Both the position numbers and the translations under genes were made by a program. Below are positions 1-64,000 of a DNA stretch of 64,000 nucleotides, piece by piece. The DNA is from Serratia grimesii NBRC 13537 (lineage in GTDB: Bacteria; Pseudomonadota; Gammaproteobacteria; Enterobacterales; Enterobacteriaceae): contig NZ_BCTT01000020.1 of the NCBI RefSeq assembly GCF_001590905.1, positions 1 to 64,000 on the forward strand, read 5' to 3'. The notes under the pieces were generated by a model. That model was not told the DNA's origin. It did no database searches and saw nothing but the letters and a program-made list of their open reading frames with translations. Positions within the stretch are counted from its first letter, which is position 1. Each line of letters opens with the position of its first letter.

Positions 1-6
1 AGGCAT
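1..6 (+). rRNA. rrf: 3' end of a 5S rRNA gene (partial)
   Basis: The window opens with AGGCAT, the usual last six bases of enterobacterial 5S rRNA (…CUGCCAGGCAU). A strong terminator follows at once, and mobB is the known neighbour of an rRNA operon in E. coli (rrnA). Six bases alone prove nothing, so the call rests on end sequence, terminator and gene order together. Confidence 0.7.
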
Positions 7-20
7 CAATTAAGCCAAGA

Positions 21-45
21 GGCCATCCGCAAGGATGGCCTTTTT
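21..45 (+). terminator. Rho-independent terminator of the upstream rRNA operon
   Basis: An 8-bp perfect stem GGCCATCC / GGATGGCC closed by a GCAA tetraloop is followed by five T residues. It ends transcription entering from the left, presumably the rRNA operon. Confidence 0.9.
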
Positions 46-60
46 GCTATGTGCGAAAGG

Positions 61-84
61 AAAAACAGCGCAGCTACGCTGCGC
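61..84 (-). terminator. Rho-independent terminator of mobAB
   Basis: On the minus strand a 7-bp stem (GCGCAGC / GCTGCGC, 3-nt loop) is followed by a run of T. It overlaps the mobB stop codon. Confidence 0.75.
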
Positions 85-592
85 CTTTCAACCATTCAGC
101 AATGAAAGCAGCGATGTTTTCGGGCTGATTGAGATCTAACAACCTTATCTTCATGGTTAAAGGTTGATCGCTGGCAACGGCGATAACAAACTCATCCAAC
201 ATATCCTCAAGTGGCCTACCAATATCTTCACGATAGAGAATGATTTTGCTGATAGGTTCATGTTTAAACCCCTCAACTAGAATGACATCCACCTTGGTAC
301 GATCAAAACGACTGGCCAGATACTGAAGATCCAAAGGCTGTTGTTCTGGTGTTTCGGTCATTAATGCCCAACGACGATCGCTGGCGACTAATGTTTGATC
401 TGCACCGGCTTTGCGCAATTCATAACTGTCTTTTCCAGGCGTATCCACATCCATATCATGATGCGTATGCTTTATCAGCCCGACACGGATTTCCTGCTGC
501 TTTAATAAAGGAATTAATTGCTTGAGCAGCGTGGTTTTACCTGTCCCGCTGTAAGCGGCAATGGCCAGTAGCGGGGGAAAAGCATTATTCAT
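74..592 (-). CDS. mobB: Molybdopterin-guanine dinucleotide biosynthesis protein MobB
   Basis: A 172-aa P-loop GTP-binding protein that assists MobA in making the bis-MGD form of the molybdenum cofactor. The Walker A motif is SGTGKTT near residue 15, and a conserved KHTHHD segment lies near residue 41. Length and order match E. coli MobB. It is the second gene of mobA-mobB: its start overlaps the end of mobA by 8 bases, implying translational coupling. MobB is dispensable in E. coli, so its exact role is less certain than that of MobA. The terminator that follows overlaps its stop codon. Confidence 0.95.
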   Translation of the reverse strand: MNNAFPPLLAIAAYSGTGKTTLLKQLIPLLKQQEIRVGLIKHTHHDMDVDTPGKDSYELRKAGADQTLVASDRRWALMTETPEQQPLDLQYLASRFDRTKVDVILVEGFKHEPISKIILYREDIGRPLEDMLDEFVIAVASDQPLTMKIRLLDLNQPENIAAFIAEWLKGAA

Positions 593-1178
593 TGATAGGT
601 CCTTTTGCTTGTAACCAACGCTGGCAGTCTTCCCGGGTATTAAGATTATGGAATGCCGTTTGCTGGCCTTCGAAGGTTATCTGTTGTGCGCCCACTGTAT
701 CCAGGAACAACATCAATTTACGTTCCCCACGAGCCAGATAGGCTGTTAATTGAGGTGCCAGACTGTTGTGCAGCAGCGCCAGGGTTGGATGTGCCCGCTC
801 TCCATCGTGGGCGTAGGCGGCCAGTGCTTGGCCTTTTTGTTGCCAAAGCTGTTCAACCAATGTAGTAGGAAAGTCGGGGACGTCGCAGGGTACAAAAGCG
901 ATCCATTCTGTGGTGGCGTGCTTAAGCCCAGCTAACATGCCAGCGAGTGGCCCGGAAAAGTCAGCGATCAGATCACTGATTACAGGCAGGCCGCTTTCCT
1001 GATAGCGGGTCTGATTGCGATTGGCGCTAATGGCTATTTGCCCGACCTGCGATCGTAACCGAGACAGTACGTATTGATATAGCGGTACGCTGGCAACCTG
1101 AACCAGACCTTTATCTTCCCCACCCATTCGTGTTGCGCGTCCACCGGCTAAAATAATGCCGGTAATATCCTCGTGCAT
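585..1178 (-). CDS. mobA: Molybdenum cofactor guanylyltransferase MobA
   Basis: A 197-aa nucleotidyltransferase of the family that transfers GMP from GTP to molybdopterin, giving Mo-MGD for enzymes of the DMSO-reductase family in the cytoplasm. The N-terminal nucleotide-binding motif LAGGRATRMGG (from about residue 10) is intact, as is a later DFSGPLAGM segment. Length is close to the 194 aa of E. coli MobA. It is transcribed first in mobA-mobB and diverges from yihD; the promoters lie in the 152 bases between them. Confidence 0.96.
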   Translation of the reverse strand: MHEDITGIILAGGRATRMGGEDKGLVQVASVPLYQYVLSRLRSQVGQIAISANRNQTRYQESGLPVISDLIADFSGPLAGMLAGLKHATTEWIAFVPCDVPDFPTTLVEQLWQQKGQALAAYAHDGERAHPTLALLHNSLAPQLTAYLARGERKLMLFLDTVGAQQITFEGQQTAFHNLNTREDCQRWLQAKGPINE

Positions 1179-1330
1179 AATTATTATTCCGAATTTATGG
1201 CTAACGCCCTGATTGTAGCGCTAAAGCTGGTGTGGCATCAGGATTTACCTTTATTGACAAGCTGGTTCTTTCACTGTGTTGGTAAGCCTGCTACTTTGTG
1301 TGTTTATTCATTCTAATGGACGATATTGCG

Positions 1331-1600
1331 ATGAAAACGCACCGCGTAAACGAGCTGATTGAACTGTTGCAGCCAGCCTGGCAGGAAGATCCGGATCTTA
1401 GCCTGATTCAGTTTTTGCAAAAATTGGCACAAGAGGCTGGTTTTCAGGGCAATCTGACCGAACTGAGTGATGATATCTTGATCTACCATCTGAAAATGCG
1501 TGGCAGCGCCGGTACTGAGCAGATCCCCGGTTTGAAGAAGGACTACGAAGAAGACTTTAAAACGGCATTACTGCGCGCCCGTGGCGTGATAAAGGATTAG
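1331..1600 (+). CDS. yihD: YihD family protein (DUF1040)
   Basis: An 89-aa soluble protein matching enterobacterial YihD over its full length. Start ATG at 1331 gives MKTHRVNEL, the family N-terminus; the in-frame extension to 1298 is not conserved. YihD is small, acidic and highly conserved next to mobA and srkA, but no biochemical function is established that I know of. It has no signal peptide or membrane segment. A separate promoter is likely, since 104 bases separate it from srkA. Confidence 0.93.
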
Positions 1601-1704
1601 CATTCGTGCGGTATGGTGAACCAGTTGCTCGTGAAGGCTGTCATTAATGCTACTATTTCTCATTCCCGGCACAGTGATGTCACCAAACGAAACCGAATGT
1701 TGTT

Positions 1705-2691
1705 ATGAACAACTCAGCTTTTAATTTTCAGACCCTGTCGCCCGACCTGATAATGGACGCGCTGGAAGGGATTGGCCTGCGTGTAGATTCCGGGCTAACA
1801 GCGCTTAATAGCTATGAGAACCGCGTCTATCAGTTCATGGATGAAGATCGTAAGCGTTATGTGGTGAAGTTTTATCGCCCTGAACGCTGGAGCGCCAAGC
1901 AAATTGGTGAAGAACACCAGTTTTCACAAGATCTTGCTCTGGCGGAGATCCCAGCTGTTGCCCCTTTATGCCTGCAAGGGCAAACGTTGCATACGCACAG
2001 TGGTTTCTTCTTCACTGTCTTTCCCAGCGTTGGTGGGCGGCAGTATGAGATTGATAATCTCGCTCAGCTGGAGTGGGTAGGTCGTTTCCTTGGGCGTATT
2101 CATCAGGTGGGCAGTGAAAGCCTGTTTGTTGAGCGCCCGACAATGGGTATTGAAGAGTACCTTACTGCGCCACGTCAGGTATTGGCTAGCTGTGAACTGT
2201 TACCGAAGGCACAGCGCGAAAGCTTCCTGAAAGCGACCGATACGCTGATTGAAGCGATTAAACAGTGTTGGCATTTGAACTGGCAGCCGCGTCGTTTGCA
2301 CGGTGATTGCCACCCGGGCAATATTCTGTGGCGTGATGGCCCGCTATTTGTTGATCTTGATGATGCGCGGAACGGTCCGGCAATACAGGATTTGTGGATG
2401 CTGTTGCACGGCGAACGTCGCGATCGCTTGATGCAGTTAGATGTGTTGCTGGAGGCTTACTCAGAGTTTGCCGAGTTTGATCAAAGTGAGTTGGCGTTGA
2501 TCGAACCACTGCGTGCGATGCGTATGGTGTACTACCTCGCATGGGTCGCTCGCCGCTGGCAAGATCCCGCGTTCCCTAAAAGTTTTCCGTGGATGGCGGA
2601 GTCTGATTTCTGGTTATCTCAGACGGCGGCATTCACCGAGCAGGTTAAGCTGTTGCAGGAACCCCCTCTGCAGCTGATGCCAATGTATTGA
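1705..2691 (+). CDS. srkA: Stress response kinase A (SrkA/YihE/RdoA)
   Basis: A 328-aa Ser/Thr protein kinase of the aminoglycoside-phosphotransferase fold, known in E. coli to counter MazF-related stress death and to be controlled by Cpx. The catalytic-loop signature HGDCHPGN lies at about residue 200, with the Mg-binding segment FVDLDDA shortly after. Full length for the family (328 aa in E. coli). Only 29 bases separate it from dsbA, so the two are probably co-transcribed, as in E. coli, where a second dsbA promoter lies inside srkA. Confidence 0.96.
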   Translation: MNNSAFNFQTLSPDLIMDALEGIGLRVDSGLTALNSYENRVYQFMDEDRKRYVVKFYRPERWSAKQIGEEHQFSQDLALAEIPAVAPLCLQGQTLHTHSGFFFTVFPSVGGRQYEIDNLAQLEWVGRFLGRIHQVGSESLFVERPTMGIEEYLTAPRQVLASCELLPKAQRESFLKATDTLIEAIKQCWHLNWQPRRLHGDCHPGNILWRDGPLFVDLDDARNGPAIQDLWMLLHGERRDRLMQLDVLLEAYSEFAEFDQSELALIEPLRAMRMVYYLAWVARRWQDPAFPKSFPWMAESDFWLSQTAAFTEQVKLLQEPPLQLMPMY

Positions 2692-2720
2692 AGCTTTAAC
2701 ACAATGGAGAGTTTAGTCTT

Positions 2721-3344
2721 ATGAAGAAAATATGGTTGGCACTCGTTGGCATGGTAATGGCATTCAGTGCCTCGGCTGCGCAGTTTAGCGATGGTACTCA
2801 GTATGTAACCCTGGATAAGCCCGTGACCGGTGAACCTCAGGTGCTGGAGTTCTTTTCCTTCTATTGCCCACACTGCTATCAGTTTGAGCAGGTTTATCAC
2901 GTTTCCGAAAATGTGAAAAAAGCGCTGCCTGCGGGCACCAAAATGACCAAATACCACGTTGAGTTCTTGGGGCCTCTGGGCAAACAGCTGACTCAGGCAT
3001 GGGCCGTTGCAATGGCGCTGGGTGTGGAAGATAAAGTCAGCCCGTTAATGTTTGAAGCTGTGCAGAAAACCCAGACTGTGCAAACCCCGGATGATATCCG
3101 CAATGTGTTTGTGAAAGCGGGTGTGAGTGCAGCGGATTATGACGGGGCATTGAACAGCTTCGTGGTTAAATCCCTGGTTGTTCAACAGGAGAAAGCCGCA
3201 GAAGATCTGCAACTGCGTGGCGTTCCGGCTGTATTTGTTAACGGTAAATACATGGTTAAAAATGACGGTCTGGACACCAGTTCGATGGATGCTTACGTGA
3301 AGCAATTCGCCGACGTGGTTAAATACCTCAGCCAGCAGAAGTAA
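2721..3344 (+). CDS. dsbA: Thiol:disulfide interchange protein DsbA
   Basis: A 207-aa periplasmic oxidase that introduces disulfide bonds into secreted proteins and is re-oxidised by DsbB. A Sec signal peptide occupies residues 1-19 (cleavage SASA|AQ). The CPHC active site is at residues 49-52, and the cis-proline loop GVPAVF sits near residue 170. Length matches E. coli DsbA (208 aa). It follows srkA and is closed by a strong terminator at 3361. In E. coli yihF separates dsbA from yihG; here nothing intervenes. Confidence 0.98.
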
Positions 3345-3360
3345 CCGAGATTTAATGTTA

Positions 3361-3387
3361 AAAAAGCCGGCTTAGCCGGCTTTTTTT
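3361..3387. terminator. Bidirectional terminator between dsbA and yihG
   Basis: A stem AAAGCCGGC / GCCGGCTTT with a 3-nt loop is flanked by A-rich and T-rich runs. It can therefore end dsbA on the plus strand and yihG on the minus strand. Confidence 0.9.
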
Positions 3388-3390
3388 CTG

Positions 3391-4281
3391 CTATTGCTGC
3401 TTCAGTTTATCCAACAGTCGATCTTTGTCTTGCCACAGTGTATTCAGCCAGAGTTGGAAACGTCGCTTAAACTGCTTGTCGTTAAAGTAATCCCCATGCA
3501 TGGTTTCATCGATTGGCAACAACTCAATTCTCACCACAACACGTTTCAATCGACCGCATAGCATATCCATAAACGGGCGCTCAGTATTATCCGGATAAAG
3601 CAGGGTGACGTTTAACACTTTATCGAACTGCTTACCTAATGCACTGAGTGTAAAAGCAATACCGGCGGCTTTAGGGGCCAATAAATTGCGATAGGGGGAA
3701 TTGCTTTTAATTTTCTTGGCTTCAGTAAAACGTGATCCCTCCACAAAATTGACGATAGTGGTCGGACGTTTTCGAAACTTCTCGCAGGAACGGCGCGTAG
3801 TTTCGATGTCATTACCGCGCTTGTCAGGATGTTTGAGTAAATAGCCGCGCGAGTAGCGTTTCATGAATGGCATATCCAGCGCCCAACAGGCCAGGCCAAC
3901 AAAGGGTACCCAGGCTAGCTGTTGTTTAAGAAAGTATTTATTCATGGGAATATGGTTACGGAACAACACGCAGAGCACCACAATATCCGACCAGCTTTCG
4001 TGATTACTGATCAGTAGATACCAGTTTTTACGTTCCAGCCCTTCGAGCCCTTCAATATCCCAACGCAGTTGCCAGTTGATCCGTAATAGCAATGCCAAAC
4101 CTGCACACCAGCACCACATCATAAAATCAGCAAAAGCTGAGATACGTTTCCAAACGGCAGGAAAAGGCACCAGTAGTTTAATGATGCCAGCCAGTGTGAT
4201 TGGGATCGAACACAGTACGGTCACCAAAATGGCGAGCAGGGCAGAAAGTATAAAAATAACAGGGGATAACAATCTTGGCAT
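3391..4281 (-). CDS. yihG: Probable acyltransferase YihG (PlsC-like)
   Basis: A 296-aa inner-membrane protein of the 1-acyl-glycerol-3-phosphate acyltransferase superfamily. A hydrophobic N-terminus (about residues 5-60) precedes the catalytic NHESWSD motif (HX4D type) and the [10 protein letters not shown] motif that binds phosphate and acyl-donor groups. E. coli YihG is described as an acyltransferase acting on lysophospholipid or lysophosphatidic acid. The ATG at 4281 (MPRLLSP) is chosen because it begins the conserved N-terminus; an in-frame extension to 4440 adds 53 non-conserved residues. Confidence 0.9.
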
Positions 4282-4593
4282 GGTTATGGGCTGACGGTTG
4301 GTGAGAACAGCGTTACATGCCGGTATGCATGAACAAAAAAATATTTTAACAGAAACTATAGAGGGAAAGCGCCCGCTAACAGTAACTGTTTTATGGCGGA
4401 AGAAATAGGCATTTGCTGCGTTTTCGTGCAACTTGCTCATCTTGTGCTATGGTAATTGAGGCGCCGAATTTGATTAATAGTGCGATTAAAATTGAGTGCA
4501 AGTTATATCCACAAATCGTGTAAAAGTCGATAATTACCCTCAGTGAAAATAGCGTCATTTAACGCAGTGATTTCAATAGGAATTTTATTTCCC

Positions 4594-4621
4594 ATTATAA
4601 CGATAAACGCATCGTTATAAT
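4594..4621. repeat. Perfect 11-bp inverted repeat upstream of polA
   Basis: Arms ATTATAACGAT (4594-4604) and ATCGTTATAAT (4611-4621) are exact reverse complements around the 6-base spacer AAACGC. It could be an operator for a dimeric regulator or an AT-rich hairpin; no long T run follows, so it is not a typical terminator. Confidence 0.8.
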
Positions 4622-4645
4622 TTATTGTCTTTTCTATACACAAAG

Positions 4646-4654
4646 TTATCCACA
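4646..4654 (+). promoter_or_regulatory. Consensus DnaA box upstream of polA
   Basis: TTATCCACA matches the high-affinity DnaA box exactly, 131 bases before the polA start codon. A weaker ATATCCACA is at 4505. DnaA is reported to stimulate polA expression in E. coli, so a regulatory site is plausible. Binding here is inferred. Confidence 0.65.
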
Positions 4655-4785
4655 GGCAGGATCTTGAGGATCGCTTCGCAGAATCACATGATTTTCACCC
4701 TTAATGCACGCTAAGGTTCGTCTCAGGCGGCCAGCTATGGCATGCTTACCGCTATGTCCGATCACGATAAAGATAAAGTAACGCT

Positions 4786-7590
4786 ATGGCCCAAATTGCA
4801 GAAAACCCATTAATCCTGGTTGACGGTTCCTCGTACCTCTACCGCGCTTATCATGCCTTCCCTCCGCTGACTAACTCTGCGGGTGAACCGACCGGGGCAA
4901 TGTACGGCGTGCTGAATATGCTGCGCAGCCTGCTGTTACAGTATCAGCCGAGCCATGTTGCGGTGGTGTTTGATGCCAAAGGAAAAACCTTCCGTGATGA
5001 GCTCTTTGCAGAATATAAATCGCATCGGCCACCAATGCCGGACGATCTGCGCGCGCAAATTGAGCCGCTGCACAAAATGGTCAAGGCCATGGGGCTGCCG
5101 CTGCTAGTCACGCCTGGCGTAGAGGCAGACGACGTGATAGGTACGCTAGCCCAGCAAGCTGAAAAAGCGGGTCACGCGGTGCTGATCAGCACCGGTGATA
5201 AAGACATGGCGCAGCTGGTAACACCGAACGTCACCCTGATCAACACCATGAACAATACTATCCTCGGCCCGCAGGAAGTGTGCGACAAGTACGGTATTCC
5301 GCCGGAGCTGATTATCGACTTCCTGGCGCTGATGGGGGATGCCTCGGATAACATTCCTGGTGTGCCTGGTGTGGGTGAGAAAACGGCTCAGGGGCTTTTA
5401 CAGGGGCTTGGTGGGTTGGATATGCTTTACGCCAATCTGGACAGCATCGCCACGCTCAGCTTCCGTGGCGCCAAGACCATGGCGGCCAAATTGGAACAGA
5501 ACAAAGAGATGGCATACCTCTCTTACAAGCTGGCCACCATCAAAACCGATGTCGAACTGGATCTGACCTGCGCCGATCTTGAAGTGTCTGCGCCGGACGT
5601 CGACGTATTACAGCAGCTGTTCAAACAGTACGAATTTAAGCGATGGCTGGCAGATGTTGAAGCCGGCGTTTGGCTGGAAGGCAAGAAAAGTGCCGGTGTG
5701 AAAGCAACCAGCGCGGCGAAATCTTCTGCCAGTGCAGTAGCCGAAACCGGAAAAGCCGCGGCAGAAGCGACGTTGTCGCAAGAGGGTTATGTCACCATTC
5801 TGGATGAAGATACTTTCGCTGAGTGGTTGGAAAAACTTAAAAAAGCCGACGTATTTGCCTTTGATACTGAAACCGATGGCCTGGACACGCTGACCGCGAA
5901 CCTGATCGGCTTGTCGTTTGCTATTGCCCCAGGCGAAGCCGCTTATCTGCCGGTGGCTCATGACTATCTTGATGCGCCAGTGCAGTTGGATCGCGCTCAC
6001 GTGTTAGCCACCCTGAAGCCGCTGCTGGAAGACGAGAAAGCGCTGAAGGTCGGGCAAAACCTGAAGTTTGATATGGGTCTGTTGGCTCGTTATGACATCA
6101 GCTTGCGTGGCATTGCCTTTGACACCATGCTGGAATCCTATGTGTTGGACAGTGTGGGTGGCCGTCACGATATGGACAGCTTGTCTGATCGCTATCTTGG
6201 CCATAAAACCGTGACCTTCGAAGAGATTGCCGGTAAGGGTAAAAAGCAACTTACCTTCAACCAGATTGCATTGGAGCAGGCCGCGCCTTACGCCGCTGAA
6301 GATGCCGATGTCACGCTGCAATTGCATTTGGCGATGTGGCCTCAGTTGCAGGAAAGTGCCGAGCTATTGACGGTATTCAATGAGATCGAAATGCCGCTAG
6401 TGCCGGTGTTGTCGCATATAGAGCGAACTGGGGTGCTGATTGATCAGAGTATTTTGGCTACGCATTCTATCGAACTAACCAAGCGCTTGGCTGAATTGGA
6501 AATTCAAGCCCATGAACTGGCGGAAGAGCCATTCAACCTGGCGTCGACTAAACAGTTGCAGGCTATTCTGTACGAAAAACAAAAACTGCCTGTACTGAAG
6601 AAAACCCCGGGCGGTGCGCCGTCGACTAACGAAGAAGTGTTGGCGGAATTGGCGCTGGATTACCCGTTACCGAAGGTGATCCTGGAATACCGTGGGTTGG
6701 CAAAACTGAAAACGACCTATACCGATAAACTGCCGCTGATGATCAACCCGGTCAGTGGTCGGGTGCATACTTCCTATCATCAGGCGGTGACGGCTACCGG
6801 ACGTCTCTCCTCCAGCGATCCTAACCTGCAGAATATTCCAGTGCGTAACGACGAAGGGCGCCGCATCCGTCAGGCATTTATTGCCCCGGAAGGCTATCGT
6901 ATCGTTGCTGCCGACTATTCTCAGATTGAACTGCGTATTATGGCTCACCTGTCACAGGATGAGGGGTTGCTGAAAGCCTTTGCGGCTGGAGAGGATATCC
7001 ACCGCGCCACTGCAGCCGAGGTGTTTGGCCTGCCACTCGATAAAGTAACCAATGAGCAGCGCCGCAGCGCCAAAGCGATTAACTTCGGCCTGATTTATGG
7101 CATGAGCGCATTTGGTCTGGCACGTCAGCTGGGGATCCCTCGTGGGGAAGCTCAGCGTTACATGGATCTCTATTTTGAGCGCTATCCAGGTGTGCTGGAC
7201 TACATGGAGCGTACTCGCCAGCAGGCGGCCAGTCAGGGCTACGTCAGTACGCTGGATGGTCGTCGGTTGTATCTGCCAGACGTAAACTCCAGCAATGGTA
7301 TGCGTCGTAAGGCGGCCGAGCGTGCGGCGATTAATGCCCCAATGCAGGGGACCGCAGCGGATATTATTAAGCGCGCGATGATCGAAGTGGATGCTTGGCT
7401 GCAAGCCCAAGAGAAACCGCTGGTGCGTATGATCATGCAGGTACACGATGAATTAGTGTTCGAGGTGCATGAGTCGGTGATTGAGGAGTCCAGCCAGCAT
7501 ATTCGTGAGCTGATGGAAAATAGCATGATGCTGGCAGTGCCGCTGAAAGTGGACGTCGGCGTGGGTGCTAACTGGGATGAAGCCCACTGA
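4786..7590 (+). CDS. polA: DNA polymerase I
   Basis: A 934-aa polymerase for Okazaki-fragment processing and excision repair. In order: 5'-3' exonuclease/flap domain (residues 1-300, with [11 protein letters not shown] and the [10 protein letters not shown] helix-hairpin-helix); an alanine-rich linker (about 300-325); 3'-5' exonuclease with the metal-binding FDTETD (near residue 360), so proofreading should be active; and the polymerase domain with [22 protein letters not shown] and [10 protein letters not shown]. It is slightly longer than E. coli Pol I (928 aa) owing to the linker. spf follows at once, as in E. coli. Confidence 0.99.
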
Positions 7591-7598
7591 TGATGTTG

Positions 7599-7646
7599 AG
7601 GTTCGCCAGCCATATCCACACTGGATGTGCTAACTGGCGATAACCT
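7599..7646 (+). other. Stem-loop just after polA
   Basis: AGGTT-CGCCAG (7599-7609) can pair with CTGGCG-AT-AACCT (7634-7646), a 6+5 bp stem interrupted by a 2-base bulge. No U run follows, so it is more likely an mRNA 3'-end stabilising structure than an intrinsic terminator. Confidence 0.4.
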
Positions 7647-7779
7647 AAGCAGTTTTTGTAATTAAGCTACAAGATACGGCGATTGTTTCTCCAACCTCGC
7701 CGTTATTACGCGCTAAACTGTGTAAGTAAACTACAAAAAATTCTTTTGCACTGCGAAAAAATCATGTAAAGTTACTCGC

Positions 7780-7887
7780 GTAGGGTACAGAGGTAAGATG
7801 TTCTATCTTTCAGACCTTTTACTTCACGTAATCGGATTTGGCTGAATATTTAGCCGCCCCAGTCAGTATTGACTGGGGCGTTTTTTA
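7780..7887 (+). ncRNA. spf: Spot 42 small RNA
   Basis: The segment beginning GTAGGGTACAGAGGTAAG and ending in an AGTCAGTatTGACTGGGGCG-TTTTTT terminator matches E. coli Spot 42 almost base for base (about 108 nt), and lies between polA and engB as there. Spot 42 is an Hfq-dependent sRNA made when glucose is available (repressed by cAMP-CRP) that blocks translation of galK and other catabolic mRNAs. The internal unpaired regions used for pairing are unchanged apart from a few bases near the terminator. Confidence 0.97.
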
Positions 7888-8074
7888 TTGTAAAAACAAA
7901 GTGCAGCCATCGTTTTATCTTATCTCTCCCACTGTATTCCTCTTCAAGAAATCTTCTGTAATTGCCCGTTGTTCATACTCTTCACATTAAATCGTTATAA
8001 GAATTTATGATGGTTTTTGGTCATAACTGTAATTAGATAACGAAAAATGCCTGAGATCGCGGTTTTTTGAGCAT

Positions 8075-8102
8075 AAAAAAGCCGATGTGTTTCCACATCG
8101 GC
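8075..8102 (-). terminator. Rho-independent terminator of engB
   Basis: On the minus strand a 9-bp stem GCCGATGTG / CACATCGGC with a 4-nt loop is followed by six U residues. It is placed 22 bases beyond the engB stop. Confidence 0.9.
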
Positions 8103-8123
8103 CATGGTGTTACCTGGGGGACT

Positions 8124-8774
8124 TTATTCGCCAGCGGCGTCGTCATCTTCCGGCAGTACTTCCGGTGGGATCTCGTTAAACCAGGTATTCAATTTTTGGC
8201 TCAGTTTGTCGACGCCGATTTTTTTCGGTGAAGAGAAGGCTTCAACCTGGATATCGCCCATAAATGGCACGACTGCTTCACGTACCATATTGAGTTGTGC
8301 CTTACGCGCACCGGATGCCAATTTGTCTGCCTTGGTCAGCAGAACCAGTACCGGAGTACCCACATCGACCGCCCACTGAATCATCTGTTGATCGAGGTCT
8401 TTTAATGGGTGGCGGATATCCATCAACACCACCAGACCTTTCAGGCAGTTGCGCATTTGCAGGTATTCACCCAACGCACGCTGCCATTTGCGTTTCATTT
8501 CTTCCGGTACTTCCGCATAGCCATAACCCGGCAGATCGACGAGGCGAATGCCTTCTTCAACCTCGAACAGGTTAATCAGCTGGGTACGGCCCGGTGTTTT
8601 ACTGGTTCGCGCCAGGCCTTTCTGGTTGGTCAGGGTATTTAACGCGCTGGACTTACCGGCATTAGAGCGACCGGCGAACGCAACTTCAATACCTTCATCC
8701 CCCGGAAGATGGCGAATATCGGGCGCACTGGTGACGAAATGGGTCACATGATAATTGTAATTCTTGCTGGTCAA
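8124..8774 (-). CDS. engB: Ribosome biogenesis GTP-binding protein EngB (YihA/YsxC)
   Basis: A 216-aa TRAFAC GTPase needed for 50S subunit assembly in many bacteria. Walker A is GRSNAGKSS near residue 33; DLPGYGY (G3) and TKADK (G4) follow. Length is close to the E. coli protein (210 aa). The start codon is TTG at 8774, supported by a GGAG ribosome binding site about nine bases upstream and by the conserved N-terminus; no suitable ATG exists. The acidic C-terminus (EDDDAAGE) is typical of enterobacterial copies. Confidence 0.95.
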
Positions 8775-8893
8775 AATTTTTCGTCTCCGTGAGGATGGCT
8801 TACTGGTTGGCGATTATAACTGCATCAGCGGTAAAAATGGTGTGTTTCTCTGTTTTTAAGCGCCAGGCTAGCAGGGCATGGCAGTAAGGCCAG

Positions 8894-8907
8894 CTCACGC
8901 GTGTGAG
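8894..8907. promoter_or_regulatory. Candidate UvrY-type half-site upstream of csrC
   Basis: CTCAC-GCGT-GTGAG is an inverted repeat, and TGTGAGA (8902-8908) equals the left half of the UvrY box known upstream of csrB/csrC. It lies about 165 bases before the predicted start. The right half of the box is poorly matched, so this is tentative. Confidence 0.3.
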
Positions 8908-9032
8908 ACATTCGCCATTCGAATAGTGGGTAATGTCGCTTTATTCGAAAGCTATTTTTTTTATTTTAATTAAAAAACAAAAAGTTAATTATCTGCTGCA
9001 TTCTTCGATATGCCAATTACACGGCAGATACC

Positions 9033-9060
9033 TTGAGCGTAAACGTTGATCGCGTAGAGT
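9033..9060 (+). promoter_or_regulatory. Candidate sigma-70 promoter of csrC
   Basis: TTGAGC (9033-9038) and TAGAGT (9055-9060) are separated by 16 bases, which places the start near 9067, just before the first GGA motifs. Confidence 0.45.
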
Positions 9061-9066
9061 AGTTTA

Positions 9067-9439
9067 CAGCACAAGGCTGTGCAGGATTAAGGAACATCCG
9101 GGAAGGGTGATAAATCTCATGGAGTGCACGGGACGTGCTGGAGTACCAGGATGAACCCAGAAGGAATTGATCTATTTGCATCTGAATATGCGAATAGCAC
9201 AAGGATGGTGAAGTTACTGCAATTGGGATGCCCGCAGGAAGCGCGCTCAGGAAGAGCGGATGCGTACGGATTGCGCCATGGACGATTTTCCTTTCAGGAT
9301 GAAGGACGTAGTGTTGCAGGGAATGCGGTTATAGCAAAAGGAAAGACCAGGATGTTGAGTGTGCGCACGGAGCGCGTAGCAGGAATATCCTTCGAAAGAG
9401 GGTGCAAATAGGCGGCGGGTTTAACCTGCCGCCTTTTTT
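9067..9439 (+). ncRNA. csrC: CsrC-type CsrA-sequestering small RNA
   Basis: This non-coding stretch between engB and yihI, the csrC position in E. coli, carries 22 GGA triplets in about 320 bases, many as AGGA or GGGA inside small hairpins. It ends in a strong terminator (GGCGGCGGGT-TAACC-TGCCGCC-TTTTTT, 9411-9437). Such RNAs titrate the global regulator CsrA and are made under BarA/UvrY control. At about 370 nt it is longer than E. coli CsrC (245 nt) and nearer CsrB in size. The 5' end is an estimate. Confidence 0.88.
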
Positions 9440-9522
9440 CTTTGTCCGCTTTCTGCTAGATTCCGCCGCAATCGTATAGCATCTATCTCTATACTGAATC
9501 TACATACCTAAGAGCATACGCT

Positions 9523-10074
9523 ATGAACCAGCCATCAAAAGCACCTCGCGCCCCACGCAGCAGCGCGGCGACGTCGAAAACCAAAAAGAAAAGCCGTGTG
9601 GAGCTCGATCAGGAAGCCCGTGAACGCAAGCGTGCAAAGAAACGCCGTGGTCTTGCTTCCGGTTCTCGCACCCAGGTTGAGTCTGCCAATCAGAAAAATA
9701 AAGCAGGGGCACAGACCAAAGATCCACGTATTGGCAGCAAAGTGCCGGTAGCGCTGTTGGCTGAAGATAAGCCAAAAGCCAAACCGCAAGCCAAGCCGAA
9801 AGCTGAAGCCAAGCCTAAGCCACGTCTGACGCCGGAAGAAGAGCTGGCTAAGTTGGAAAATGATGAGCGTCTGGATGCACTGCTGGATCGCATTGATGAC
9901 GGCGAGACGCTGAACGCTGAAGATCAGTCCTACGTTGATCAGACTCTGGATCGTATTGATGCCCTGATGGAGCAATTGGGTATTGAACTGGGTGATGACG
10001 ACGAAGAAGAAGAAGAGAAGCGGGAAGATATTCTGAAACTGCTGAAAGGCGGTAACCCAAAAGACGTAATTTAA
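9523..10074 (+). CDS. yihI: Der GTPase-activating protein YihI
   Basis: A 183-aa highly charged protein. The first 60 residues are basic ([18 protein letters not shown]). The middle is a low-complexity [18 protein letters not shown] tract, and the C-terminal half is acidic ([10 protein letters not shown]). E. coli YihI (169 aa) stimulates the GTPase of Der/EngA and so tunes 50S assembly. Its neighbour engB is also a ribosome-assembly GTPase. The extra length lies in the Lys/Pro/Ala tract. A short ORF follows after six bases. Confidence 0.93.
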
Positions 10075-10080
10075 CGCGTC

Positions 10081-10254
10081 ATGTGGCTGATCCTGACAAT
10101 AGCCCTACTCTTGATGTGTTATCTGCTGTGGTTATTCGGTAAACTATGGCGGCTGTCTAAACGTAAATCACGTTTCCGCAGCGCTTCCGCGGCCAGACAG
10201 CGTAGACAACTGCCCATTTCCCGGCCCGGTAGGAAAAAATATCGGAAGGAGTGA
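10081..10254 (+). CDS. Hypothetical 57-aa membrane-anchored protein between yihI and hemN
   Basis: The ORF runs from ATG 10081 to TGA 10252-10254. It begins six bases after the yihI stop and ends two bases before the hemN ATG. Residues 2-20 are a hydrophobic helix (WLILTIALLLMCYLLWLF); the rest is strongly basic (RKSRFRS, RPGRKKYRKE). It has no clear ribosome binding site of its own, so coupling to yihI would be needed, but the hemN ribosome binding site lies inside its last codons. In other gammaproteobacteria a DUF2489 membrane-protein gene often sits between yihI and hemN; this may be a shortened relative. Confidence 0.5.
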   Translation: MWLILTIALLLMCYLLWLFGKLWRLSKRKSRFRSASAARQRRQLPISRPGRKKYRKE

Positions 10255-10256
10255 GC

Positions 10257-11630
10257 ATGTCAGAGCAGGCAATTGTCTGGGATCTGGCCCTGATCCAGAA
10301 ATATAACTATTCAGGGCCGCGTTATACCTCATACCCCACAGCGCTGGAGTTTAACCAGGGCTACGACGACGTGGCGTTCAAACGCGCTGCAGCGCGTTAT
10401 CCCGAGCGTTCTCTGTCGCTGTATGTGCATATCCCTTTCTGCCACAAGCTCTGCTATTTCTGTGGTTGCAACAAGCTGGTGACGCGTCAGACACACAAGG
10501 CTGATGAATATCTGGCTGTATTGGCACAGGAAATCGCCCTTCGCGCTCCCCTGTTTGCCGGGCGTAAGGTCAGCCAGTTACACTGGGGCGGCGGCACACC
10601 GACCTACCTGAGTAAGTCGCAAATCAGCACGCTGGTGGCACAACTGCGGCAACACTTTGATTTTCTCCCCGATTTGGAAATGTCGATCGAAGTCGATCCG
10701 CGTGAGATTGAGCTGGATGTGCTCGATCATTTACGCAGCGAAGGCTTTAACCGCCTTAGCATGGGTGTACAGGACTTCAATAAAGACGTGCAGCGATTGG
10801 TGAATCGCGAGCAGGATGAAGACTTCATCTTCGCGTTGATTGCACGCGCCAAAGCACTAGGTTTTAATTCCACCAATATCGATCTGATCTATGGGTTGCC
10901 GAAACAGACACCAGAGAGCTTCGCTTATACCCTGCAGCGGGTAGCAGAGTTGAATCCGGATCGTCTGAGCGTATTTAACTACGCCCATATGCCGAATTTA
11001 TTCGCAGCCCAGCGCAAAATCAAAGACGCGGATTTGCCGAGTGCGCAGCAGAAATTGGATATTCTGCAGCAGACCATTGCCTCCCTGACCGAGTCCGGCT
11101 ATCAGTTTATCGGCATGGACCACTTTGCCCGCCCGGATGATGAACTGGCCGTGGCACAGCGCGAAGGGAAACTGCACCGCAACTTCCAGGGATACACCAC
11201 TCAGGGGGACAGCGATTTGCTGGGGCTGGGGGTTTCGGCTATCAGCATGCTGGGGGACAGCTATGCCCAGAACCAGAAAGAGCTGAAGACCTATTACCGT
11301 AGCGTTGAGGCGCAGGGGAATGCCTTGTGGCGCGGCCTGGCGATGACGGAAGATGACTGCCTGCGGCGTGAGGTGATCAAAACGTTGATCTGTAACTTTA
11401 AGCTGGACTACTTGGCTATAGAGCAACAGTTTGGTATCAGCTTCGCCAGCTACTTTGCTGAAGATTTGCAGTTGCTGGCGCCGTTTGAACGCGACGGGCT
11501 GGTGGAGCGCAACGAGCAGGGTATCCGCGTTACGCCACGTGGTCGGTTACTGATCCGCAATATCTGCATGTGCTTTGATATCTACTTGCGTCAGCAGGCA
11601 CGCGCACAGCAATTCTCTCGGGTTATTTGA
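10257..11630 (+). CDS. hemN: Oxygen-independent coproporphyrinogen III oxidase HemN
   Basis: A 457-aa radical-SAM enzyme that decarboxylates coproporphyrinogen III to protoporphyrinogen IX in haem synthesis without oxygen. The CX3CX2C iron-sulfur motif with an extra Cys (CHKLCYFCGC) lies near residue 62, followed by the SAM-binding GGGTPTY motif. The length equals E. coli HemN. I choose ATG 10257, spaced five bases from AAGGAG; a GTG six bases upstream (10251) is less likely. A terminator follows directly. Confidence 0.98.
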   Translation: MSEQAIVWDLALIQKYNYSGPRYTSYPTALEFNQGYDDVAFKRAAARYPERSLSLYVHIPFCHKLCYFCGCNKLVTRQTHKADEYLAVLAQEIALRAPLFAGRKVSQLHWGGGTPTYLSKSQISTLVAQLRQHFDFLPDLEMSIEVDPREIELDVLDHLRSEGFNRLSMGVQDFNKDVQRLVNREQDEDFIFALIARAKALGFNSTNIDLIYGLPKQTPESFAYTLQRVAELNPDRLSVFNYAHMPNLFAAQRKIKDADLPSAQQKLDILQQTIASLTESGYQFIGMDHFARPDDELAVAQREGKLHRNFQGYTTQGDSDLLGLGVSAISMLGDSYAQNQKELKTYYRSVEAQGNALWRGLAMTEDDCLRREVIKTLICNFKLDYLAIEQQFGISFASYFAEDLQLLAPFERDGLVERNEQGIRVTPRGRLLIRNICMCFDIYLRQQARAQQFSRVI

Positions 11631-11642
11631 GGGATAAAAAAA

Positions 11643-11666
11643 CAGCCGCTAAAGCGGCTGTTTTTT
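11643..11666. terminator. Terminator after hemN, also facing yshB
   Basis: CAGCCGCT-AA-AGCGGCTG is followed by six T and preceded by a run of A, so it can serve hemN on the plus strand and yshB on the minus strand. Confidence 0.9.
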
Positions 11667-11677
11667 CGATTAAACAT

Positions 11678-11800
11678 TTAACTCAAGAAATTAATCAGTG
11701 CTGCGCACAGCACAGCAGCCACGGCTGCCTGTGGCGTGTGACTGGCGGCAGAGCCAAGCTCCGCGCCTTGGGAAATGAATGCGACCAATGAGTCCAGCAT
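11678..11800 (-). CDS. yshB: Small membrane protein YshB
   Basis: A 40-aa ORF whose product shares the MLxS start and the central SHTPQ-AVAAVLCAA segment with the E. coli/Salmonella small protein YshB (36 aa), which lies in the same place between hemN and glnG. The C-terminal half is hydrophobic and could form one membrane helix. A good ribosome binding site (GGAGG) precedes the ATG. YshB is linked to intracellular survival in Salmonella; its role here is unknown. The gene is easily missed because of its size. Confidence 0.88.
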   Translation of the reverse strand: MLDSLVAFISQGAELGSAASHTPQAAVAAVLCAALINFLS

Positions 11801-11913
11801 CGAGAGCCTCCAGAGTGTGCGCCCCGATCATACTGCCGCCAGAGCGGCTGTAAAGCCTGAAACAGTCGATTTTTTGTGCGCTTGATTGTGTTTTCTATAA
11901 TCAACAACACAAA

Positions 11914-13326
11914 CTATTCCATTCCCAACTCTTTCAACTTGCGAGTTAACGTATTACGGCCCCAACCCAGCAAGCGAGCGGCTTCCTGCTTATGCCCCTG
12001 GGTATGGCGCAACGCGGTAGTGAGCAAAGTGCGCTCCATTTCCGGTTGCGCTTCCGACAGCAAGTTTTGATGACCGGAACGTAGTGCGCGGTCGGCCCAC
12101 TGTGCCAACAATGTGGCCCAGCTGTCTGGCAGACTGTGGCTGGTGGTTTCTGGCGCAGAGGTTTCAAACAACTCACTCGGCAGATCTTGAATCAGCACCT
12201 CTTGCCCGGCGGCCATCACGGTTAACCAGCGGCACGTGTTCTCCAATTGGCGCACGTTGCCTGGCCATGGCAGGCGGGTCAGAGCCGTTTCTGTCTCAGG
12301 ATGCAAATTCTTCGCCTCAACACCCAGCTCTTTTGCGGCCACCTGTAGGAAGTAGCGTGCCAGACGTGGAATGTCCTCACGACGCTCACGTAATGGCGGC
12401 AGGTGTACACGTATCACATTGAGACGATGGAACAGATCCTCACGGAATTTGCCTTCCTGCACGCGTAATTCCAGGTTCTGGTGTGTCGCGGCGATAATAC
12501 GCACATCTACTTTCACCGGCGCATAACCACCGACACGGTAGAATTGGCCATCTGCCAACACTCGCAGTAAACGAGTTTGAACATCCAGTGGCATATCGCC
12601 GATTTCATCCAGGAACAATGTCCCGCCATCAGCCTGCTCAAAGCGGCCCTGGCGAATCTGATTAGCCCCCGTAAAGGCGCCTTTTTCGTGGCCGAACAGT
12701 TCGGACTCGATCAGATCTTTGGGAATAGCCGCCATATTCAATGCAATAAACGGCGATTTAGCGCGCGGGCTGTGGCGATGCAGGGCATGAGCCACTAGCT
12801 CTTTACCTGTGCCTGACTCACCGTTGATCAAGACGCTGATCGATGAGCGTGAAAGACGTCCGATAATACGGAATACATCCTGCATTGCCGGGGCTTCGCC
12901 GATAATGTCTGCGACCGGATCGTTAGCTGGCTGACTGCGCGCTGGTTGTTGTTGTTCCTGATAATGACTGATAGCACGTTCTACCAGTGCGACAGCTTCA
13001 TCGATATCAAAGGGTTTTGGCAGGTAATCAAAAGCCCCTTGCTGGTAGGCACTGACTGCCGCGTCCAAATCCGAATGTGCCGTCATTATGATGACCGGAA
13101 GCATAGGGTGACGCTGCTTTATTTGTTTGAGTAATGCAAGACCATCCATGCCCGGCATGCGGATGTCAGACAGCAACACGTCAGGCGTTTGTGTGGACAA
13201 GGCTTCCAAAACCTCATTGCCACTCTCGAAGGTTACGCAGCTCACACCTGCCCCAGTGAGTGCGCGTTCAAGCACCCAGCGGATGGAGCTATCGTCATCG
13301 ACGATCCAGACTATCCCTCGTTGCAT
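11914..13326 (-). CDS. glnG: Nitrogen regulation response regulator NtrC (GlnG)
   Basis: A 470-aa sigma-54 activator. The receiver domain (1-120) has the phospho-acceptor Asp in LLSDIRMPG. The AAA+ domain has Walker A GESGTGKE and the sigma-54-contacting GAFTGA loop. A Fis-type helix-turn-helix (LGWGRNTLTRKLKEL) ends the protein. The ATG at 13326 (MQRGIVWIVDDD) gives the family length (469 aa in E. coli); the extension to 13383 would overlap glnL. It is the last gene of glnA-glnL-glnG, eight bases after glnL. Confidence 0.98.
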   Translation of the reverse strand: MQRGIVWIVDDDSSIRWVLERALTGAGVSCVTFESGNEVLEALSTQTPDVLLSDIRMPGMDGLALLKQIKQRHPMLPVIIMTAHSDLDAAVSAYQQGAFDYLPKPFDIDEAVALVERAISHYQEQQQPARSQPANDPVADIIGEAPAMQDVFRIIGRLSRSSISVLINGESGTGKELVAHALHRHSPRAKSPFIALNMAAIPKDLIESELFGHEKGAFTGANQIRQGRFEQADGGTLFLDEIGDMPLDVQTRLLRVLADGQFYRVGGYAPVKVDVRIIAATHQNLELRVQEGKFREDLFHRLNVIRVHLPPLRERREDIPRLARYFLQVAAKELGVEAKNLHPETETALTRLPWPGNVRQLENTCRWLTVMAAGQEVLIQDLPSELFETSAPETTSHSLPDSWATLLAQWADRALRSGHQNLLSEAQPEMERTLLTTALRHTQGHKQEAARLLGWGRNTLTRKLKELGME

Positions 13327-13334
13327 AGAAAACC

Positions 13335-14384
13335 TCACTGACGAATAGGCAGGTAAACCGAGAATTCGGTATGTCCTGGCCAACTGTTAAATTCAATTTT
13401 TCCGCAATGTTGATCAATAAGATTACGGGCGATGGATAAACCCAGGCCGGTTCCGCCTTCGCGGCCGCTGACCATTGGGTAAAACAGCGTGTCTTGTAAC
13501 TGCGCCGGCACGCCGGGGCCGTCATCTTCTATATCAATACGTGCTGCCAGCCGATAACGGCTGCCATGCAGGGTGATCTGGAATGCGGTGCGGGTGCGTA
13601 ACGTGATGGTGCCGCCAGCCGGTCCCAGTGCCTGCAGAGCGTTACGGGTAATGTTCAGCAGAACCTGTTCGATTTGATCCGGGTCGTGCGCCATTTCCGG
13701 TAGGCTGGGGTCATAATCACGTACCAGCGTCACGTTATCCGGTTTTTCCAGTGCCACCAGTTGGCAAACGCGTTCTGCGACCTGATGAATACTTTGGGTA
13801 ATGTGCTGGCCAGGCCGTTGTGGGCCCAGCAGACGATCAACCAGATTGCGCAGGCGATCGGCCTGTTCAATGATGACCTTGGTGTATTCGGTCAGTGATG
13901 GATCTGGAAGCGCCTTGGCCAGCAATTGTGCCGCGCCCCGTAAGCCACCAAGTGGATTTTTGATTTCATGTGCCAGACCACGTACCAAATCGCGAGCGGC
14001 AACTTGTTGTGCGTGTTGTAACTGTTCCTGACTCAGGCGGCGTTGGTTATCCATCGGCGCCAGCTCGACCAAGATATAACCTTCAGGCAACGCCTGGGCG
14101 GTCAAAGAGAGGATGTGCGCACGTCCGTCAACCACCAGGGTCACTTCGTTATCGGTAAAGCCCTGACCGGCGCGCAGGCTCTCACGCATCAAATCGACGT
14201 TCAGTGAGAAGTAGCCGAGCAGATCGGGTAAAGGCGTACCGAAAAGTTTACGAGAACTCTGTGCCAGCAGTTGTTGTGCTGCCGGATTGGCGTAATGAAC
14301 CGCCAGCGAATCATCTAACAGCAAAATGCTGTTAATGAGCGAATTGAGGATCTGCCCTGCGTCGGGCAGCTTGCCAGTTGCCAT
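13335..14384 (-). CDS. glnL: Nitrogen regulation sensor kinase NtrB (GlnL)
   Basis: A 349-aa cytoplasmic histidine kinase/phosphatase for NtrC, controlled by PII (GlnB). It has an N-terminal PAS domain (about 1-110), an H-box [10 protein letters not shown] with the phosphorylated His near residue 139, and N, G1 and G2 ATP-binding boxes ([22 protein letters not shown]). Length equals E. coli NtrB. Its leader is unusual: a 127-bp repeat ends one base before the start codon and supplies the apparent ribosome binding site (AAGGG). An NtrC site lies just upstream of that repeat. Confidence 0.98.
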
Positions 14385-14385
14385 A

Positions 14386-14512
14386 TATGCCCTTCATCTT
14401 TCAAGACGCAGCGTTGTTGGCTGCTCTTACTCACACCAGTCACTTGGCAGACCAAGCTCCTGTCGGTTCGCTCGGTTGCCGCCTAGCTGCACCTTGAAAT
14501 TAATTGGGCATA
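14386..14512 (-). repeat. Imperfect-palindrome intergenic repeat (MITE-like), copy 1
   Basis: A 127-bp element with 7-bp perfect terminal inverted repeats TATGCCC / GGGCATA and a subterminal pair TTTCAAG…CTTGAAA. It resembles a repeat widespread in Serratia/Yersinia intergenic regions, and shares ends and interior (TTTCAAG-TGCAGC-AGGCGG) with the copy at 54164. As glnL leader RNA, its two ends would pair and bury the AAGGG ribosome binding site. Confidence 0.85.
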
Positions 14513-14521
14513 GCAGACGAC

Positions 14522-14538
14522 TGCACCTTTTTAGTGCA
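14522..14538. promoter_or_regulatory. NtrC binding site at the glnL promoter
   Basis: TGCACC-TTTTT-AGTGCA matches the NtrC consensus (TGCACNNNNNNNGTGCA). In E. coli an NtrC site at this place represses the internal glnL promoter. The site lies between glnA and the repeat that precedes glnL. Confidence 0.8.
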
Positions 14539-14600
14539 TTTATCCTACTCCATCCGTCATGTACGCGGTATGGAATAGTTTTGCAGAAAATATGGTGGAG

Positions 14601-14623
14601 AAAAAAACCCATCCGAAGATGGG
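14601..14623 (-). terminator. Rho-independent terminator of glnA
   Basis: On the minus strand CCCATC-TTCG-GATGGG, a UUCG-capped stem, is followed by seven U. A second GC-rich stem (GCGCCGTC / GACGGCGC, 14665-14684) lies closer to the glnA stop. Read-through would feed glnL-glnG. The 3' UTR between the stop and this terminator is where E. coli makes the sRNA GlnZ. Confidence 0.88.
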
Positions 14624-14692
14624 CAGAAAGTTTCCACGGCAACAAAAAAGACAACTAAATCTGGGCGCCGTCCGCAGACGGCGCGGTAAAAC

Positions 14693-16102
14693 TTAAACGC
14701 TGTAGTACAGTTCGAATTCAACCGGGTGTGGTGTCATGCGAACGCGATCCATTTCTTCTTTACGCAGGTCGATGTAAGCGTCGATAGCGTCGTCTGTGAA
14801 TACGCCGCCACGGGTCAGGAACTCGCGGTCTTCGCTTAATGCAGCCAGCGCTTCATCCAGGGAACCTGCAACTTTTGGAATTTCAGCTTCTTCTTCCGGT
14901 GGCAGGTCATACAGGTTTTTATCCATGGCATCGCCAGGGTGGATTTTATTAATCACACCGTCCAGGCCAGCCATCAGCAGCGCCGCGAAGCACAGGTATG
15001 GGTTAGCGGCTGGATCAGGGAAGCGAGCTTCGATACGACGTGCTTTCGGGCTGGCTACCACTGGAATACGGATAGAAGCAGAGCGGTTGCGGGCGGAGTA
15101 AGCCAGCATGACCGGTGCTTCGTAACCTGGGACCAGACGCTTGTAAGAGTTGGTGGTCGGGTTGGCCAGGGCATTGATGGCTTTAGCGTGCTTGATGATA
15201 CCGCCGATGTAGAACAGAGCAGTTTCAGACAGGCCGCCGTATTTGTCACCAGCGAACAGGTTAGTGCCGTTCTTGGACAAAGACATGTGGCAGTGCATAC
15301 CAGAACCGTTATCACCGAACATCGGCTTCGGCATGAAGGTCGCAGTTTTGCCAAATGCGTGAGCCACGTTGTGAACCACGTATTTGTAGATTTGGATTTC
15401 GTCGGCTTTTTTGGTCATGGTGTTGAAGCGGGTTGCCACTTCGTTCTGACCTGCAGTTGCCACTTCGTGATGGTGTGCTTCAACAACCAGACCCATTTCT
15501 TCCATGGTCAAACACATGGTAGAGCGAATGTCTTGTGAAGAGTCGACAGGAGGAACTGGGAAGTAGCCGCCTTTAACTGCCGGACGGTGGCCTTTGTTGC
15601 CGCCATCGTATTTGGTGCCTGAGTTCCATGCGCCTTCGATATCGTCGATAGCCACGTGGGAACCACGGATGCTGCTGCCGAAACGAATGTCATCGAACAG
15701 GAAGAATTCTGGCTCTGGCCCGAACAGGACAGTGTCCGCGATACCGGATGAACGCAGGAAGTCTTCTGCACGCTTAGAAATGGAACGCGGGTCACGGTCG
15801 TAGCCCTGCATGGTGCCTGGCTCAAGGATGTCGCAGCGAATAATCAGGGTGGATTCTTCGAAGAACGGATCCAATACTGCCGTGCTGGCGTCTGGCATCA
15901 GTACCATGTCAGATTCGTTGATACCTTTCCAACCGCCGATCGAGGAGCCGTCAAACATTTTACCTTCTTCGAAGAAGTCGGCATTCACCTGATGAGCAGG
16001 GATGGTGACGTGTTGTTCTTTACCCTTGGTGTCAGTGAAACGCAGGTCTACGAATTTCACTTCATGCTCATTCAGCATCGTCAAAACGTGTTCAGCGGAC
16101 AT
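14693..16102 (-). CDS. glnA: Glutamine synthetase, type I
   Basis: A 469-aa cytoplasmic enzyme that makes glutamine from glutamate, ammonia and ATP, working as a dodecamer. It has the beta-grasp domain (about 15-100), then metal- and glutamate-binding segments such as MHCHMS. The adenylylated Tyr lies in NLYDLPPEE near residue 398. Its length equals E. coli GlnA. ATG 16102 (MSAEHVL) is the family start; an extension to 16126 is spurious. It is the first gene of glnALG, driven by a sigma-54 promoter at 16181-16200. Confidence 0.99.
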
Positions 16103-16180
16103 ACTTAACTCTCCCGGATTTATCATTGTCGTCGTCGTGGAACGAATCTGTGAAACTGGCTTTTTTTGCCTTGAAAAGAC

Positions 16181-16200
16181 TAAAGCGAAAACTGTGCCAA
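16181..16200 (-). promoter_or_regulatory. Sigma-54 promoter of glnA (glnAp2)
   Basis: On the minus strand TTGGCACAGTTTTCGCTTTA contains the -24 GG and -12 GC elements at correct spacing and differs from the E. coli glnAp2 core at one or two bases. The predicted start is near 16173, giving a leader of about 70 nt. Confidence 0.95.
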
Positions 16201-16273
16201 CTTTGCTAAAGCGCGATAAACGCCTTTCTGAGCGGGTTTTGCACAGAATTAGTATGCACCATTAGTGACGCAT

Positions 16274-16290
16274 TGCACTTAAATGGTGCA
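16274..16290. promoter_or_regulatory. NtrC enhancer site 1 of glnA
   Basis: TGCAC-TTAAATG-GTGCA fits the NtrC consensus. Its centre is about 109 bases upstream of the predicted glnAp2 start, equal to the E. coli -108 site. Confidence 0.9.
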
Positions 16291-16305
16291 ATCAATGCGA
16301 GGTGG

Positions 16306-16322
16306 GGCACTGTAATGGTGCA
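16306..16322. promoter_or_regulatory. NtrC enhancer site 2 of glnA
   Basis: GGCAC-TGTAATG-GTGCA has one mismatch to the consensus. Its centre is about 141 bases upstream of the predicted start and 32 bases (three helical turns) from site 1, as in E. coli (-140). Confidence 0.88.
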
Positions 16323-16350
16323 AAAGTGCACCAGATGCTGCTTTTTGCAC

Positions 16351-16366
16351 CGTGAAAGGGATCACA
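16351..16366. promoter_or_regulatory. CRP site of the upstream glnA promoter
   Basis: CGTGA-AAGGGA-TCACA matches the CRP consensus TGTGA-N6-TCACA at nine of ten positions. In E. coli the sigma-70 promoter glnAp1 is CRP-dependent and lies in the corresponding place. Confidence 0.7.
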
Positions 16367-16472
16367 TACTGACCTGTACACAGTTGTTTATAAGAGACTG
16401 TTGTGATCTTGTTTAGTCCCTCGCTTAATACGTGTACAATAGCGCGCTATTTCTAATGCCTGAGGCAAAGCT

Positions 16473-18296
16473 GTGATCGAAAATTTGCGTAACATCGCCA
16501 TTATTGCCCACGTTGACCATGGTAAGACCACCCTGGTTGATAAGCTGCTGCAACAATCCGGTACTTTCGGAGAGCGTGTAGAAGCCACCGAACGCGTAAT
16601 GGACTCCAACGATTTGGAGAAAGAGCGTGGGATTACCATCCTCGCAAAAAACACCGCCATTAATTGGAAAGACTACCGCATCAACATCGTGGATACCCCA
16701 GGACACGCCGACTTCGGCGGTGAGGTTGAGCGTGTGATGTCAATGGTTGACTCGGTGCTGCTGGTTGTGGACGCAATGGATGGCCCAATGCCGCAAACCC
16801 GCTTTGTGACCAAGAAAGCTTTTGCTAATGGTCTGAAGCCGATCGTGGTAATCAACAAGGTTGACCGTCCAGGCGCACGTCCTGATTGGGTTGTTGATCA
16901 GGTCTTCGACCTGTTCGTTAACCTCGACGCAACCGACGAGCAGCTCGACTTCCCAATCATCTATGCTTCTGCACTGTTGGGGATCGCGGGTACTGACCAC
17001 AATGAGATGGCGGAAGACATGACCCCGCTGTATCAGGCGATCGTAGACCACGTGTCTGCACCGCAGGTTGAGCTCGAAGCACCGTTCCAGATGCAAATCT
17101 CCCAGTTGGACTACAACAACTACCTGGGCGTGATCGGTATCGGCCGTATCAAGCGCGGTAAAGTGAAGCCAAACCAGCAAGTCACTATCATCGATAGCGA
17201 AGGTAAAACTCGCAGCGGTAAAGTGGGTAAAGTGCTGGGCCACATGGGTCTGGAGCGTATCGAGTCGACCTTGGCTGAAGCGGGCGACATCATCGCTATC
17301 ACCGGTCTGGGCGAGCTGAACATTTCTGATACCATCTGTGACACCTCTGCCGTTGAAGCACTGCCGGCGCTGTCTGTAGATGAACCAACCGTAACAATGT
17401 TCTTCAACGTCAACACCTCACCTTTCTGCGGTAAAGAAGGTAAGTTTGTGACTTCGCGTCAAATCCTTGAGCGTCTGAACAAGGAACTGGTGCACAACGT
17501 TGCATTGCGTGTTGAAGAAACTGAAGATGCTGACGCATTCCGTGTATCTGGCCGTGGTGAACTTCACCTGTCGGTTCTGATCGAAAACATGCGTCGTGAA
17601 GGTTTCGAACTGGCGGTATCCCGTCCGAAAGTCATCTTCCGTGAAATCGATGGCCGTAAACAAGAGCCGTTTGAAAACGTGACCTTGGACATCGAAGAAC
17701 AGCACCAGGGTTCAGTCATGCAAGCCATGGGTGAGCGTAAAGCTGACCTGAAAAACATGGATCCAGACGGTAAAGGCCGTGTGCGTCTCGACTACGTGAT
17801 CCCAAGCCGTGGCTTGATTGGCTTCCGTAACGAGTTCATGACCATGACTTCTGGTACCGGTCTGCTGTATTCCACCTTCAGCCATTACGACGACGTACGT
17901 CCGGGTGAAGTTGGCCAGCGCCAGAACGGTGTGCTGATCTCTAACGGCCAAGGTAAAGCGGTAGCATTCGCCCTGTTTGGTCTGCAAGATCGCGGCAAGT
18001 TGTTCCTGGGCCACGGTGCGGAAGTGTATGAAGGCCAGATCATCGGTATTCACTCACGTTCTAACGACCTGACCGTGAACTGCCTGACCGGTAAGAAACT
18101 GACCAACATGCGTGCTTCTGGTACTGACGAAGCAACTACCCTGGTTCCTGCTATCAAGATGACCCTGGAGCAAGCTCTGGAATTCATCGATGATGACGAA
18201 CTGGTAGAAGTGACGCCAACCTCGATCCGTATCCGTAAGCGTCACCTGACGGAAAACGATCGTAAACGTGCAAGCCGCGGTCCTAAAGACGCTTAA
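16473..18296 (+). CDS. typA: Ribosome-associated GTPase TypA/BipA
   Basis: A 607-aa translational GTPase of the EF-G/LepA group that helps 50S assembly and growth in the cold and under stress. The order is G domain with [10 protein letters not shown] (P-loop), DTPGH and NKVD; domain II; two EF-G-like domains; and the BipA-specific C-terminal domain (from about residue 480). The start is GTG at 16473, giving [10 protein letters not shown], identical to the E. coli N-terminus. It is divergent from glnA, sharing a 370-bp control region. A terminator lies 25 bases downstream. Confidence 0.98.
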
Positions 18297-18320
18297 TCGC
18301 TGATTTAGTCTGCAACACTT

Positions 18321-18348
18321 AGGGCGCGTCCAGCGCCCTGAGTTTTTT
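18321..18348 (+). terminator. Rho-independent terminator of typA
   Basis: The stem AGGGCGC / GCGCCCT with a 6-nt loop is followed after two bases by TTTTTT. Confidence 0.88.
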
Positions 18349-18460
18349 CCTCTGTCTTTTCCCATTTCTGCCGCGTGCTATACGCTTTTCCTCTTGCTCT
18401 CTATTCAGCCTTCATTTTTCCCGCTACAGTAAAATCTCACCGGCCCATCAGGAGAGGACT

Positions 18461-19051
18461 ATGCTGTATATCTTTGATTTAGGTAATGTGATCGTCGATA
18501 TCGATTTCAAACGTGTACTGGGTGTATGGAGCAATTTAAGTGGTACACCGCTGGCCGTATTGTCCGAGCGTTTCACTATGGGCGAACTGTTCCAACAGCA
18601 TGAGCGTGGTGAAGTCAGCGATGAAGATTTTGCTGAACGGCTGAGTGATGAAATGGGTATCGCCCTCAGTTTTGAACAATTCGCGACCGGCTGGCAGGCG
18701 GTGTTTGTCGCACTGCGCCCGGAAGTGATCGACATCATGAAGCGCCTGCGCAGTGAAGGCCATCGGGTGGTCGTCTTGTCAAATACCAACCGTCTGCATT
18801 GCAACTATTGGCCGCAGCACTACCCACAAGTTGCTGAAGCTGCCGATCATATGTACTTGTCCCAGGACATCGGTATGCGTAAACCGGATGCCAACATCTA
18901 TCTGCATGTACTCAACGCAGAAAATACCACACCAGATCAGGCTATATTTTTTGATGATGTGGAGGCTAATGTGGCCGCGGCTGAAGCGCTAGGGATTAAG
19001 GTCGTACATGTGATCGATCGGGACGTGGTACCGGCTTATTTTGCCCAATGA
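18461..19051 (+). CDS. yihX: HAD-type alpha-D-glucose-1-phosphate phosphatase YihX
   Basis: A 196-aa cytoplasmic HAD phosphatase. Motif I is FDLGNVIVD (near residue 5; the second Asp of a standard DxD is replaced by Asn, as in E. coli YihX). Motif II is LSNTN, and motif IV is FFDDVEAN. E. coli YihX dephosphorylates alpha-glucose-1-phosphate. Length is close to E. coli (199 aa). A ribosome binding site (GGAGAGG) precedes the start. It is followed by yihY after 49 bases, so the four genes yihX to fabY may be one operon. Confidence 0.95.
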   Translation: MLYIFDLGNVIVDIDFKRVLGVWSNLSGTPLAVLSERFTMGELFQQHERGEVSDEDFAERLSDEMGIALSFEQFATGWQAVFVALRPEVIDIMKRLRSEGHRVVVLSNTNRLHCNYWPQHYPQVAEAADHMYLSQDIGMRKPDANIYLHVLNAENTTPDQAIFFDDVEANVAAAEALGIKVVHVIDRDVVPAYFAQ

Positions 19052-19100
19052 CTGCGAAGGGTTAAGCTTAAGGCGTACAAACTGACATCAAGGAGTGGCT

Positions 19101-19991
19101 ATGTCATTTTTCCGCCGTAAGAAGCTGCCTTCTGCGATCAAGCCCAGCGTCACCTTTGGACGGCTGCTGATCAAACGTGTCGACAGTGATGGTCTTACCA
19201 TGCTGGCGGGCCACTTGGCTTACGTCTCTCTGCTGTCGTTGGTCCCACTTGTGACGGTGGTGTTCGCGTTGTTTGCCGCGTTCCCGATGTTCTCTGACAT
19301 TAGCGTCCAGCTGAAAAGCTTTATCTTCTCTAACTTCATGCCCGCCGCCAGCAATGTCATCCAAAGTTATTTGGAGCAATTTGTCGCCAACTCCAACAAG
19401 ATGACCGCCGTCGGTACCTGCGGGCTGATTGTCACTGCATTGTTGCTGATTTCCTCGGTAGACAGCGTGCTAAACACCATATGGCGCAGCAAGAACCAGC
19501 GGCCTATTGTCTTCTCCTTTGCTGTGTATTGGATGGTATTAACTCTGGGACCCCTGCTGGTGGGCGCTAGTATGGCCATCAGTTCTTATCTGTTGTCACT
19601 CAACTGGTTAGCACAGACCGGTGTCAACAGCCTGGTGGATCAGGTGCTGCGTATTTTCCCGTTGATCCTGTCATGGATATCGTTCTGGCTGCTGTATTGC
19701 ATTGTGCCGACGGTGCGCGTACCGCCTAAAGATGCGCTGATTGGTGCCTTGGTCGCCGGGCTGCTGTTTGAGCTGGGCAAAAAGGGGTTTGCTCTGTATG
19801 TCACCATGTTCCCGTCTTATCAGTTGATCTATGGCGTGCTGGCAGTGATTCCCATTTTATTCCTATGGGTCTACTGGAGCTGGTGTATCGTGTTACTTGG
19901 CGCGGAAATCACAGTGACAATAGGGGAATACCGCGACTACCGCCAACAGAAGGCGGAACAACAGGATCAGCCACCAGAAGGGCAGTTATGA
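19101..19991 (+). CDS. yihY: YihY/BrkB family inner-membrane protein
   Basis: A 296-aa protein with about six membrane helices, among them segments near residues 35-60, 100-125, 140-165, 180-200 and 245-270. It belongs to the YihY/UPF0761 family, formerly mis-annotated as ribonuclease BN (tRNA processing is done by a different protein). No molecular function is established. ATG 19101 is preceded by AAGGAG at five bases' spacing; the in-frame GTG at 19095 is less likely. The stop overlaps the dtd start (ATGA). Confidence 0.92.
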
Positions 19992-20425
19992 TTGCGTTAA
20001 TTCAACGGGTGTTAAACGCCAGTGTTACGGTCGAAGGACAGACGGTAGGCAACATAGGACCCGGTTTGTTAGTGTTATTGGGCGTAGAACAAGATGACAG
20101 CGAACAAAAGGCTGTGCGCCTTTGCGAGCGTGTGTTGGGATACCGCATCTTTGGCGATGAGAACGACAAGATGAATCTCAATGTCCAACAGGCAGGAGGT
20201 AGCCTGCTGGTGGTGTCGCAGTTCACGTTGGTCGCGGACACGCAAAAAGGTATGCGTCCGAGCTTCTCACGCGGAGCAGTCCCGCAGGAAGCCGATCGGT
20301 TATACCAATATTTTGTTGGCCAGTGCCGCGAGCGCGGCATAGAAACCCAGACTGGAGAATTCGCGGCTGACATGAAAGTAGCGCTGGTGAACGATGGGCC
20401 GGTGACGTTTTGGCTTCAAGTCTAA
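19988..20425 (+). CDS. dtd: D-aminoacyl-tRNA deacylase
   Basis: A 145-aa enzyme that hydrolyses D-aminoacyl-tRNAs (and Gly-tRNA-Ala) to keep D-amino acids out of proteins. The two family signatures are present: SQFTL near residue 80 and the cis-GP motif [10 protein letters not shown] at the C-terminus. Length equals the E. coli protein. The start at 19988 overlaps the yihY stop in ATGA, so the genes are translationally coupled. An upstream in-frame extension runs inside yihY and is rejected. Confidence 0.97.
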
Positions 20426-20448
20426 GTATTCTGAGAGAGAAGGCGTCT

Positions 20449-21396
20449 ATGTATCACCTACGAGTACCGGTAACAGAACAAGAACTGAAGGATTACTACC
20501 AGTTCCGCTGGGAAATGCTGCGCAAGCCGTTGCACCAACCGGTGGGATCGGAAAAGGATGCCTATGACGCCATGGCGCATCACCAAATGGTGGTGGACGA
20601 AGGCGGTAAAATTGTCGCTATCGGGCGGTTGTATATCAACGCCGATAATGAGGCTGCCATTCGTTTTCTGGCTGTCGACCCGACGGTGCAGGACAAAGGC
20701 TTGGGGACGCTGGTAGCGATGACCCTTGAGTCTGTGGCGCGTCAGGAAAGCGTGAAGCGTGTAGTCTGTAGCGCTCGTGAGGACGCGGTGGATTTCTTTG
20801 CCAAGCTTGGCTTTGTTAATCAGGGCGAGATTACCGCGCCGCAAACCACACCGATTCGCCACTTTCTGATGATTAAACCCGTGGCGACGCTGGACGATAT
20901 TCTGCATCGCCCCGATTGGTGCGGTCAGTTACAGCAAGCCTGGTACGATCATATTCCGCTTAGCGAGAAGATGGGAGTGCGCATCAGCCAATATACTGGC
21001 CAGCGTTTTGTCACCACCATGCCAGAGATCGGCAACCAGAACCCGCACCATACGCTGTTTGCCGGCAGTCTGTTTTCCCTTGCTACGCTGACTGCTTGGG
21101 GTCTGATCTGGTTGTTGCTGCGTGAACGCCATCTGGGGGGCACCATTATTCTGGCTGATGCCCACATTCGTTACAGCAAGCCAATCACTGGCCGACCGCG
21201 AGCGGTGGCGGATCTCAGTTCATTGAGCGGAGATCTTGCTCGCCTGGCTCGTGGTCGGCGTGCACGCGTGCAGGCAGAGGTTCATCTGTTCGGCGACGAT
21301 GACAGAGGGGCCGTGTTTGAAGGCACTTACATGGTGTTGCCTGCTGAACCAGATGTGCCTTTGGATCAGGGCGGATGTGAGGCAATAGACAGTTGA
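20449..21396 (+). CDS. fabY: FabY/YiiD: GNAT-hotdog fusion linked to fatty acid initiation
   Basis: A 315-aa two-domain protein: an N-terminal GNAT acetyltransferase-like domain (about 1-150, with [12 protein letters not shown] as the acetyl-CoA loop) and a C-terminal hotdog thioesterase-like domain (about 165-300). In E. coli the protein (329 aa) permits fatty acid synthesis without FabH, and later work describes malonyl-ACP decarboxylase activity. ATG 20449 is chosen for the conserved MYHLR start; extension to 20410 overlaps dtd. It is last in the yihX-yihY-dtd-fabY run. Confidence 0.9.
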
Positions 21397-21402
21397 TATT
21401 GT

Positions 21403-21431
21403 GGCCCTCTCAACTCAACGCCGAGAGGGCC
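21403..21431. terminator. Hairpin between convergent fabY and yicH
   Basis: A 9-bp perfect stem GGCCCTCTC / GAGAGGGCC with an 11-nt loop separates the two convergent genes. There is no clear U run, so it may need Rho or may only block 3' exonucleases. Confidence 0.6.
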
Positions 21432-21440
21432 AATCAACCA

Positions 21441-23102
21441 TTAAGGCAGTTGTTGGTTAACCGTCTGACCGTCACGTGCGGTGGCCTGCAACTGGCCCTG
21501 CAATGAAGCCTTAAATGGTCCATCACTGTTCAACAAGCCCTTCAACTGTAATTGCAGATTACCATCACCTTCCAACGGAACAGACTGCCATCCCCATTGC
21601 TGCAGCGTGTTTACCGGTACTGAACGCCCATTCAGCGATAGCGTAAAGGGTTTGCCCGGCAGTTGTTCTACGGTGGCTTTGGCTTCCAGTAACCCTTGAG
21701 GCATAAAAGCACTGAGATCGGTAACGTTGATCTGCCCGTCATTGGCGTTTAGTGCCAGTGATGGGCGACGAACGTCGATCTTATTGAAAGTGGCTTCACT
21801 GCCGTTCAGGTTGAGCGTACCGGACCAGATGCCCCATTGGTGGTCGCGTGCCAGCAGCAAGTTGCTGCCGTAACCGTCCAAGGCGGTGACCTGGAATGGG
21901 AAGGCCGGGTTGATATCGATGATCAGGTTGCGATTGGTGGTCAACTTATTGACATATACCTCCGCCAACCAGTGTGGCAGCGGTTGTAACCATAACGCAC
22001 GCCAGTCACTCGGTAAGGTGTACTCCAGTGCCGCGACAGCCACCTCATCGAGTTGCAGTCGGTTGTTGGCACGCAGCCAGTTGCCCGAGGTGCGCAACAG
22101 CCCGCCTTCCCAGCGGGTGGTGAACTGCTGAATAGCGATACCGGCGGGTGAGAGCCGCATATTCATGATCGGATCAATCAGGTGGAAGCCGCCGTCGATT
22201 AGATCACTGGCGTTGAAGTTGAGCGAGCCGTCTGGGCTACTCCAGTCGCCCTGTTGGAAGGTGACGTTTTGCAGTGACAGGTCGAGATCATTGAATGCCC
22301 ACTCTTTTCCTTCTAGCCGTGCATCAATCAAATCAAAACGTTTAAGCGTAATTGGTGGCATGGCGGTAAAGCGCTGCCAGAACTGTTCCAGCGTGAGTGG
22401 CGTCTGCAGACGCACACCGCTCAGACGCAGTCGCTCCACCTGCCAGCTGCCGTCGGCGCTGCGGGTGGCTACACCCGTCAAATCACCTTGCGCCAAATCG
22501 GCACCGAAGTTACTTAGGAGCAACTGGTTTTGTTTAAGCTCGCCCTGTACCAGGACTTGCGAGGCGGGGATGCCGTTCAGTGTCATTGAGCCCGCACTGA
22601 ACTGGAACTGGTTGTTTTCGCCCAAGGGGTGGCCGACGTTGGGTTGCCATGGTGTGATGCCAGCATTGACCTGTTGCGCGTTGAGCTGCCAGGTTTCATC
22701 GTTGGATTGCAGCGCCATATTGCTCAGTTGCAATACATCGGCCTGTATTGGCAATCCCGCGTCTTGCTTTTGGAGGTTAAGCGTACCGTCGCGCAATGTT
22801 ACGCTATGGAAATAACGCGGCTCGGTAATTTGGCGCAGGCTGAGACCCAGGTCCAGACGTTTGGCGACCAGTGATGGCGGCTGATTTTTTTTAGCCAACT
22901 GGACATCTTCCAGACTGATTTGGCCGGGTTGATCCCATGAGTGAGAGAGTTTCGCCACCGACATGCGATATTCGCTGTGATCGCTGACCCAGCGGCTTAA
23001 CCAGCCCGCAGCCCAACGGGTTTGCCCGATGACGTACAACAATGCAATGGCCAGCACTACCAGCAGTAGCAACGTCAGCAACAGTTTCCCGATAAATTTC
23101 AT
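21441..23102 (-). CDS. yicH: AsmA family protein YicH
   Basis: A 553-aa protein with an N-terminal membrane helix (residues 5-27, LLLTLLLLVVLAIALLYVIG) and a long periplasmic beta-rich region of the AsmA type. AsmA-like proteins are thought to form bridges for phospholipid transport between inner and outer membranes; the specific role of YicH is not settled. It is slightly shorter than E. coli YicH (569 aa). The C-terminus ends in a short low-complexity tail. It lies downstream of xanP, separated by a terminator, so it probably has its own promoter. Confidence 0.93.
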   Translation of the reverse strand: MKFIGKLLLTLLLLVVLAIALLYVIGQTRWAAGWLSRWVSDHSEYRMSVAKLSHSWDQPGQISLEDVQLAKKNQPPSLVAKRLDLGLSLRQITEPRYFHSVTLRDGTLNLQKQDAGLPIQADVLQLSNMALQSNDETWQLNAQQVNAGITPWQPNVGHPLGENNQFQFSAGSMTLNGIPASQVLVQGELKQNQLLLSNFGADLAQGDLTGVATRSADGSWQVERLRLSGVRLQTPLTLEQFWQRFTAMPPITLKRFDLIDARLEGKEWAFNDLDLSLQNVTFQQGDWSSPDGSLNFNASDLIDGGFHLIDPIMNMRLSPAGIAIQQFTTRWEGGLLRTSGNWLRANNRLQLDEVAVAALEYTLPSDWRALWLQPLPHWLAEVYVNKLTTNRNLIIDINPAFPFQVTALDGYGSNLLLARDHQWGIWSGTLNLNGSEATFNKIDVRRPSLALNANDGQINVTDLSAFMPQGLLEAKATVEQLPGKPFTLSLNGRSVPVNTLQQWGWQSVPLEGDGNLQLQLKGLLNSDGPFKASLQGQLQATARDGQTVNQQLP

Positions 23103-23187
23103 CGTCTACATCCGCGTCGGTCAAAAAAGATACCCTGTTTATGCCGTAATTAGCTGGGCATCTCAAGTGCAATGGTCTGATAGGCAA

Positions 23188-23213
23188 TAAAAAACGGCCG
23201 CAAGCGGCCGTTT
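23188..23213 (-). terminator. Rho-independent terminator of xanP
   Basis: On the minus strand AAACGGCCG-CTTG-CGGCCGTTT is followed by a run of U. It lies between xanP and yicH. Confidence 0.9.
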
Positions 23214-23230
23214 GACAAGCTGTGTGACAG

Positions 23231-24631
23231 TTATTGTTTTTCGTGTTCGTGCGGGAATATCAGGTTCAGCACGATAGCGGTGATGCCACCGGCAGCAATG
23301 CCAGAAGAGAGCAGGGTTTTCAGCCAGTCCGGCGCGAACTGTAAGATCAGTGGTTGCTGAGAGACACCCATGCCAACGGCCAGTGAGAGCGCCATGATCA
23401 TGATCGCGCGGCGGTTCAGTCGTTCACGTGACACGATGCGTACACCCGACGCGGCAATGGTGCCGAACATCACAAGGGTCGCACCGCCCAAGACCGGTTC
23501 AGGAATGTGCTGGACGAAACCGGCTACTGCCGGGAACAAGCCCAACACGATCAGCATCAACGCCACTACGAACCCCACATAGCGACTGGCAACACCTGTC
23601 AGTTGGATCACACCATTGTTCTGACCGAAGCATGAGTTGGGGAAAGTATTGAACACTGCGGACAGCATAGAGTTCAGGCCGTTGGCGAGCACGCCGCCCT
23701 TCAGGCGTTTCATGTACAGCGGGCCGCTGACCGGTTGTTCCGATACGTCAGAGGTCGCGGTGATATCCCCAATGGTTTCCAATGACGTGACCATAAAGAT
23801 CAGCATCAGCGGTAGCAGCAGGTTCCAGTCAAAGCCCAAACCGTAATACAGCGGTGTTGGGATGATAATCGCCGCTGTTTCGGTGGCAGGCTGGGTTTCT
23901 GGCAACATCCCCATTGCCCATGCCAGAAGGTAACCAACCGCCATGGCGATCACCAACGAGGCGACGCGAAGGTACGGGTTACGCTGGCGATTAAGCAGAA
24001 TAATGACCAAGAGTACGGCGCCGGCCAACATCAGGTTTTTTGGCGCGCCGAAGCTGTGATCATTCATCGCGGCATAGCCGCCACCGATGGAGGTCAGTCC
24101 GACCTGGATCAGCGACAAACCGATAATCATCACCACAATGCCAGATACCAGCGGGGTGATGATGCGGCGCGCCAGATGCAGCACACGCGATAACAGGATT
24201 TCGGTGCAGGAGGCGACCATCAATGTGCCAAACAGTGCTGCCATCATGGTAGGGACATCGGCGCCACCGTTTTTCAGTGCCAGTCCACCCATAATCAGCG
24301 GTGAAACGAAGTTAAAGCTGGTGCCTTGAATCGATAGCAGGCCAGAACCGACCGGTCCCCAGGTTTTAATTTGCAAAATAGAGGCCAAACCGGAAGCAAA
24401 TAACGACATGCTGATGATGTGCTGGGTGTCTTGTGCCGGTAGACCTAATGCCTGACAGATCAACAGAGCTGGGGTGATCACCGCAACAAACATCGCCAGC
24501 AGGTGCTGACCGGCGGCAAACAGAGTTTGCGGCAGTGGTGGTCGGTCTTCCAGACGATAAATGAGTTCGCTATTGCGAGGCGTTGAGGATGCTTTTTGCA
24601 CTGCATCGAGCTCGGCGGATGGCATGGTCAT
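23231..24631 (-). CDS. xanP: Xanthine permease XanP
   Basis: A 466-aa proton-coupled xanthine transporter of the nucleobase-ascorbate (NCS2) family, inner membrane, about 14 helices. The family motifs [14 protein letters not shown] (the QNxGxxxxT signature) and [16 protein letters not shown] are present, and the sequence is close to E. coli XanP (463 aa). The start is probably ATG 24631 (MTMPSAEL) or 24625; the extension to 24691 is not conserved. It is divergent from gltS, as in E. coli. Confidence 0.95.
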
Positions 24632-24873
24632 GATGTGGCATTTCCGGAAACGGCAAAGCAGGCATTTTAATGATTTGCCCCATAAAAGCAAACGGTTGCG
24701 CGTTAATATTCTGTTAGCAGAATCGACGGTTATGTCGCATTTTCATTCATTTTTTCTTGTATTATCAGCGTTTTTTACTTCTAATCCTGCACTCATCAAG
24801 TTTTAAAAACTAAGCGGTTTTCTATAACTTATTATTTATTAATTGGATCTTTCCCCTTACATGGAGTACCTGG

Positions 24874-26085
24874 ATGTTTCATCTTGATACTTATGGCACG
24901 TTAGTCGCGGCAACACTGGTTTTGCTCCTTGGGGGCAAATGCGTCACCAGTATTCCTTTGTTAAGAAAATACACCATTCCCGCACCTGTCGCCGGTGGCT
25001 TGCTGGTGGCTATTCTGTTATTAGCGCTGAAAAAGCTCGCAAACTGGGAAATCAGCTTCGATATGTCGTTGAAAGACCCGTTGATGCTGGCCTTCTTTGC
25101 CACTATTGGTCTCAATGCCAACCTGGCGCGGTTGCGCGCGGGCGGCAAGGCATTGATGGTATTTCTGTTTGTGGTGCTGGGTTTGCTGCTGGTGCAGAAC
25201 GCTATCGGCATCGGCATGGCGAAAATGCTTGGTCTGGATCCGTTGATGGGTCTGATCGCCGGTTCCATAACCCTTTCCGGTGGCCACGGTACCGGGGCGG
25301 CCTGGAGTAAGTTGTTCATTGAGCGTTACGGCTTTGAAAATGCCACGGAAGTTGCGATGGCCTGCGCCACCTTTGGGTTGGTATTGGGCGGCCTGATCGG
25401 CGGTCCGGTGGCGCGTTACCTGGTGAAGCATTCTTCTACACCAGAAGGCTCTCCGGATGACAGCGTTCAGCCAAGCGGTTTTGAAAAACCGGAAAGTGGC
25501 CGTTTAATTACCTCGCTGGTCATGATTGAAACCATAGCGATGATTGCCATCTGTTTGAGCCTGGGTCAGCTGATCTCTGGCTTACTGAATGGCACGGTGT
25601 TTGAACTGCCAAACTTTGTCTGTGTGCTGTTTGTTGGTGTGATCCTCAGTAACACACTGGCCTTCACGGGTTTCTATACCGTGTTTGAGCGAGCCGTGTC
25701 GGTACTGGGCAACGTTAGCCTGTCGTTGTTCCTGGCGATGGCGTTGATGAGCCTGCGGTTGTGGGAACTGGCTTCCCTGGCATTGCCGATGTTAGCGATT
25801 TTGGCGGTGCAGACGCTGGTGATGGCGTTGTACGCGATTTTTGTCACCTATCGTGTGATGGGCAAAAATTACGATGCTGCGGTATTAGCTGCAGGCCACT
25901 GCGGCTTCGGTATGGGCGCCACGCCTACGGCGATCGCCAATATGCAGGCGATTACCGATCGTTTCGGCCCATCGCATCTCGCGTTTCTGGTGGTCCCTAT
26001 GGTGGGGGCGTTCTTTATTGATATCGCCAACGCGATTGTGATTAAGCTGTATCTGCTGCTGCCGGTATTTCCAGCGATTGGCTGA
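24874..26085 (+). CDS. gltS: Sodium/glutamate symporter GltS
   Basis: A 403-aa inner-membrane Na+-coupled glutamate transporter (ESS family). The hydrophobic protein has two inverted halves, each with a GGxGT-type re-entrant loop: SGGHGTGAAW near residue 135 and GHCGFGMGATPTA near residue 345. Length is close to E. coli GltS (401 aa). It is divergent from xanP with 242 bases between the start codons, and is terminated by a perfect palindromic hairpin. Confidence 0.97.
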   Translation: MFHLDTYGTLVAATLVLLLGGKCVTSIPLLRKYTIPAPVAGGLLVAILLLALKKLANWEISFDMSLKDPLMLAFFATIGLNANLARLRAGGKALMVFLFVVLGLLLVQNAIGIGMAKMLGLDPLMGLIAGSITLSGGHGTGAAWSKLFIERYGFENATEVAMACATFGLVLGGLIGGPVARYLVKHSSTPEGSPDDSVQPSGFEKPESGRLITSLVMIETIAMIAICLSLGQLISGLLNGTVFELPNFVCVLFVGVILSNTLAFTGFYTVFERAVSVLGNVSLSLFLAMALMSLRLWELASLALPMLAILAVQTLVMALYAIFVTYRVMGKNYDAAVLAAGHCGFGMGATPTAIANMQAITDRFGPSHLAFLVVPMVGAFFIDIANAIVIKLYLLLPVFPAIG

Positions 26086-26104
26086 GTTGCTGTTGTCATA
26101 AACG

Positions 26105-26132
26105 AAAAGGGCGCCAATTGGCGCCCTTTTTT
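26105..26132. terminator. Bidirectional terminator between gltS and recG
   Basis: A 26-bp perfect palindrome (AAAAGGGCGCCAA / TTGGCGCCCTTTT) ends in a T run on each strand and serves both convergent genes. Confidence 0.93.
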
Positions 26133-26143
26133 ATAGCAGGAGG

Positions 26144-28225
26144 TTAGGCATTGGAATAACGTGCCTTTTCCGGCAACCAGCGTTCAACCAGCGCACGGGC
26201 ATGTTCCGGGTACTGTTGATGTATATGACGGGCGACGCGTTGTACTTCCGGGATCATCGCCTGGTCGCGTAGTAAATCAGCCACTTTGAATTCAGCACTG
26301 CCGGTTTGGCGTGTACCCAAGAGTTCGCCTGGCCCGCGAATTTCCAGATCGCGCTGGGCAATAACAAAGCCGTCATTGCTGTCCCGCAGTACTTGCAGGC
26401 GCTTCTGTGCGGTTTTGCTCAACGGCGTTTTGTACAACAGAACGCAGTGTGAAGCCACGGCGCCACGGCCTACGCGGCCGCGTAACTGATGCAATTGTGC
26501 CAGTCCCAACCGTTCTGGGTTTTCGATGATCATCAGGCTGGCATTGGGCACATCGACACCAACTTCAATCACTGTCGTTGCCACCAGTAGTTGCAATTCA
26601 CCCTGTTTAAAAGCCTGCATCACCGCCTGTTTTTCTTGCGCCTTCATGCGACCATGCACCAGCGCAACGTTCAGATCGGGTAGCGCGGTTTTCAGCTCTT
26701 CCCACGTGGCTTCTGCCGCTTGGGCTTCCAACAGCTCAGATTCTTCTATCAGCGTACACACCCAGTACGCTTGCCGGCCTTCTTCCATGCAGGCGCTTTT
26801 TACCCGCTGGATAATATCGGCACGTCGTGTGTCGGGAATGGCGACGGTAGTGACTGGCGTTCTGCCCGGTGGCAGTTCATCTATCACTGACGTGTCGAGA
26901 TCGGCATAGGCAGTCATCGCCAGTGTGCGTGGGATTGGCGTGGCGGTCATGATCAACTGATGGGCATGGAAGCCTTGCTCTTCACCTTTTTCCCACAGCG
27001 CTAGGCGCTGGTGTACGCCAAACCGGTGCTGTTCATCAATGATCACTAACGCCAGACCTGAAAATTGTACTTGTTCCTGGAAAATGGCGTGCGTACCAAC
27101 CACCATCGACACCTGCCCGCTGGCAATCGCTTCTTGCTGCGCGATACGCGCCTTGCCTTTTTGCTTGCCAGCCAGCCAGCCGACCTCCAACCCCAGCGGT
27201 TCAAACCACTGACGAAAATTGTTGGCGTGTTGTTCGGCCAACAATTCGGTGGGCGCCATTAATGCCACCTGCTTACCGTGGGCGATGGCGCGCAGTGCCG
27301 CCAGTGCCGCTACCAGCGTTTTGCCGGAGCCAACGTCGCCTTGCACCAGACGCATCATTGGGAAGCCTTTTTGCATATCGGCTTCGATGTCGGCCGCCAC
27401 GCGTTCTTGTGCACCAGTAGGTGCAAAGGGCAACTGAGTGAGGAATTGTTTTTTAAGCCGATCGTCCGGCATCAGGGGGAGCGCCTGATAACTTTGTGCA
27501 CCGGCGCGCACCGCCAGCATGCTGAGGTTATGTGCCAGTAATTCTTCCATGATCAGACGTTTTTGCGCTGGGTGTTTACCCAGCTCCAAATCTGCCAATT
27601 GGATATCCGGCGGTGGGCGATGCAGAGTATGTAATGCCTCTGGCAGGCTCATTAAGCCACCGCTCAACTCCGATGGCAGTAGCTCGGTAATCGCACAGGT
27701 ATCCAGCAACTCCAGTGCTTGATCGGTGAGTTTGCGAAGCGTGGCCTGTCGTATGCCTTCGGTGGTTGGGTAGACCGGCGTCAATGATTCTTGCAGCTCT
27801 ACCTCGCTGCTTTCTCCCTGAATACGGTATTCAGGATGAATAATCTCTGCGCCATGATTACCGCGTTTAACTTCGCCATAGGCGGTTACGCGACGACCTG
27901 TTGCCAGGCTATTTTTCATCGCCGCATTGAAGTTAAAGAAACGCATGGTGAGCAGGCCCGTGCCGTCACTGATCTGGCAAGTTAGCATGCGCCGCCGACC
28001 AAAACTGATGTCAGTACGCAGAACTTCGCCTTCTACCGTGGCAAAGATACCTGGTTGTAGGTCGTTTATTGGATAAAGCCGGGTGCGGTCTTCATAGCGT
28101 AACGGCAGGTGGAGCAGCAGATCTTGAATGGTTTCCAGGCCAATTTTGGCCAGTTTCCCCGCCTGGCTGGCGCCAACCCCGGAAAGTGTGGTCAGTGGGA
28201 CAGCATCCAGCAGGCGGCCTTTCAT
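26144..28225 (-). CDS. recG: ATP-dependent DNA helicase RecG
   Basis: A 693-aa branch-migration and fork-reversal helicase. The N-terminal wedge/OB domain (about 1-240) binds junctions. The superfamily 2 helicase core has Walker A GDVGSGKT, Walker B DEQH, TATPIPRT (motif III) and the QLRGRVGRG motif VI. The length equals E. coli RecG. The ATG at 28225 overlaps the trmH stop (ATGA); the upstream extension is rejected. It is the last gene of the gmk-rpoZ-spoT-trmH-recG run. Confidence 0.98.
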   Translation of the reverse strand: MKGRLLDAVPLTTLSGVGASQAGKLAKIGLETIQDLLLHLPLRYEDRTRLYPINDLQPGIFATVEGEVLRTDISFGRRRMLTCQISDGTGLLTMRFFNFNAAMKNSLATGRRVTAYGEVKRGNHGAEIIHPEYRIQGESSEVELQESLTPVYPTTEGIRQATLRKLTDQALELLDTCAITELLPSELSGGLMSLPEALHTLHRPPPDIQLADLELGKHPAQKRLIMEELLAHNLSMLAVRAGAQSYQALPLMPDDRLKKQFLTQLPFAPTGAQERVAADIEADMQKGFPMMRLVQGDVGSGKTLVAALAALRAIAHGKQVALMAPTELLAEQHANNFRQWFEPLGLEVGWLAGKQKGKARIAQQEAIASGQVSMVVGTHAIFQEQVQFSGLALVIIDEQHRFGVHQRLALWEKGEEQGFHAHQLIMTATPIPRTLAMTAYADLDTSVIDELPPGRTPVTTVAIPDTRRADIIQRVKSACMEEGRQAYWVCTLIEESELLEAQAAEATWEELKTALPDLNVALVHGRMKAQEKQAVMQAFKQGELQLLVATTVIEVGVDVPNASLMIIENPERLGLAQLHQLRGRVGRGAVASHCVLLYKTPLSKTAQKRLQVLRDSNDGFVIAQRDLEIRGPGELLGTRQTGSAEFKVADLLRDQAMIPEVQRVARHIHQQYPEHARALVERWLPEKARYSNA

Positions 28226-28917
28226 TTGCGTACCGTGGCTTGCATGGTTGCCCACCATTCGGCATCGGCGATCACTTGACCTTGTTCGTCAATGTGCGGA
28301 CGTGGCAGCTTTTTACGTTTTGCCACGTTGGCTAGCACCGGGTAACCGCCTTCGAACAACAGACGCTGCTGTTCTTCTTCATCGAGCATGCTGCGCTCGC
28401 GGCGATACAGGCCGGCATTTTGTCGCTGACGTTGTGCTTCATACAGGATCAGTGCTGAGGCGACGGAGACGTTGAGTGATTGCACCATACCGATCATTGG
28501 AATAACGATGTCTTGATCGGCAAGCCGCAGAGCTTCTTCGGTAATACCGGTTTTTTCCTGACCCAGCAAAATGCAGGTAGGGCGGGTGTAATCCACTTCG
28601 CGGAAATCCACTGCGCGATCTGAAAGGTTAGTTGCCAGAATTTGCATACCCTGACTTTTCAGGTGGGTCACTGCGTCGGTGATGGTGCGGTGGGTTTTTA
28701 CATTGACCCAGCTATTGCTGCCTGCTGCGGAGGATACCAGGGTTCGCATGCGCGTGGTTGGCCATACTGCATGTACCTGATGCACGCCGACGGCGTCGGC
28801 GGTACGGATAATGGCGGAGACGTTATGCGGTTTGTGCACCTGTTCCAGGCAGACCGTCAGATCCGGCTGCCGGGTTGCCAGCATTTCACAAATCCGCGCA
28901 TAGCGTTCAGGGCTCAT
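28222..28917 (-). CDS. trmH: tRNA (guanosine-18-2'-O)-methyltransferase TrmH
   Basis: A 231-aa SPOUT methyltransferase that methylates the ribose of G18 in tRNA D-loops. The SPOUT knot motifs are present: NVSAIIRTADAVG near residue 33, CILLGQEKTGI near 135 and IPMIGMVQSLNVSVASA near 155. The catalytic Arg is the one in IRTADA. Length is close to E. coli (229 aa). It starts five bases after spoT and overlaps recG by four bases, so the genes are co-translated. Confidence 0.97.
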   Translation of the reverse strand: MSPERYARICEMLATRQPDLTVCLEQVHKPHNVSAIIRTADAVGVHQVHAVWPTTRMRTLVSSAAGSNSWVNVKTHRTITDAVTHLKSQGMQILATNLSDRAVDFREVDYTRPTCILLGQEKTGITEEALRLADQDIVIPMIGMVQSLNVSVASALILYEAQRQRQNAGLYRRERSMLDEEEQQRLLFEGGYPVLANVAKRKKLPRPHIDEQGQVIADAEWWATMQATVRK

Positions 28918-28922
28918 AGGCG

Positions 28923-31034
28923 CTAATTTCGGTTACGGTTAACTTTAATAACATCCGGCATGATACGGATTTTACGCATAATATTTGCCAGATGGATGCG
29001 ATTACGGGTGGTTAAGCGGATAAAGGCGCTGTAAACCCGACCGTCTTTCTCTTCGGTATTCAGGCTTTGAATATTGGACTCAGCCGCATTGATTGCCGCC
29101 GTCAGGTTGGCCAGTGCTCCCTGATGGTTAAACATGTCCACTTTGATCTCGGCGATGAATTCCTGCTCGATGTCTTTGTCCCACTCTACCGCCATGAATT
29201 TTTCAGGCTCTTTCTGGTAGCCGCGGATATTCCGGCAGGATTCATGGTGGATTACCAAGCCTTTACCTGGGCTGACGTGGGCGATAATCGGGTCACCTGG
29301 AATTGGTCGGCAGCATTTGGCAAATGTAATCAGTACGCCATCGGCGCCCTTGATTGCCAGGTTACGAACCCCGGAGGACGTACCCAGATTGGATTGGTCG
29401 CCTTGCAGGTTTTTCGCTACCACTACGCTCATGGCGTTACCCAGACCAATTTCTGCCAGCAGATCGTCCAGCGTCGCCAGTTTCATGCGATCCAACTCGT
29501 GTTGGATATTTTCTTGTGGGATCTCTGCCAGTTTGCGGCTGCCGCCCAATGCATGATTCAACAAACGACGGCCAAGGCCGACTGAGTCGTCACGCTTGAG
29601 ATTTTTCAACATCTGGCGAATTTTGGCTCGTGCTTTTGAGCTGACAACAAAGTTGAGCCAGGCTGCGTTTGGTCGCGCACCCGGAGCCGTGATGATTTCA
29701 ACCGTTTGGCCGCTGGTCAGTGACTGGGACAGCGGATACGGCTGGCGATCAACTCGCGCACCGACACAGGCATGGCCAATATCAGTGTGTACCGCATAGG
29801 CGAAGTCGACCGGCGTGGCTCCAGCAGGCAATTCAACGATGCGGCCTTCTGGGGTGAAAACGTAAATCTCATCTGGGAACAGATCGGATTTTACGCTCTC
29901 GATAAATTCAAACGAGCTGCCGGCGCTTTGTTGTAGTTCCAGCAAGCTTTGCATCCAGCGCTGGGCACGGATTTGTGCAGTCGTGCCGGTTTCGCCCTGT
30001 TCTTTTTCCTTATAAGCCCAGTGCGCAGCAACCCCCATTTCGGCCATCTGATCCATATCTTCAGTACGGATCTGCACCTCTACCGGCACACCATGCGGGC
30101 CGATCAATGAAGTATGCAGCGATTGATAACCGTTGGCTTTGGGAATGGCGATATAATCTTTTACCCGACCCGGGCGTGGTTTATACAGGCTGTGAGCCTG
30201 GCCCAATACGCGGTAACAGGTATCGACTTCCTTCACGATCACACGGAACGCGTAAATATCCATAATCGAATGGAAACGCTGTTCTTTCAGGTGCATCTTG
30301 AGGTAGATGGAATACAGGTGTTTTTCCCGACCGCTGACGCGGCAAGGAATACCGGCTTCGGTCAGTCGCCCTTCGATCTCGGCGAGAATCTTCTGGATCA
30401 TCTCTTTACGGTTACCGCGCGCGGCTTTCACCACTTCTTTGATGACGCGGTAGCGATTTGGGTACAACGCCTCAAAGCCCAGCTCTTCCAGCTCGGTTTT
30501 AAGGTGGTGAATACCCAGACGATGGGCCAGAGGGCTGTATATTTCCAGGGTTTCACGCGCAATACGCCGCCGTTTGTCAGGGCGTAGCGAACCGAGGGTG
30601 CGCATATTGTGCGTACGGTCGGCCAGCTTGATCAACACGACGCGGATATCTTGCACCATCGCCATGATCATCTTGCGGAAGTTTTCCGCTTGAGCTTCTT
30701 TTTTATCCTGGAATTTCAGTTTGTCGAGCTTGGATACGCCTTCAACCAATTCGGCGACACTTTTGCCGAATAGCTGTTCCATATCCTGATAGGTAGCCGG
30801 GGTGTCTTCGATGACGTCGTGCAGCAGGGCTGCCATCAGCGTCTCATGATCGAGACGCATTTCCGCCAGAATACAGGCCACGGCGACCGGGTGAGTAATG
30901 TAGGGCTCACCGCTGGAGCGTGTCTGTCCCTCGTGAGCATCACGTGCAACGAGGTATGCCTGTTTGAGGCGCTTAATCTGCTCCTCAGGCAAGTAACGTT
31001 GAATCAGCAGATTCAGGCTTTCAAACAGGTACAA
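28923..31034 (-). CDS. spoT: Bifunctional (p)ppGpp synthetase/hydrolase SpoT
   Basis: A 703-aa alarmone enzyme. The N-terminal HD hydrolase domain carries the LLHDVIEDT motif near residue 70. The synthetase domain (about 200-350) is followed by TGS (about 385-445), helical, and C-terminal ACT domains. Length is close to E. coli SpoT (702 aa). In the family SpoT degrades ppGpp with manganese and makes it weakly under carbon, fatty-acid or iron limitation. It follows rpoZ by 19 bases and probably shares its transcript. Confidence 0.98.
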   Translation of the reverse strand: MYLFESLNLLIQRYLPEEQIKRLKQAYLVARDAHEGQTRSSGEPYITHPVAVACILAEMRLDHETLMAALLHDVIEDTPATYQDMEQLFGKSVAELVEGVSKLDKLKFQDKKEAQAENFRKMIMAMVQDIRVVLIKLADRTHNMRTLGSLRPDKRRRIARETLEIYSPLAHRLGIHHLKTELEELGFEALYPNRYRVIKEVVKAARGNRKEMIQKILAEIEGRLTEAGIPCRVSGREKHLYSIYLKMHLKEQRFHSIMDIYAFRVIVKEVDTCYRVLGQAHSLYKPRPGRVKDYIAIPKANGYQSLHTSLIGPHGVPVEVQIRTEDMDQMAEMGVAAHWAYKEKEQGETGTTAQIRAQRWMQSLLELQQSAGSSFEFIESVKSDLFPDEIYVFTPEGRIVELPAGATPVDFAYAVHTDIGHACVGARVDRQPYPLSQSLTSGQTVEIITAPGARPNAAWLNFVVSSKARAKIRQMLKNLKRDDSVGLGRRLLNHALGGSRKLAEIPQENIQHELDRMKLATLDDLLAEIGLGNAMSVVVAKNLQGDQSNLGTSSGVRNLAIKGADGVLITFAKCCRPIPGDPIIAHVSPGKGLVIHHESCRNIRGYQKEPEKFMAVEWDKDIEQEFIAEIKVDMFNHQGALANLTAAINAAESNIQSLNTEEKDGRVYSAFIRLTTRNRIHLANIMRKIRIMPDVIKVNRNRN

Positions 31035-31053
31035 AGGCAGACTCGCAGTCTAA

Positions 31054-31329
31054 TTAACGACGACCTTCAGCAATCGCGGTAACCGCTTGAATTTCTGCGG
31101 CTTCTTGCTCTTGCTGCTCCTGACGATCACGAACATCGAGGATCTGGCTGGTGATCAGGCCTTCTTCGATTTCGCGCAGTGCGATAACGGTGTACTTGTC
31201 GTTTTCTTCTGGAACAAGTGCATCTTTACCGCCAGTCTGGATTTGACGTGCCCGACGAGCAGCGACCAACACCAGGTCAAAACGGTTACCAATTTTCTCT
31301 ACAGCGTCTTGAACAGTTACGCGTGCCAT
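31054..31329 (-). CDS. rpoZ: RNA polymerase omega subunit
   Basis: A 91-aa subunit that folds around the beta' C-terminus and, in enterobacteria, forms part of ppGpp binding site 1. The sequence from [19 protein letters not shown] is essentially that of E. coli omega (91 aa). It is placed between gmk and spoT, linking the transcription target of ppGpp with its metabolic enzyme in one operon. Confidence 0.98.
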
Positions 31330-31383
31330 ATTTGTGCTACTCCACAGGTGACGAAAAGACTGGGCATAATACTGAAACTGTCT

Positions 31384-32079
<696 letters not shown>

Positions 32080-32132
32080 CTAACGCGTCGGGTGCAGCGT
32101 TAGCTCGCATTTTGCCCGTCGCTTTGTGCTGA

Positions 32133-33995
<1,863 letters not shown>

Positions 33996-34002
33996 GGCGG
34001 TG

Positions 34003-35562
34003 TTACTCCACCGGTTTATCACTGAGGGCATTAATGTCCGTCATCAGCGTTTTTGCGAACTGAGGAGACGATGCATGGCGCAGGAAAATAAAAACGATAC
34101 CTGCTGAAATCGCCGTCATTAGCGCCAGAATATACAACAGACCATGAAATGCGGCTTCGTAACTCTGTTTCAATACGGTGGCATCAACCTTCAGTAGTGC
34201 AGTTGCTTGCTGCAAGTCACCCATTGCCAGCCGGTGGGCGCCAGCGACCGTGTCGGCCAGAGGGGCCGTCGGCAGATACAGTTCGACTAAGGCGGCCAGT
34301 AATGCGCCTACTACCGCGAGTGCGATGCCTTCGCCGGCCACACGGATAGTACTAAAAATGCCGGTAGCCATGCCTGCGCGATCCTTTGGTACTACGCTAA
34401 CCGCCAGCCCATCCATTAATCCCCAAGGCAGGCTGATACCACAACCAATGGTCAACAGTGGCAGGATCAACAACAGGAATGGCTGTCCCGGCGCATATTG
34501 CGCCAGCCATAGCAGGCCTATAGCGCAGACCAGCAGACCCAGGCTGGAAATGATACCGGCGGAAAATCGATGCGCCAGCATGCCAGCTAACATTGGCAAT
34601 ACCAACATGGGCGCTGAGAGTGCAAACATAATCATGCCAGCATCCAGTGCACTGTAACCTTCGATGCCAATAAAGCGTAGCGGGAGTAAAACCAAGAGTA
34701 CGACATAGGAATAGGCCGGGGCAGCAGCGAGAAACTGTACGCCGACAAAACGCGGATAACGGAATAAGGACAGATCAAGCATTGGCCTACGCGTATGATT
34801 CTCGATCAGGATAAAAGTCACCAGCGAAAGCAATGCGCCAGCGAACAGACCAATGACCTCGTGGCTGCGCCAGCCGCTGTCGGGAGCCAACAAGACGGCA
34901 TAGGTCAGCAAAGTCAGAGCTAACGTAAAAGAGGCTGCGCCTGGCCAGTCGAGTTTGGCTGCTTCGGGATCACGCGATTCGTGCATGTGGCGCATACCGG
35001 TGAAGAGGGCGATGGCGCTCAGCAGCGACACGCTGATAAAAATCGAGTGCCAACCAAAATGCTGTACCAGAAACCCGGCTAACACCGGGCCAAATGCCAG
35101 CCCGATACCAAAGGCGGTGCCCAGCAGGCTGAAGGCTTTATTGCGTTCTGCACCATCGAACACCTGAGCCAGGCCCGCCGTTCCTCCGGCAAGCGCGGCT
35201 GCAGCGGCGATGCCCTGTAGCGCACGGATCACATCAAAAGACGTGATATCTCGCACCATCAGCATGACCAGCGAACTTAGTGTCATTACCCACAAGCCGC
35301 TAACGAACACGCGCTTTCGGCCAAAACGATCGGCAAGTACGCCGGCAATCATCAGGCTACAGCCAAAGGTCAGCATAAAGGCGTTGGTGACCCAATTAAG
35401 GGCGACTGTGCTGCCGCCGAGGCTAGCGGCGATAGTGGGTAAAGAGACCGCTGGGCCGGTAAAGTTAATCGGCATAATCAGCCCGGCCAGGCAGACGGAG
35501 AACAGGGTAATCCAGCGCTGTGGGTAAACAGGTGATTTTGGAAGAGGGCGATGATGGCTCAT
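34003..35562 (-). CDS. MFS drug/solute exporter (DHA2-like, 14 helices)
   Basis: A 519-aa major-facilitator protein. There are about 14 hydrophobic segments, with the motif-A-like loop ADRFGRKRVF between helices 2 and 3, and motif C (GPVLAGFLVQ) in helix 5. The DHA2 family exports drugs, dyes or amphiphilic compounds by proton antiport; the substrate cannot be told from sequence. ATG 35562 (MSHHRPLPK) has a GGAG upstream; an extension to 35643 runs into the regulator's promoter. A divergent LysR gene suggests inducible expression. This pair is not at this position in E. coli. Confidence 0.88.
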   Translation of the reverse strand: MSHHRPLPKSPVYPQRWITLFSVCLAGLIMPINFTGPAVSLPTIAASLGGSTVALNWVTNAFMLTFGCSLMIAGVLADRFGRKRVFVSGLWVMTLSSLVMLMVRDITSFDVIRALQGIAAAAALAGGTAGLAQVFDGAERNKAFSLLGTAFGIGLAFGPVLAGFLVQHFGWHSIFISVSLLSAIALFTGMRHMHESRDPEAAKLDWPGAASFTLALTLLTYAVLLAPDSGWRSHEVIGLFAGALLSLVTFILIENHTRRPMLDLSLFRYPRFVGVQFLAAAPAYSYVVLLVLLPLRFIGIEGYSALDAGMIMFALSAPMLVLPMLAGMLAHRFSAGIISSLGLLVCAIGLLWLAQYAPGQPFLLLILPLLTIGCGISLPWGLMDGLAVSVVPKDRAGMATGIFSTIRVAGEGIALAVVGALLAALVELYLPTAPLADTVAGAHRLAMGDLQQATALLKVDATVLKQSYEAAFHGLLYILALMTAISAGIVFIFLRHASSPQFAKTLMTDINALSDKPVE

Positions 35563-35679
35563 GGGGAACTCCAGAGAAAGAATTGTCGGCTGAACTGGAT
35601 GATAAAGTGGATTTAATTGGCCAGAAATGGGGCTATATTCCACTCTTTAAGGACAATAACGCTCTAATTGGAGATCCCT

Positions 35680-36573
35680 ATGGAGAGCCTCAGCGGCTTA
35701 TTGGCGTTTGTACGGGCTGCCGAACTACGCAGTTTTGTTGCCGCAGGTGAGCGGTTGGGGGTGTCGGCTTCCGCGATCGGGAAAAGTGTGGCCAGACTGG
35801 AGGAATCATTGGGTGTCAGGTTGTTTAATCGCAGTACACGGCGGATCAATCTCACCGATGAGGGCGCGCTATTTTTCGAACGTTGTCAGCGTATTGTCAG
35901 CGAAATTGAAAATGCCGAAGCCGAAATGGCAAGGATCTCCGACGCACCCCGTGGCAAGTTGCGTGTGAGTATGCCGGCTATTGGCTATCGCATGCTGGTG
36001 CCGTTGCTTGCTGATTTCATGGCGCTTTATCCCGAGATTGAGCTGGATGTGGACTTTAATGACCGGATGGTGGATCTAATCGCCGAGGGGATTGATGTGG
36101 CGGTGCGTAGCGGTGAACTGGCTGATTCCCGGTTGATGGCTCGGCGATTGGGGCCGTTCCGATTAATATTGGCGGGGGCGCCGGAGTATTTCCAGCGCCG
36201 GAGTGTGCCGCAGGTGCCGGAGGACTTACTCCGTCATGCCTGCCTGCGCTACCGCTACCCAGGGGGCCAGCAGCTGCAGGAGTGGAAGTTGTTGGCTAAT
36301 AGCGAGCCTATTTTCCTTCGAATACCGGTAACGTTGAATTTCAACAGTATTGAAGCGCTGATCCACGCGACTCAGGAAGGCTTGGGTATCGCCTACCTGC
36401 CGGATTTTACGCTTTGCCAATCTGTGGGTTCCGGACGGTTGGTGCCGGTGTTGGATCAATATACGAAGGAACGGGGTTTTTTCTCTGCCTTGTGGCCGTC
36501 AAACCGGCATATGCTGCCAAAGGTGAGGGTCTTTGTAGACTACCTGGCGCAGCATATGTTGCCCTTGCGATGA
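35680..36573 (+). CDS. LysR-type transcriptional regulator
   Basis: A 297-aa regulator: winged helix-turn-helix at the N-terminus (residues 1-60, with SASAIGKSVARLEESLGVRLFNR split over the recognition helix), and a periplasmic-binding-like effector domain (about 90-290). Such proteins usually control the gene divergent from them, here the MFS exporter 117 bases away, and their own gene. ATG 35680 is spaced six bases from GGAG; a TTG at 35668 gives a four-residue extension. The effector is unknown. Confidence 0.88.
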   Translation: MESLSGLLAFVRAAELRSFVAAGERLGVSASAIGKSVARLEESLGVRLFNRSTRRINLTDEGALFFERCQRIVSEIENAEAEMARISDAPRGKLRVSMPAIGYRMLVPLLADFMALYPEIELDVDFNDRMVDLIAEGIDVAVRSGELADSRLMARRLGPFRLILAGAPEYFQRRSVPQVPEDLLRHACLRYRYPGGQQLQEWKLLANSEPIFLRIPVTLNFNSIEALIHATQEGLGIAYLPDFTLCQSVGSGRLVPVLDQYTKERGFFSALWPSNRHMLPKVRVFVDYLAQHMLPLR

Positions 36574-36579
36574 GCTGTC

Positions 36580-37197
36580 CTAGTGATCCGGGTGCTGGTA
36601 ATTAAATACCGGCAGCCCCAAACGAAAACGCAGGGCGAGCAAGCGGGCGCTGAGGCCGACGACCAGCGTGATGATCACCACCAGATTATGTGGCAGGTTA
36701 AAGTGCTGCAGGCCGATGTACAGCCAGGCGGCGCCAAAGGAAATACCGGCGTAGATTTCTTTCTGGAATACCAGTGGAATGCGATTACAGAGCATATCGC
36801 GGAGTACACCACCGAACACGCCGGTGATCACGGCGGCAATCGCAGCGATGATAGCGCCGTGGCCCATATCCAGAGCAACTTGTGCACCGATGATTGAGAA
36901 CACAATCAGGCCAATGGCATCCAGCACCAGGAACAGACGACGCAGGTGCCGCATTAGCGGTGCCAACCAGGTGGTCACAATCGCCGCAATCGCAACGATA
37001 ACAATATATTCAGGATGTTTCACCCATCCCAGTGGGAAATGACCGAGCAGCATATCGCGTACTGAACCGCCGCCGATTGCGGTGGCCGAAGCGATAATGA
37101 TTACGCCAAACATATCCATTTGTCGGCGGCCAGCAGCCAATGCGCCGGTCATGGCTTCGGCAGTGATGCCGATGATATAAAGAATGCTCAATAACAT
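36580..37197 (-). CDS. yicG: TRIC-type inner-membrane channel YicG (UPF0126)
   Basis: A 205-aa membrane protein with about seven helices made of two internal repeats, each with a glycine-rich RDM signature ([11 protein letters not shown] near residue 43; [10 protein letters not shown] near 128). The family resembles trimeric intracellular cation channels; E. coli YicG (205 aa) has been linked to glycine tolerance/uptake. It converges with the LysR gene, six bases apart, with no obvious terminator between them. Confidence 0.92.
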
Positions 37198-37484
37198 AAG
37201 GTATTCACAGAATGGGCGGGAATGAGTGTCATGGTGAAAGGGTAATCGCCGGTGGTGTATGCCGCTACTGAGTTTTTCTAACCGATGACATTTCGGATTA
37301 CTTTAATTAATCCTTTTGTGGTTTGCTTTACTTGTTCAACGCCTTTCAACACCTTTATTTATTCGTGGAAGCATTAGGTATTTCGCGTTAGTTTCTGTTG
37401 CTAACTATGCTTCTTACATTCGTTCTACGCGCTGGCGATAGATTTCTGATAATGATGACATTCAATGAGGAACATAAAGATAAA

Positions 37485-37919
37485 ATGAAAAAAACGCCCC
37501 TGCTGATGATGATCGTAACTGCGCTCTTCATGTTGAACGGCTGTGTTGCTCCAGCTAAGAACAATACGCAGCAAACAATGGCAACCTGCCGTGTTGGCGA
37601 TCCCATGACGCAGACTACGCTTTATTTTGGCCTGAATCGTCCGACAGGGCCGGTGATTAGCGCTACAGAGTGGCAGAGTTTTGTTGATCTGCAGGTGACG
37701 CCACGCTTTAAAGACGGGTTGTCGGTATTTGACGCCAAAGGGCAATGGTTAGGTAATGACGGTAAGTTGGCCCGTGAGAACAGTAAAGCGCTGATGCTGA
37801 TTCATGCGCAGGGTAAGGAAAGTGAAACCAATATTGAGGCGCTGCGGAGCAGCTATAAGCAACAGTTTGCGCAGGATTCCGTGATGCGAGTGGATGCGCC
37901 AGTATGTGTTGCATTCTGA
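37485..37919 (+). CDS. Putative DUF3574 lipoprotein
   Basis: A 144-aa protein with a lipoprotein signal peptide: basic start MKKTP, hydrophobic core, and lipobox LNGC with the lipidated Cys at residue 20. The mature part resembles the DUF3574 family (TLYFGLNRPTG… and a C-terminal MRVDAPVCVAF), small secreted proteins of unknown function. Asn and Gly before the Cys and Val-Ala after it give no inner-membrane retention Asp at +2, so an outer-membrane location is likely. The start at 37485 is favoured over upstream in-frame ATGs because only it yields the signal peptide. It converges on the nucleoside transporter gene. Confidence 0.8.
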   Translation: MKKTPLLMMIVTALFMLNGCVAPAKNNTQQTMATCRVGDPMTQTTLYFGLNRPTGPVISATEWQSFVDLQVTPRFKDGLSVFDAKGQWLGNDGKLARENSKALMLIHAQGKESETNIEALRSSYKQQFAQDSVMRVDAPVCVAF

Positions 37920-37925
37920 TTAAAC

Positions 37926-37943
37926 CCCGGCCCGCAGGCCGGG
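37926..37943. terminator. Bidirectional hairpin between the lipoprotein and nupC genes
   Basis: CCCGGCC-CGCA-GGCCGGG, a 7-bp perfect stem, is followed by a short T-rich stretch (ATATTTGTTT) on the plus strand, between two convergent genes. Confidence 0.75.
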
Positions 37944-37951
37944 ATATTTGT

Positions 37952-39136
37952 TTACAGGACCAGCCCGGCGATTGCTGCTGAAAGCAGGCTGACGAGCGTT
38001 GAACCGTAAACCAGCTTCAGACCAAAACGAGATACTACGTTGCCTTGCCGCTCGTTAAGCCCTTTGATTGCACCTGCGACAATGCCGATAGAAGCAAAGT
38101 TGGCGAAGGACACCAGGAATACCGACAGGATGCCCAGGCCGCGTGGTGTTAGTTCTGTTGCAATTTTCTTCAGTTCAATCATTGCCACAAATTCATTGGC
38201 TACCAGCTTGGTCGCCATGATGCTGCCTGCCCGCAGCGCATCCGGCGCCGGGATGCCGATTAGCCAGGCTAGCGGATAGAATACATAACCCAGGATCTGC
38301 TGGAAGCTGATGCCAAATACGGCAGAGAAAAGGGCATTGACCGCAGAAATCAGCGCAATAAAACCGATCAGCATGGCAGCGATAATCATCGCGATTTTGA
38401 AGCCCGCCAAGATGTACTCGCCCAGCATTTCAAAGAAGCTCTGATCCTCATGCAGCTTGCTCAGTTTCAGTTCGGGTTCATCGTCCAACTGATAAGGGTT
38501 GATGATCGACAAGATGATAAAGGTGCTGAACATATTAAGTATCAACGCAGCTACCACGTATTGTGCATCGATCATCGACATGTAGGCACCCACGATGGAC
38601 ATAGATACCGTCGACATGGCGGTTGCTGCCATGGTGTACATGCGGCGAGGCGAAATATCGCCGATGATGCCTTTGTAGGCGATAAAGTTTTCCGACTGCC
38701 CAAGCACCAATGTGCTGACGGCGTTGAACGATTCTAGCTTGCCCATGCCGTTAACCTTGGACAGCAGGGTACCGACCAGACGGATAATCAGCGGTAGAAT
38801 GCGGAAGTGCTGCAAAATACCTATTAGCGCAGAAATAAAGATAATCGGGCATAAAACACCCAGGAAGATAAACGCCAGTCCGTCCTTGCTCATGCCACCA
38901 AACACAAAATCGGAGCCCTGTGCAGCGTAGGTCAGTAGTGTTTCAAAGAAACCGGCAACGTGTTTGATGACGCTAAGGCCGCTTTCTGAATGCAGGAAGA
39001 AATAGGCGAGTGCGCCTTCAATGACCAAAAGCTGAATAATATAACGTAGTCGAATTTTCTTACGGTCATTACTGACCAGTAGTGCCAGGGCGATGATCAC
39101 TACCAGGGCAAAAATAAATTGCAGAATTTGCGGCAT
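37952..39136 (-). CDS. nupC: NupC-type concentrative nucleoside transporter
   Basis: A 394-aa inner-membrane proton/nucleoside symporter of the CNT family. It keeps the substrate-binding [21 protein letters not shown] and LVANEFVAM segments, and the [10 protein letters not shown] motif. It is close to E. coli NupC (400 aa) along its whole length, but E. coli nupC lies elsewhere, so this could be a second copy, and the symbol indicates family rather than locus. The 5' region contains the orphan terminator at 39311 and may hold its promoter. Confidence 0.88.
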
Positions 39137-39310
39137 AAAGAGTCCGTACGGCTAAACGGGCGGGAAAAATCACATTTAGCCACAGCTTGGCCCTCCTTTC
39201 ATTACCTTAGGTGATAATTGGAATAAAATACTTTCTGCTAGCGAGATAAGCTGCCAATCGCCTCCGGAGCCCTCTTTGTCACAGTTTTTCATAAACAAAG
39301 CCAATCCCCA

Positions 39311-39331
39311 CGCCGGATACGGCGGTTTTTT
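39311..39331 (+). terminator. Orphan plus-strand terminator-like hairpin
   Basis: CGCCG-GATAC-GGCGG forms a 5-bp GC stem followed by TTTTTT. No plus-strand gene precedes it: both flanking genes are on the minus strand. It may end an unannotated small RNA or suppress antisense transcription toward yicC. Confidence 0.5.
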
Positions 39332-39410
39332 CTTCGTGGTTCGCGATGTTTACTGACTTAACGACGGTTGTATAAACGATGGGAATTCGTGATACCCAGA
39401 ATATAGGCAT

Positions 39411-39435
39411 AAAAAAGCCCGCTGACGCGGGCTTT
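39411..39435 (-). terminator. Rho-independent terminator of yicC
   Basis: On the minus strand AAAGCCCGC-GTCA-GCGGGCTTT is followed by U residues, 19 bases after the yicC stop. Confidence 0.9.
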
Positions 39436-39453
39436 AGCGAATGAATAAATCTA

Positions 39454-40317
39454 TCACTCGATGTTCTGAATCTGTTCGCGCATCTGTTCGATCAACACTT
39501 TCAGCTCGATAGCTGAAGTGGTCACTTCGGCATTGATGGACTTGGATGCCAGCGTGTTGGATTCGCGGTTGAACTCCTGCATCATAAAGTCGAGGCGACG
39601 GCCCACGGCTTCTTTCTTCTTCAGGATGTTGTGCGTTTCTTTTACGTGGGCTTCCAGGCGATCCAGCTCTTCGGCGACGTCAATACGTTGCGCCATCAAC
39701 ACCAGTTCTTGTTCCAGACGGGTGTTTTCCAGTTGAACCTGAGCTTCTTCCAGCTTGCTAACCAGACGTTCACGCTGCCACTGCAGAATGTTTGGCATCT
39801 GTGCGCGTACCTTGACCACTTCGGCGCTGACGCCGTCCAAACGCTGTTCGATCAACGCTTTCAGTGCAGTACCTTCGCTTTCACGAGCAACGATGAAGTC
39901 ATCCAGTGCGCCTTCCAGCGCTTGCATCAGTTGTGCACTGATGGCGTCCAGGTCCTGCTCTTGGGCGGACATAACGCCAGGCCAACGCAGTACGTCGATA
40001 GGGTCAATTTCCCCTTCGTCGCTCTGCATTTTTACCCAGTTGGCAGCTTCAACCAGTTGCTTAGCCAGTTTTTCGTTCAGGATCATTGAGCTTTGTGCGC
40101 TCGGATCCAGTTCGAAACGCAGGTTGCACTCCACCTTGCCACGGGTCAGGCGACCACGGATACGTTCGCGGATCACCGGCTCCAGACTGCGGAATTGTTC
40201 CGGCAGGCGGATGTAGGTTTCTAGATAGCGTTGGTTCACGGAACGCAGCTCCCAAGCTGCGCTGCCCCATTCACCCTTGATTTCACGCCGGGCGTAGGCG
40301 GTCATGCTGCGGATCAT
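39454..40317 (-). CDS. yicC: YicC family endoribonuclease/RNA-binding protein
   Basis: A 287-aa protein almost identical to E. coli YicC, which has been shown to bind and cleave RNA and to affect decay of the sRNA RyhB. The N-terminal YicC domain (SMTAYARREIKG…) is followed by a long helical region (about 150-230, EEAQVQLENTRLEQELV) and the C-terminal DUF1732 domain ending MREQIQNIE. It is divergent from rph, 126 bases apart. Confidence 0.95.
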   Translation of the reverse strand: MIRSMTAYARREIKGEWGSAAWELRSVNQRYLETYIRLPEQFRSLEPVIRERIRGRLTRGKVECNLRFELDPSAQSSMILNEKLAKQLVEAANWVKMQSDEGEIDPIDVLRWPGVMSAQEQDLDAISAQLMQALEGALDDFIVARESEGTALKALIEQRLDGVSAEVVKVRAQMPNILQWQRERLVSKLEEAQVQLENTRLEQELVLMAQRIDVAEELDRLEAHVKETHNILKKKEAVGRRLDFMMQEFNRESNTLASKSINAEVTTSAIELKVLIEQMREQIQNIE

Positions 40318-40443
40318 TGATGCGTACCCGTAATAGGAAAAGATGAACCGATTATAGCGTTGGACCTGCGGGCAGGATAGGCATTACGTCACGAAGCCCG
40401 TATAATGCGCAGCCAAACGTTGATTAGAAGCCGGAGAGAGCCC

Positions 40444-41160
40444 ATGCGTCCTGCAGGCAGAGCACCACAACAAGTTCGCCCACTGACACTGACCCGTCAC
40501 TATACCAAACACGCTGAAGGCTCAGTGCTGGTTGAGTTTGGCGATACCAAAGTTTTGTGCACCGCCACAGTAGAAGAGGGCGTTCCGCGCTTCCTGAAAG
40601 GTCAGGGTCAAGGCTGGATCACCGCTGAGTACGGTATGTTACCGCGCTCCACCCACAGCCGTAATGCCCGCGAAGCTGCCAAAGGCAAGCAAGGCGGCCG
40701 CACGCTGGAAATTCAGCGTTTGATCGCCCGTTCGCTGCGTGCGTCGGTTGATCTGAAGAAGCTCGGTGAGTTCACCATTACTCTTGACTGCGATGTCTTG
40801 CAGGCTGACGGCGGTACCCGTACTGCGTCTATTTCTGGTGCATGCGTTGCACTGGCAGACGCATTAAACGCGCTGGTGGCCAACGGCAAGCTGAAAGCTA
40901 ACCCGATGAAAGGGCTGGTTGCTGCGGTCTCCGTTGGTATCGTTAACGGCGAAGCGCTGTGCGATTTGGAGTACGTCGAGGACTCCGCAGCAGAAACAGA
41001 TATGAATGTAGTGATGATGGAAGATGGCCGCATGATCGAGGTGCAGGGCACCGCCGAGGGCGAGCCGTTCAGCCACGATGAGCTATTGGCGCTGTTGGCG
41101 CTGGCCCGAGGGGGCATCGATACCATCTTCCAGGCGCAGAAAGCGGCGCTGGCAGATTAA
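40444..41160 (+). CDS. rph: Ribonuclease PH, full length
   Basis: A 238-aa phosphorolytic 3'-5' exoribonuclease that trims tRNA 3' ends. The family motifs [17 protein letters not shown] and [17 protein letters not shown] (phosphate and catalytic site) are present, and the C-terminus is intact. This contrasts with E. coli K-12, where a frameshift (rph-1) truncates the enzyme and lowers pyrE expression. ATG 40444 (MRPAGRAP) is the family start. It is the first gene of rph-pyrE, with the attenuator in between. Confidence 0.97.
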
Positions 41161-41165
41161 TTATT

Positions 41166-41191
41166 AAGGCGACTCAAGGGTCGCCTTTTTT
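41166..41191 (+). terminator. rph-pyrE attenuator
   Basis: AAGGCGACTCAAGGGTCGCC-TTTTTT forms a terminator only six bases after the rph stop. In E. coli, UTP-sensitive coupling of rph translation to transcription decides read-through into pyrE at such an attenuator. The closeness of stop codon and hairpin fits that mechanism. Confidence 0.9.
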
Positions 41192-41252
41192 ACGCCCGGC
41201 GATCGGGCGGCAGTATTAACAGATCTAACCGACCAGACGAGGAGAAGCAGTA

Positions 41253-41894
41253 ATGAAAGCCTATCAGCGCCAGTTTATCGAGTTCGCGCTTAACAAGCAG
41301 GTATTGAAATTCGGCGAGTTCACCCTGAAATCCGGCCGCACCAGCCCGTATTTCTTTAATGCCGGCCTGTTTAATACCGGGCGTGATCTTGCGCTGTTAG
41401 GGCGCTTCTATGCCGAAGCATTGATTGATTCTGGCATCGAGTTCGATTTACTGTTTGGTCCGGCCTACAAAGGCATTCCTATTGCCACGACCACGGCGGT
41501 TGCGCTGGCGGAACACCATGACCGTGATGTGCCTTACTGTTTTAACCGTAAAGAGGCCAAAACTCACGGTGAAGGTGGGACGCTGGTGGGCAGCCCGCTG
41601 CAGGGCCGTGTCATGCTGGTGGACGATGTGATCACTGCCGGCACGGCGATCCGCGAATCGATGGAAATCATTGGTGCAGGTGGCGCAACATTGGCCGGGG
41701 TACTGATCTCGCTTGACCGTCAGGAACGCGGCCGTGCGGATATCTCCGCTATTCAGGAAGTTGAGCGCGACTATCACTGCAAAGTGATTTCCATCGTGAC
41801 GCTAAAGGATTTGATTGTTTATCTGGAAGAAAAACCGGAAATGGCAGATCACCTGGCGGCGGTGCGTGCCTATCGCGAGCAGTACGGGGTTTAA
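41253..41894 (+). CDS. pyrE: Orotate phosphoribosyltransferase
   Basis: A 213-aa enzyme that joins orotate to PRPP to give OMP in pyrimidine synthesis. The PRPP-binding motif [13 protein letters not shown] lies near residue 120, and the flexible catalytic loop [13 protein letters not shown] just before it. The length equals E. coli PyrE. Expression depends on read-through of the attenuator 62 bases upstream. A good ribosome binding site (GAGGAG) precedes the ATG. Confidence 0.98.
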
Positions 41895-41909
41895 GCAAGT
41901 ATCATTCAG

Positions 41910-41933
41910 CCGGGCGCGCCAAAACGCGCCCGG
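41910..41933. terminator. Terminator between convergent pyrE and slmA
   Basis: CCGGGCGCG / CGCGCCCGG, a 9-bp stem with a 6-nt loop, is followed by TTTGAATTTTA on the plus strand. Confidence 0.82.
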
Positions 41934-41941
41934 TTTGAATT

Positions 41942-42538
41942 TTATTGCAGCTGTGCCGCCAGTAGCGGCCAGCGTCCTTCGAACTCTTGTGTTGGGCGAT
42001 AGCGGAATTCGGAGCGCACATAGCGTGACAGCATGCCTTCACAGAATGCCAGTAACTGGCTGGCCAACAGCGTTTCATCTACGATAAAACCTTTACCTTC
42101 CCGTAGTTTGCGTTCTTTCAGTACCTGACGCAGTTGTGCCTCAATGCGTTCAAACAGCTGGTTGATTCGCCCCTGCAGTCGATCCTGCTCAAACATAAGT
42201 GCGTGACCTGTCATGATACGCGTCAGGCCAGGGTTGCGTTCGGCGAATCCCAGTACCAGCAACAGAATCAGACGCAGGCGGTTAAAAGTCTCTTTTTCAT
42301 CCTGCAGGATCAGGTTGATGCGCGTTATCAGGCTGTCTTCAATAAATTCGATCAGACTGTCGAACATCCGTGTCTTGCTTGGAAAGTGCCGGTAGAGCGC
42401 AGCTTCGGAGACTCCGACGTTAGCGGCAAGTTTAGCGGTGGTAATACGCTGGTTGCCGTCGCTGGATTCCAGCATCTGGGCTAATGCCTGCAGTATTTCC
42501 TCGCGCCGGTTCCTTTTGGTATTTTCTTTTTCTGCCAT
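41942..42538 (-). CDS. slmA: Nucleoid occlusion protein SlmA
   Basis: A 198-aa TetR-family DNA-binding protein that blocks FtsZ assembly over the chromosome. The N-terminal helix-turn-helix includes [20 protein letters not shown] (about residues 31-50); the rest is the helical dimer and FtsZ-binding domain. Length equals the E. coli protein and the sequence is near identical. It is downstream of dut with an unusually long spacer (260 bases) that holds two inverted repeats. Confidence 0.97.
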
Positions 42539-42596
42539 GTCTGATTAGACCCTTGCTAAAACTGCTTAGACTTTCGGAAACCCGGGCACCGGCCGT

Positions 42597-42614
42597 TACA
42601 GAGAGTTCTCTGTA
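42597..42614. repeat. 8-bp-arm inverted repeat upstream of slmA
   Basis: TACAGAGA-GT-TCTCTGTA is a near-perfect 18-bp palindrome, 59 bases before the slmA start codon. Its size and symmetry suit an operator for a dimeric regulator; the protein is unknown. It does not match the SlmA site (GTGAGTACTCAC). Confidence 0.7.
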
Positions 42615-42711
42615 GGGCTTATGTGATAGCTTTTTTACGATGCTGGGGTCAGCGGCCTTAACGACCTGTATTCTCCGTGCGCCCTGGTATGCGCTGTAAT
42701 CGTTGTCGGCC

Positions 42712-42756
42712 AAACCTTGCCGTAGAGATGTCCTTCTCTCCGAGGTGGCAAGGTTT
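42712..42756. repeat. 10-bp-arm stem-loop between dut and slmA
   Basis: AAACCTTGCC (42712-42721) and GGCAAGGTTT (42747-42756) are perfect inverted repeats around a 25-base loop that itself contains AGAGA…TCTCT. No T run follows on either strand. It may stabilise the dut transcript 3' end or be a relic of a mobile repeat. Confidence 0.7.
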
Positions 42757-42798
42757 CAGGCGACGTTTCCTTGTCGGCACTTAGGTATCGGGCAGTGC

Positions 42799-43257
42799 TT
42801 ATTGGCGACCGGAATGGCCAAAGCCACCTTCACCACGTTCACTGCTGTCGAACTCTTCAACCAGATTGAATTCGGCTTGTACAACAGGCACAAACACCAT
42901 CTGTGCGATGCGTTCACCGGGTTCAATCGTGAAGGATTTTTGGCCACGGTTCCAGACAGAAACCATCAATTGGCCCTGGTAATCAGAGTCGATCAGGCCG
43001 ACCAGATTGCCCAGTACCACACCGTGCTTATGACCTAAACCGGAACGCGGCAGGATCACCGCAGCCAGACCCGTGTCGGCGATGTGGATAGCCAAACCGG
43101 TAGGTAGCAACTTGGTTTCACCCGGAGCCAGTTCTTCGGCGTTGTCCAGGCAGGCACGCAGATCGAGGCCTGCGGAGCCTGGGGTTGCGTAGGTCGGCAA
43201 AGGGAAATCCTTTCCGATACGCGGGTCGAGGATTTTAACGTCGATTTTTTTCATCAT
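42799..43257 (-). CDS. dut: dUTP diphosphatase
   Basis: A 152-aa trimeric dUTPase that hydrolyses dUTP to dUMP and PPi, keeping uracil out of DNA and supplying dTMP synthesis. All five family motifs are visible, including [35 protein letters not shown] and the C-terminal [10 protein letters not shown]. The start is ATG 43257 or 43254 (MKKIDVKIL). It overlaps the coaBC end by 23 bases, so the genes are co-translated, as in E. coli. Confidence 0.98.
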
Positions 43258-44452
43258 AACGGCTGACTATCTCGTCTATTAAACGTTGGCCAAGGAGTGC
43301 TTTGTCGCTCAGCGCCAGGCGCTTTTCTCCATCCTGCCAAAAAAGGTGCAAGGCATTGGTGTCGCTGTTAAACCCATGCTCTGCAAGCGATACATCATTA
43401 GCGCAAATTAAATCCAGTTTCTTACGCGCCAGTTTTTGTCGCGCGTATTCTTCCACATTCTGGGTTTCGGCGGCAAACCCCACGACAAAGGGACGTTTTT
43501 TCGTCATCGCTGCGACGCCTGCAACGATATCGGGGTTTTTTACCATTTTGAGGATGATTTCATCACCCTGTTTTTTTATTTTTTCATCGGAAATCTGTTC
43601 GGCACGGTAATCGGCCACGGCCGCACAGGAAATAAAAATATCCTGTTGGGCGGCGCGTTGCTGCACAGCTTGTTCCATTTCCAACGCGCTGATGACATCT
43701 ACCCGAGTGACATGTGGTGGCGTCGGTTGGTTAACCGGTCCGGCAATCAACGTGACTTGCGCGCCACGTGCTGCGGCGGCACGTGCGATGGCAAAACCCA
43801 TTTTACCGGAGCTGTGGTTGCTGATAAAACGTACCGGGTCCAGCGCTTCACGTGTTGGACCGGCGGTGAGCATAATCTTCAAATGTTGCAGATCTTGCGG
43901 TGCGGAGAAATGATTGTTTGCCAGTTCAACGATATCCAGCGGATCAATCATGCGGCCCGGGCCGACGTCGCCACAGGCTTGGCTACCGCTATCCGGCCCC
44001 CACAACAGCATACCGCGTGCCTGCAGCGTTTGCAGATTGGCCTGGGTGGCGACGGCGCGGTACATCTGTTGGTTCATGGCAGGCGCAGCGGCGATCGGCG
44101 CTGCGGTGGCCAGGCAAACCGTCGTCAGCAGATCGTTGGCCATGCCAGCGGCGACACGCGCCAGCAGGTCGGCGGTGGCCGGGGCCAGTATAACCAGGTC
44201 CGCCCATTTACCGAGCTCGATATGGCCCATCGCGGCTTCGGCTGCGGGATCCAGCAGATCATCTGAGACCGGGTAACCGGATACGGCCTGCAGCGTCAGC
44301 GGCGTAATAAAGGCTTTCGCTGCATTGGTCATTATCACACGCACTTCCGCGCCTCTGTCACGCAGGCGGCGTACCAGTTCTGGGCATTTGTAAGCGGCGA
44401 TACCGCCACTGATACCCAGTACAATATGTTTGCCGGAGAGTCCCGTCATCAT
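43235..44452 (-). CDS. coaBC: CoaBC: phosphopantothenoylcysteine synthetase/decarboxylase
   Basis: A 405-aa bifunctional flavoprotein of coenzyme A synthesis. The N-terminal CoaC decarboxylase (about 1-190) has the FMN-binding [10 protein letters not shown] and the His75-type motif [10 protein letters not shown]. The C-terminal CoaB synthetase (about 191-405) has [22 protein letters not shown], and the KKxKK loop variant KIKKQGDE. Length matches E. coli (406 aa). Two adjacent ATGs (44452, 44449) can start it. coaD, the next CoA-pathway enzyme but one, lies 2.5 kb away. Confidence 0.97.
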
Positions 44453-44631
44453 GATTGTCCGATTGAATCCGAAAGATGTGCCATTTTAGCATAACCGCCA
44501 GACGGGTGATCGATTCCGCTGTATCTGCACCCCGTTACATCATGCATTGCGCAGCACTTCGCAATGTTATCAATCACCTGTCGTCGACCCCTTTGTCACA
44601 TGGCATGCTGTGGCGTTTTCGGGAGACGATG

Positions 44632-45315
44632 ATGAGCAGTCAGGTAATCACCTTGTGGCCAGATACGCTGGCGCCACGGGAAAAATTGTTGCGCTACGGT
44701 GCGTCGGCATTGTCCGATGCGGAGTTGTTGGCCATTTTTTTACGTACGGGTTTTCCTGGCGTGCATGTCATGCAGTTGGCGGAAGAGCTACTGGTGCAGT
44801 TTGGCTCGCTTTATCATCTGATGTCAGCGGATCATTCGGTTTTTTGTAGTTACAAGGGGTTGGGTAATGCCAGCTATGCCCAACTGCAGGCCATTTCCGA
44901 GTTGGCGTTCCGCTTCTTTTCCAGCCATCTGGCAAAGGAAAATGCCATGCTGAATCCCAAAATGACCCAGCATTATTTGCAAAGTCTGCTGGCCCACCAT
45001 GAGCGAGAAGTGTTTTTGGTATTGTTTTTAGACAATCAGCACCGTGTTATTCGCCATCAGGAGATGTTTGCTGGTACCATCAGCAGCGTTGTCGTATACC
45101 CGAGAGAAATTGTGCGCGAAGCGTTGAAGGCTAATGCGGCCGCCATTATTCTGGCGCATAATCATCCCTCGGGTAAGGCTGAACCCAGTCATGCCGACCG
45201 TCTAATAACAGAGCAAGTGATTAATGCCTGCCTGTTATTGGAGATCCGAGTGCTCGATCATTTGGTGATAGGTCGGGGTGAATGCGTCTCTTTTGCCGAG
45301 CGCGGATGGCTTTAA
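44632..45315 (+). CDS. radC: RadC family protein (JAB/MPN domain)
   Basis: A 227-aa protein. A helix-hairpin-helix-like region ([18 protein letters not shown], about 75-95) precedes a JAB/MPN metalloprotease-like domain with the zinc signature [14 protein letters not shown] near residue 178. The radC102 repair phenotype in E. coli was later traced to recG, so its function is open. ATG 44632 is best spaced from GGGAG; 44629 is an alternative, and upstream in-frame starts are not conserved. It is divergent from coaBC. Confidence 0.93.
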
Positions 45316-45359
45316 GCGATTTTTTCGCGATCCTTGTGGGATCTTTAGCTGTTCGGGAC

Positions 45360-45388
45360 TTGAGCACTTACGCTTCAGAGCGTATACT
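45360..45388 (+). promoter_or_regulatory. Sigma-70 promoter of rpmB-rpmG
   Basis: TTGAGC (45360-45365), a 17-base spacer, and TATACT (45383-45388) form a near-consensus promoter. The predicted start is near 45395, leaving a leader of about 185 nt before rpmB. Confidence 0.8.
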
Positions 45389-45420
45389 ACGCCACCTTTG
45401 AGAATCTTGGGTTTGGCGTA

Positions 45421-45512
45421 AGAGCCTATCTCAGCAGGTTTCTAACCTGATGTGTGGTTTCTGACCTGATGACGAGAGTCTCCTCAGTATGAAGTTTGCT
45501 GAGATGGGCTCT
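45421..45512 (+). promoter_or_regulatory. Structured RNA element in the rpmB leader
   Basis: As RNA, bases 45421-45436 (AGAGCCUAUCUCAGCA) pair over 16 positions with 45497-45512 (UGCUGAGAUGGGCUCU), with a single G-U wobble. The enclosed 60 bases carry a tandem 16-bp repeat, 15 of 16 identical (GGTTTCT[A/G]ACCTGATG at 45437 and 45456). Each copy can form a small GGTTTCTRACC hairpin, and GAGAGTCTC (45474-45482) may form a third. The element lies between promoter and start codon and looks like an autoregulatory ribosomal-protein leader. Binding partner is not known. Confidence 0.65.
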
Positions 45513-45557
45513 AAAAGCCTGACGAGGCGGCCATACCCTATACGAAGCTCGAGCTGA

Positions 45558-45994
<437 letters not shown>

Positions 45995-46010
45995 TTTTAG
46001 TGGATTAATA

Positions 46011-46036
46011 AAAACCCGGCCTTGGCCGGGTTTTTT
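46011..46036 (+). terminator. Rho-independent terminator of rpmB-rpmG
   Basis: AAAACCCGGCC-TT-GGCCGGGTTTTTT, a long GC stem with a U run, lies 16 bases after the rpmG stop. Confidence 0.93.
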
Positions 46037-46153
46037 GCGTTATAAGGGGTACCCATCGCCTGTTACTCACATGAATGCACTACAGGGGATGTAAAGATGC
46101 ATAGGCTTTGCAGCTTGGAATCATAGGGTAGAGAAAGCAAAGGGGAGCGTGGA

Positions 46154-46963
46154 ATGCCTGAATTACCAGAAGTTGAAACCAGCCGTCGCGGTATTGAACC
46201 TTATCTTGTCGGTCATAGCATTCAATATGCCGTGGTGCGCAATGCACGTCTGCGCTGGCCCGTGTCCGAGCAAATTCTGACGCTGAGCGACCAGCCAGTA
46301 CTGAGCGTGCAGCGTCGCGCCAAGTATCTTCTGATTGAACTGGCGAGCGGCTGGATTATCGTTCATCTGGGAATGTCTGGCAGTCTGCGCATGTTGGCCG
46401 AAGAGACAGAGGCCGGTAAACACGACCACGTTGATCTGGTTATCAGCAATGGTATGACGCTGCGTTATACCGATCCGCGCCGCTTTGGCGCCTGGTTATG
46501 GTGTGACGATCTGGCGACAAGCAACGTGCTGGCCCATCTTGGACCGGAACCTTTGAGTGAAGCTTTTAATGGCGTCTACCTGTTCGAGAAATCTCGCAAC
46601 AAGCGTACGCTAATCAAACCCTGGCTAATGGATAATAAGCTGGTGGTGGGGGTTGGCAATATCTACGCCAGTGAATCGCTGTTTACCGCCAGGATCCTCC
46701 CAGACCGCCCCGCAGGCTCGTTGAGCAAAGTGGAGGCTGACGTGCTGGTGGAAACCATTAAGGCTGTTTTACTGCGTTCTATCGAGCAGGGGGGCACGAC
46801 ACTACGTGATTTTCTGCAATCAGACGGCAAGCCAGGTTATTTCGCGCAGGAATTGCAGGTATATGGTCGGGCTGGTGAACCTTGCCGTGTATGCGGTACC
46901 CCAATTAAGTCAGCCAAGCACGGGCAACGCAGTACTTTCTTCTGCCCACGCTGCCAGCGTTGA
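46154..46963 (+). CDS. mutM: Formamidopyrimidine-DNA glycosylase MutM (Fpg)
   Basis: A 269-aa bifunctional glycosylase/AP lyase that removes 8-oxoguanine and formamidopyrimidines. The catalytic Pro2 and Glu3 are in MPELPEVE. The helix-two-turn-helix segment includes [10 protein letters not shown] near residue 170. The C-terminal zinc finger has two CxxC pairs (CRVCGTP…CPRCQR). The length equals E. coli MutM. Its stop abuts the convergent coaD stop with no spacer. Confidence 0.98.
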
Positions 46964-47452
<489 letters not shown>

Positions 47453-48226
47453 TCACTTCTCTGAATAGTTGTGGCCCAATGCCCAGAGTGCGGCATATTT
47501 GTTGAAAGTATATTGCGCGTTGACCACCGCTAACAGCAACCCCTGTTTTCCGTCCAGGAAACCAGCCCGCAGTAGCCATGTTTTGCAAAACGCACCCAGA
47601 GTGTGGGTTATTATCGAAAGATAGCTGCATCGCTTGCCGGCCTGATAGCGCTGATTGGCCCATTCTTCGGCATAACGCAGTTGTTTACGTTGAAAGGCAA
47701 AGAAATCACGGCAGGTCAGGTGCAGTAGATCACCGCTCAGCGGCACTACTTTCGCCCCGTTGATATTAAGTGATTCGTGTACCAGATCGTCGTTATAGCG
47801 ATAGCGTTGGTTGGCATACAGACGATTGACACGATCGGGGTACCAGCCGCTGTGGCGCATAAAACGGCCGAGAAACAGGTTACGGCGCGCGCAACTGTAG
47901 ACCTGATTATCGTCCGGTGCAGCGAGTGTTTGTTCAATGGAGTGGCGAAGTTCGGGTGTGACACGCTCATCAGCGTCGATCATCAGAATATAGTCGTTGC
48001 TGGCGTAACTCTGTGCCAGCTGGCGTTGTTTACCGAAACCTTGCCAGTCGGCATGAGTGAACACTTTGGCACCCAAATCTTCGGCAACGGCGACACTGTT
48101 ATCTTCGCTACCTGAGTCGAGCAGGATGATTTCATCCGCCCAGGCTACGGAGCTAAGACAATCTGGCAGCAGCCCGGCTTCGTTCTTGGCGATAATTACC
48201 ACCGACAGGCTTTTGCGGTTGCTCAT
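47453..48226 (-). CDS. waaE: Inner-core glucosyltransferase WaaE (KdtX)
   Basis: A 257-aa GT2-family enzyme. The GT-A domain begins [22 protein letters not shown] binds the nucleotide sugar, and MIDADERV holds the metal-binding acidic motif. In Klebsiella and Serratia WaaE adds beta-1,4-glucose to L,D-heptose I of the LPS inner core. It lies directly after waaA (stop at 48227, start at 48226) and before coaD. E. coli K-12 lacks this gene. Confidence 0.92.
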
Positions 48227-49504
48227 TTAATGGCTCCGTGGCGGCAGGTGCGGTTCCAACAGTTGCAGCAGGCGCTGCAGCGCTCCCTGATTTTGATACA
48301 GCACTTCTACCGCGTGACGGCCGTAATAGCGACGATAGTCTTCGTCGGTAAGTAGCGTAGTCACTTCTTTGACCAGCGATTCTTCGTCGGTCACGGTGAT
48401 TAATCCACCGGCTTGCGACAGTTTGGCGCAGATATCTTTGAAATTGAATGTGTGAGGACCCATCAGCACAGGGATGGCGTGTGCTGCGGCTTCCAGTGGG
48501 TTATGCCCACCGCGTTCCACCAGGCTGCCTCCAACAAAGGCCAGATCGGCAATGCCGTACAGCAGCATCAGTTCGCCCATGGTATCGCCAATCACCACTT
48601 GGGTGCCGCCGGAAGGGATCTCACCGCTGCTGCGCAGGGTGTAACTGAAACCGGCTTTTTGTACCAGTTCTTTGGCTGTCGAGAAGCGTTCTGGATGACG
48701 GGGTACCAGAATGAGCAGCAAGTCAGGATGTTTTTCCAGCAGTTTACGGTGCGCAGCCAGCAGAATACTTTCTTCACCATCATGGGTGCTTGTGGCGATC
48801 CACACTGGACGACGCGGTGCCCATTGACGGCGCAACGTGACGGCTCGTGCTGCCAGCTCTGGAGTAACGGAAATATCGAACTTCAGGCTACCTGTCACGG
48901 TAAGTTGTGAGCGCTTAAGGCCAAGTTCAACAAAGCGTTCACCGTCTTCTTGGTTTTGTGCGGCTATCAGTGTAATGCGGCGCAGCATATCTCGGACAAA
49001 ACCGCCGATTTTTTTATAACCGGTGGCAGAACGGGCGGAAAGACGAGCATTGGCGATCACCAAAGGAATTTGACGCTGATGTAGTGCGTTAATCAGATTG
49101 GGCCACAACTCGGTTTCCATAATGATGACCAGTTTTGGATTCACTTGATCCAAGAAGCGGCGCATAGAACCGGGCAGATCGTAAGGCAGATAAACATGAT
49201 GAACGTCTTTACCAAAGGCTGATTGCACGCGTTCTGAACCTGTCGGCGTCATCGTGGTCACAGTAATCGGTAAATAAGGGTAGCGGTGGCGGAGCGCGCG
49301 GACCAATGGAATAGCGGCCAGCGTTTCACCCACGGAGACGGAATGTAGCATGATGCCACCCGGAACGACCTTCCCGGCGCAGAAGCCATAGCGTTCTGCC
49401 CAGCGTTTACGGTAGGCTGGAGCTTTGCGGCTGCGCAACAGTAAGCGAAGCCAGATCAGGGGTTGGATGAGGTAGAGTAGTACCTGATATAAACGCAGCA
49501 ACAT
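48227..49504 (-). CDS. waaA: Kdo transferase WaaA (KdtA)
   Basis: A 425-aa membrane-associated GT30 enzyme that adds two Kdo residues to lipid IVA, the first inner-core step. It has an N-terminal hydrophobic anchor (residues 3-24), the catalytic Glu within HSVSVGETLAAIP (near residue 55-60), and a C-terminal CMP-Kdo-binding domain (VGGSLVERGGHNPLE). Length equals E. coli WaaA (425 aa). It leads the waaA-waaE-coaD operon and is divergent from a GT9 gene. Confidence 0.98.
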   Translation of the reverse strand: MLLRLYQVLLYLIQPLIWLRLLLRSRKAPAYRKRWAERYGFCAGKVVPGGIMLHSVSVGETLAAIPLVRALRHRYPYLPITVTTMTPTGSERVQSAFGKDVHHVYLPYDLPGSMRRFLDQVNPKLVIIMETELWPNLINALHQRQIPLVIANARLSARSATGYKKIGGFVRDMLRRITLIAAQNQEDGERFVELGLKRSQLTVTGSLKFDISVTPELAARAVTLRRQWAPRRPVWIATSTHDGEESILLAAHRKLLEKHPDLLLILVPRHPERFSTAKELVQKAGFSYTLRSSGEIPSGGTQVVIGDTMGELMLLYGIADLAFVGGSLVERGGHNPLEAAAHAIPVLMGPHTFNFKDICAKLSQAGGLITVTDEESLVKEVTTLLTDEDYRRYYGRHAVEVLYQNQGALQRLLQLLEPHLPPRSH

Positions 49505-49629
49505 TCTATCAATTTCATTTATATGGGTTATTCAGAATAGTACCATAACTGGAAGGGAAAGGCGCTAATTTGGTAACCTTTGGTGTCAGTTTCAGACAAC
49601 AGGCGAGAGATTTCGCTGATAGGCTTGGA

Positions 49630-50643
49630 ATGAAGAATATTTTAATTATTCGCCGTGACAATATTGGCGATCTTGTTTGTACTACCCCGCTAATCGAAGG
49701 GGTGAAAATTGCCTATCCGGACGTCAAACTTTATCTGTTAATCAATAAAGTCAGCCAGGATGTTGTTAAAAATAACCCGCATCTTGAAAAAGTATTCGTC
49801 TATAAAAAGGCAAAGCACAAGGCGAAAAATGAAACCACATTAGGGGTTTATTTTGAGCGACTGATGATTTTTCTTAAACTGCGCAAGATAAAATTCGATG
49901 CGGCGATCTTGGCCAACCCTGTCCCCTGCAAGTACAGCCTGCGATTGGCAAAAATGGCAGGTGTCAGTAATATTATTGGTGCAGACTTGGGTACACCTGA
50001 TATTCATCATCCTTTCCGCAAAGAAAATTTTAGTGGTAAGCACCAGGTAGAACACACCTACAGCTACCTCTCGGCCATTACTGAGCGACATATTCCTATT
50101 CCCCCAGTACGGGTGTTTTTGACCCCGGAAGAGCGCCAACAGGCAGCACAGCGTTTGCAAGAATATCTGCCATCGGTCGAGCGAGTTTGCGCTGTTCATA
50201 TCAGCAGTCGTAGCCCTAAGCGACGTTGGCCTATAGAGCGCTATGCCGAAATTATCAACCGCTTACTCACTGATAAGAACACGGGCGTCTTGATTTTCTG
50301 GTCCCCACAAGGGACATTGACGCCGGATGATATTGGCGATCAAAAACGCGCAGAGCAGCTGTTGGCACTATGTCAAAATGAGCGTGTGGCACTGTATCCA
50401 ACCGCGTCAGTACGTGAATTACTGGCTGGCTTCGATTTATGCGACAGAGTGCTATGCAGCGACGGCGGACAAATGCATCTGGCTGCCGCGCTGAATAAAG
50501 ACATGGTAGTGTTCTTTGGCGATACGGATAAAGAATCTTGGCACCCATGGTCTGGACGCTATCATATTCTACAAACTGAATCGGGCGACTGTATTGATGT
50601 ACCCGTTGATGATGTCTGGGATAAAATACAGGCATTCAATTAA
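49630..50643 (+). CDS. GT9-family glycosyltransferase (heptosyltransferase-like), role unassigned
   Basis: A 337-aa protein of the ADP-heptose transferase family: N-terminal IIRRDNIGDLVCTTPLIEG, the donor-site segment SSRSPKRRWPIERYAE near residue 195, and the C-terminal SDGGQMHLAAAL. It differs from WaaC, WaaF and WaaQ in this window. It presumably adds a heptose (or related sugar) to the core, but acceptor and linkage are unknown. Its start region is AT-rich compared with its neighbours. ATG 49630 matches the family start; TTG 49570 is an unlikely alternative. It is the only plus-strand gene between waaA and wabH. Confidence 0.82.
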   Translation: MKNILIIRRDNIGDLVCTTPLIEGVKIAYPDVKLYLLINKVSQDVVKNNPHLEKVFVYKKAKHKAKNETTLGVYFERLMIFLKLRKIKFDAAILANPVPCKYSLRLAKMAGVSNIIGADLGTPDIHHPFRKENFSGKHQVEHTYSYLSAITERHIPIPPVRVFLTPEERQQAAQRLQEYLPSVERVCAVHISSRSPKRRWPIERYAEIINRLLTDKNTGVLIFWSPQGTLTPDDIGDQKRAEQLLALCQNERVALYPTASVRELLAGFDLCDRVLCSDGGQMHLAAALNKDMVVFFGDTDKESWHPWSGRYHILQTESGDCIDVPVDDVWDKIQAFN

Positions 50644-50647
50644 TTAA

Positions 50648-50685
50648 AAATAAGGCAGGGTTTCCCCTGCCTTATTTATTTTTTT
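50648..50685 (+). terminator. Terminator between the GT9 gene and wabH
   Basis: AAATAAGGCAGGG-TTTC-CCCTGCCTTATTT, a 13-bp perfect stem, is followed by ATTTTTTT. It overlaps the wabH stop codon and can act on the plus strand. Confidence 0.92.
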
Positions 50686-51773
50686 AGGCCAAGGTACTGT
50701 TGGCAAATAGGGATTAGCCCATAGCTCAATAGCTGGTCATGATTGATTTTTGGCGGTTTAGCGTAAATTTCCGCCATTTTTTCCGCCAATGATTTTTCAT
50801 TGAGTTCCGCCAGTGCGTTATCCATTCCCGCTTTTTCCAGAATTTCCGTAGGCCCACCTGGACAGCGAGTGCTGACTACCGGTGTCCCACACAGCAGTGC
50901 TTCGACCAATACGTTGCCAAAGCCTTCACTGTCAGAGCTGAGCACTAGCAATGATGCCTGGCGAATAAACGGGTAGGGGTTAGCCTGGAAACCGAGGAAG
51001 AGCACGCGATCTGTGATGCCTAGTTGGCTCGCCAGCTGTTTCGTTTCCGCTATGATGGCTTCGCTACCGGTCCCAATCAGGGCCAGAGGTGCCTGTATTC
51101 CCGATAGCGCATAGGCTTTCAACAAGCGGTCGTGTCGCTTGTGTGGGTGAAAGCGTCCGACGTGCACCAGATAATCTTTGCCCGCCAGTTCACAAGGTTC
51201 TGCAGCCTGTTGTTCGATGGCGGCAATATCAAACGGATTATTGATCACTGCTAACTGGCTTGGGCGGATCGGCAGGTTTTGCTGTAAATCGTTCCCCACT
51301 GCCTGTGAGACGGCGACAATATTTCTGCCGTGATAAACCGCGGCGATTTTCCGCTGTTTCAACCAACGATCCAGTCCCTTGCGGTGGCCTAAATAGGACG
51401 TCGACAGGATGCCATGAATGCAGAACCACAGGCGGTTCGATGATAGAAGTTTGCTGCGGCTGACGATACGATCGGTTTTATGCAGGTTGGAGAACACCAA
51501 ATCATAGGCCCCCTGTTGGTGCTCATTATCGGTGATCGCCCGATCCAGAGCGGCAGCGCGGCGTGACAGTTCAGTCAGTTTGCGCCACGGCGAGCGACTG
51601 TGATCGGCGGCGACCTGATAGTGAATACCGGAAGGGATCGGATAGTTACAGACATCACGCAATGAAATCAGGCTAACGTCATGGCCCATTTGCTGCATGC
51701 CCTGGCACAGTGTTAGCACCACTTTTTCCGCGCCGCCACCAGGCAGGCCGTCGATAATCATCAGAATACGCAT
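50676..51773 (-). CDS. wabH: GT4 LPS-core glycosyltransferase, WabH-like
   Basis: A 365-aa GT-B fold enzyme: an N-terminal glycine-rich GLPGGGAEKVVL motif and C-terminal SDSEGFGNVLVEALLCG (the EX7E-type retaining signature). Its position next to wabG and waaQ matches Klebsiella/Serratia WabH, which adds GlcNAc to the core galacturonic acid; WabN then deacetylates it. The assignment is from order and family, and other core GT4 enzymes would look alike. It starts two bases after wabG ends. Confidence 0.75.
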   Translation of the reverse strand: MRILMIIDGLPGGGAEKVVLTLCQGMQQMGHDVSLISLRDVCNYPIPSGIHYQVAADHSRSPWRKLTELSRRAAALDRAITDNEHQQGAYDLVFSNLHKTDRIVSRSKLLSSNRLWFCIHGILSTSYLGHRKGLDRWLKQRKIAAVYHGRNIVAVSQAVGNDLQQNLPIRPSQLAVINNPFDIAAIEQQAAEPCELAGKDYLVHVGRFHPHKRHDRLLKAYALSGIQAPLALIGTGSEAIIAETKQLASQLGITDRVLFLGFQANPYPFIRQASLLVLSSDSEGFGNVLVEALLCGTPVVSTRCPGGPTEILEKAGMDNALAELNEKSLAEKMAEIYAKPPKINHDQLLSYGLIPICQQYLGLKK

Positions 51774-51775
51774 AG

Positions 51776-52903
51776 TTAATCCAGCAGCCGGTTATAAAGG
51801 GATATCAGCTGTTCCGACAGGTGAGCCGGTGTGGCCGACATAATACGCAATCTTGCGGCTTCACCCATGGCGGAGCCTAAAGCCTGACGCGGTAACGCCG
51901 TGATCGCCTCGATCAGCGCGGGGACGTCAAGAGCATCGGTGACAAAGCCATTCTGTCCTTGGGTGATAAACTCAGCACCACCGCAGGTGGTACTGGTAAT
52001 GACTGGTAAGCCGCAGGACATGGCTTCCAGAATCACGTTGGGGAACGGATCATACAGCGTGGGTAGCAACAACGCATCGGCAGCTTGATAGAACGGCAGT
52101 GTCTGTTTCTGTACGCCCATAAACCGTACGCGATCGCTGCAACCGAGTGACTGTGCCAGCGCTTGATAGCGTTTTTCTGCCTTGTCTTTACCGACTACCA
52201 GGAGATAGCTGTCGGTGGCTGCAACAGCACGGATGGCGGCGGCTAAGCCTTTTCGCTCAAAACCGGAGCCGACAAAAATCAGGCAATGTGCTTGTTGTGG
52301 GATCTGGTATTGCTGACGTAGTTGGCGGCGCAGTTCGGCATTGGCGGGCTGGAACTTTTGATTATCAATAGCGTTGTAGATCACCGTGATTTTATCGGCA
52401 GGTACGCCAAAATCATCGATGATTTCCTGTTTAATCATTTCGGCGTTGCAGATAACGGCTTTCAATTCTGGCGCGGCGTACATCGCGCGCTCTGCGCACA
52501 TTACGTAACGGTGATAACGGTTTGAGAACAGCCATTTACGGCGCCATACTGGCAGCAAGCGGGCCCGTTGTAATAACCAGCGGCGGTGTACGCCATCGCC
52601 GGCGCGGTAAATATCACAGCCGGGAATGCGTTCATGACTCTGCACCAGATCGAATTTTTCTTTTTGCCATAGTGATCTGGCTGCTTCGGCAAAGCCGCGC
52701 TCACGGCTAATACGGCCGAATTTCAGTGGATTGCACAGGTGGATGTGCCAATTTGGATTGGCGTCTCCCTGCCATTCACGAGTGATAACGTTCAGGTCGA
52801 GGTCTTGTTGTTCTAGTGCCTCGAGGGCGCGCGAGACGAAACGCTCAGCTCCACCGTCCGGGCGGTACTTTTGGCGAACGATCGCCAAACGAAATGCTTT
52901 CAT
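51776..52903 (-). CDS. wabG: GT4 LPS-core galacturonosyltransferase, WabG-like
   Basis: A 375-aa GT-B enzyme related to WaaG/WabG: N-terminal RPDGGAERFVSRALEAL, a middle GSGFERKGL (donor phosphate site) and PTLYDPFPNVILEAMSCG with the two Glu of the retaining signature. In Klebsiella and Serratia WabG adds galacturonic acid to heptose II. Its start overlaps the waaQ stop (ATGA) and wabH follows two bases after, giving a tightly coupled waaQ-wabG-wabH operon. Confidence 0.85.
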   Translation of the reverse strand: MKAFRLAIVRQKYRPDGGAERFVSRALEALEQQDLDLNVITREWQGDANPNWHIHLCNPLKFGRISRERGFAEAARSLWQKEKFDLVQSHERIPGCDIYRAGDGVHRRWLLQRARLLPVWRRKWLFSNRYHRYVMCAERAMYAAPELKAVICNAEMIKQEIIDDFGVPADKITVIYNAIDNQKFQPANAELRRQLRQQYQIPQQAHCLIFVGSGFERKGLAAAIRAVAATDSYLLVVGKDKAEKRYQALAQSLGCSDRVRFMGVQKQTLPFYQAADALLLPTLYDPFPNVILEAMSCGLPVITSTTCGGAEFITQGQNGFVTDALDVPALIEAITALPRQALGSAMGEAARLRIMSATPAHLSEQLISLYNRLLD

Positions 52904-53982
52904 ACCAACGTGCTCCGCGCGGCTGCAATCACCGCGTCTGTAGGAATAAGGTCCAGATAACGTTCATCGGTGCCGGTATTGATGGCGTCCGGATCGGGCA
53001 AGGTGCCATAGTCTCCGGCCCATATCACGCTGCCAATGACCTGCCACGGACGCCAGAACACCAGCTTGGAAGGGCCAAACAGCGCGATGCAGGGAGTCTG
53101 CAGCGCGGCGGCCATGTGCATAGGCACTGAATCTACGCCGATAAACAATTTGGCGTGATCGATCAGGGCGGCCAGTTGCCGCAATGTCAGTTGGCCGGCC
53201 AGTGAAATTACGCCCTGCGGCGGACAGAGCGCCAGAATACGCGCCACCATTTCTCGTTCTTTTGCGTCCGGCCCGGAGGTGATCACCAACTGATGGCCGT
53301 CAGCCTGTAATGCACTGATCGTGGCAGCCATTTTTTCTTCACTCCAGCATTTGAAAAACCAGCGTGATGTCGGTTGTACCACGATAAAATCGCCGGTAAT
53401 GCCCTGTTGTTGTAACAGTTGCTCGCAGGTTTTCCAGTCCTCGGGCGGGTAACTCATGGTCACCTGCTGGCTGAGGGTTGGCAGGCCTAACGGTTGTAAC
53501 AACGACAGGTTTTGTTCAACGGTATGCAGGCGAGCATGATCATTAACCGACACCAAATGTGTATGGCAATGGCGCCATAAAAAGCCCTGCCGTTTGGGAA
53601 AATCGAACCCCAACCGGATGCGTGCCCCGGTCAGTCGGGTGAGAAGGGCACTGCGCCACTGATCGGCCAGATTGACCACCAGATCGTAACGTTGATCCTT
53701 GAGCTGCCGGATCAGAGTAAACTCATGGCTCAGATGCGCTTTAGTACCCTGTTTTTTCCACTGCCGATCGATAACGAAAACATGCGACAGCGCGGGGTTG
53801 CTGGCCAACATATCCTGGGTTTCTTTATACAGCAGTACGTCGATCTGCGCCTGCGGGTAGTTTTGCCGCAGAGTATTGATGACCGGAGTTGTCAGCAACA
53901 TGTCGCCGTGATGGCGAAGTTTAACGATCAAAATACGCTGTATCGAGGTATCAGGAGCTAGGGCTGGCGCGTCGTTCATCAT
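52900..53982 (-). CDS. waaQ: LPS heptosyltransferase III WaaQ
   Basis: A 360-aa GT9 enzyme that adds the branch heptose III to heptose II. It has the N-terminal LIVKLRHHGDMLLTTPVINTL, the donor-binding QPTSRWFFKCW segment near residue 210, and GVDSVPMHMAAAL near residue 280. It heads the waaQ-wabG-wabH operon. No convincing ops/JUMPstart element (for RfaH) is visible upstream. It diverges from wabN across a 333-bp spacer that holds the second MITE-like repeat. Confidence 0.9.
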   Translation of the reverse strand: MMNDAPALAPDTSIQRILIVKLRHHGDMLLTTPVINTLRQNYPQAQIDVLLYKETQDMLASNPALSHVFVIDRQWKKQGTKAHLSHEFTLIRQLKDQRYDLVVNLADQWRSALLTRLTGARIRLGFDFPKRQGFLWRHCHTHLVSVNDHARLHTVEQNLSLLQPLGLPTLSQQVTMSYPPEDWKTCEQLLQQQGITGDFIVVQPTSRWFFKCWSEEKMAATISALQADGHQLVITSGPDAKEREMVARILALCPPQGVISLAGQLTLRQLAALIDHAKLFIGVDSVPMHMAAALQTPCIALFGPSKLVFWRPWQVIGSVIWAGDYGTLPDPDAINTGTDERYLDLIPTDAVIAAARSTLV

Positions 53983-54315
53983 GAGTCGCTTTCAGGGAAA
54001 CCAATGTTTGATTCTAAATGACCCGATCGCATGTGGCTACTGTTGCACAGTTTTCTTGCTGTGAAGTGAAAAAATAACGCGAGAGGGAGACAAAAGGCCT
54101 TCAACGTTGTCCAAACCAGGCAGTAAAGTCGTTTGCCCTGGCGAAACGCCCTGCGTAACATGCATACCCTATGTATTTCAAGTTGCAGCCAGGCGGTCAG
54201 TGCACTTATTTTTGGTGCTGGCAGGCGTAAAAGGCTGGGGTGCATGCTGTTAGTCACGCTACAACTTGAAAGGCGACGGGTATAATGCATTTTGTTGATA
54301 TCAGGTTCTCTATTT
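53983..54315. other. 333-bp divergent region between waaQ and wabN
   Basis: Its right half is filled by the MITE-like repeat (54164-54283). A TATAAT hexamer spans the right edge of the repeat (54281-54286), 30 bases before wabN; no good -35 box lies 16-18 bases upstream. The left part (53983-54163) should hold the waaQ promoter, but I cannot assign it. No ORF is supported. Confidence 0.6.
54164..54283 (+). repeat. Imperfect-palindrome intergenic repeat (MITE-like), copy 2
   Basis: A 120-bp element with ends ATACCC / GGGTAT and a perfect subterminal pair TTTCAAGTTG (54176-54185) / CAACTTGAAA (54262-54271). It shares the TTTCAAG-TGCAGC-AGGCGG left part and the CTTGAAAG-GA-GGG-ATA right part with the copy upstream of glnL, read on the opposite strand. 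Its right edge contributes to a TATAAT box in front of wabN. Confidence 0.85.
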
Positions 54316-55272
54316 ATGACTAAACCGGCGTTTCTCATCACCATTGATACCGAAGGCGATAATCTGTGGCAAAACCACGATCGCATTTCGACCGAAAACA
54401 CGCGATTTTTGCCTCGCTTCCAGGCGTTGTGTGAGAAATATGGCTTTAAACCGGTGTACCTCACTAATTATGAAATGGCGGTAGATGCAGAATATGTCGA
54501 GTTTGCTCGCGATGTAATTGCACGTGGCTGTGGAGAAGTGGGTATGCATCTGCATGCCTGGAATAGTCCGCCGTTAACACCATTGACCGACGACGACTGG
54601 CGCCATAAACCCTATCTGATCGAGTATCCGGCCGATCAAGTCCGTGCGAAAGTCGATCATATGACCAAGCTGTTGGAAGATAGCTTCCAGACCAAGATGC
54701 TCAGCCATCGTGCCGGCCGTTGGGCGTTTAATGAATATTATGCTGCCTTGCTATTGGAATATGGCTATCAGGTAGATTGTTCGGTTACACCGCGTGTTAA
54801 CTGGCAATATTCGCCGGGTAACCCGCAAGGCAATGGCGGCACTGACTACCGTCATTTTCCGTCACAGGCCTATTTTATCGATCCTGACAATATTGCCAGG
54901 GCGGGTTCTTCATCACTGCTGGAAGTACCGATGAGCATCCAGTATAAGCATTCGGCACTGATGAATACGCTAAAACAGGGCTACGATAGCCTGCGTGGCA
55001 AGCGGCGCTCGCCGTCTGTGAATTGGTTGCGGCCAAGTGGTGGCAATCTGGAGAAAATGAAGTCGGTGGCTGAGCGCTGTCTGGCTCAGGGGAATGACTA
55101 CGTTGAATTTATGCTTCATTCTTCCGAGTTTATGCCAGGAGGGAGCCCGACCTTTAAAACGCAGCAGGCTATTGAAGTGTTGTACCGTGATTTGGAGCAG
55201 CTGTTTGCCTGGCTGCAGCAACGTACGGTGGGCATGACGCTAGCCGAGTATTATCAACTTAAAGTGAACTGA
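54316..55272 (+). CDS. wabN: Polysaccharide deacetylase, WabN-like
   Basis: A 318-aa protein of the NodB/polysaccharide-deacetylase superfamily, with the metal site in LITIDTEGDN (near residue 8), EVGMHLHAW (near 75) and SHRAGRWAFN (near 130). In Klebsiella WabN removes the acetyl group from core GlcNAc to give GlcN, needed before further core extension. Its nearness to wabH supports this. ATG 54316 (MTKPAFLI) is the conserved start; the extension to 54292 is weak. Two bases separate it from a plus-strand GT9 gene. Confidence 0.85.
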   Translation: MTKPAFLITIDTEGDNLWQNHDRISTENTRFLPRFQALCEKYGFKPVYLTNYEMAVDAEYVEFARDVIARGCGEVGMHLHAWNSPPLTPLTDDDWRHKPYLIEYPADQVRAKVDHMTKLLEDSFQTKMLSHRAGRWAFNEYYAALLLEYGYQVDCSVTPRVNWQYSPGNPQGNGGTDYRHFPSQAYFIDPDNIARAGSSSLLEVPMSIQYKHSALMNTLKQGYDSLRGKRRSPSVNWLRPSGGNLEKMKSVAERCLAQGNDYVEFMLHSSEFMPGGSPTFKTQQAIEVLYRDLEQLFAWLQQRTVGMTLAEYYQLKVN

Positions 55273-55273
55273 C

Positions 55274-56377
55274 ATGTCGAAAAAATGGAAAATTAAGGTC
55301 GCAGATTGGTTTTTGCGACGCTATACCGCAAAGTCCAACCGCTTCCAGGACAAGGCAACTTTCGACAGTCAGCTGCAGTTTGACAACATCGTCATCTATT
55401 CCACTACGGCGCTGGGGGACTTTATGTTCAACACGCCTGCGCTGCGTGCGATGCGGGAACGCTACCCTGATGCGCATATTACTTTGGTGGTGCATAAAAA
55501 GAATCAGGAGTTGGTGGAGAACGGTCGCTACTATGATCGTGTGGTGTATTGGGACAGTAAAATTAAAACCATGCGCCCGCTGTTGAAGTCATTACGTGAA
55601 CATCAACCAGATTTAGCGCTTATTCTGCATTCACATCTGCCGTATGACATTATCAGTGCCGTCTTATCCGGGGCCAAATACATTATCAGGGATAATTACA
55701 GTTCCGGTATTTGCGGGCTTGAACCTTGGTTAACCAATTATATCTTCCATTACTACGGCCATTTTATTCGTCGTAAACTGGAGCTGATTTCTATCCTGGG
55801 TTGTCGCAGCGATGATCCTACTATGGAAATTCCAGCGCCTTACCAGCCGGGTGTAAAAAGCAGTGAGTACTGTACGATTGGGTTTCAGTTGGGAGCCTCT
55901 ACAGAGTCACGATGCTGGCCAGTCTCACATTTTGTTCAGCTTGCCGACGAGCTGGTGGCTAAGCAAGCCAATGTGCGTATTGTTTTGATTGGTGGGCCTT
56001 TTGATGAGGGGAAAGCACAGCAATTCCTGAATCAAGTCAATCCTGAAACCCGAGCTTGCGTGGACAATCGGATAGGGAAAACGGGATTGCAGGCGTTGTT
56101 GACGTTGATTGACAGTTTCCACGTTCTGATCACCGGCGATACTGGACCACTGCATCTGGCGGTCGCGTTGAAGGTAAAAACCATCAGCCTGTTTGTTACT
56201 GCCGACTCACGTTCTACTGGGCCTATTCAGGATCTGGAACTTCATCGAATTATTCAGGTATCTCGCACTGGCTATACCATGCCACTTGAGGCGGAAAGCC
56301 CAATGGGGGTGATCCAGCCGCAACGTATTTACGCCGAAGTGGTGGATCATCTGTCGTTAGATAAAGCGCGCGTTTAG
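55274..56377 (+). CDS. GT9-family glycosyltransferase paired with wabN, role unassigned
   Basis: A 367-aa heptosyltransferase-like protein, with IVIYSTTALGDFMFNTPALRAM near residue 40 (after a longer, basic N-terminus than usual), GFQLGASTESRCWPVSHFVQ near 200, and TGDTGPLHLAVAL near 290. It lies two bases after wabN, so the two are co-transcribed and likely act on the same core branch. Its acceptor is unknown. The stop codon overlaps that of the convergent GT2 gene by four bases. Confidence 0.85.
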   Translation: MSKKWKIKVADWFLRRYTAKSNRFQDKATFDSQLQFDNIVIYSTTALGDFMFNTPALRAMRERYPDAHITLVVHKKNQELVENGRYYDRVVYWDSKIKTMRPLLKSLREHQPDLALILHSHLPYDIISAVLSGAKYIIRDNYSSGICGLEPWLTNYIFHYYGHFIRRKLELISILGCRSDDPTMEIPAPYQPGVKSSEYCTIGFQLGASTESRCWPVSHFVQLADELVAKQANVRIVLIGGPFDEGKAQQFLNQVNPETRACVDNRIGKTGLQALLTLIDSFHVLITGDTGPLHLAVALKVKTISLFVTADSRSTGPIQDLELHRIIQVSRTGYTMPLEAESPMGVIQPQRIYAEVVDHLSLDKARV

Positions 56378-57357
56378 CGCTTTTTCAATCGCCAGCGGAT
56401 TTTTGACAGCCAGCTATCTATTGGTGCGAATTGCATTTGGCGGATTTTTTTACGTGGTACATCACTATTGTGGCATACGTCAGCAAGGCGTCGAAAACTA
56501 TGCAACGCCTCAGGCTGGTAATAGTAGTAGCCGTACAATATTTTCGACATGCTTTTCACCTCAGAGAAACAGTTGGCAAGCATTAGCGCCGCCAACTGCC
56601 GCAACGGTTCATCCCCCGGATGCTGATCAATAAAAAGCAGCATCTTGTCGATAGCAAACAGCATATCTTCAATGTCTTTGGCTTTGACATTACGGGTGAT
56701 CCCGTGGCTGTTGTCCCGATAAAAATAAAGCACGTGATCGAGATGAGCAATTTTCTGGGTTTTGAAATACTGGAAAGGAGTGAATATCACGTCTTCATAA
56801 CGCCTACCGTTTTCAAATGACTCTCCCTCAAGCAGGCTCCGCCTGTAGACTCGACTCCAGAGGTGCCACATCGAGTTGGCAAACAAAGGGGTGAGACAGG
56901 CCAGGCCGTGATGAGCAAAATCATAAAGGCTACGGTGTGTGGTCGTAGCGGCGGGTTGCATTGGTGGAACGTCGGTAAACTTCTGGTAATTAAAATCGAT
57001 CAGGTCATCTTCATCGGCAATCAGCAGTGGGCGCAGGATGCTCAGATAGTCATCACTCAGTAAGTCATCACCATCAAGAAAGGTAATATAGCGTCCTTGA
57101 GCGTGATGCAGCCCGACGTTGCGGGCATTGGCGATGCCACCATTTTTTTGCGAGATAAAAGTCACATGCGGATGCTGCTGTTTGCCCAGCAGTTGGCGGA
57201 CTCGTTCTGCGGAAGCATCCGTTGAGCCGTCATCAATGATGACCACTTCAATATCATCACCAATCTGGTTGAACAGCGAGCTCAGGCTGGCGACCACGAA
57301 ATCTTCGTTATTGTAAAATGGCACAATAAAGCTGAGCAGGTACGGTGACGAATGCAT
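56374..57357 (-). CDS. GT2-family glycosyltransferase of the LPS-core locus
   Basis: A 327-aa GT-A enzyme: LSFIVPFYNNEDFV at the N-terminus, IIDDGSTD near residue 41 and FLDGDDLL near 93 (the DxD-type metal site), with a basic C-terminus (RWRLKKR) suited to membrane association. It lies directly after waaL (four bases apart) and probably adds an outer-core or attached sugar. Sugar and acceptor cannot be told from sequence. It converges with the upstream-facing GT9 gene, sharing overlapping stop codons. Confidence 0.82.
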   Translation of the reverse strand: MHSSPYLLSFIVPFYNNEDFVVASLSSLFNQIGDDIEVVIIDDGSTDASAERVRQLLGKQQHPHVTFISQKNGGIANARNVGLHHAQGRYITFLDGDDLLSDDYLSILRPLLIADEDDLIDFNYQKFTDVPPMQPAATTTHRSLYDFAHHGLACLTPLFANSMWHLWSRVYRRSLLEGESFENGRRYEDVIFTPFQYFKTQKIAHLDHVLYFYRDNSHGITRNVKAKDIEDMLFAIDKMLLFIDQHPGDEPLRQLAALMLANCFSEVKSMSKILYGYYYYQPEALHSFRRLADVCHNSDVPRKKIRQMQFAPIDSWLSKIRWRLKKR

Positions 57358-57361
57358 GGTT

Positions 57362-58597
57362 TTAATCCTGCGCTGGTGGTGTTTTCTTCACTGAAAGCAC
57401 ACTGGCTATAATCGCCAAACAGAATATGGCAGTGCCTTCGGTGCTGAAGAAGATAACGTCGCTGAGTCCGTAAACAAATAGACTGAATGTCACTCCCAGC
57501 AGTAATGCATTACGGTAGGGTTTAAGTGAAGAGACAAACAAGCCAATGTACAGCGCCAGTAAAAACAGCGCACCCCAAACTCCTTTGAGTGAGTAGGTCT
57601 CTAGCAGTTCGTTATGCATATGCACATTGATATAAGGCATGACTCCGTATAATTCTGGCTGTTTGGCTACCATGGCTTTGATTTCATCTCCACGCTGCTC
57701 GGCAGATTGTCCTAATGGAGCCATAGTACCGGTACGTACACCAATTATTTGCATCGAAAGGCGAGACATAATGGAGTTGTCGATTTCCGGAGTATTCACC
57801 AGTTGCATATTGGTTTTAAAATCGGCAATACGTTGTTCTATTTGTGATTTGAAAACAAAGCCGCTAATGAGCAGTAATAGTGGTACTGAGGCAATAAGCT
57901 GCAGTTTATGCTTATGGGAAATCAGATTCTTCGTCGCCAATATCGACAGAGCAACCGCAACCGGATAAACCAGCATTGCCGCTCGCGTTCCAGTGAGCAC
58001 CAGTGTGGAGAAGGTGAACAAGAAGCCGATAATATACAATGGGATGCGGTATTTAGTCCGTAGCATTAGTATCGCCTGCATCATCACCAAATTGATGGCG
58101 GTAATCAGATAAGCGGCAACAGTCGCGCGGTCAAAATTGATTTCGATACGTGGAATGTCTAGCCACAGTCCCTGATAAAGCGAGTAGCCATTGACGGCAA
58201 TACCGGTTGCCAGCGCAACAACAATAAATGCGCGTTGCATACAAAGGCGTTCATTTAAGGCAATCAACAGAATAAATGCGGTAGCAATCTGCAATTTACC
58301 GGTCGACATATAGGAACGGTAAATGTTGATGTAGTCACCTGGCTGTTTGAAATACTTCATCCAGAAAATAGTCGCCATCCCGACGCAGAAAAACAGTATT
58401 GGCAGGATCAAATTACGTTTGTTTTTAAAGAAATACCTCAAGTTCAGGCAAACGGCAATGAAGGAGATATAGCTGGATATATAGAAAATATTGCGTCCAG
58501 TGTCGGAGCCGAAAGGGATAGTGCAAAAAGCGATAGCGCATCCCAGATAAATGAGGTAACTGAAGGCGGGATGCGGTGTTGTTTCTTTTAGTAGCAT
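57362..58597 (-). CDS. waaL: O-antigen ligase WaaL
   Basis: A 411-aa protein with about 12 membrane helices that joins undecaprenyl-linked O-antigen to the lipid A-core. Features of the Wzy/WaaL ligase family are visible: TGTRAAMLVYP with the conserved Arg near residue 205, and the periplasmic loop ending HMHNELLETYSLKG with the conserved His near 320. ATG 58597 is preferred; a TTG at 58633 and a GTG between would overlap the upstream gene by 14 bases. The coding sequence is AT-richer than the flanking waaC-waaF. Confidence 0.88.
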   Translation of the reverse strand: MLLKETTPHPAFSYLIYLGCAIAFCTIPFGSDTGRNIFYISSYISFIAVCLNLRYFFKNKRNLILPILFFCVGMATIFWMKYFKQPGDYINIYRSYMSTGKLQIATAFILLIALNERLCMQRAFIVVALATGIAVNGYSLYQGLWLDIPRIEINFDRATVAAYLITAINLVMMQAILMLRTKYRIPLYIIGFLFTFSTLVLTGTRAAMLVYPVAVALSILATKNLISHKHKLQLIASVPLLLLISGFVFKSQIEQRIADFKTNMQLVNTPEIDNSIMSRLSMQIIGVRTGTMAPLGQSAEQRGDEIKAMVAKQPELYGVMPYINVHMHNELLETYSLKGVWGALFLLALYIGLFVSSLKPYRNALLLGVTFSLFVYGLSDVIFFSTEGTAIFCLAIIASVLSVKKTPPAQD

Positions 58598-58619
58598 GGG
58601 GCTTGGTTTCCGGCTCACA

Positions 58620-59789
58620 TTACGGTTGGACAATAAATGATTTCAGTGCGTCATCAAACTCAGTTTTGAATAAAGCATAGCTGAAATGTTCGATGGGATA
58701 GCGCTGTGCATGTCGGCTCATATTTTGATAGGTTGCAGGATCCATCAGCCTTTCAACGGCATCCGCGCATTCCAGGTGCGACAACAGTTTCGGCGTAACC
58801 AGCGCATCGCTAACCGGGTCGTAAACCTGGTGAGGGAAGTCTACCTTAATGCCTGTCAGACGTTGATGTTCTTCAATTGTCACTGAAGGCGTCAGCCCGA
58901 TGCCGCATTGTCCGTCTTTGATAACCTCTGGCTGACCATCAACCTGCGGGAAAATTACCGGTACGCCAAAATACAGGGATTCCATGCAGGATAAACCGAA
59001 GGGTTCGGTGATAGGCGTGCTCATGTAAATGTGCGTGCGGTTGAAAAAGTCAGCGACGTTATCCTGAAAACCACTAAAGGTGACGCGATCACCCAATTCA
59101 AGTTTTTCAGCCAACATTTCAAACTCAGACCGATCCGGGCCCTTACCCGCTATTTCCAAAGTAACATCATGTCCACGACGCAACAGCTCCTGCATCATCA
59201 GCAATGAAACACTAATGCCTTTCAGGCTCACCAGTCGTGATGCCGTGCCGATCTTGACTGGGCTGCTGAGCGGTTTGAGAGTGTCGTTGATACCGGAGGG
59301 GGTTTTCAGCCGGTTTATGACGACATGATTTGGACAGGGTAAGTTAAACCGCAGGGCCATAACGCGTTTAGAGGCGTAGGACGCAGAGATGCAGCCGTCC
59401 AGCATCGCCAGAAAACGTAATGTTTTATGGTTTTTCGGATAGCGCCATGAACAGCCGTGATCGTAATACACCAGTTTGCCGCGTTTAGGTTTAGCAGGCA
59501 GGCCCGGTATCAGGTCCCAAACGATCACCACGTCGGCGTTGGCCCGCTCGATTTTTCTTTTCAGCAGGTACTTGCGCAAAAATTGTGGGCAGCGTAGCGG
59601 TAGCGCGTTGAACAGTCGATTTGCAAAGGTCACTTTCTGGCCAGGCATTTGACGGCGGATCTCTTCACCGATCTCACTGCTGATACAAATCACCTCGTTA
59701 CTGCCGTCGGTTGTGTCATTGATATACTGCAGGAACAGGCGTTCAACACCGCCCATTTTCCCTAAATTGATAATATGCAGCTTTTTCAT
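58620..59789 (-). CDS. GT4-family glycosyltransferase between waaC and waaL
   Basis: A 389-aa GT-B enzyme. The N-terminal INLGKMGGVERLFLQYIND acceptor-side motif, the central IGTASRLVSLKGI donor site and STPITEPFGLSCMESL with the EX7E signature mark a retaining transferase. By place it resembles the enzyme found between waaC and waaL in Klebsiella-type clusters (wabK-like), but I cannot assign sugar or linkage. Its start overlaps the waaC stop by four bases (ATGA), so it belongs to the hldD-waaF-waaC operon. Confidence 0.82.
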   Translation of the reverse strand: MKKLHIINLGKMGGVERLFLQYINDTTDGSNEVICISSEIGEEIRRQMPGQKVTFANRLFNALPLRCPQFLRKYLLKRKIERANADVVIVWDLIPGLPAKPKRGKLVYYDHGCSWRYPKNHKTLRFLAMLDGCISASYASKRVMALRFNLPCPNHVVINRLKTPSGINDTLKPLSSPVKIGTASRLVSLKGISVSLLMMQELLRRGHDVTLEIAGKGPDRSEFEMLAEKLELGDRVTFSGFQDNVADFFNRTHIYMSTPITEPFGLSCMESLYFGVPVIFPQVDGQPEVIKDGQCGIGLTPSVTIEEHQRLTGIKVDFPHQVYDPVSDALVTPKLLSHLECADAVERLMDPATYQNMSRHAQRYPIEHFSYALFKTEFDDALKSFIVQP

Positions 59790-60751
59790 CCAATAACCTT
59801 TTGCAACTCGTCCCAGACTGAATCGGCGCTGAGGGTCGCCATGCTTTTTTCTGGAGAAATCAGGGAATATTGATTCTGCCCATAGCCGCCGATCAAGCCT
59901 GGATCTGTGGGCCCAAACAGCGTGATGTTCGGCCTGTCGAGTGCGGCGGTCAGGTGACTGAGGCCGGTATCGACCGAGACCACGCCTTTTGCGCCAGCCA
60001 GCACTTCGGCAACCTGCTGCAGGCTAAGCTTTGGCAAAACTTCAACGTGCGGGAAGCCTTCCGCCATACGCAGCGCGCGCTGACGTTCGTGCTCTGCGCC
60101 CCATGGCAGTTTAATTTTTAATCCGCTCGGAGCGGTTAACGCAATCAAATCACGCCAATGAGATTCCGGCCAGTGTTTATCGTCGCGGGTAGTGGCGTGT
60201 AAAAACACCAGATACTGTCCTGCGTCAGCGGGGAGATGGGTGAGAAAGCGGGCAGCAATGGCGTAGTCACCCTTGTTGTCCGGTTTTTCGTAGCCCAGGC
60301 TTTTGGCGAACAACTCACGCGTACGCTCTACAGCATGTTGTTGTTTGTCGATGTCATGACGATGGTTGTAGAACCAACTGGCGAATGGCTCACGGGCACT
60401 TTTACTATCTTGGCCATGCTTGCTGCCTTTGGCGATGCGAGTGATCAGCGCCGCGCTTTTGATTAACCCCTGGGCGTCTATCACTACATCGTAGTCGCGC
60501 TCTTGCACCACACGTTTGAAGTCACAACGCTGCTGGCGGGTTTCACTGCCAAACCAATTTTTGCGCCAACGGCGGATTGCCACCGGGATCACGCGGTCCA
60601 CTGCTGGGTGCCAGGTGGGAATTTGGCTGAAACCTTCTTCCACCACCCAGTCAAAACGGATGCCGGGAATGGCCTGCATGGCATCCGTCAGCGCCGGTAG
60701 CGTATGGAGAACATCCCCCATGGAGGAGGTTTTTACAATCAACACCTGCAT
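59786..60751 (-). CDS. waaC: LPS heptosyltransferase I WaaC
   Basis: A 321-aa GT9 enzyme that adds the first L,D-heptose to Kdo2-lipid A. It has MQVLIVKTSSMGDVLHTLPAL split over the catalytic loop (Asp13), the Kdo-contacting ATTRDDKHWPESHW near residue 190, and SVDTGLSHLTAAL near 260. Length is close to E. coli WaaC (319 aa). It starts two bases after waaF ends. Confidence 0.97.
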   Translation of the reverse strand: MQVLIVKTSSMGDVLHTLPALTDAMQAIPGIRFDWVVEEGFSQIPTWHPAVDRVIPVAIRRWRKNWFGSETRQQRCDFKRVVQERDYDVVIDAQGLIKSAALITRIAKGSKHGQDSKSAREPFASWFYNHRHDIDKQQHAVERTRELFAKSLGYEKPDNKGDYAIAARFLTHLPADAGQYLVFLHATTRDDKHWPESHWRDLIALTAPSGLKIKLPWGAEHERQRALRMAEGFPHVEVLPKLSLQQVAEVLAGAKGVVSVDTGLSHLTAALDRPNITLFGPTDPGLIGGYGQNQYSLISPEKSMATLSADSVWDELQKVIG

Positions 60752-60753
60752 GC

Positions 60754-61800
60754 TTATTCCTCGCTGGCGGCAAGTAACGGCGTCAGCGCGTCCAACACCT
60801 GCTGTGGCTGTATATCGATCAGGCTTTGATGGTAACCCTGATCGGCATCGCCTTTGCGTATCTTATGGTAACCACTGATTAAGCGGATCACTTTGGCCTT
60901 GTCGGACAGTGGTGGAGTAAAGTCTGGGCTACTTGGGCCATACAAGGCTATCAGCGGTTTGTTCAATGCGGCTGCAACGTGCATCAGGCCGGAATCATTG
61001 CTGACTACAGCCGAACAGGAAGCCAGCAGAATCACCGCTTGTTCGAGCTGGGTTTCCCCGGCCAAATTCATGCAAAAACCGCGGGCATCGTCATCCAGTG
61101 CCGCGCGAATTTGCTCGCCTGCCTCATTATCTTTGGCAGAGCCAAACAGGGCGATTTGATAGCCTTGATCGATCAGCTTCTGCGCCAGTGCGGCGTAATG
61201 GTAGTGTGGCCAGCGTTTGGCTGGGCCAAATTCGGCGCCTGGGCAAAAACCGATAATCGGTCGGTGATCGGTCAGATTGAAGGCGGCAGTGGTTTCAGCA
61301 ATTTCTTCGTCGCTCACCTGCAGTTGCGGCCACAGCAATGGTGTAGGCAGATCTTCTGCGCGTTGAATACGTTGTTTGTCGTAAGCCAGCGCGACGTAAC
61401 GTTGCACCATCAGCGGGAAAGCCGCTTTGTCCAGCAGGCGAATATCATTCAGCAAGCCATAGCGCATTTCTCCGCGCCAGCCGGTGCGCTGCGGCACATT
61501 GGCAAAGAATGGCACGAGTGCGGATTTGAATGAATTTGGTAAGACATAAGCGCGATCGTAACCGTTGGCGCGCAGGGCATGCCCCAAGCGCCGACGTTCA
61601 CCAAGAGCCAGAGCACCGTGGCCCAATGGCATCGACAATGCTTGATTGACCTCTGGCATGCGTGCCAGCAATGGACGGCACCAGGCTGGTGCCATCACAT
61701 CGATTTCTGCCGTCGGGTACTCGGCCTTCAGGGTGCGGTAGAGACTTTGCGACATCATCATATCGCCAACCCACGAAGGGCCGATAACCAGTATTTTCAT
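60754..61800 (-). CDS. waaF: LPS heptosyltransferase II WaaF
   Basis: A 348-aa GT9 enzyme adding the second heptose. The N-terminus is MKILVIGPSWVGDMMMSQSL; the ADP-heptose site is GFCPGAEFGPAKRWPHYHYA near residue 180, followed by SNDSGLMHVAAAL near 262. The length equals E. coli WaaF. It follows hldD by 22 bases in the canonical hldD-waaF-waaC order. Confidence 0.98.
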   Translation of the reverse strand: MKILVIGPSWVGDMMMSQSLYRTLKAEYPTAEIDVMAPAWCRPLLARMPEVNQALSMPLGHGALALGERRRLGHALRANGYDRAYVLPNSFKSALVPFFANVPQRTGWRGEMRYGLLNDIRLLDKAAFPLMVQRYVALAYDKQRIQRAEDLPTPLLWPQLQVSDEEIAETTAAFNLTDHRPIIGFCPGAEFGPAKRWPHYHYAALAQKLIDQGYQIALFGSAKDNEAGEQIRAALDDDARGFCMNLAGETQLEQAVILLASCSAVVSNDSGLMHVAAALNKPLIALYGPSSPDFTPPLSDKAKVIRLISGYHKIRKGDADQGYHQSLIDIQPQQVLDALTPLLAASEE

Positions 61801-61822
61801 ACCCGGGGTATTTCCCTTCAGC

Positions 61823-62752
61823 TTAAGCGGTGCGGTTTAACCAAGCCATGTACTCTTTCACGCCTTCGGCGACCGTTTTGAACGGTGCGTCATAGCCGGC
61901 AGCGCGCAGCTTGGTCAGATCGGCTTGGGTAAACGCCTGATAACGACCTTTCAGCTTTTCTGGGAACGGGATATTTTCTACCGTACCTTTTTGGTGGAAG
62001 TCGACGACTGCGTCTGCCACTGCCTGGAAGGTTTCCGCTCGGCCAGTACCGCAGTTGAAGATGCCGGAGACACCGCTTTTCCAGAACCACAGGTTCACTG
62101 CTGCCACGTCGCCGACGTAGATAAAGTCACGTTTGAAGTCTTGGCTGCCGTCGAACAGTTTTGGATTCTCACCGCGGTTGATCTGGCTGTTCAGGTGGAA
62201 TGCGACGCTGGCCATACCACCTTTGTGACCTTCACGTGGGCCGTAAACGTTAAAGTAACGGAAGCCGCAAATTTGTGAGTCGGCTTGCGGCAGGATTTCA
62301 CGCACATACTGGTCGAACAGGAATTTGGAGTAGCCATAAACATTCAGTGGCTCTTCGAATTGACGCTCTTCGATAAACTCTTCACGGCCGCCGTAAGTGG
62401 CTGCAGATGAGGCGTACAAGAACGGAATTTCGCGATCCAGGCAATAGTGCAACAGATCTTTGGAGTACTGATAGTTGTTGTCCATCATGTACTTGCCGTC
62501 CCACTCAGTGGTGGACGAACAGGCACCTTCGTGGAATATCGCGTCGATTTCGCCCAGATCGTCACCGGCCATAATATTGGCGATGAAATCTTCTTTGTCG
62601 ATATAGTCGGCGATATCGAGATCAACCAGGTTGGCGAATTTGGTGCCGTCTTTCAGGTTATCGACTACCAGGATATCGCGATACCCTGTGTCATTCAGCG
62701 CTTTAATGATGTTGCTGCCGATCATGCCGGCGCCACCAGTAACGATAATCAT
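61823..62752 (-). CDS. hldD: ADP-L-glycero-D-manno-heptose 6-epimerase HldD
   Basis: A 309-aa short-chain dehydrogenase/reductase that makes the ADP-L,D-heptose used by WaaC, WaaF and WaaQ. Rossmann motif [11 protein letters not shown] lies at the N-terminus, and the catalytic YGYSK (Tyr and Lys) near residue 140, after SSAATYGG. Close to E. coli HldD (310 aa). It is the first gene of the hldD-waaF-waaC-GT4-waaL-GT2 run, so it supplies the donor sugar for the enzymes after it. It diverges from kbl across 240 bases. Confidence 0.98.
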
Positions 62753-62992
62753 TGGGTTACCCCTGTTATTCTGCCCGGTGGGACACGGTGCCCCACGCTC
62801 AATGCCGCTTATAATAGCATTTCATGTCGCCGCAAACATCGGACGGGCTCCGAATATCCCGCGATGTCGAGTCCGGCAGCACTTTGCCGTGATATCTGCT
62901 GCAATTTTCATATTCTCTCCCGCAGTTTCTCGTCAGTTTGGTTACAAATCAGTAAAATATGTTGAAAACAGACCAATCCTGGAGATAACCGA

Positions 62993-64000
62993 ATGTCCGC
63001 GTCTTTTTATCAGCAGTTGGAACAACAACTTGCAACCACTCGTAGCGAAGGGCTGTTCAAAGAAGAGCGCATTATCACCACTGCTCAGCAGGCGGATATC
63101 GCCGTTGCTGACGGCAGTCATGTGATTAATTTTTGCGCTAACAACTATCTGGGTTTGGCTAACCACCCGGCGATGATTGCCGCGGCCAAGGCCGGCATGG
63201 ACAGCCACGGTTTCGGCATGGCATCGGTACGCTTTATTTGTGGTACCCAGGACAGCCATAAACAGTTGGAGCAAAAGCTGGCCGATTTCCTTGGGATGGA
63301 AGACGCTATCTTGTACTCCTCCTGCTTCGATGCTAACGGTGGCTTGTTCGAAACTCTGCTGGGCCCGGAAGATGCCATTATCTCTGATGCGTTGAATCAT
63401 GCTTCGATCATTGACGGTGTCCGCTTGTGTAAGGCGAAGCGCTATCGCTACGCCAACAACGATATGACCGGATTGGCCGCACAGCTTGAGCAAGCGAAAG
63501 CCGACGGTGCACGCCACATCATGATCGCCACCGACGGCGTGTTCTCAATGGACGGTGTGATTGCCAACCTGAAAGGGGTTTGCGATCTGGCGGATAAATA
63601 CCAGGCGCTGGTGATGGTTGATGACTCCCACGCGGTTGGTTTTGTTGGTGCTAACGGGCGTGGCACTCACGAGTATTGCGAAGTGATGGGGCGTGTTGAC
63701 ATCATTACGGGGACGTTGGGCAAGGCGTTGGGTGGTGCTTCTGGCGGTTATACCGCGGCGAAGAAAGAGGTGGTGGAATGGCTGCGTCAGCGTTCGCGTC
63801 CTTATCTGTTCTCCAACTCGCTGGCACCGGCGATCGTGGCCGCGTCGATTAAAGTACTGGAATTGCTGGAGCAGGGCGATGCATTACGCGATCGTCTGTG
63901 GGCCAATGCTAGCCTGTTCCGTGAAAAAATGACCGCGGCAGGCTTTGAGCTGGCCGGGGCCGATCACGCCATCATCCCCGTGATGTTGGGTGAAGCAAAA
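62993..64000 (+). CDS. kbl: 2-amino-3-ketobutyrate CoA ligase Kbl (3' end beyond the window)
   Basis: The first 336 codons of a PLP enzyme that cleaves 2-amino-3-ketobutyrate with CoA into glycine and acetyl-CoA, the second step of threonine breakdown after Tdh. E. coli Kbl has 398 aa, so about 60 residues are missing at the window edge. The motifs [10 protein letters not shown] near residue 48, DDSHAVGF near 205, and the PLP-lysine region [13 protein letters not shown] near 240 are present. ATG 62993 has GGAG eight bases upstream. By E. coli order, tdh should follow. Confidence 0.97.

Follow-up and report, generated by a model that had tools for sequence, protein, structure and literature searches.

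Within the window, the whole 64,000-nucleotide stretch of Serratia grimesii NBRC 13537 DNA that was analysed, glnL is immediately preceded by a genuine ERIC element, and comparison of this site among related genomes makes it highly probable, as a joint reading, that the element was inserted at a TA dinucleotide, that its tail became the glnL ribosome-binding site, that the native Shine-Dalgarno (SD) sequence decayed, and that the rest of the element drifted.

The sequence of events would have begun in an ancestor of the Serratia-type bacteria with an ERIC insertion into a TA immediately upstream of the glnL start codon. The insertion would have separated the native SD (AGGAG) from the ATG by more than 100 nt and placed AAGGG, carried by the ERIC right tail (GAAGGGCATA), 5 nt before the ATG, where it could act as a ribosome-binding site. 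The native SD would have decayed afterwards; with the tail retained, the remainder of the element could then drift or undergo deletion. Ribosomes would then use AAGGG, selection would maintain it, and the present patchy distribution would reflect the exchange of two alleles between species.

Identity and placement of the element

The open reading frame downstream of the element was identified as NtrB by alignment of residues 1–349 to positions 1–349 of the NCBIfam profile NF008293. Read on the minus strand, the repeat runs TATGCCC...GGGCATA over 127 nt, and a single base (14385, T) separates it from the glnL start codon; both these coordinates and the predicted fold agree with the original prediction of a palindromic repeat that stops one base short of the ATG. 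Its location between an NtrC-like site and the start codon was likewise borne out by the coordinates (Table 1), the site being called NtrC-like by its resemblance to the NtrC motif. The repeat occupies nearly all of the stretch from that site to the ATG, although its description as the whole glnL leader would depend on where the transcript starts.

Folding of the repeat as RNA returned a minimum free energy of −53.1 kcal/mol (z = −4.76, with none of 200 shuffled sequences as good), in a structure comprising a 7-bp terminal stem plus a UUUCAAG/CUUGAAA stem, and thus the long RNA hairpin characteristic of ERIC. The length of about 127 bp accords with the family consensus, and the glnL copy was placed among 65 copies. 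Elsewhere in the same genome, no fewer than 40 other sequences matched ERIC at E ≤ 0.01 (at least 41 with the glnL copy; 40 of 77 candidates scored), and the near-full copies among the matches scored are 68–84% identical. Together with the empty sites found in relatives, these features and additional copies upheld the earlier claim that the repeat is of a mobile type. The 7-bp terminal inverted repeats with TA ends (TATGCCC/GGGCATA) and the overall size also agree with ERIC as tabulated in the relevant part of the review PMC2229807. The element is therefore alike to the ERIC (IRU, RU-1) sequences of enterobacteria in its 127 bp, its 7-bp terminal repeats, its TA ends, its long hairpin and its many copies. 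An Rfam search returned sub-threshold matches only, including one at 14390–14513 to the Vibrio antisense RNA V_AS5 (29.3 bits against a cut-off of 96), possibly because the V_AS5 family contains ERIC-like sequence.

Table 1. Features of the glnA–glnL region of the window, and of the uvrB start in the same genome.
Feature	Position	Strand	Remarks
glnL (NtrB)	13335..14384	−	ATG at 14384–14382; open reading frame and profile match
ERIC element, 127 bp	14386..14512	−	Right end facing glnL; TA at both termini; empty sites in relatives
ERIC right tail GATGAAGGGCATA	14386..14398	−	AAGGGCATATATG identical in 11/11 carriers; AAGGG, putative glnL SD, 5 nt before ATG
Left terminal repeat TATGCCC	14506..14512	−	Predicted partner of GGGCATA; altered in 3/11 and deleted in 4/11 carriers
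Decayed native SD site	14518..14522	−	AGTCG here, AGGAG in empty relatives
NtrC-like palindrome TGCACTAAAAAGGTGCA	14522..14538	−	Sequence only; similar sequence in relatives' spacers
Terminator-like stem	14607..14624	−	glnA 3' UTR, upstream of glnL leader; compare GlnZ (in part of PMC9731577)
glnA (glutamine synthetase)	14693..16126	−	
uvrB start, directly after ERIC right-tail remnant	G000:C6:38759-38779		L279, L457

A block of the glnA 3' UTR at 14595–14660 (GTTGCCGTGGAAAC...terminator) recurs in the spacers of relatives and corresponds by position to the E. coli GlnZ sRNA; a sub-threshold Rfam match to Ysr49 spans 14601–14712. In E. coli, according to the sections of PMC9731577 concerned, a moderate terminator stands upstream of glnLp, and swapping glnA 3' UTRs left the NtrC level nearly unchanged. 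An out-of-frame AUG within the ERIC tail (14395–14397) would start a 21-codon frame overlapping the glnL start; it is missing in G014 and G442, where GATAAA stands instead.

Empty sites and distribution among relatives

The site before glnL was compared in 40 Serratia-type genomes from four GTDB genera (30 in g1, seven in g102, two in g41, one in g56). An ERIC or its remnant was found in 11 of these: G000, G026, G014 and G028 (g1), G442, G440, G323 and G441 (g102), G214 and G069 (g41), and G084 (g56). A further 27 were empty, 24 in g1 (among them G017, with a broken glnL) and three in g102, and two (G005, G009) were not read. In G001, G012 and G022, the empty site reads GCAGGAGTCTGC-TA-TATGG (CTGC-TA-TATGG), as against GCAGTCGTCTGC-TA-TGCCC...GGGCA-TA-TATGG for the occupied site of the window; the remaining empty g1 genomes have CTGCTGTATGG or CTGCCGTATGG at this position. 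The conserved glnA 3' UTR block is separated from glnL by 137 nt in the empty G001, G011 and H1w and by 262 nt in the carriers G000, G026, G014 and G028, an increase of 125 nt that is expected of a TA insertion because 127 nt replaces a TA. Comparison of the spacer across relatives, as proposed with the original prediction, thereby located the empty site, 125 nt shorter without the element, together with the TA target duplication typical of ERIC.

No ERIC tail was found in the stretch inspected before glnL in 64 named loci not titled Serratia (L076–L117 and L119–L140). The pattern AAGGGCATATATGRC, with one mismatch allowed, was present in 85 of 392 genomes, at much the same rate as its reversed control; its matches were accordingly set aside as mostly chance, and it served only to locate the carriers G084, G069, G214 and G323.

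Native and probable ERIC-derived ribosome-binding sites

The native AGGAG, 8 nt before the ATG, is intact in all 27 empty genomes, whereas in all 11 carriers it is changed, into seven different sequences: AGTCG (four genomes), AAAGCG (two), and AGAGCG, AGAAG, AGCAA, AGAAA and AGGAA (one each), the last, in G441, being degraded in part only. All 11 carriers retain the ERIC tail AAGGGCATATATG, including G323 and G441, in which the hairpin is gone and some 20–25 nt of the ERIC right end are left. Since these two genomes share a deletion junction, one or two deletions were involved. In G214 and G069, the 5' arm was lost through a separate deletion, again with retention of the tail.

GAAGGGC was the best anti-SD match within the 20 nt scanned before the glnL ATG, a result that, with the contrasting states of the native SD, sustains the earlier proposal that the last bases of the repeat supply the SD. 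From the change of the native SD in carriers, its integrity in empty genomes and the retention of the tail, it follows that the ERIC tail is very probably the glnL ribosome-binding site. An N-terminal extension of glnL through the ERIC was considered and ruled out, since an in-frame TGA or TAA lies four codons upstream of the start in every carrier. By calculated duplex energy with the anti-SD, the ERIC tail (−4.4 to −4.5 kcal/mol) is weaker than the SDs of 13 empty relatives (−6.9 to −7.4 kcal/mol), and an altered rate of glnL initiation is therefore plausible; in G440, there is a further upstream anti-SD match of −6.8 kcal/mol.

The association between SD state and ERIC presence gave p = 8e-10 by Fisher's test on genomes with kinship ignored, a value that overstates independence, given that on the glnL tree (44 rows) all five independent carrier/empty contrasts agree yet yield a sign-test p of only 0.0625. 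AAGGG stands at the right end in 11/11 glnL carriers compared with 27/53 other ERIC copies (Fisher p = 0.002, kinship likewise ignored). Two independent pairs of glnL elements showed 16 differences in the left 20 nt, a count inflated by a left-end indel in G440, and three in the right 20 nt; in 12 other ERIC pairs, some of them redundant and two themselves at gene starts (holC, polB), the left and right differences numbered 25 and 15 respectively, a distribution that did not depart significantly from that of the glnL pairs (p = 0.13).

Origin and history of the insertion

On the glnL tree, the carriers do not form a clade (six changes; AU p = 2e-5): G014 has the empty G011 and G029 as its nearest neighbours, and G028 has the empty G025. 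Such a split would be expected had separate insertions struck a hot spot, the same TA, in several species, rather than one insertion having been exchanged or lost. The elements themselves make this unlikely: the seven near-full glnL copies cluster together among the 65 ERICs, albeit with modest support (94/53), the terminal GGGCATA is present in all 11 carriers and in none of 58 other ERIC copies, and the four g1 carriers share AGTCG and, at the start of glnL, CCCGACGCA, which is found also in the empty G025. The ERICs of G014 and G000 differ at 5 of 127 sites, and their glnL genes at 0.31 of four-fold sites. Over its first 100 nt, the glnL of G014 is 97% identical to that of G026 and 93% to that of G011, and also 97% to that of the empty G025. 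We infer that the glnL copies descend from one insertion, since exchanged between species and now scattered.

Predicted hairpin and accessibility of the probable ERIC-derived SD

It has also been proposed that the terminal repeats bury the SD, so that the ERIC hairpin would be a selected translational switch setting NtrB output. Folding of the leader indeed predicted a stable hairpin with a terminal stem, the mean pair probability of which was 0.83–0.98 in the near-identical copies of the g1 carriers G000, G026, G014 and G028, and the fold z-score given above points the same way, although ERIC elements in general form a long hairpin. Elsewhere the stem was weak or variable, at 0.40–0.43 in G084, at most 0.14 in G440, and 0.00–0.89 in G442 depending on the amount of coding sequence folded. 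The conserved pairing expected of an SD-sequestering switch was absent, the 5' pairing arm being deleted in four of the 11 carriers and altered in three more, among them G442, where G-U pairing persists. SD openness, computed with 60 nt of coding sequence included, was 0.28–0.59 in the 11 carriers, overlapping the 0.17–0.76 of 13 empty relatives. Burial is thus strongly predicted in four near-identical copies only and impossible in the four that have lost the arm; a conserved translational switch is therefore unsupported, and burial as a conserved means of control was rejected on the arm losses, the uneven stem probabilities and the openness shared with empty relatives. That the hairpin is kept for control is not supported by these data, and a selected switch is accordingly considered very unlikely.

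That the ERIC is a passive insertion whose chief effect is on mRNA stability (through an RNase E site in the right terminal repeat), with incidental overlap of the start site, appears very improbable too, since this effect of ERIC, published for Yersinia according to the passages concerned in the reviews PMC2229807 and PMC10969869, leaves unexplained the change of the native SD in 11/11 carriers and the retention of the tail alone.

Recurrence at other genes

Supply of an SD by the ERIC right end may extend beyond glnL, the same arrangement being found at other genes. The sample of other ERICs comprised 196 loci with 222 right ends (134 distinct flanks) and 217 left ends (119 distinct), and consisted of the best-scoring matches listed, selected for their similarity to the glnL copy; the clustering of flanks is approximate. 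Start positions of genes were assigned by eye, in part from E. coli N-termini, and one member per gene family was verified by NCBIfam profile. Among the loci listed, holC, polB, maf, mdtD and a LacI-type gene have start codons −4 to +7 nt from an ERIC right end; two further cases, uvrB in the same genome as the window and lpxB in G242, came from pattern searches. The best NCBIfam matches (one member each) start at protein residues 1–5 and profile positions 1–3, those of HolC and the LacI-type protein falling below the curated cut-offs.

The distance from AAGGG to the ATG is 5 nt for glnL and for holC in g1. It is 3 nt, a spacing that is short for an SD, for uvrB, polB, lpxB, the LacI-type gene and holC in g102. 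The start of maf lies 3 nt past the ERIC right end in three genus genomes; AAGGG is 7 nt before the ATG in one of these (L325), and AAAGG is found in the other two (L346, L350). At mdtD, the weaker SD ACGAG stands in place of AAGGG. The uvrB leader ends in an ERIC right tail in four of 27 readable genus genomes (G000, G001, G011, G029) and differs in the other 23, so that close relatives differ in leader, as at glnL; in these four, ERIC model positions 88 to 124–127 directly precede the start codon (E 7e-6 to 2e-4, weak values owing to the shortness of the match).

Among the loci listed, miaE alone provided a profile-supported start at an ERIC left end, 6–7 nt downstream in six loci (L342, L344, L345, L359, L363, L450). 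Orientation bias was not significant, with five families per 134 distinct right flanks compared with one (miaE) per 119 left flanks in the loci listed (p = 0.22), or 7:1 families, right versus left, when glnL was omitted (p = 0.07). A pattern of right end plus TG gave 19 matches in 4/246 genomes and that of left end plus TG 22 matches in 9/246; raw counts therefore show no orientation bias. Open reading frames of at least 80 aa followed in 3/19 and 3/22 cases respectively: on the right, the UvrB and LpxB starts were profile-supported, L278 lying outside that check, and on the left none of the three looked like a true start on inspection by eye. An earlier pattern (15/392 genomes), which required a separate ATG after ATA and so missed the TATATG class, yielded 30 loci, of which 20 lacked an open reading frame of 80 aa and three of the other ten were glnL. 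In two loci outside Serratia, L230 (a weak AAA-domain match below cut-off) and L241 (an ABC transporter), an ERIC right end lies close enough to an ATG to supply an SD; these possible further cases were left uncounted, as were the fliE-containing L245 and the unsure candidates at hscA, argB, fliL-like, phnE and gcvT.

There is about an even chance that the ERIC right end acts as a portable ribosome-binding site, TA insertion in one orientation setting AAGGG 3–7 nt before an ATG, with the host gene coming to depend on it and at times the tail alone surviving, in an arrangement repeated at glnL, uvrB, holC, polB, maf, the LacI-type gene and lpxB (with a weaker SD at mdtD), and with both alleles circulating between species.

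Relation to known systems and significance

The roles of ERIC named in the relevant parts of PMC2229807 and PMC10969869 are mRNA stability and the contribution of open reading frames, including in-frame fusion; supply of an SD, with decay of the native one as proposed for glnL, is not named in those parts. Variation in spacer length and an insertion between strains also occur in the E. coli glnA–glnLG spacer (GlnZ types; part of PMC9731577), but those variants lie in the glnA 3' UTR and leave the NtrC level unchanged, whereas in Serratia the element separates the native SD from the ATG. None of the literature titles listed concerned ERIC supplying an SD; the main 2005/2006 ERIC papers lay outside this comparison, and an earlier report is possible. 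The Correia elements of Neisseria are, to our knowledge, unrelated to ERIC in sequence. They are likewise small mobile repeats that alter the expression of neighbouring genes, in their case through RNase III cleavage (part of PMC10969869).

Closely related species carry two alternative alleles of a single gene start, with a different ribosome-binding site in each, which offers a natural before-and-after comparison of the takeover of a mobile repeat by its host. This makes it possible to test the translational exaptation of a common bacterial repeat at a central nitrogen sensor gene and at DNA-repair and replication genes. If true, the reading set out here would show how translation initiation can be rewired by mobile repeats.
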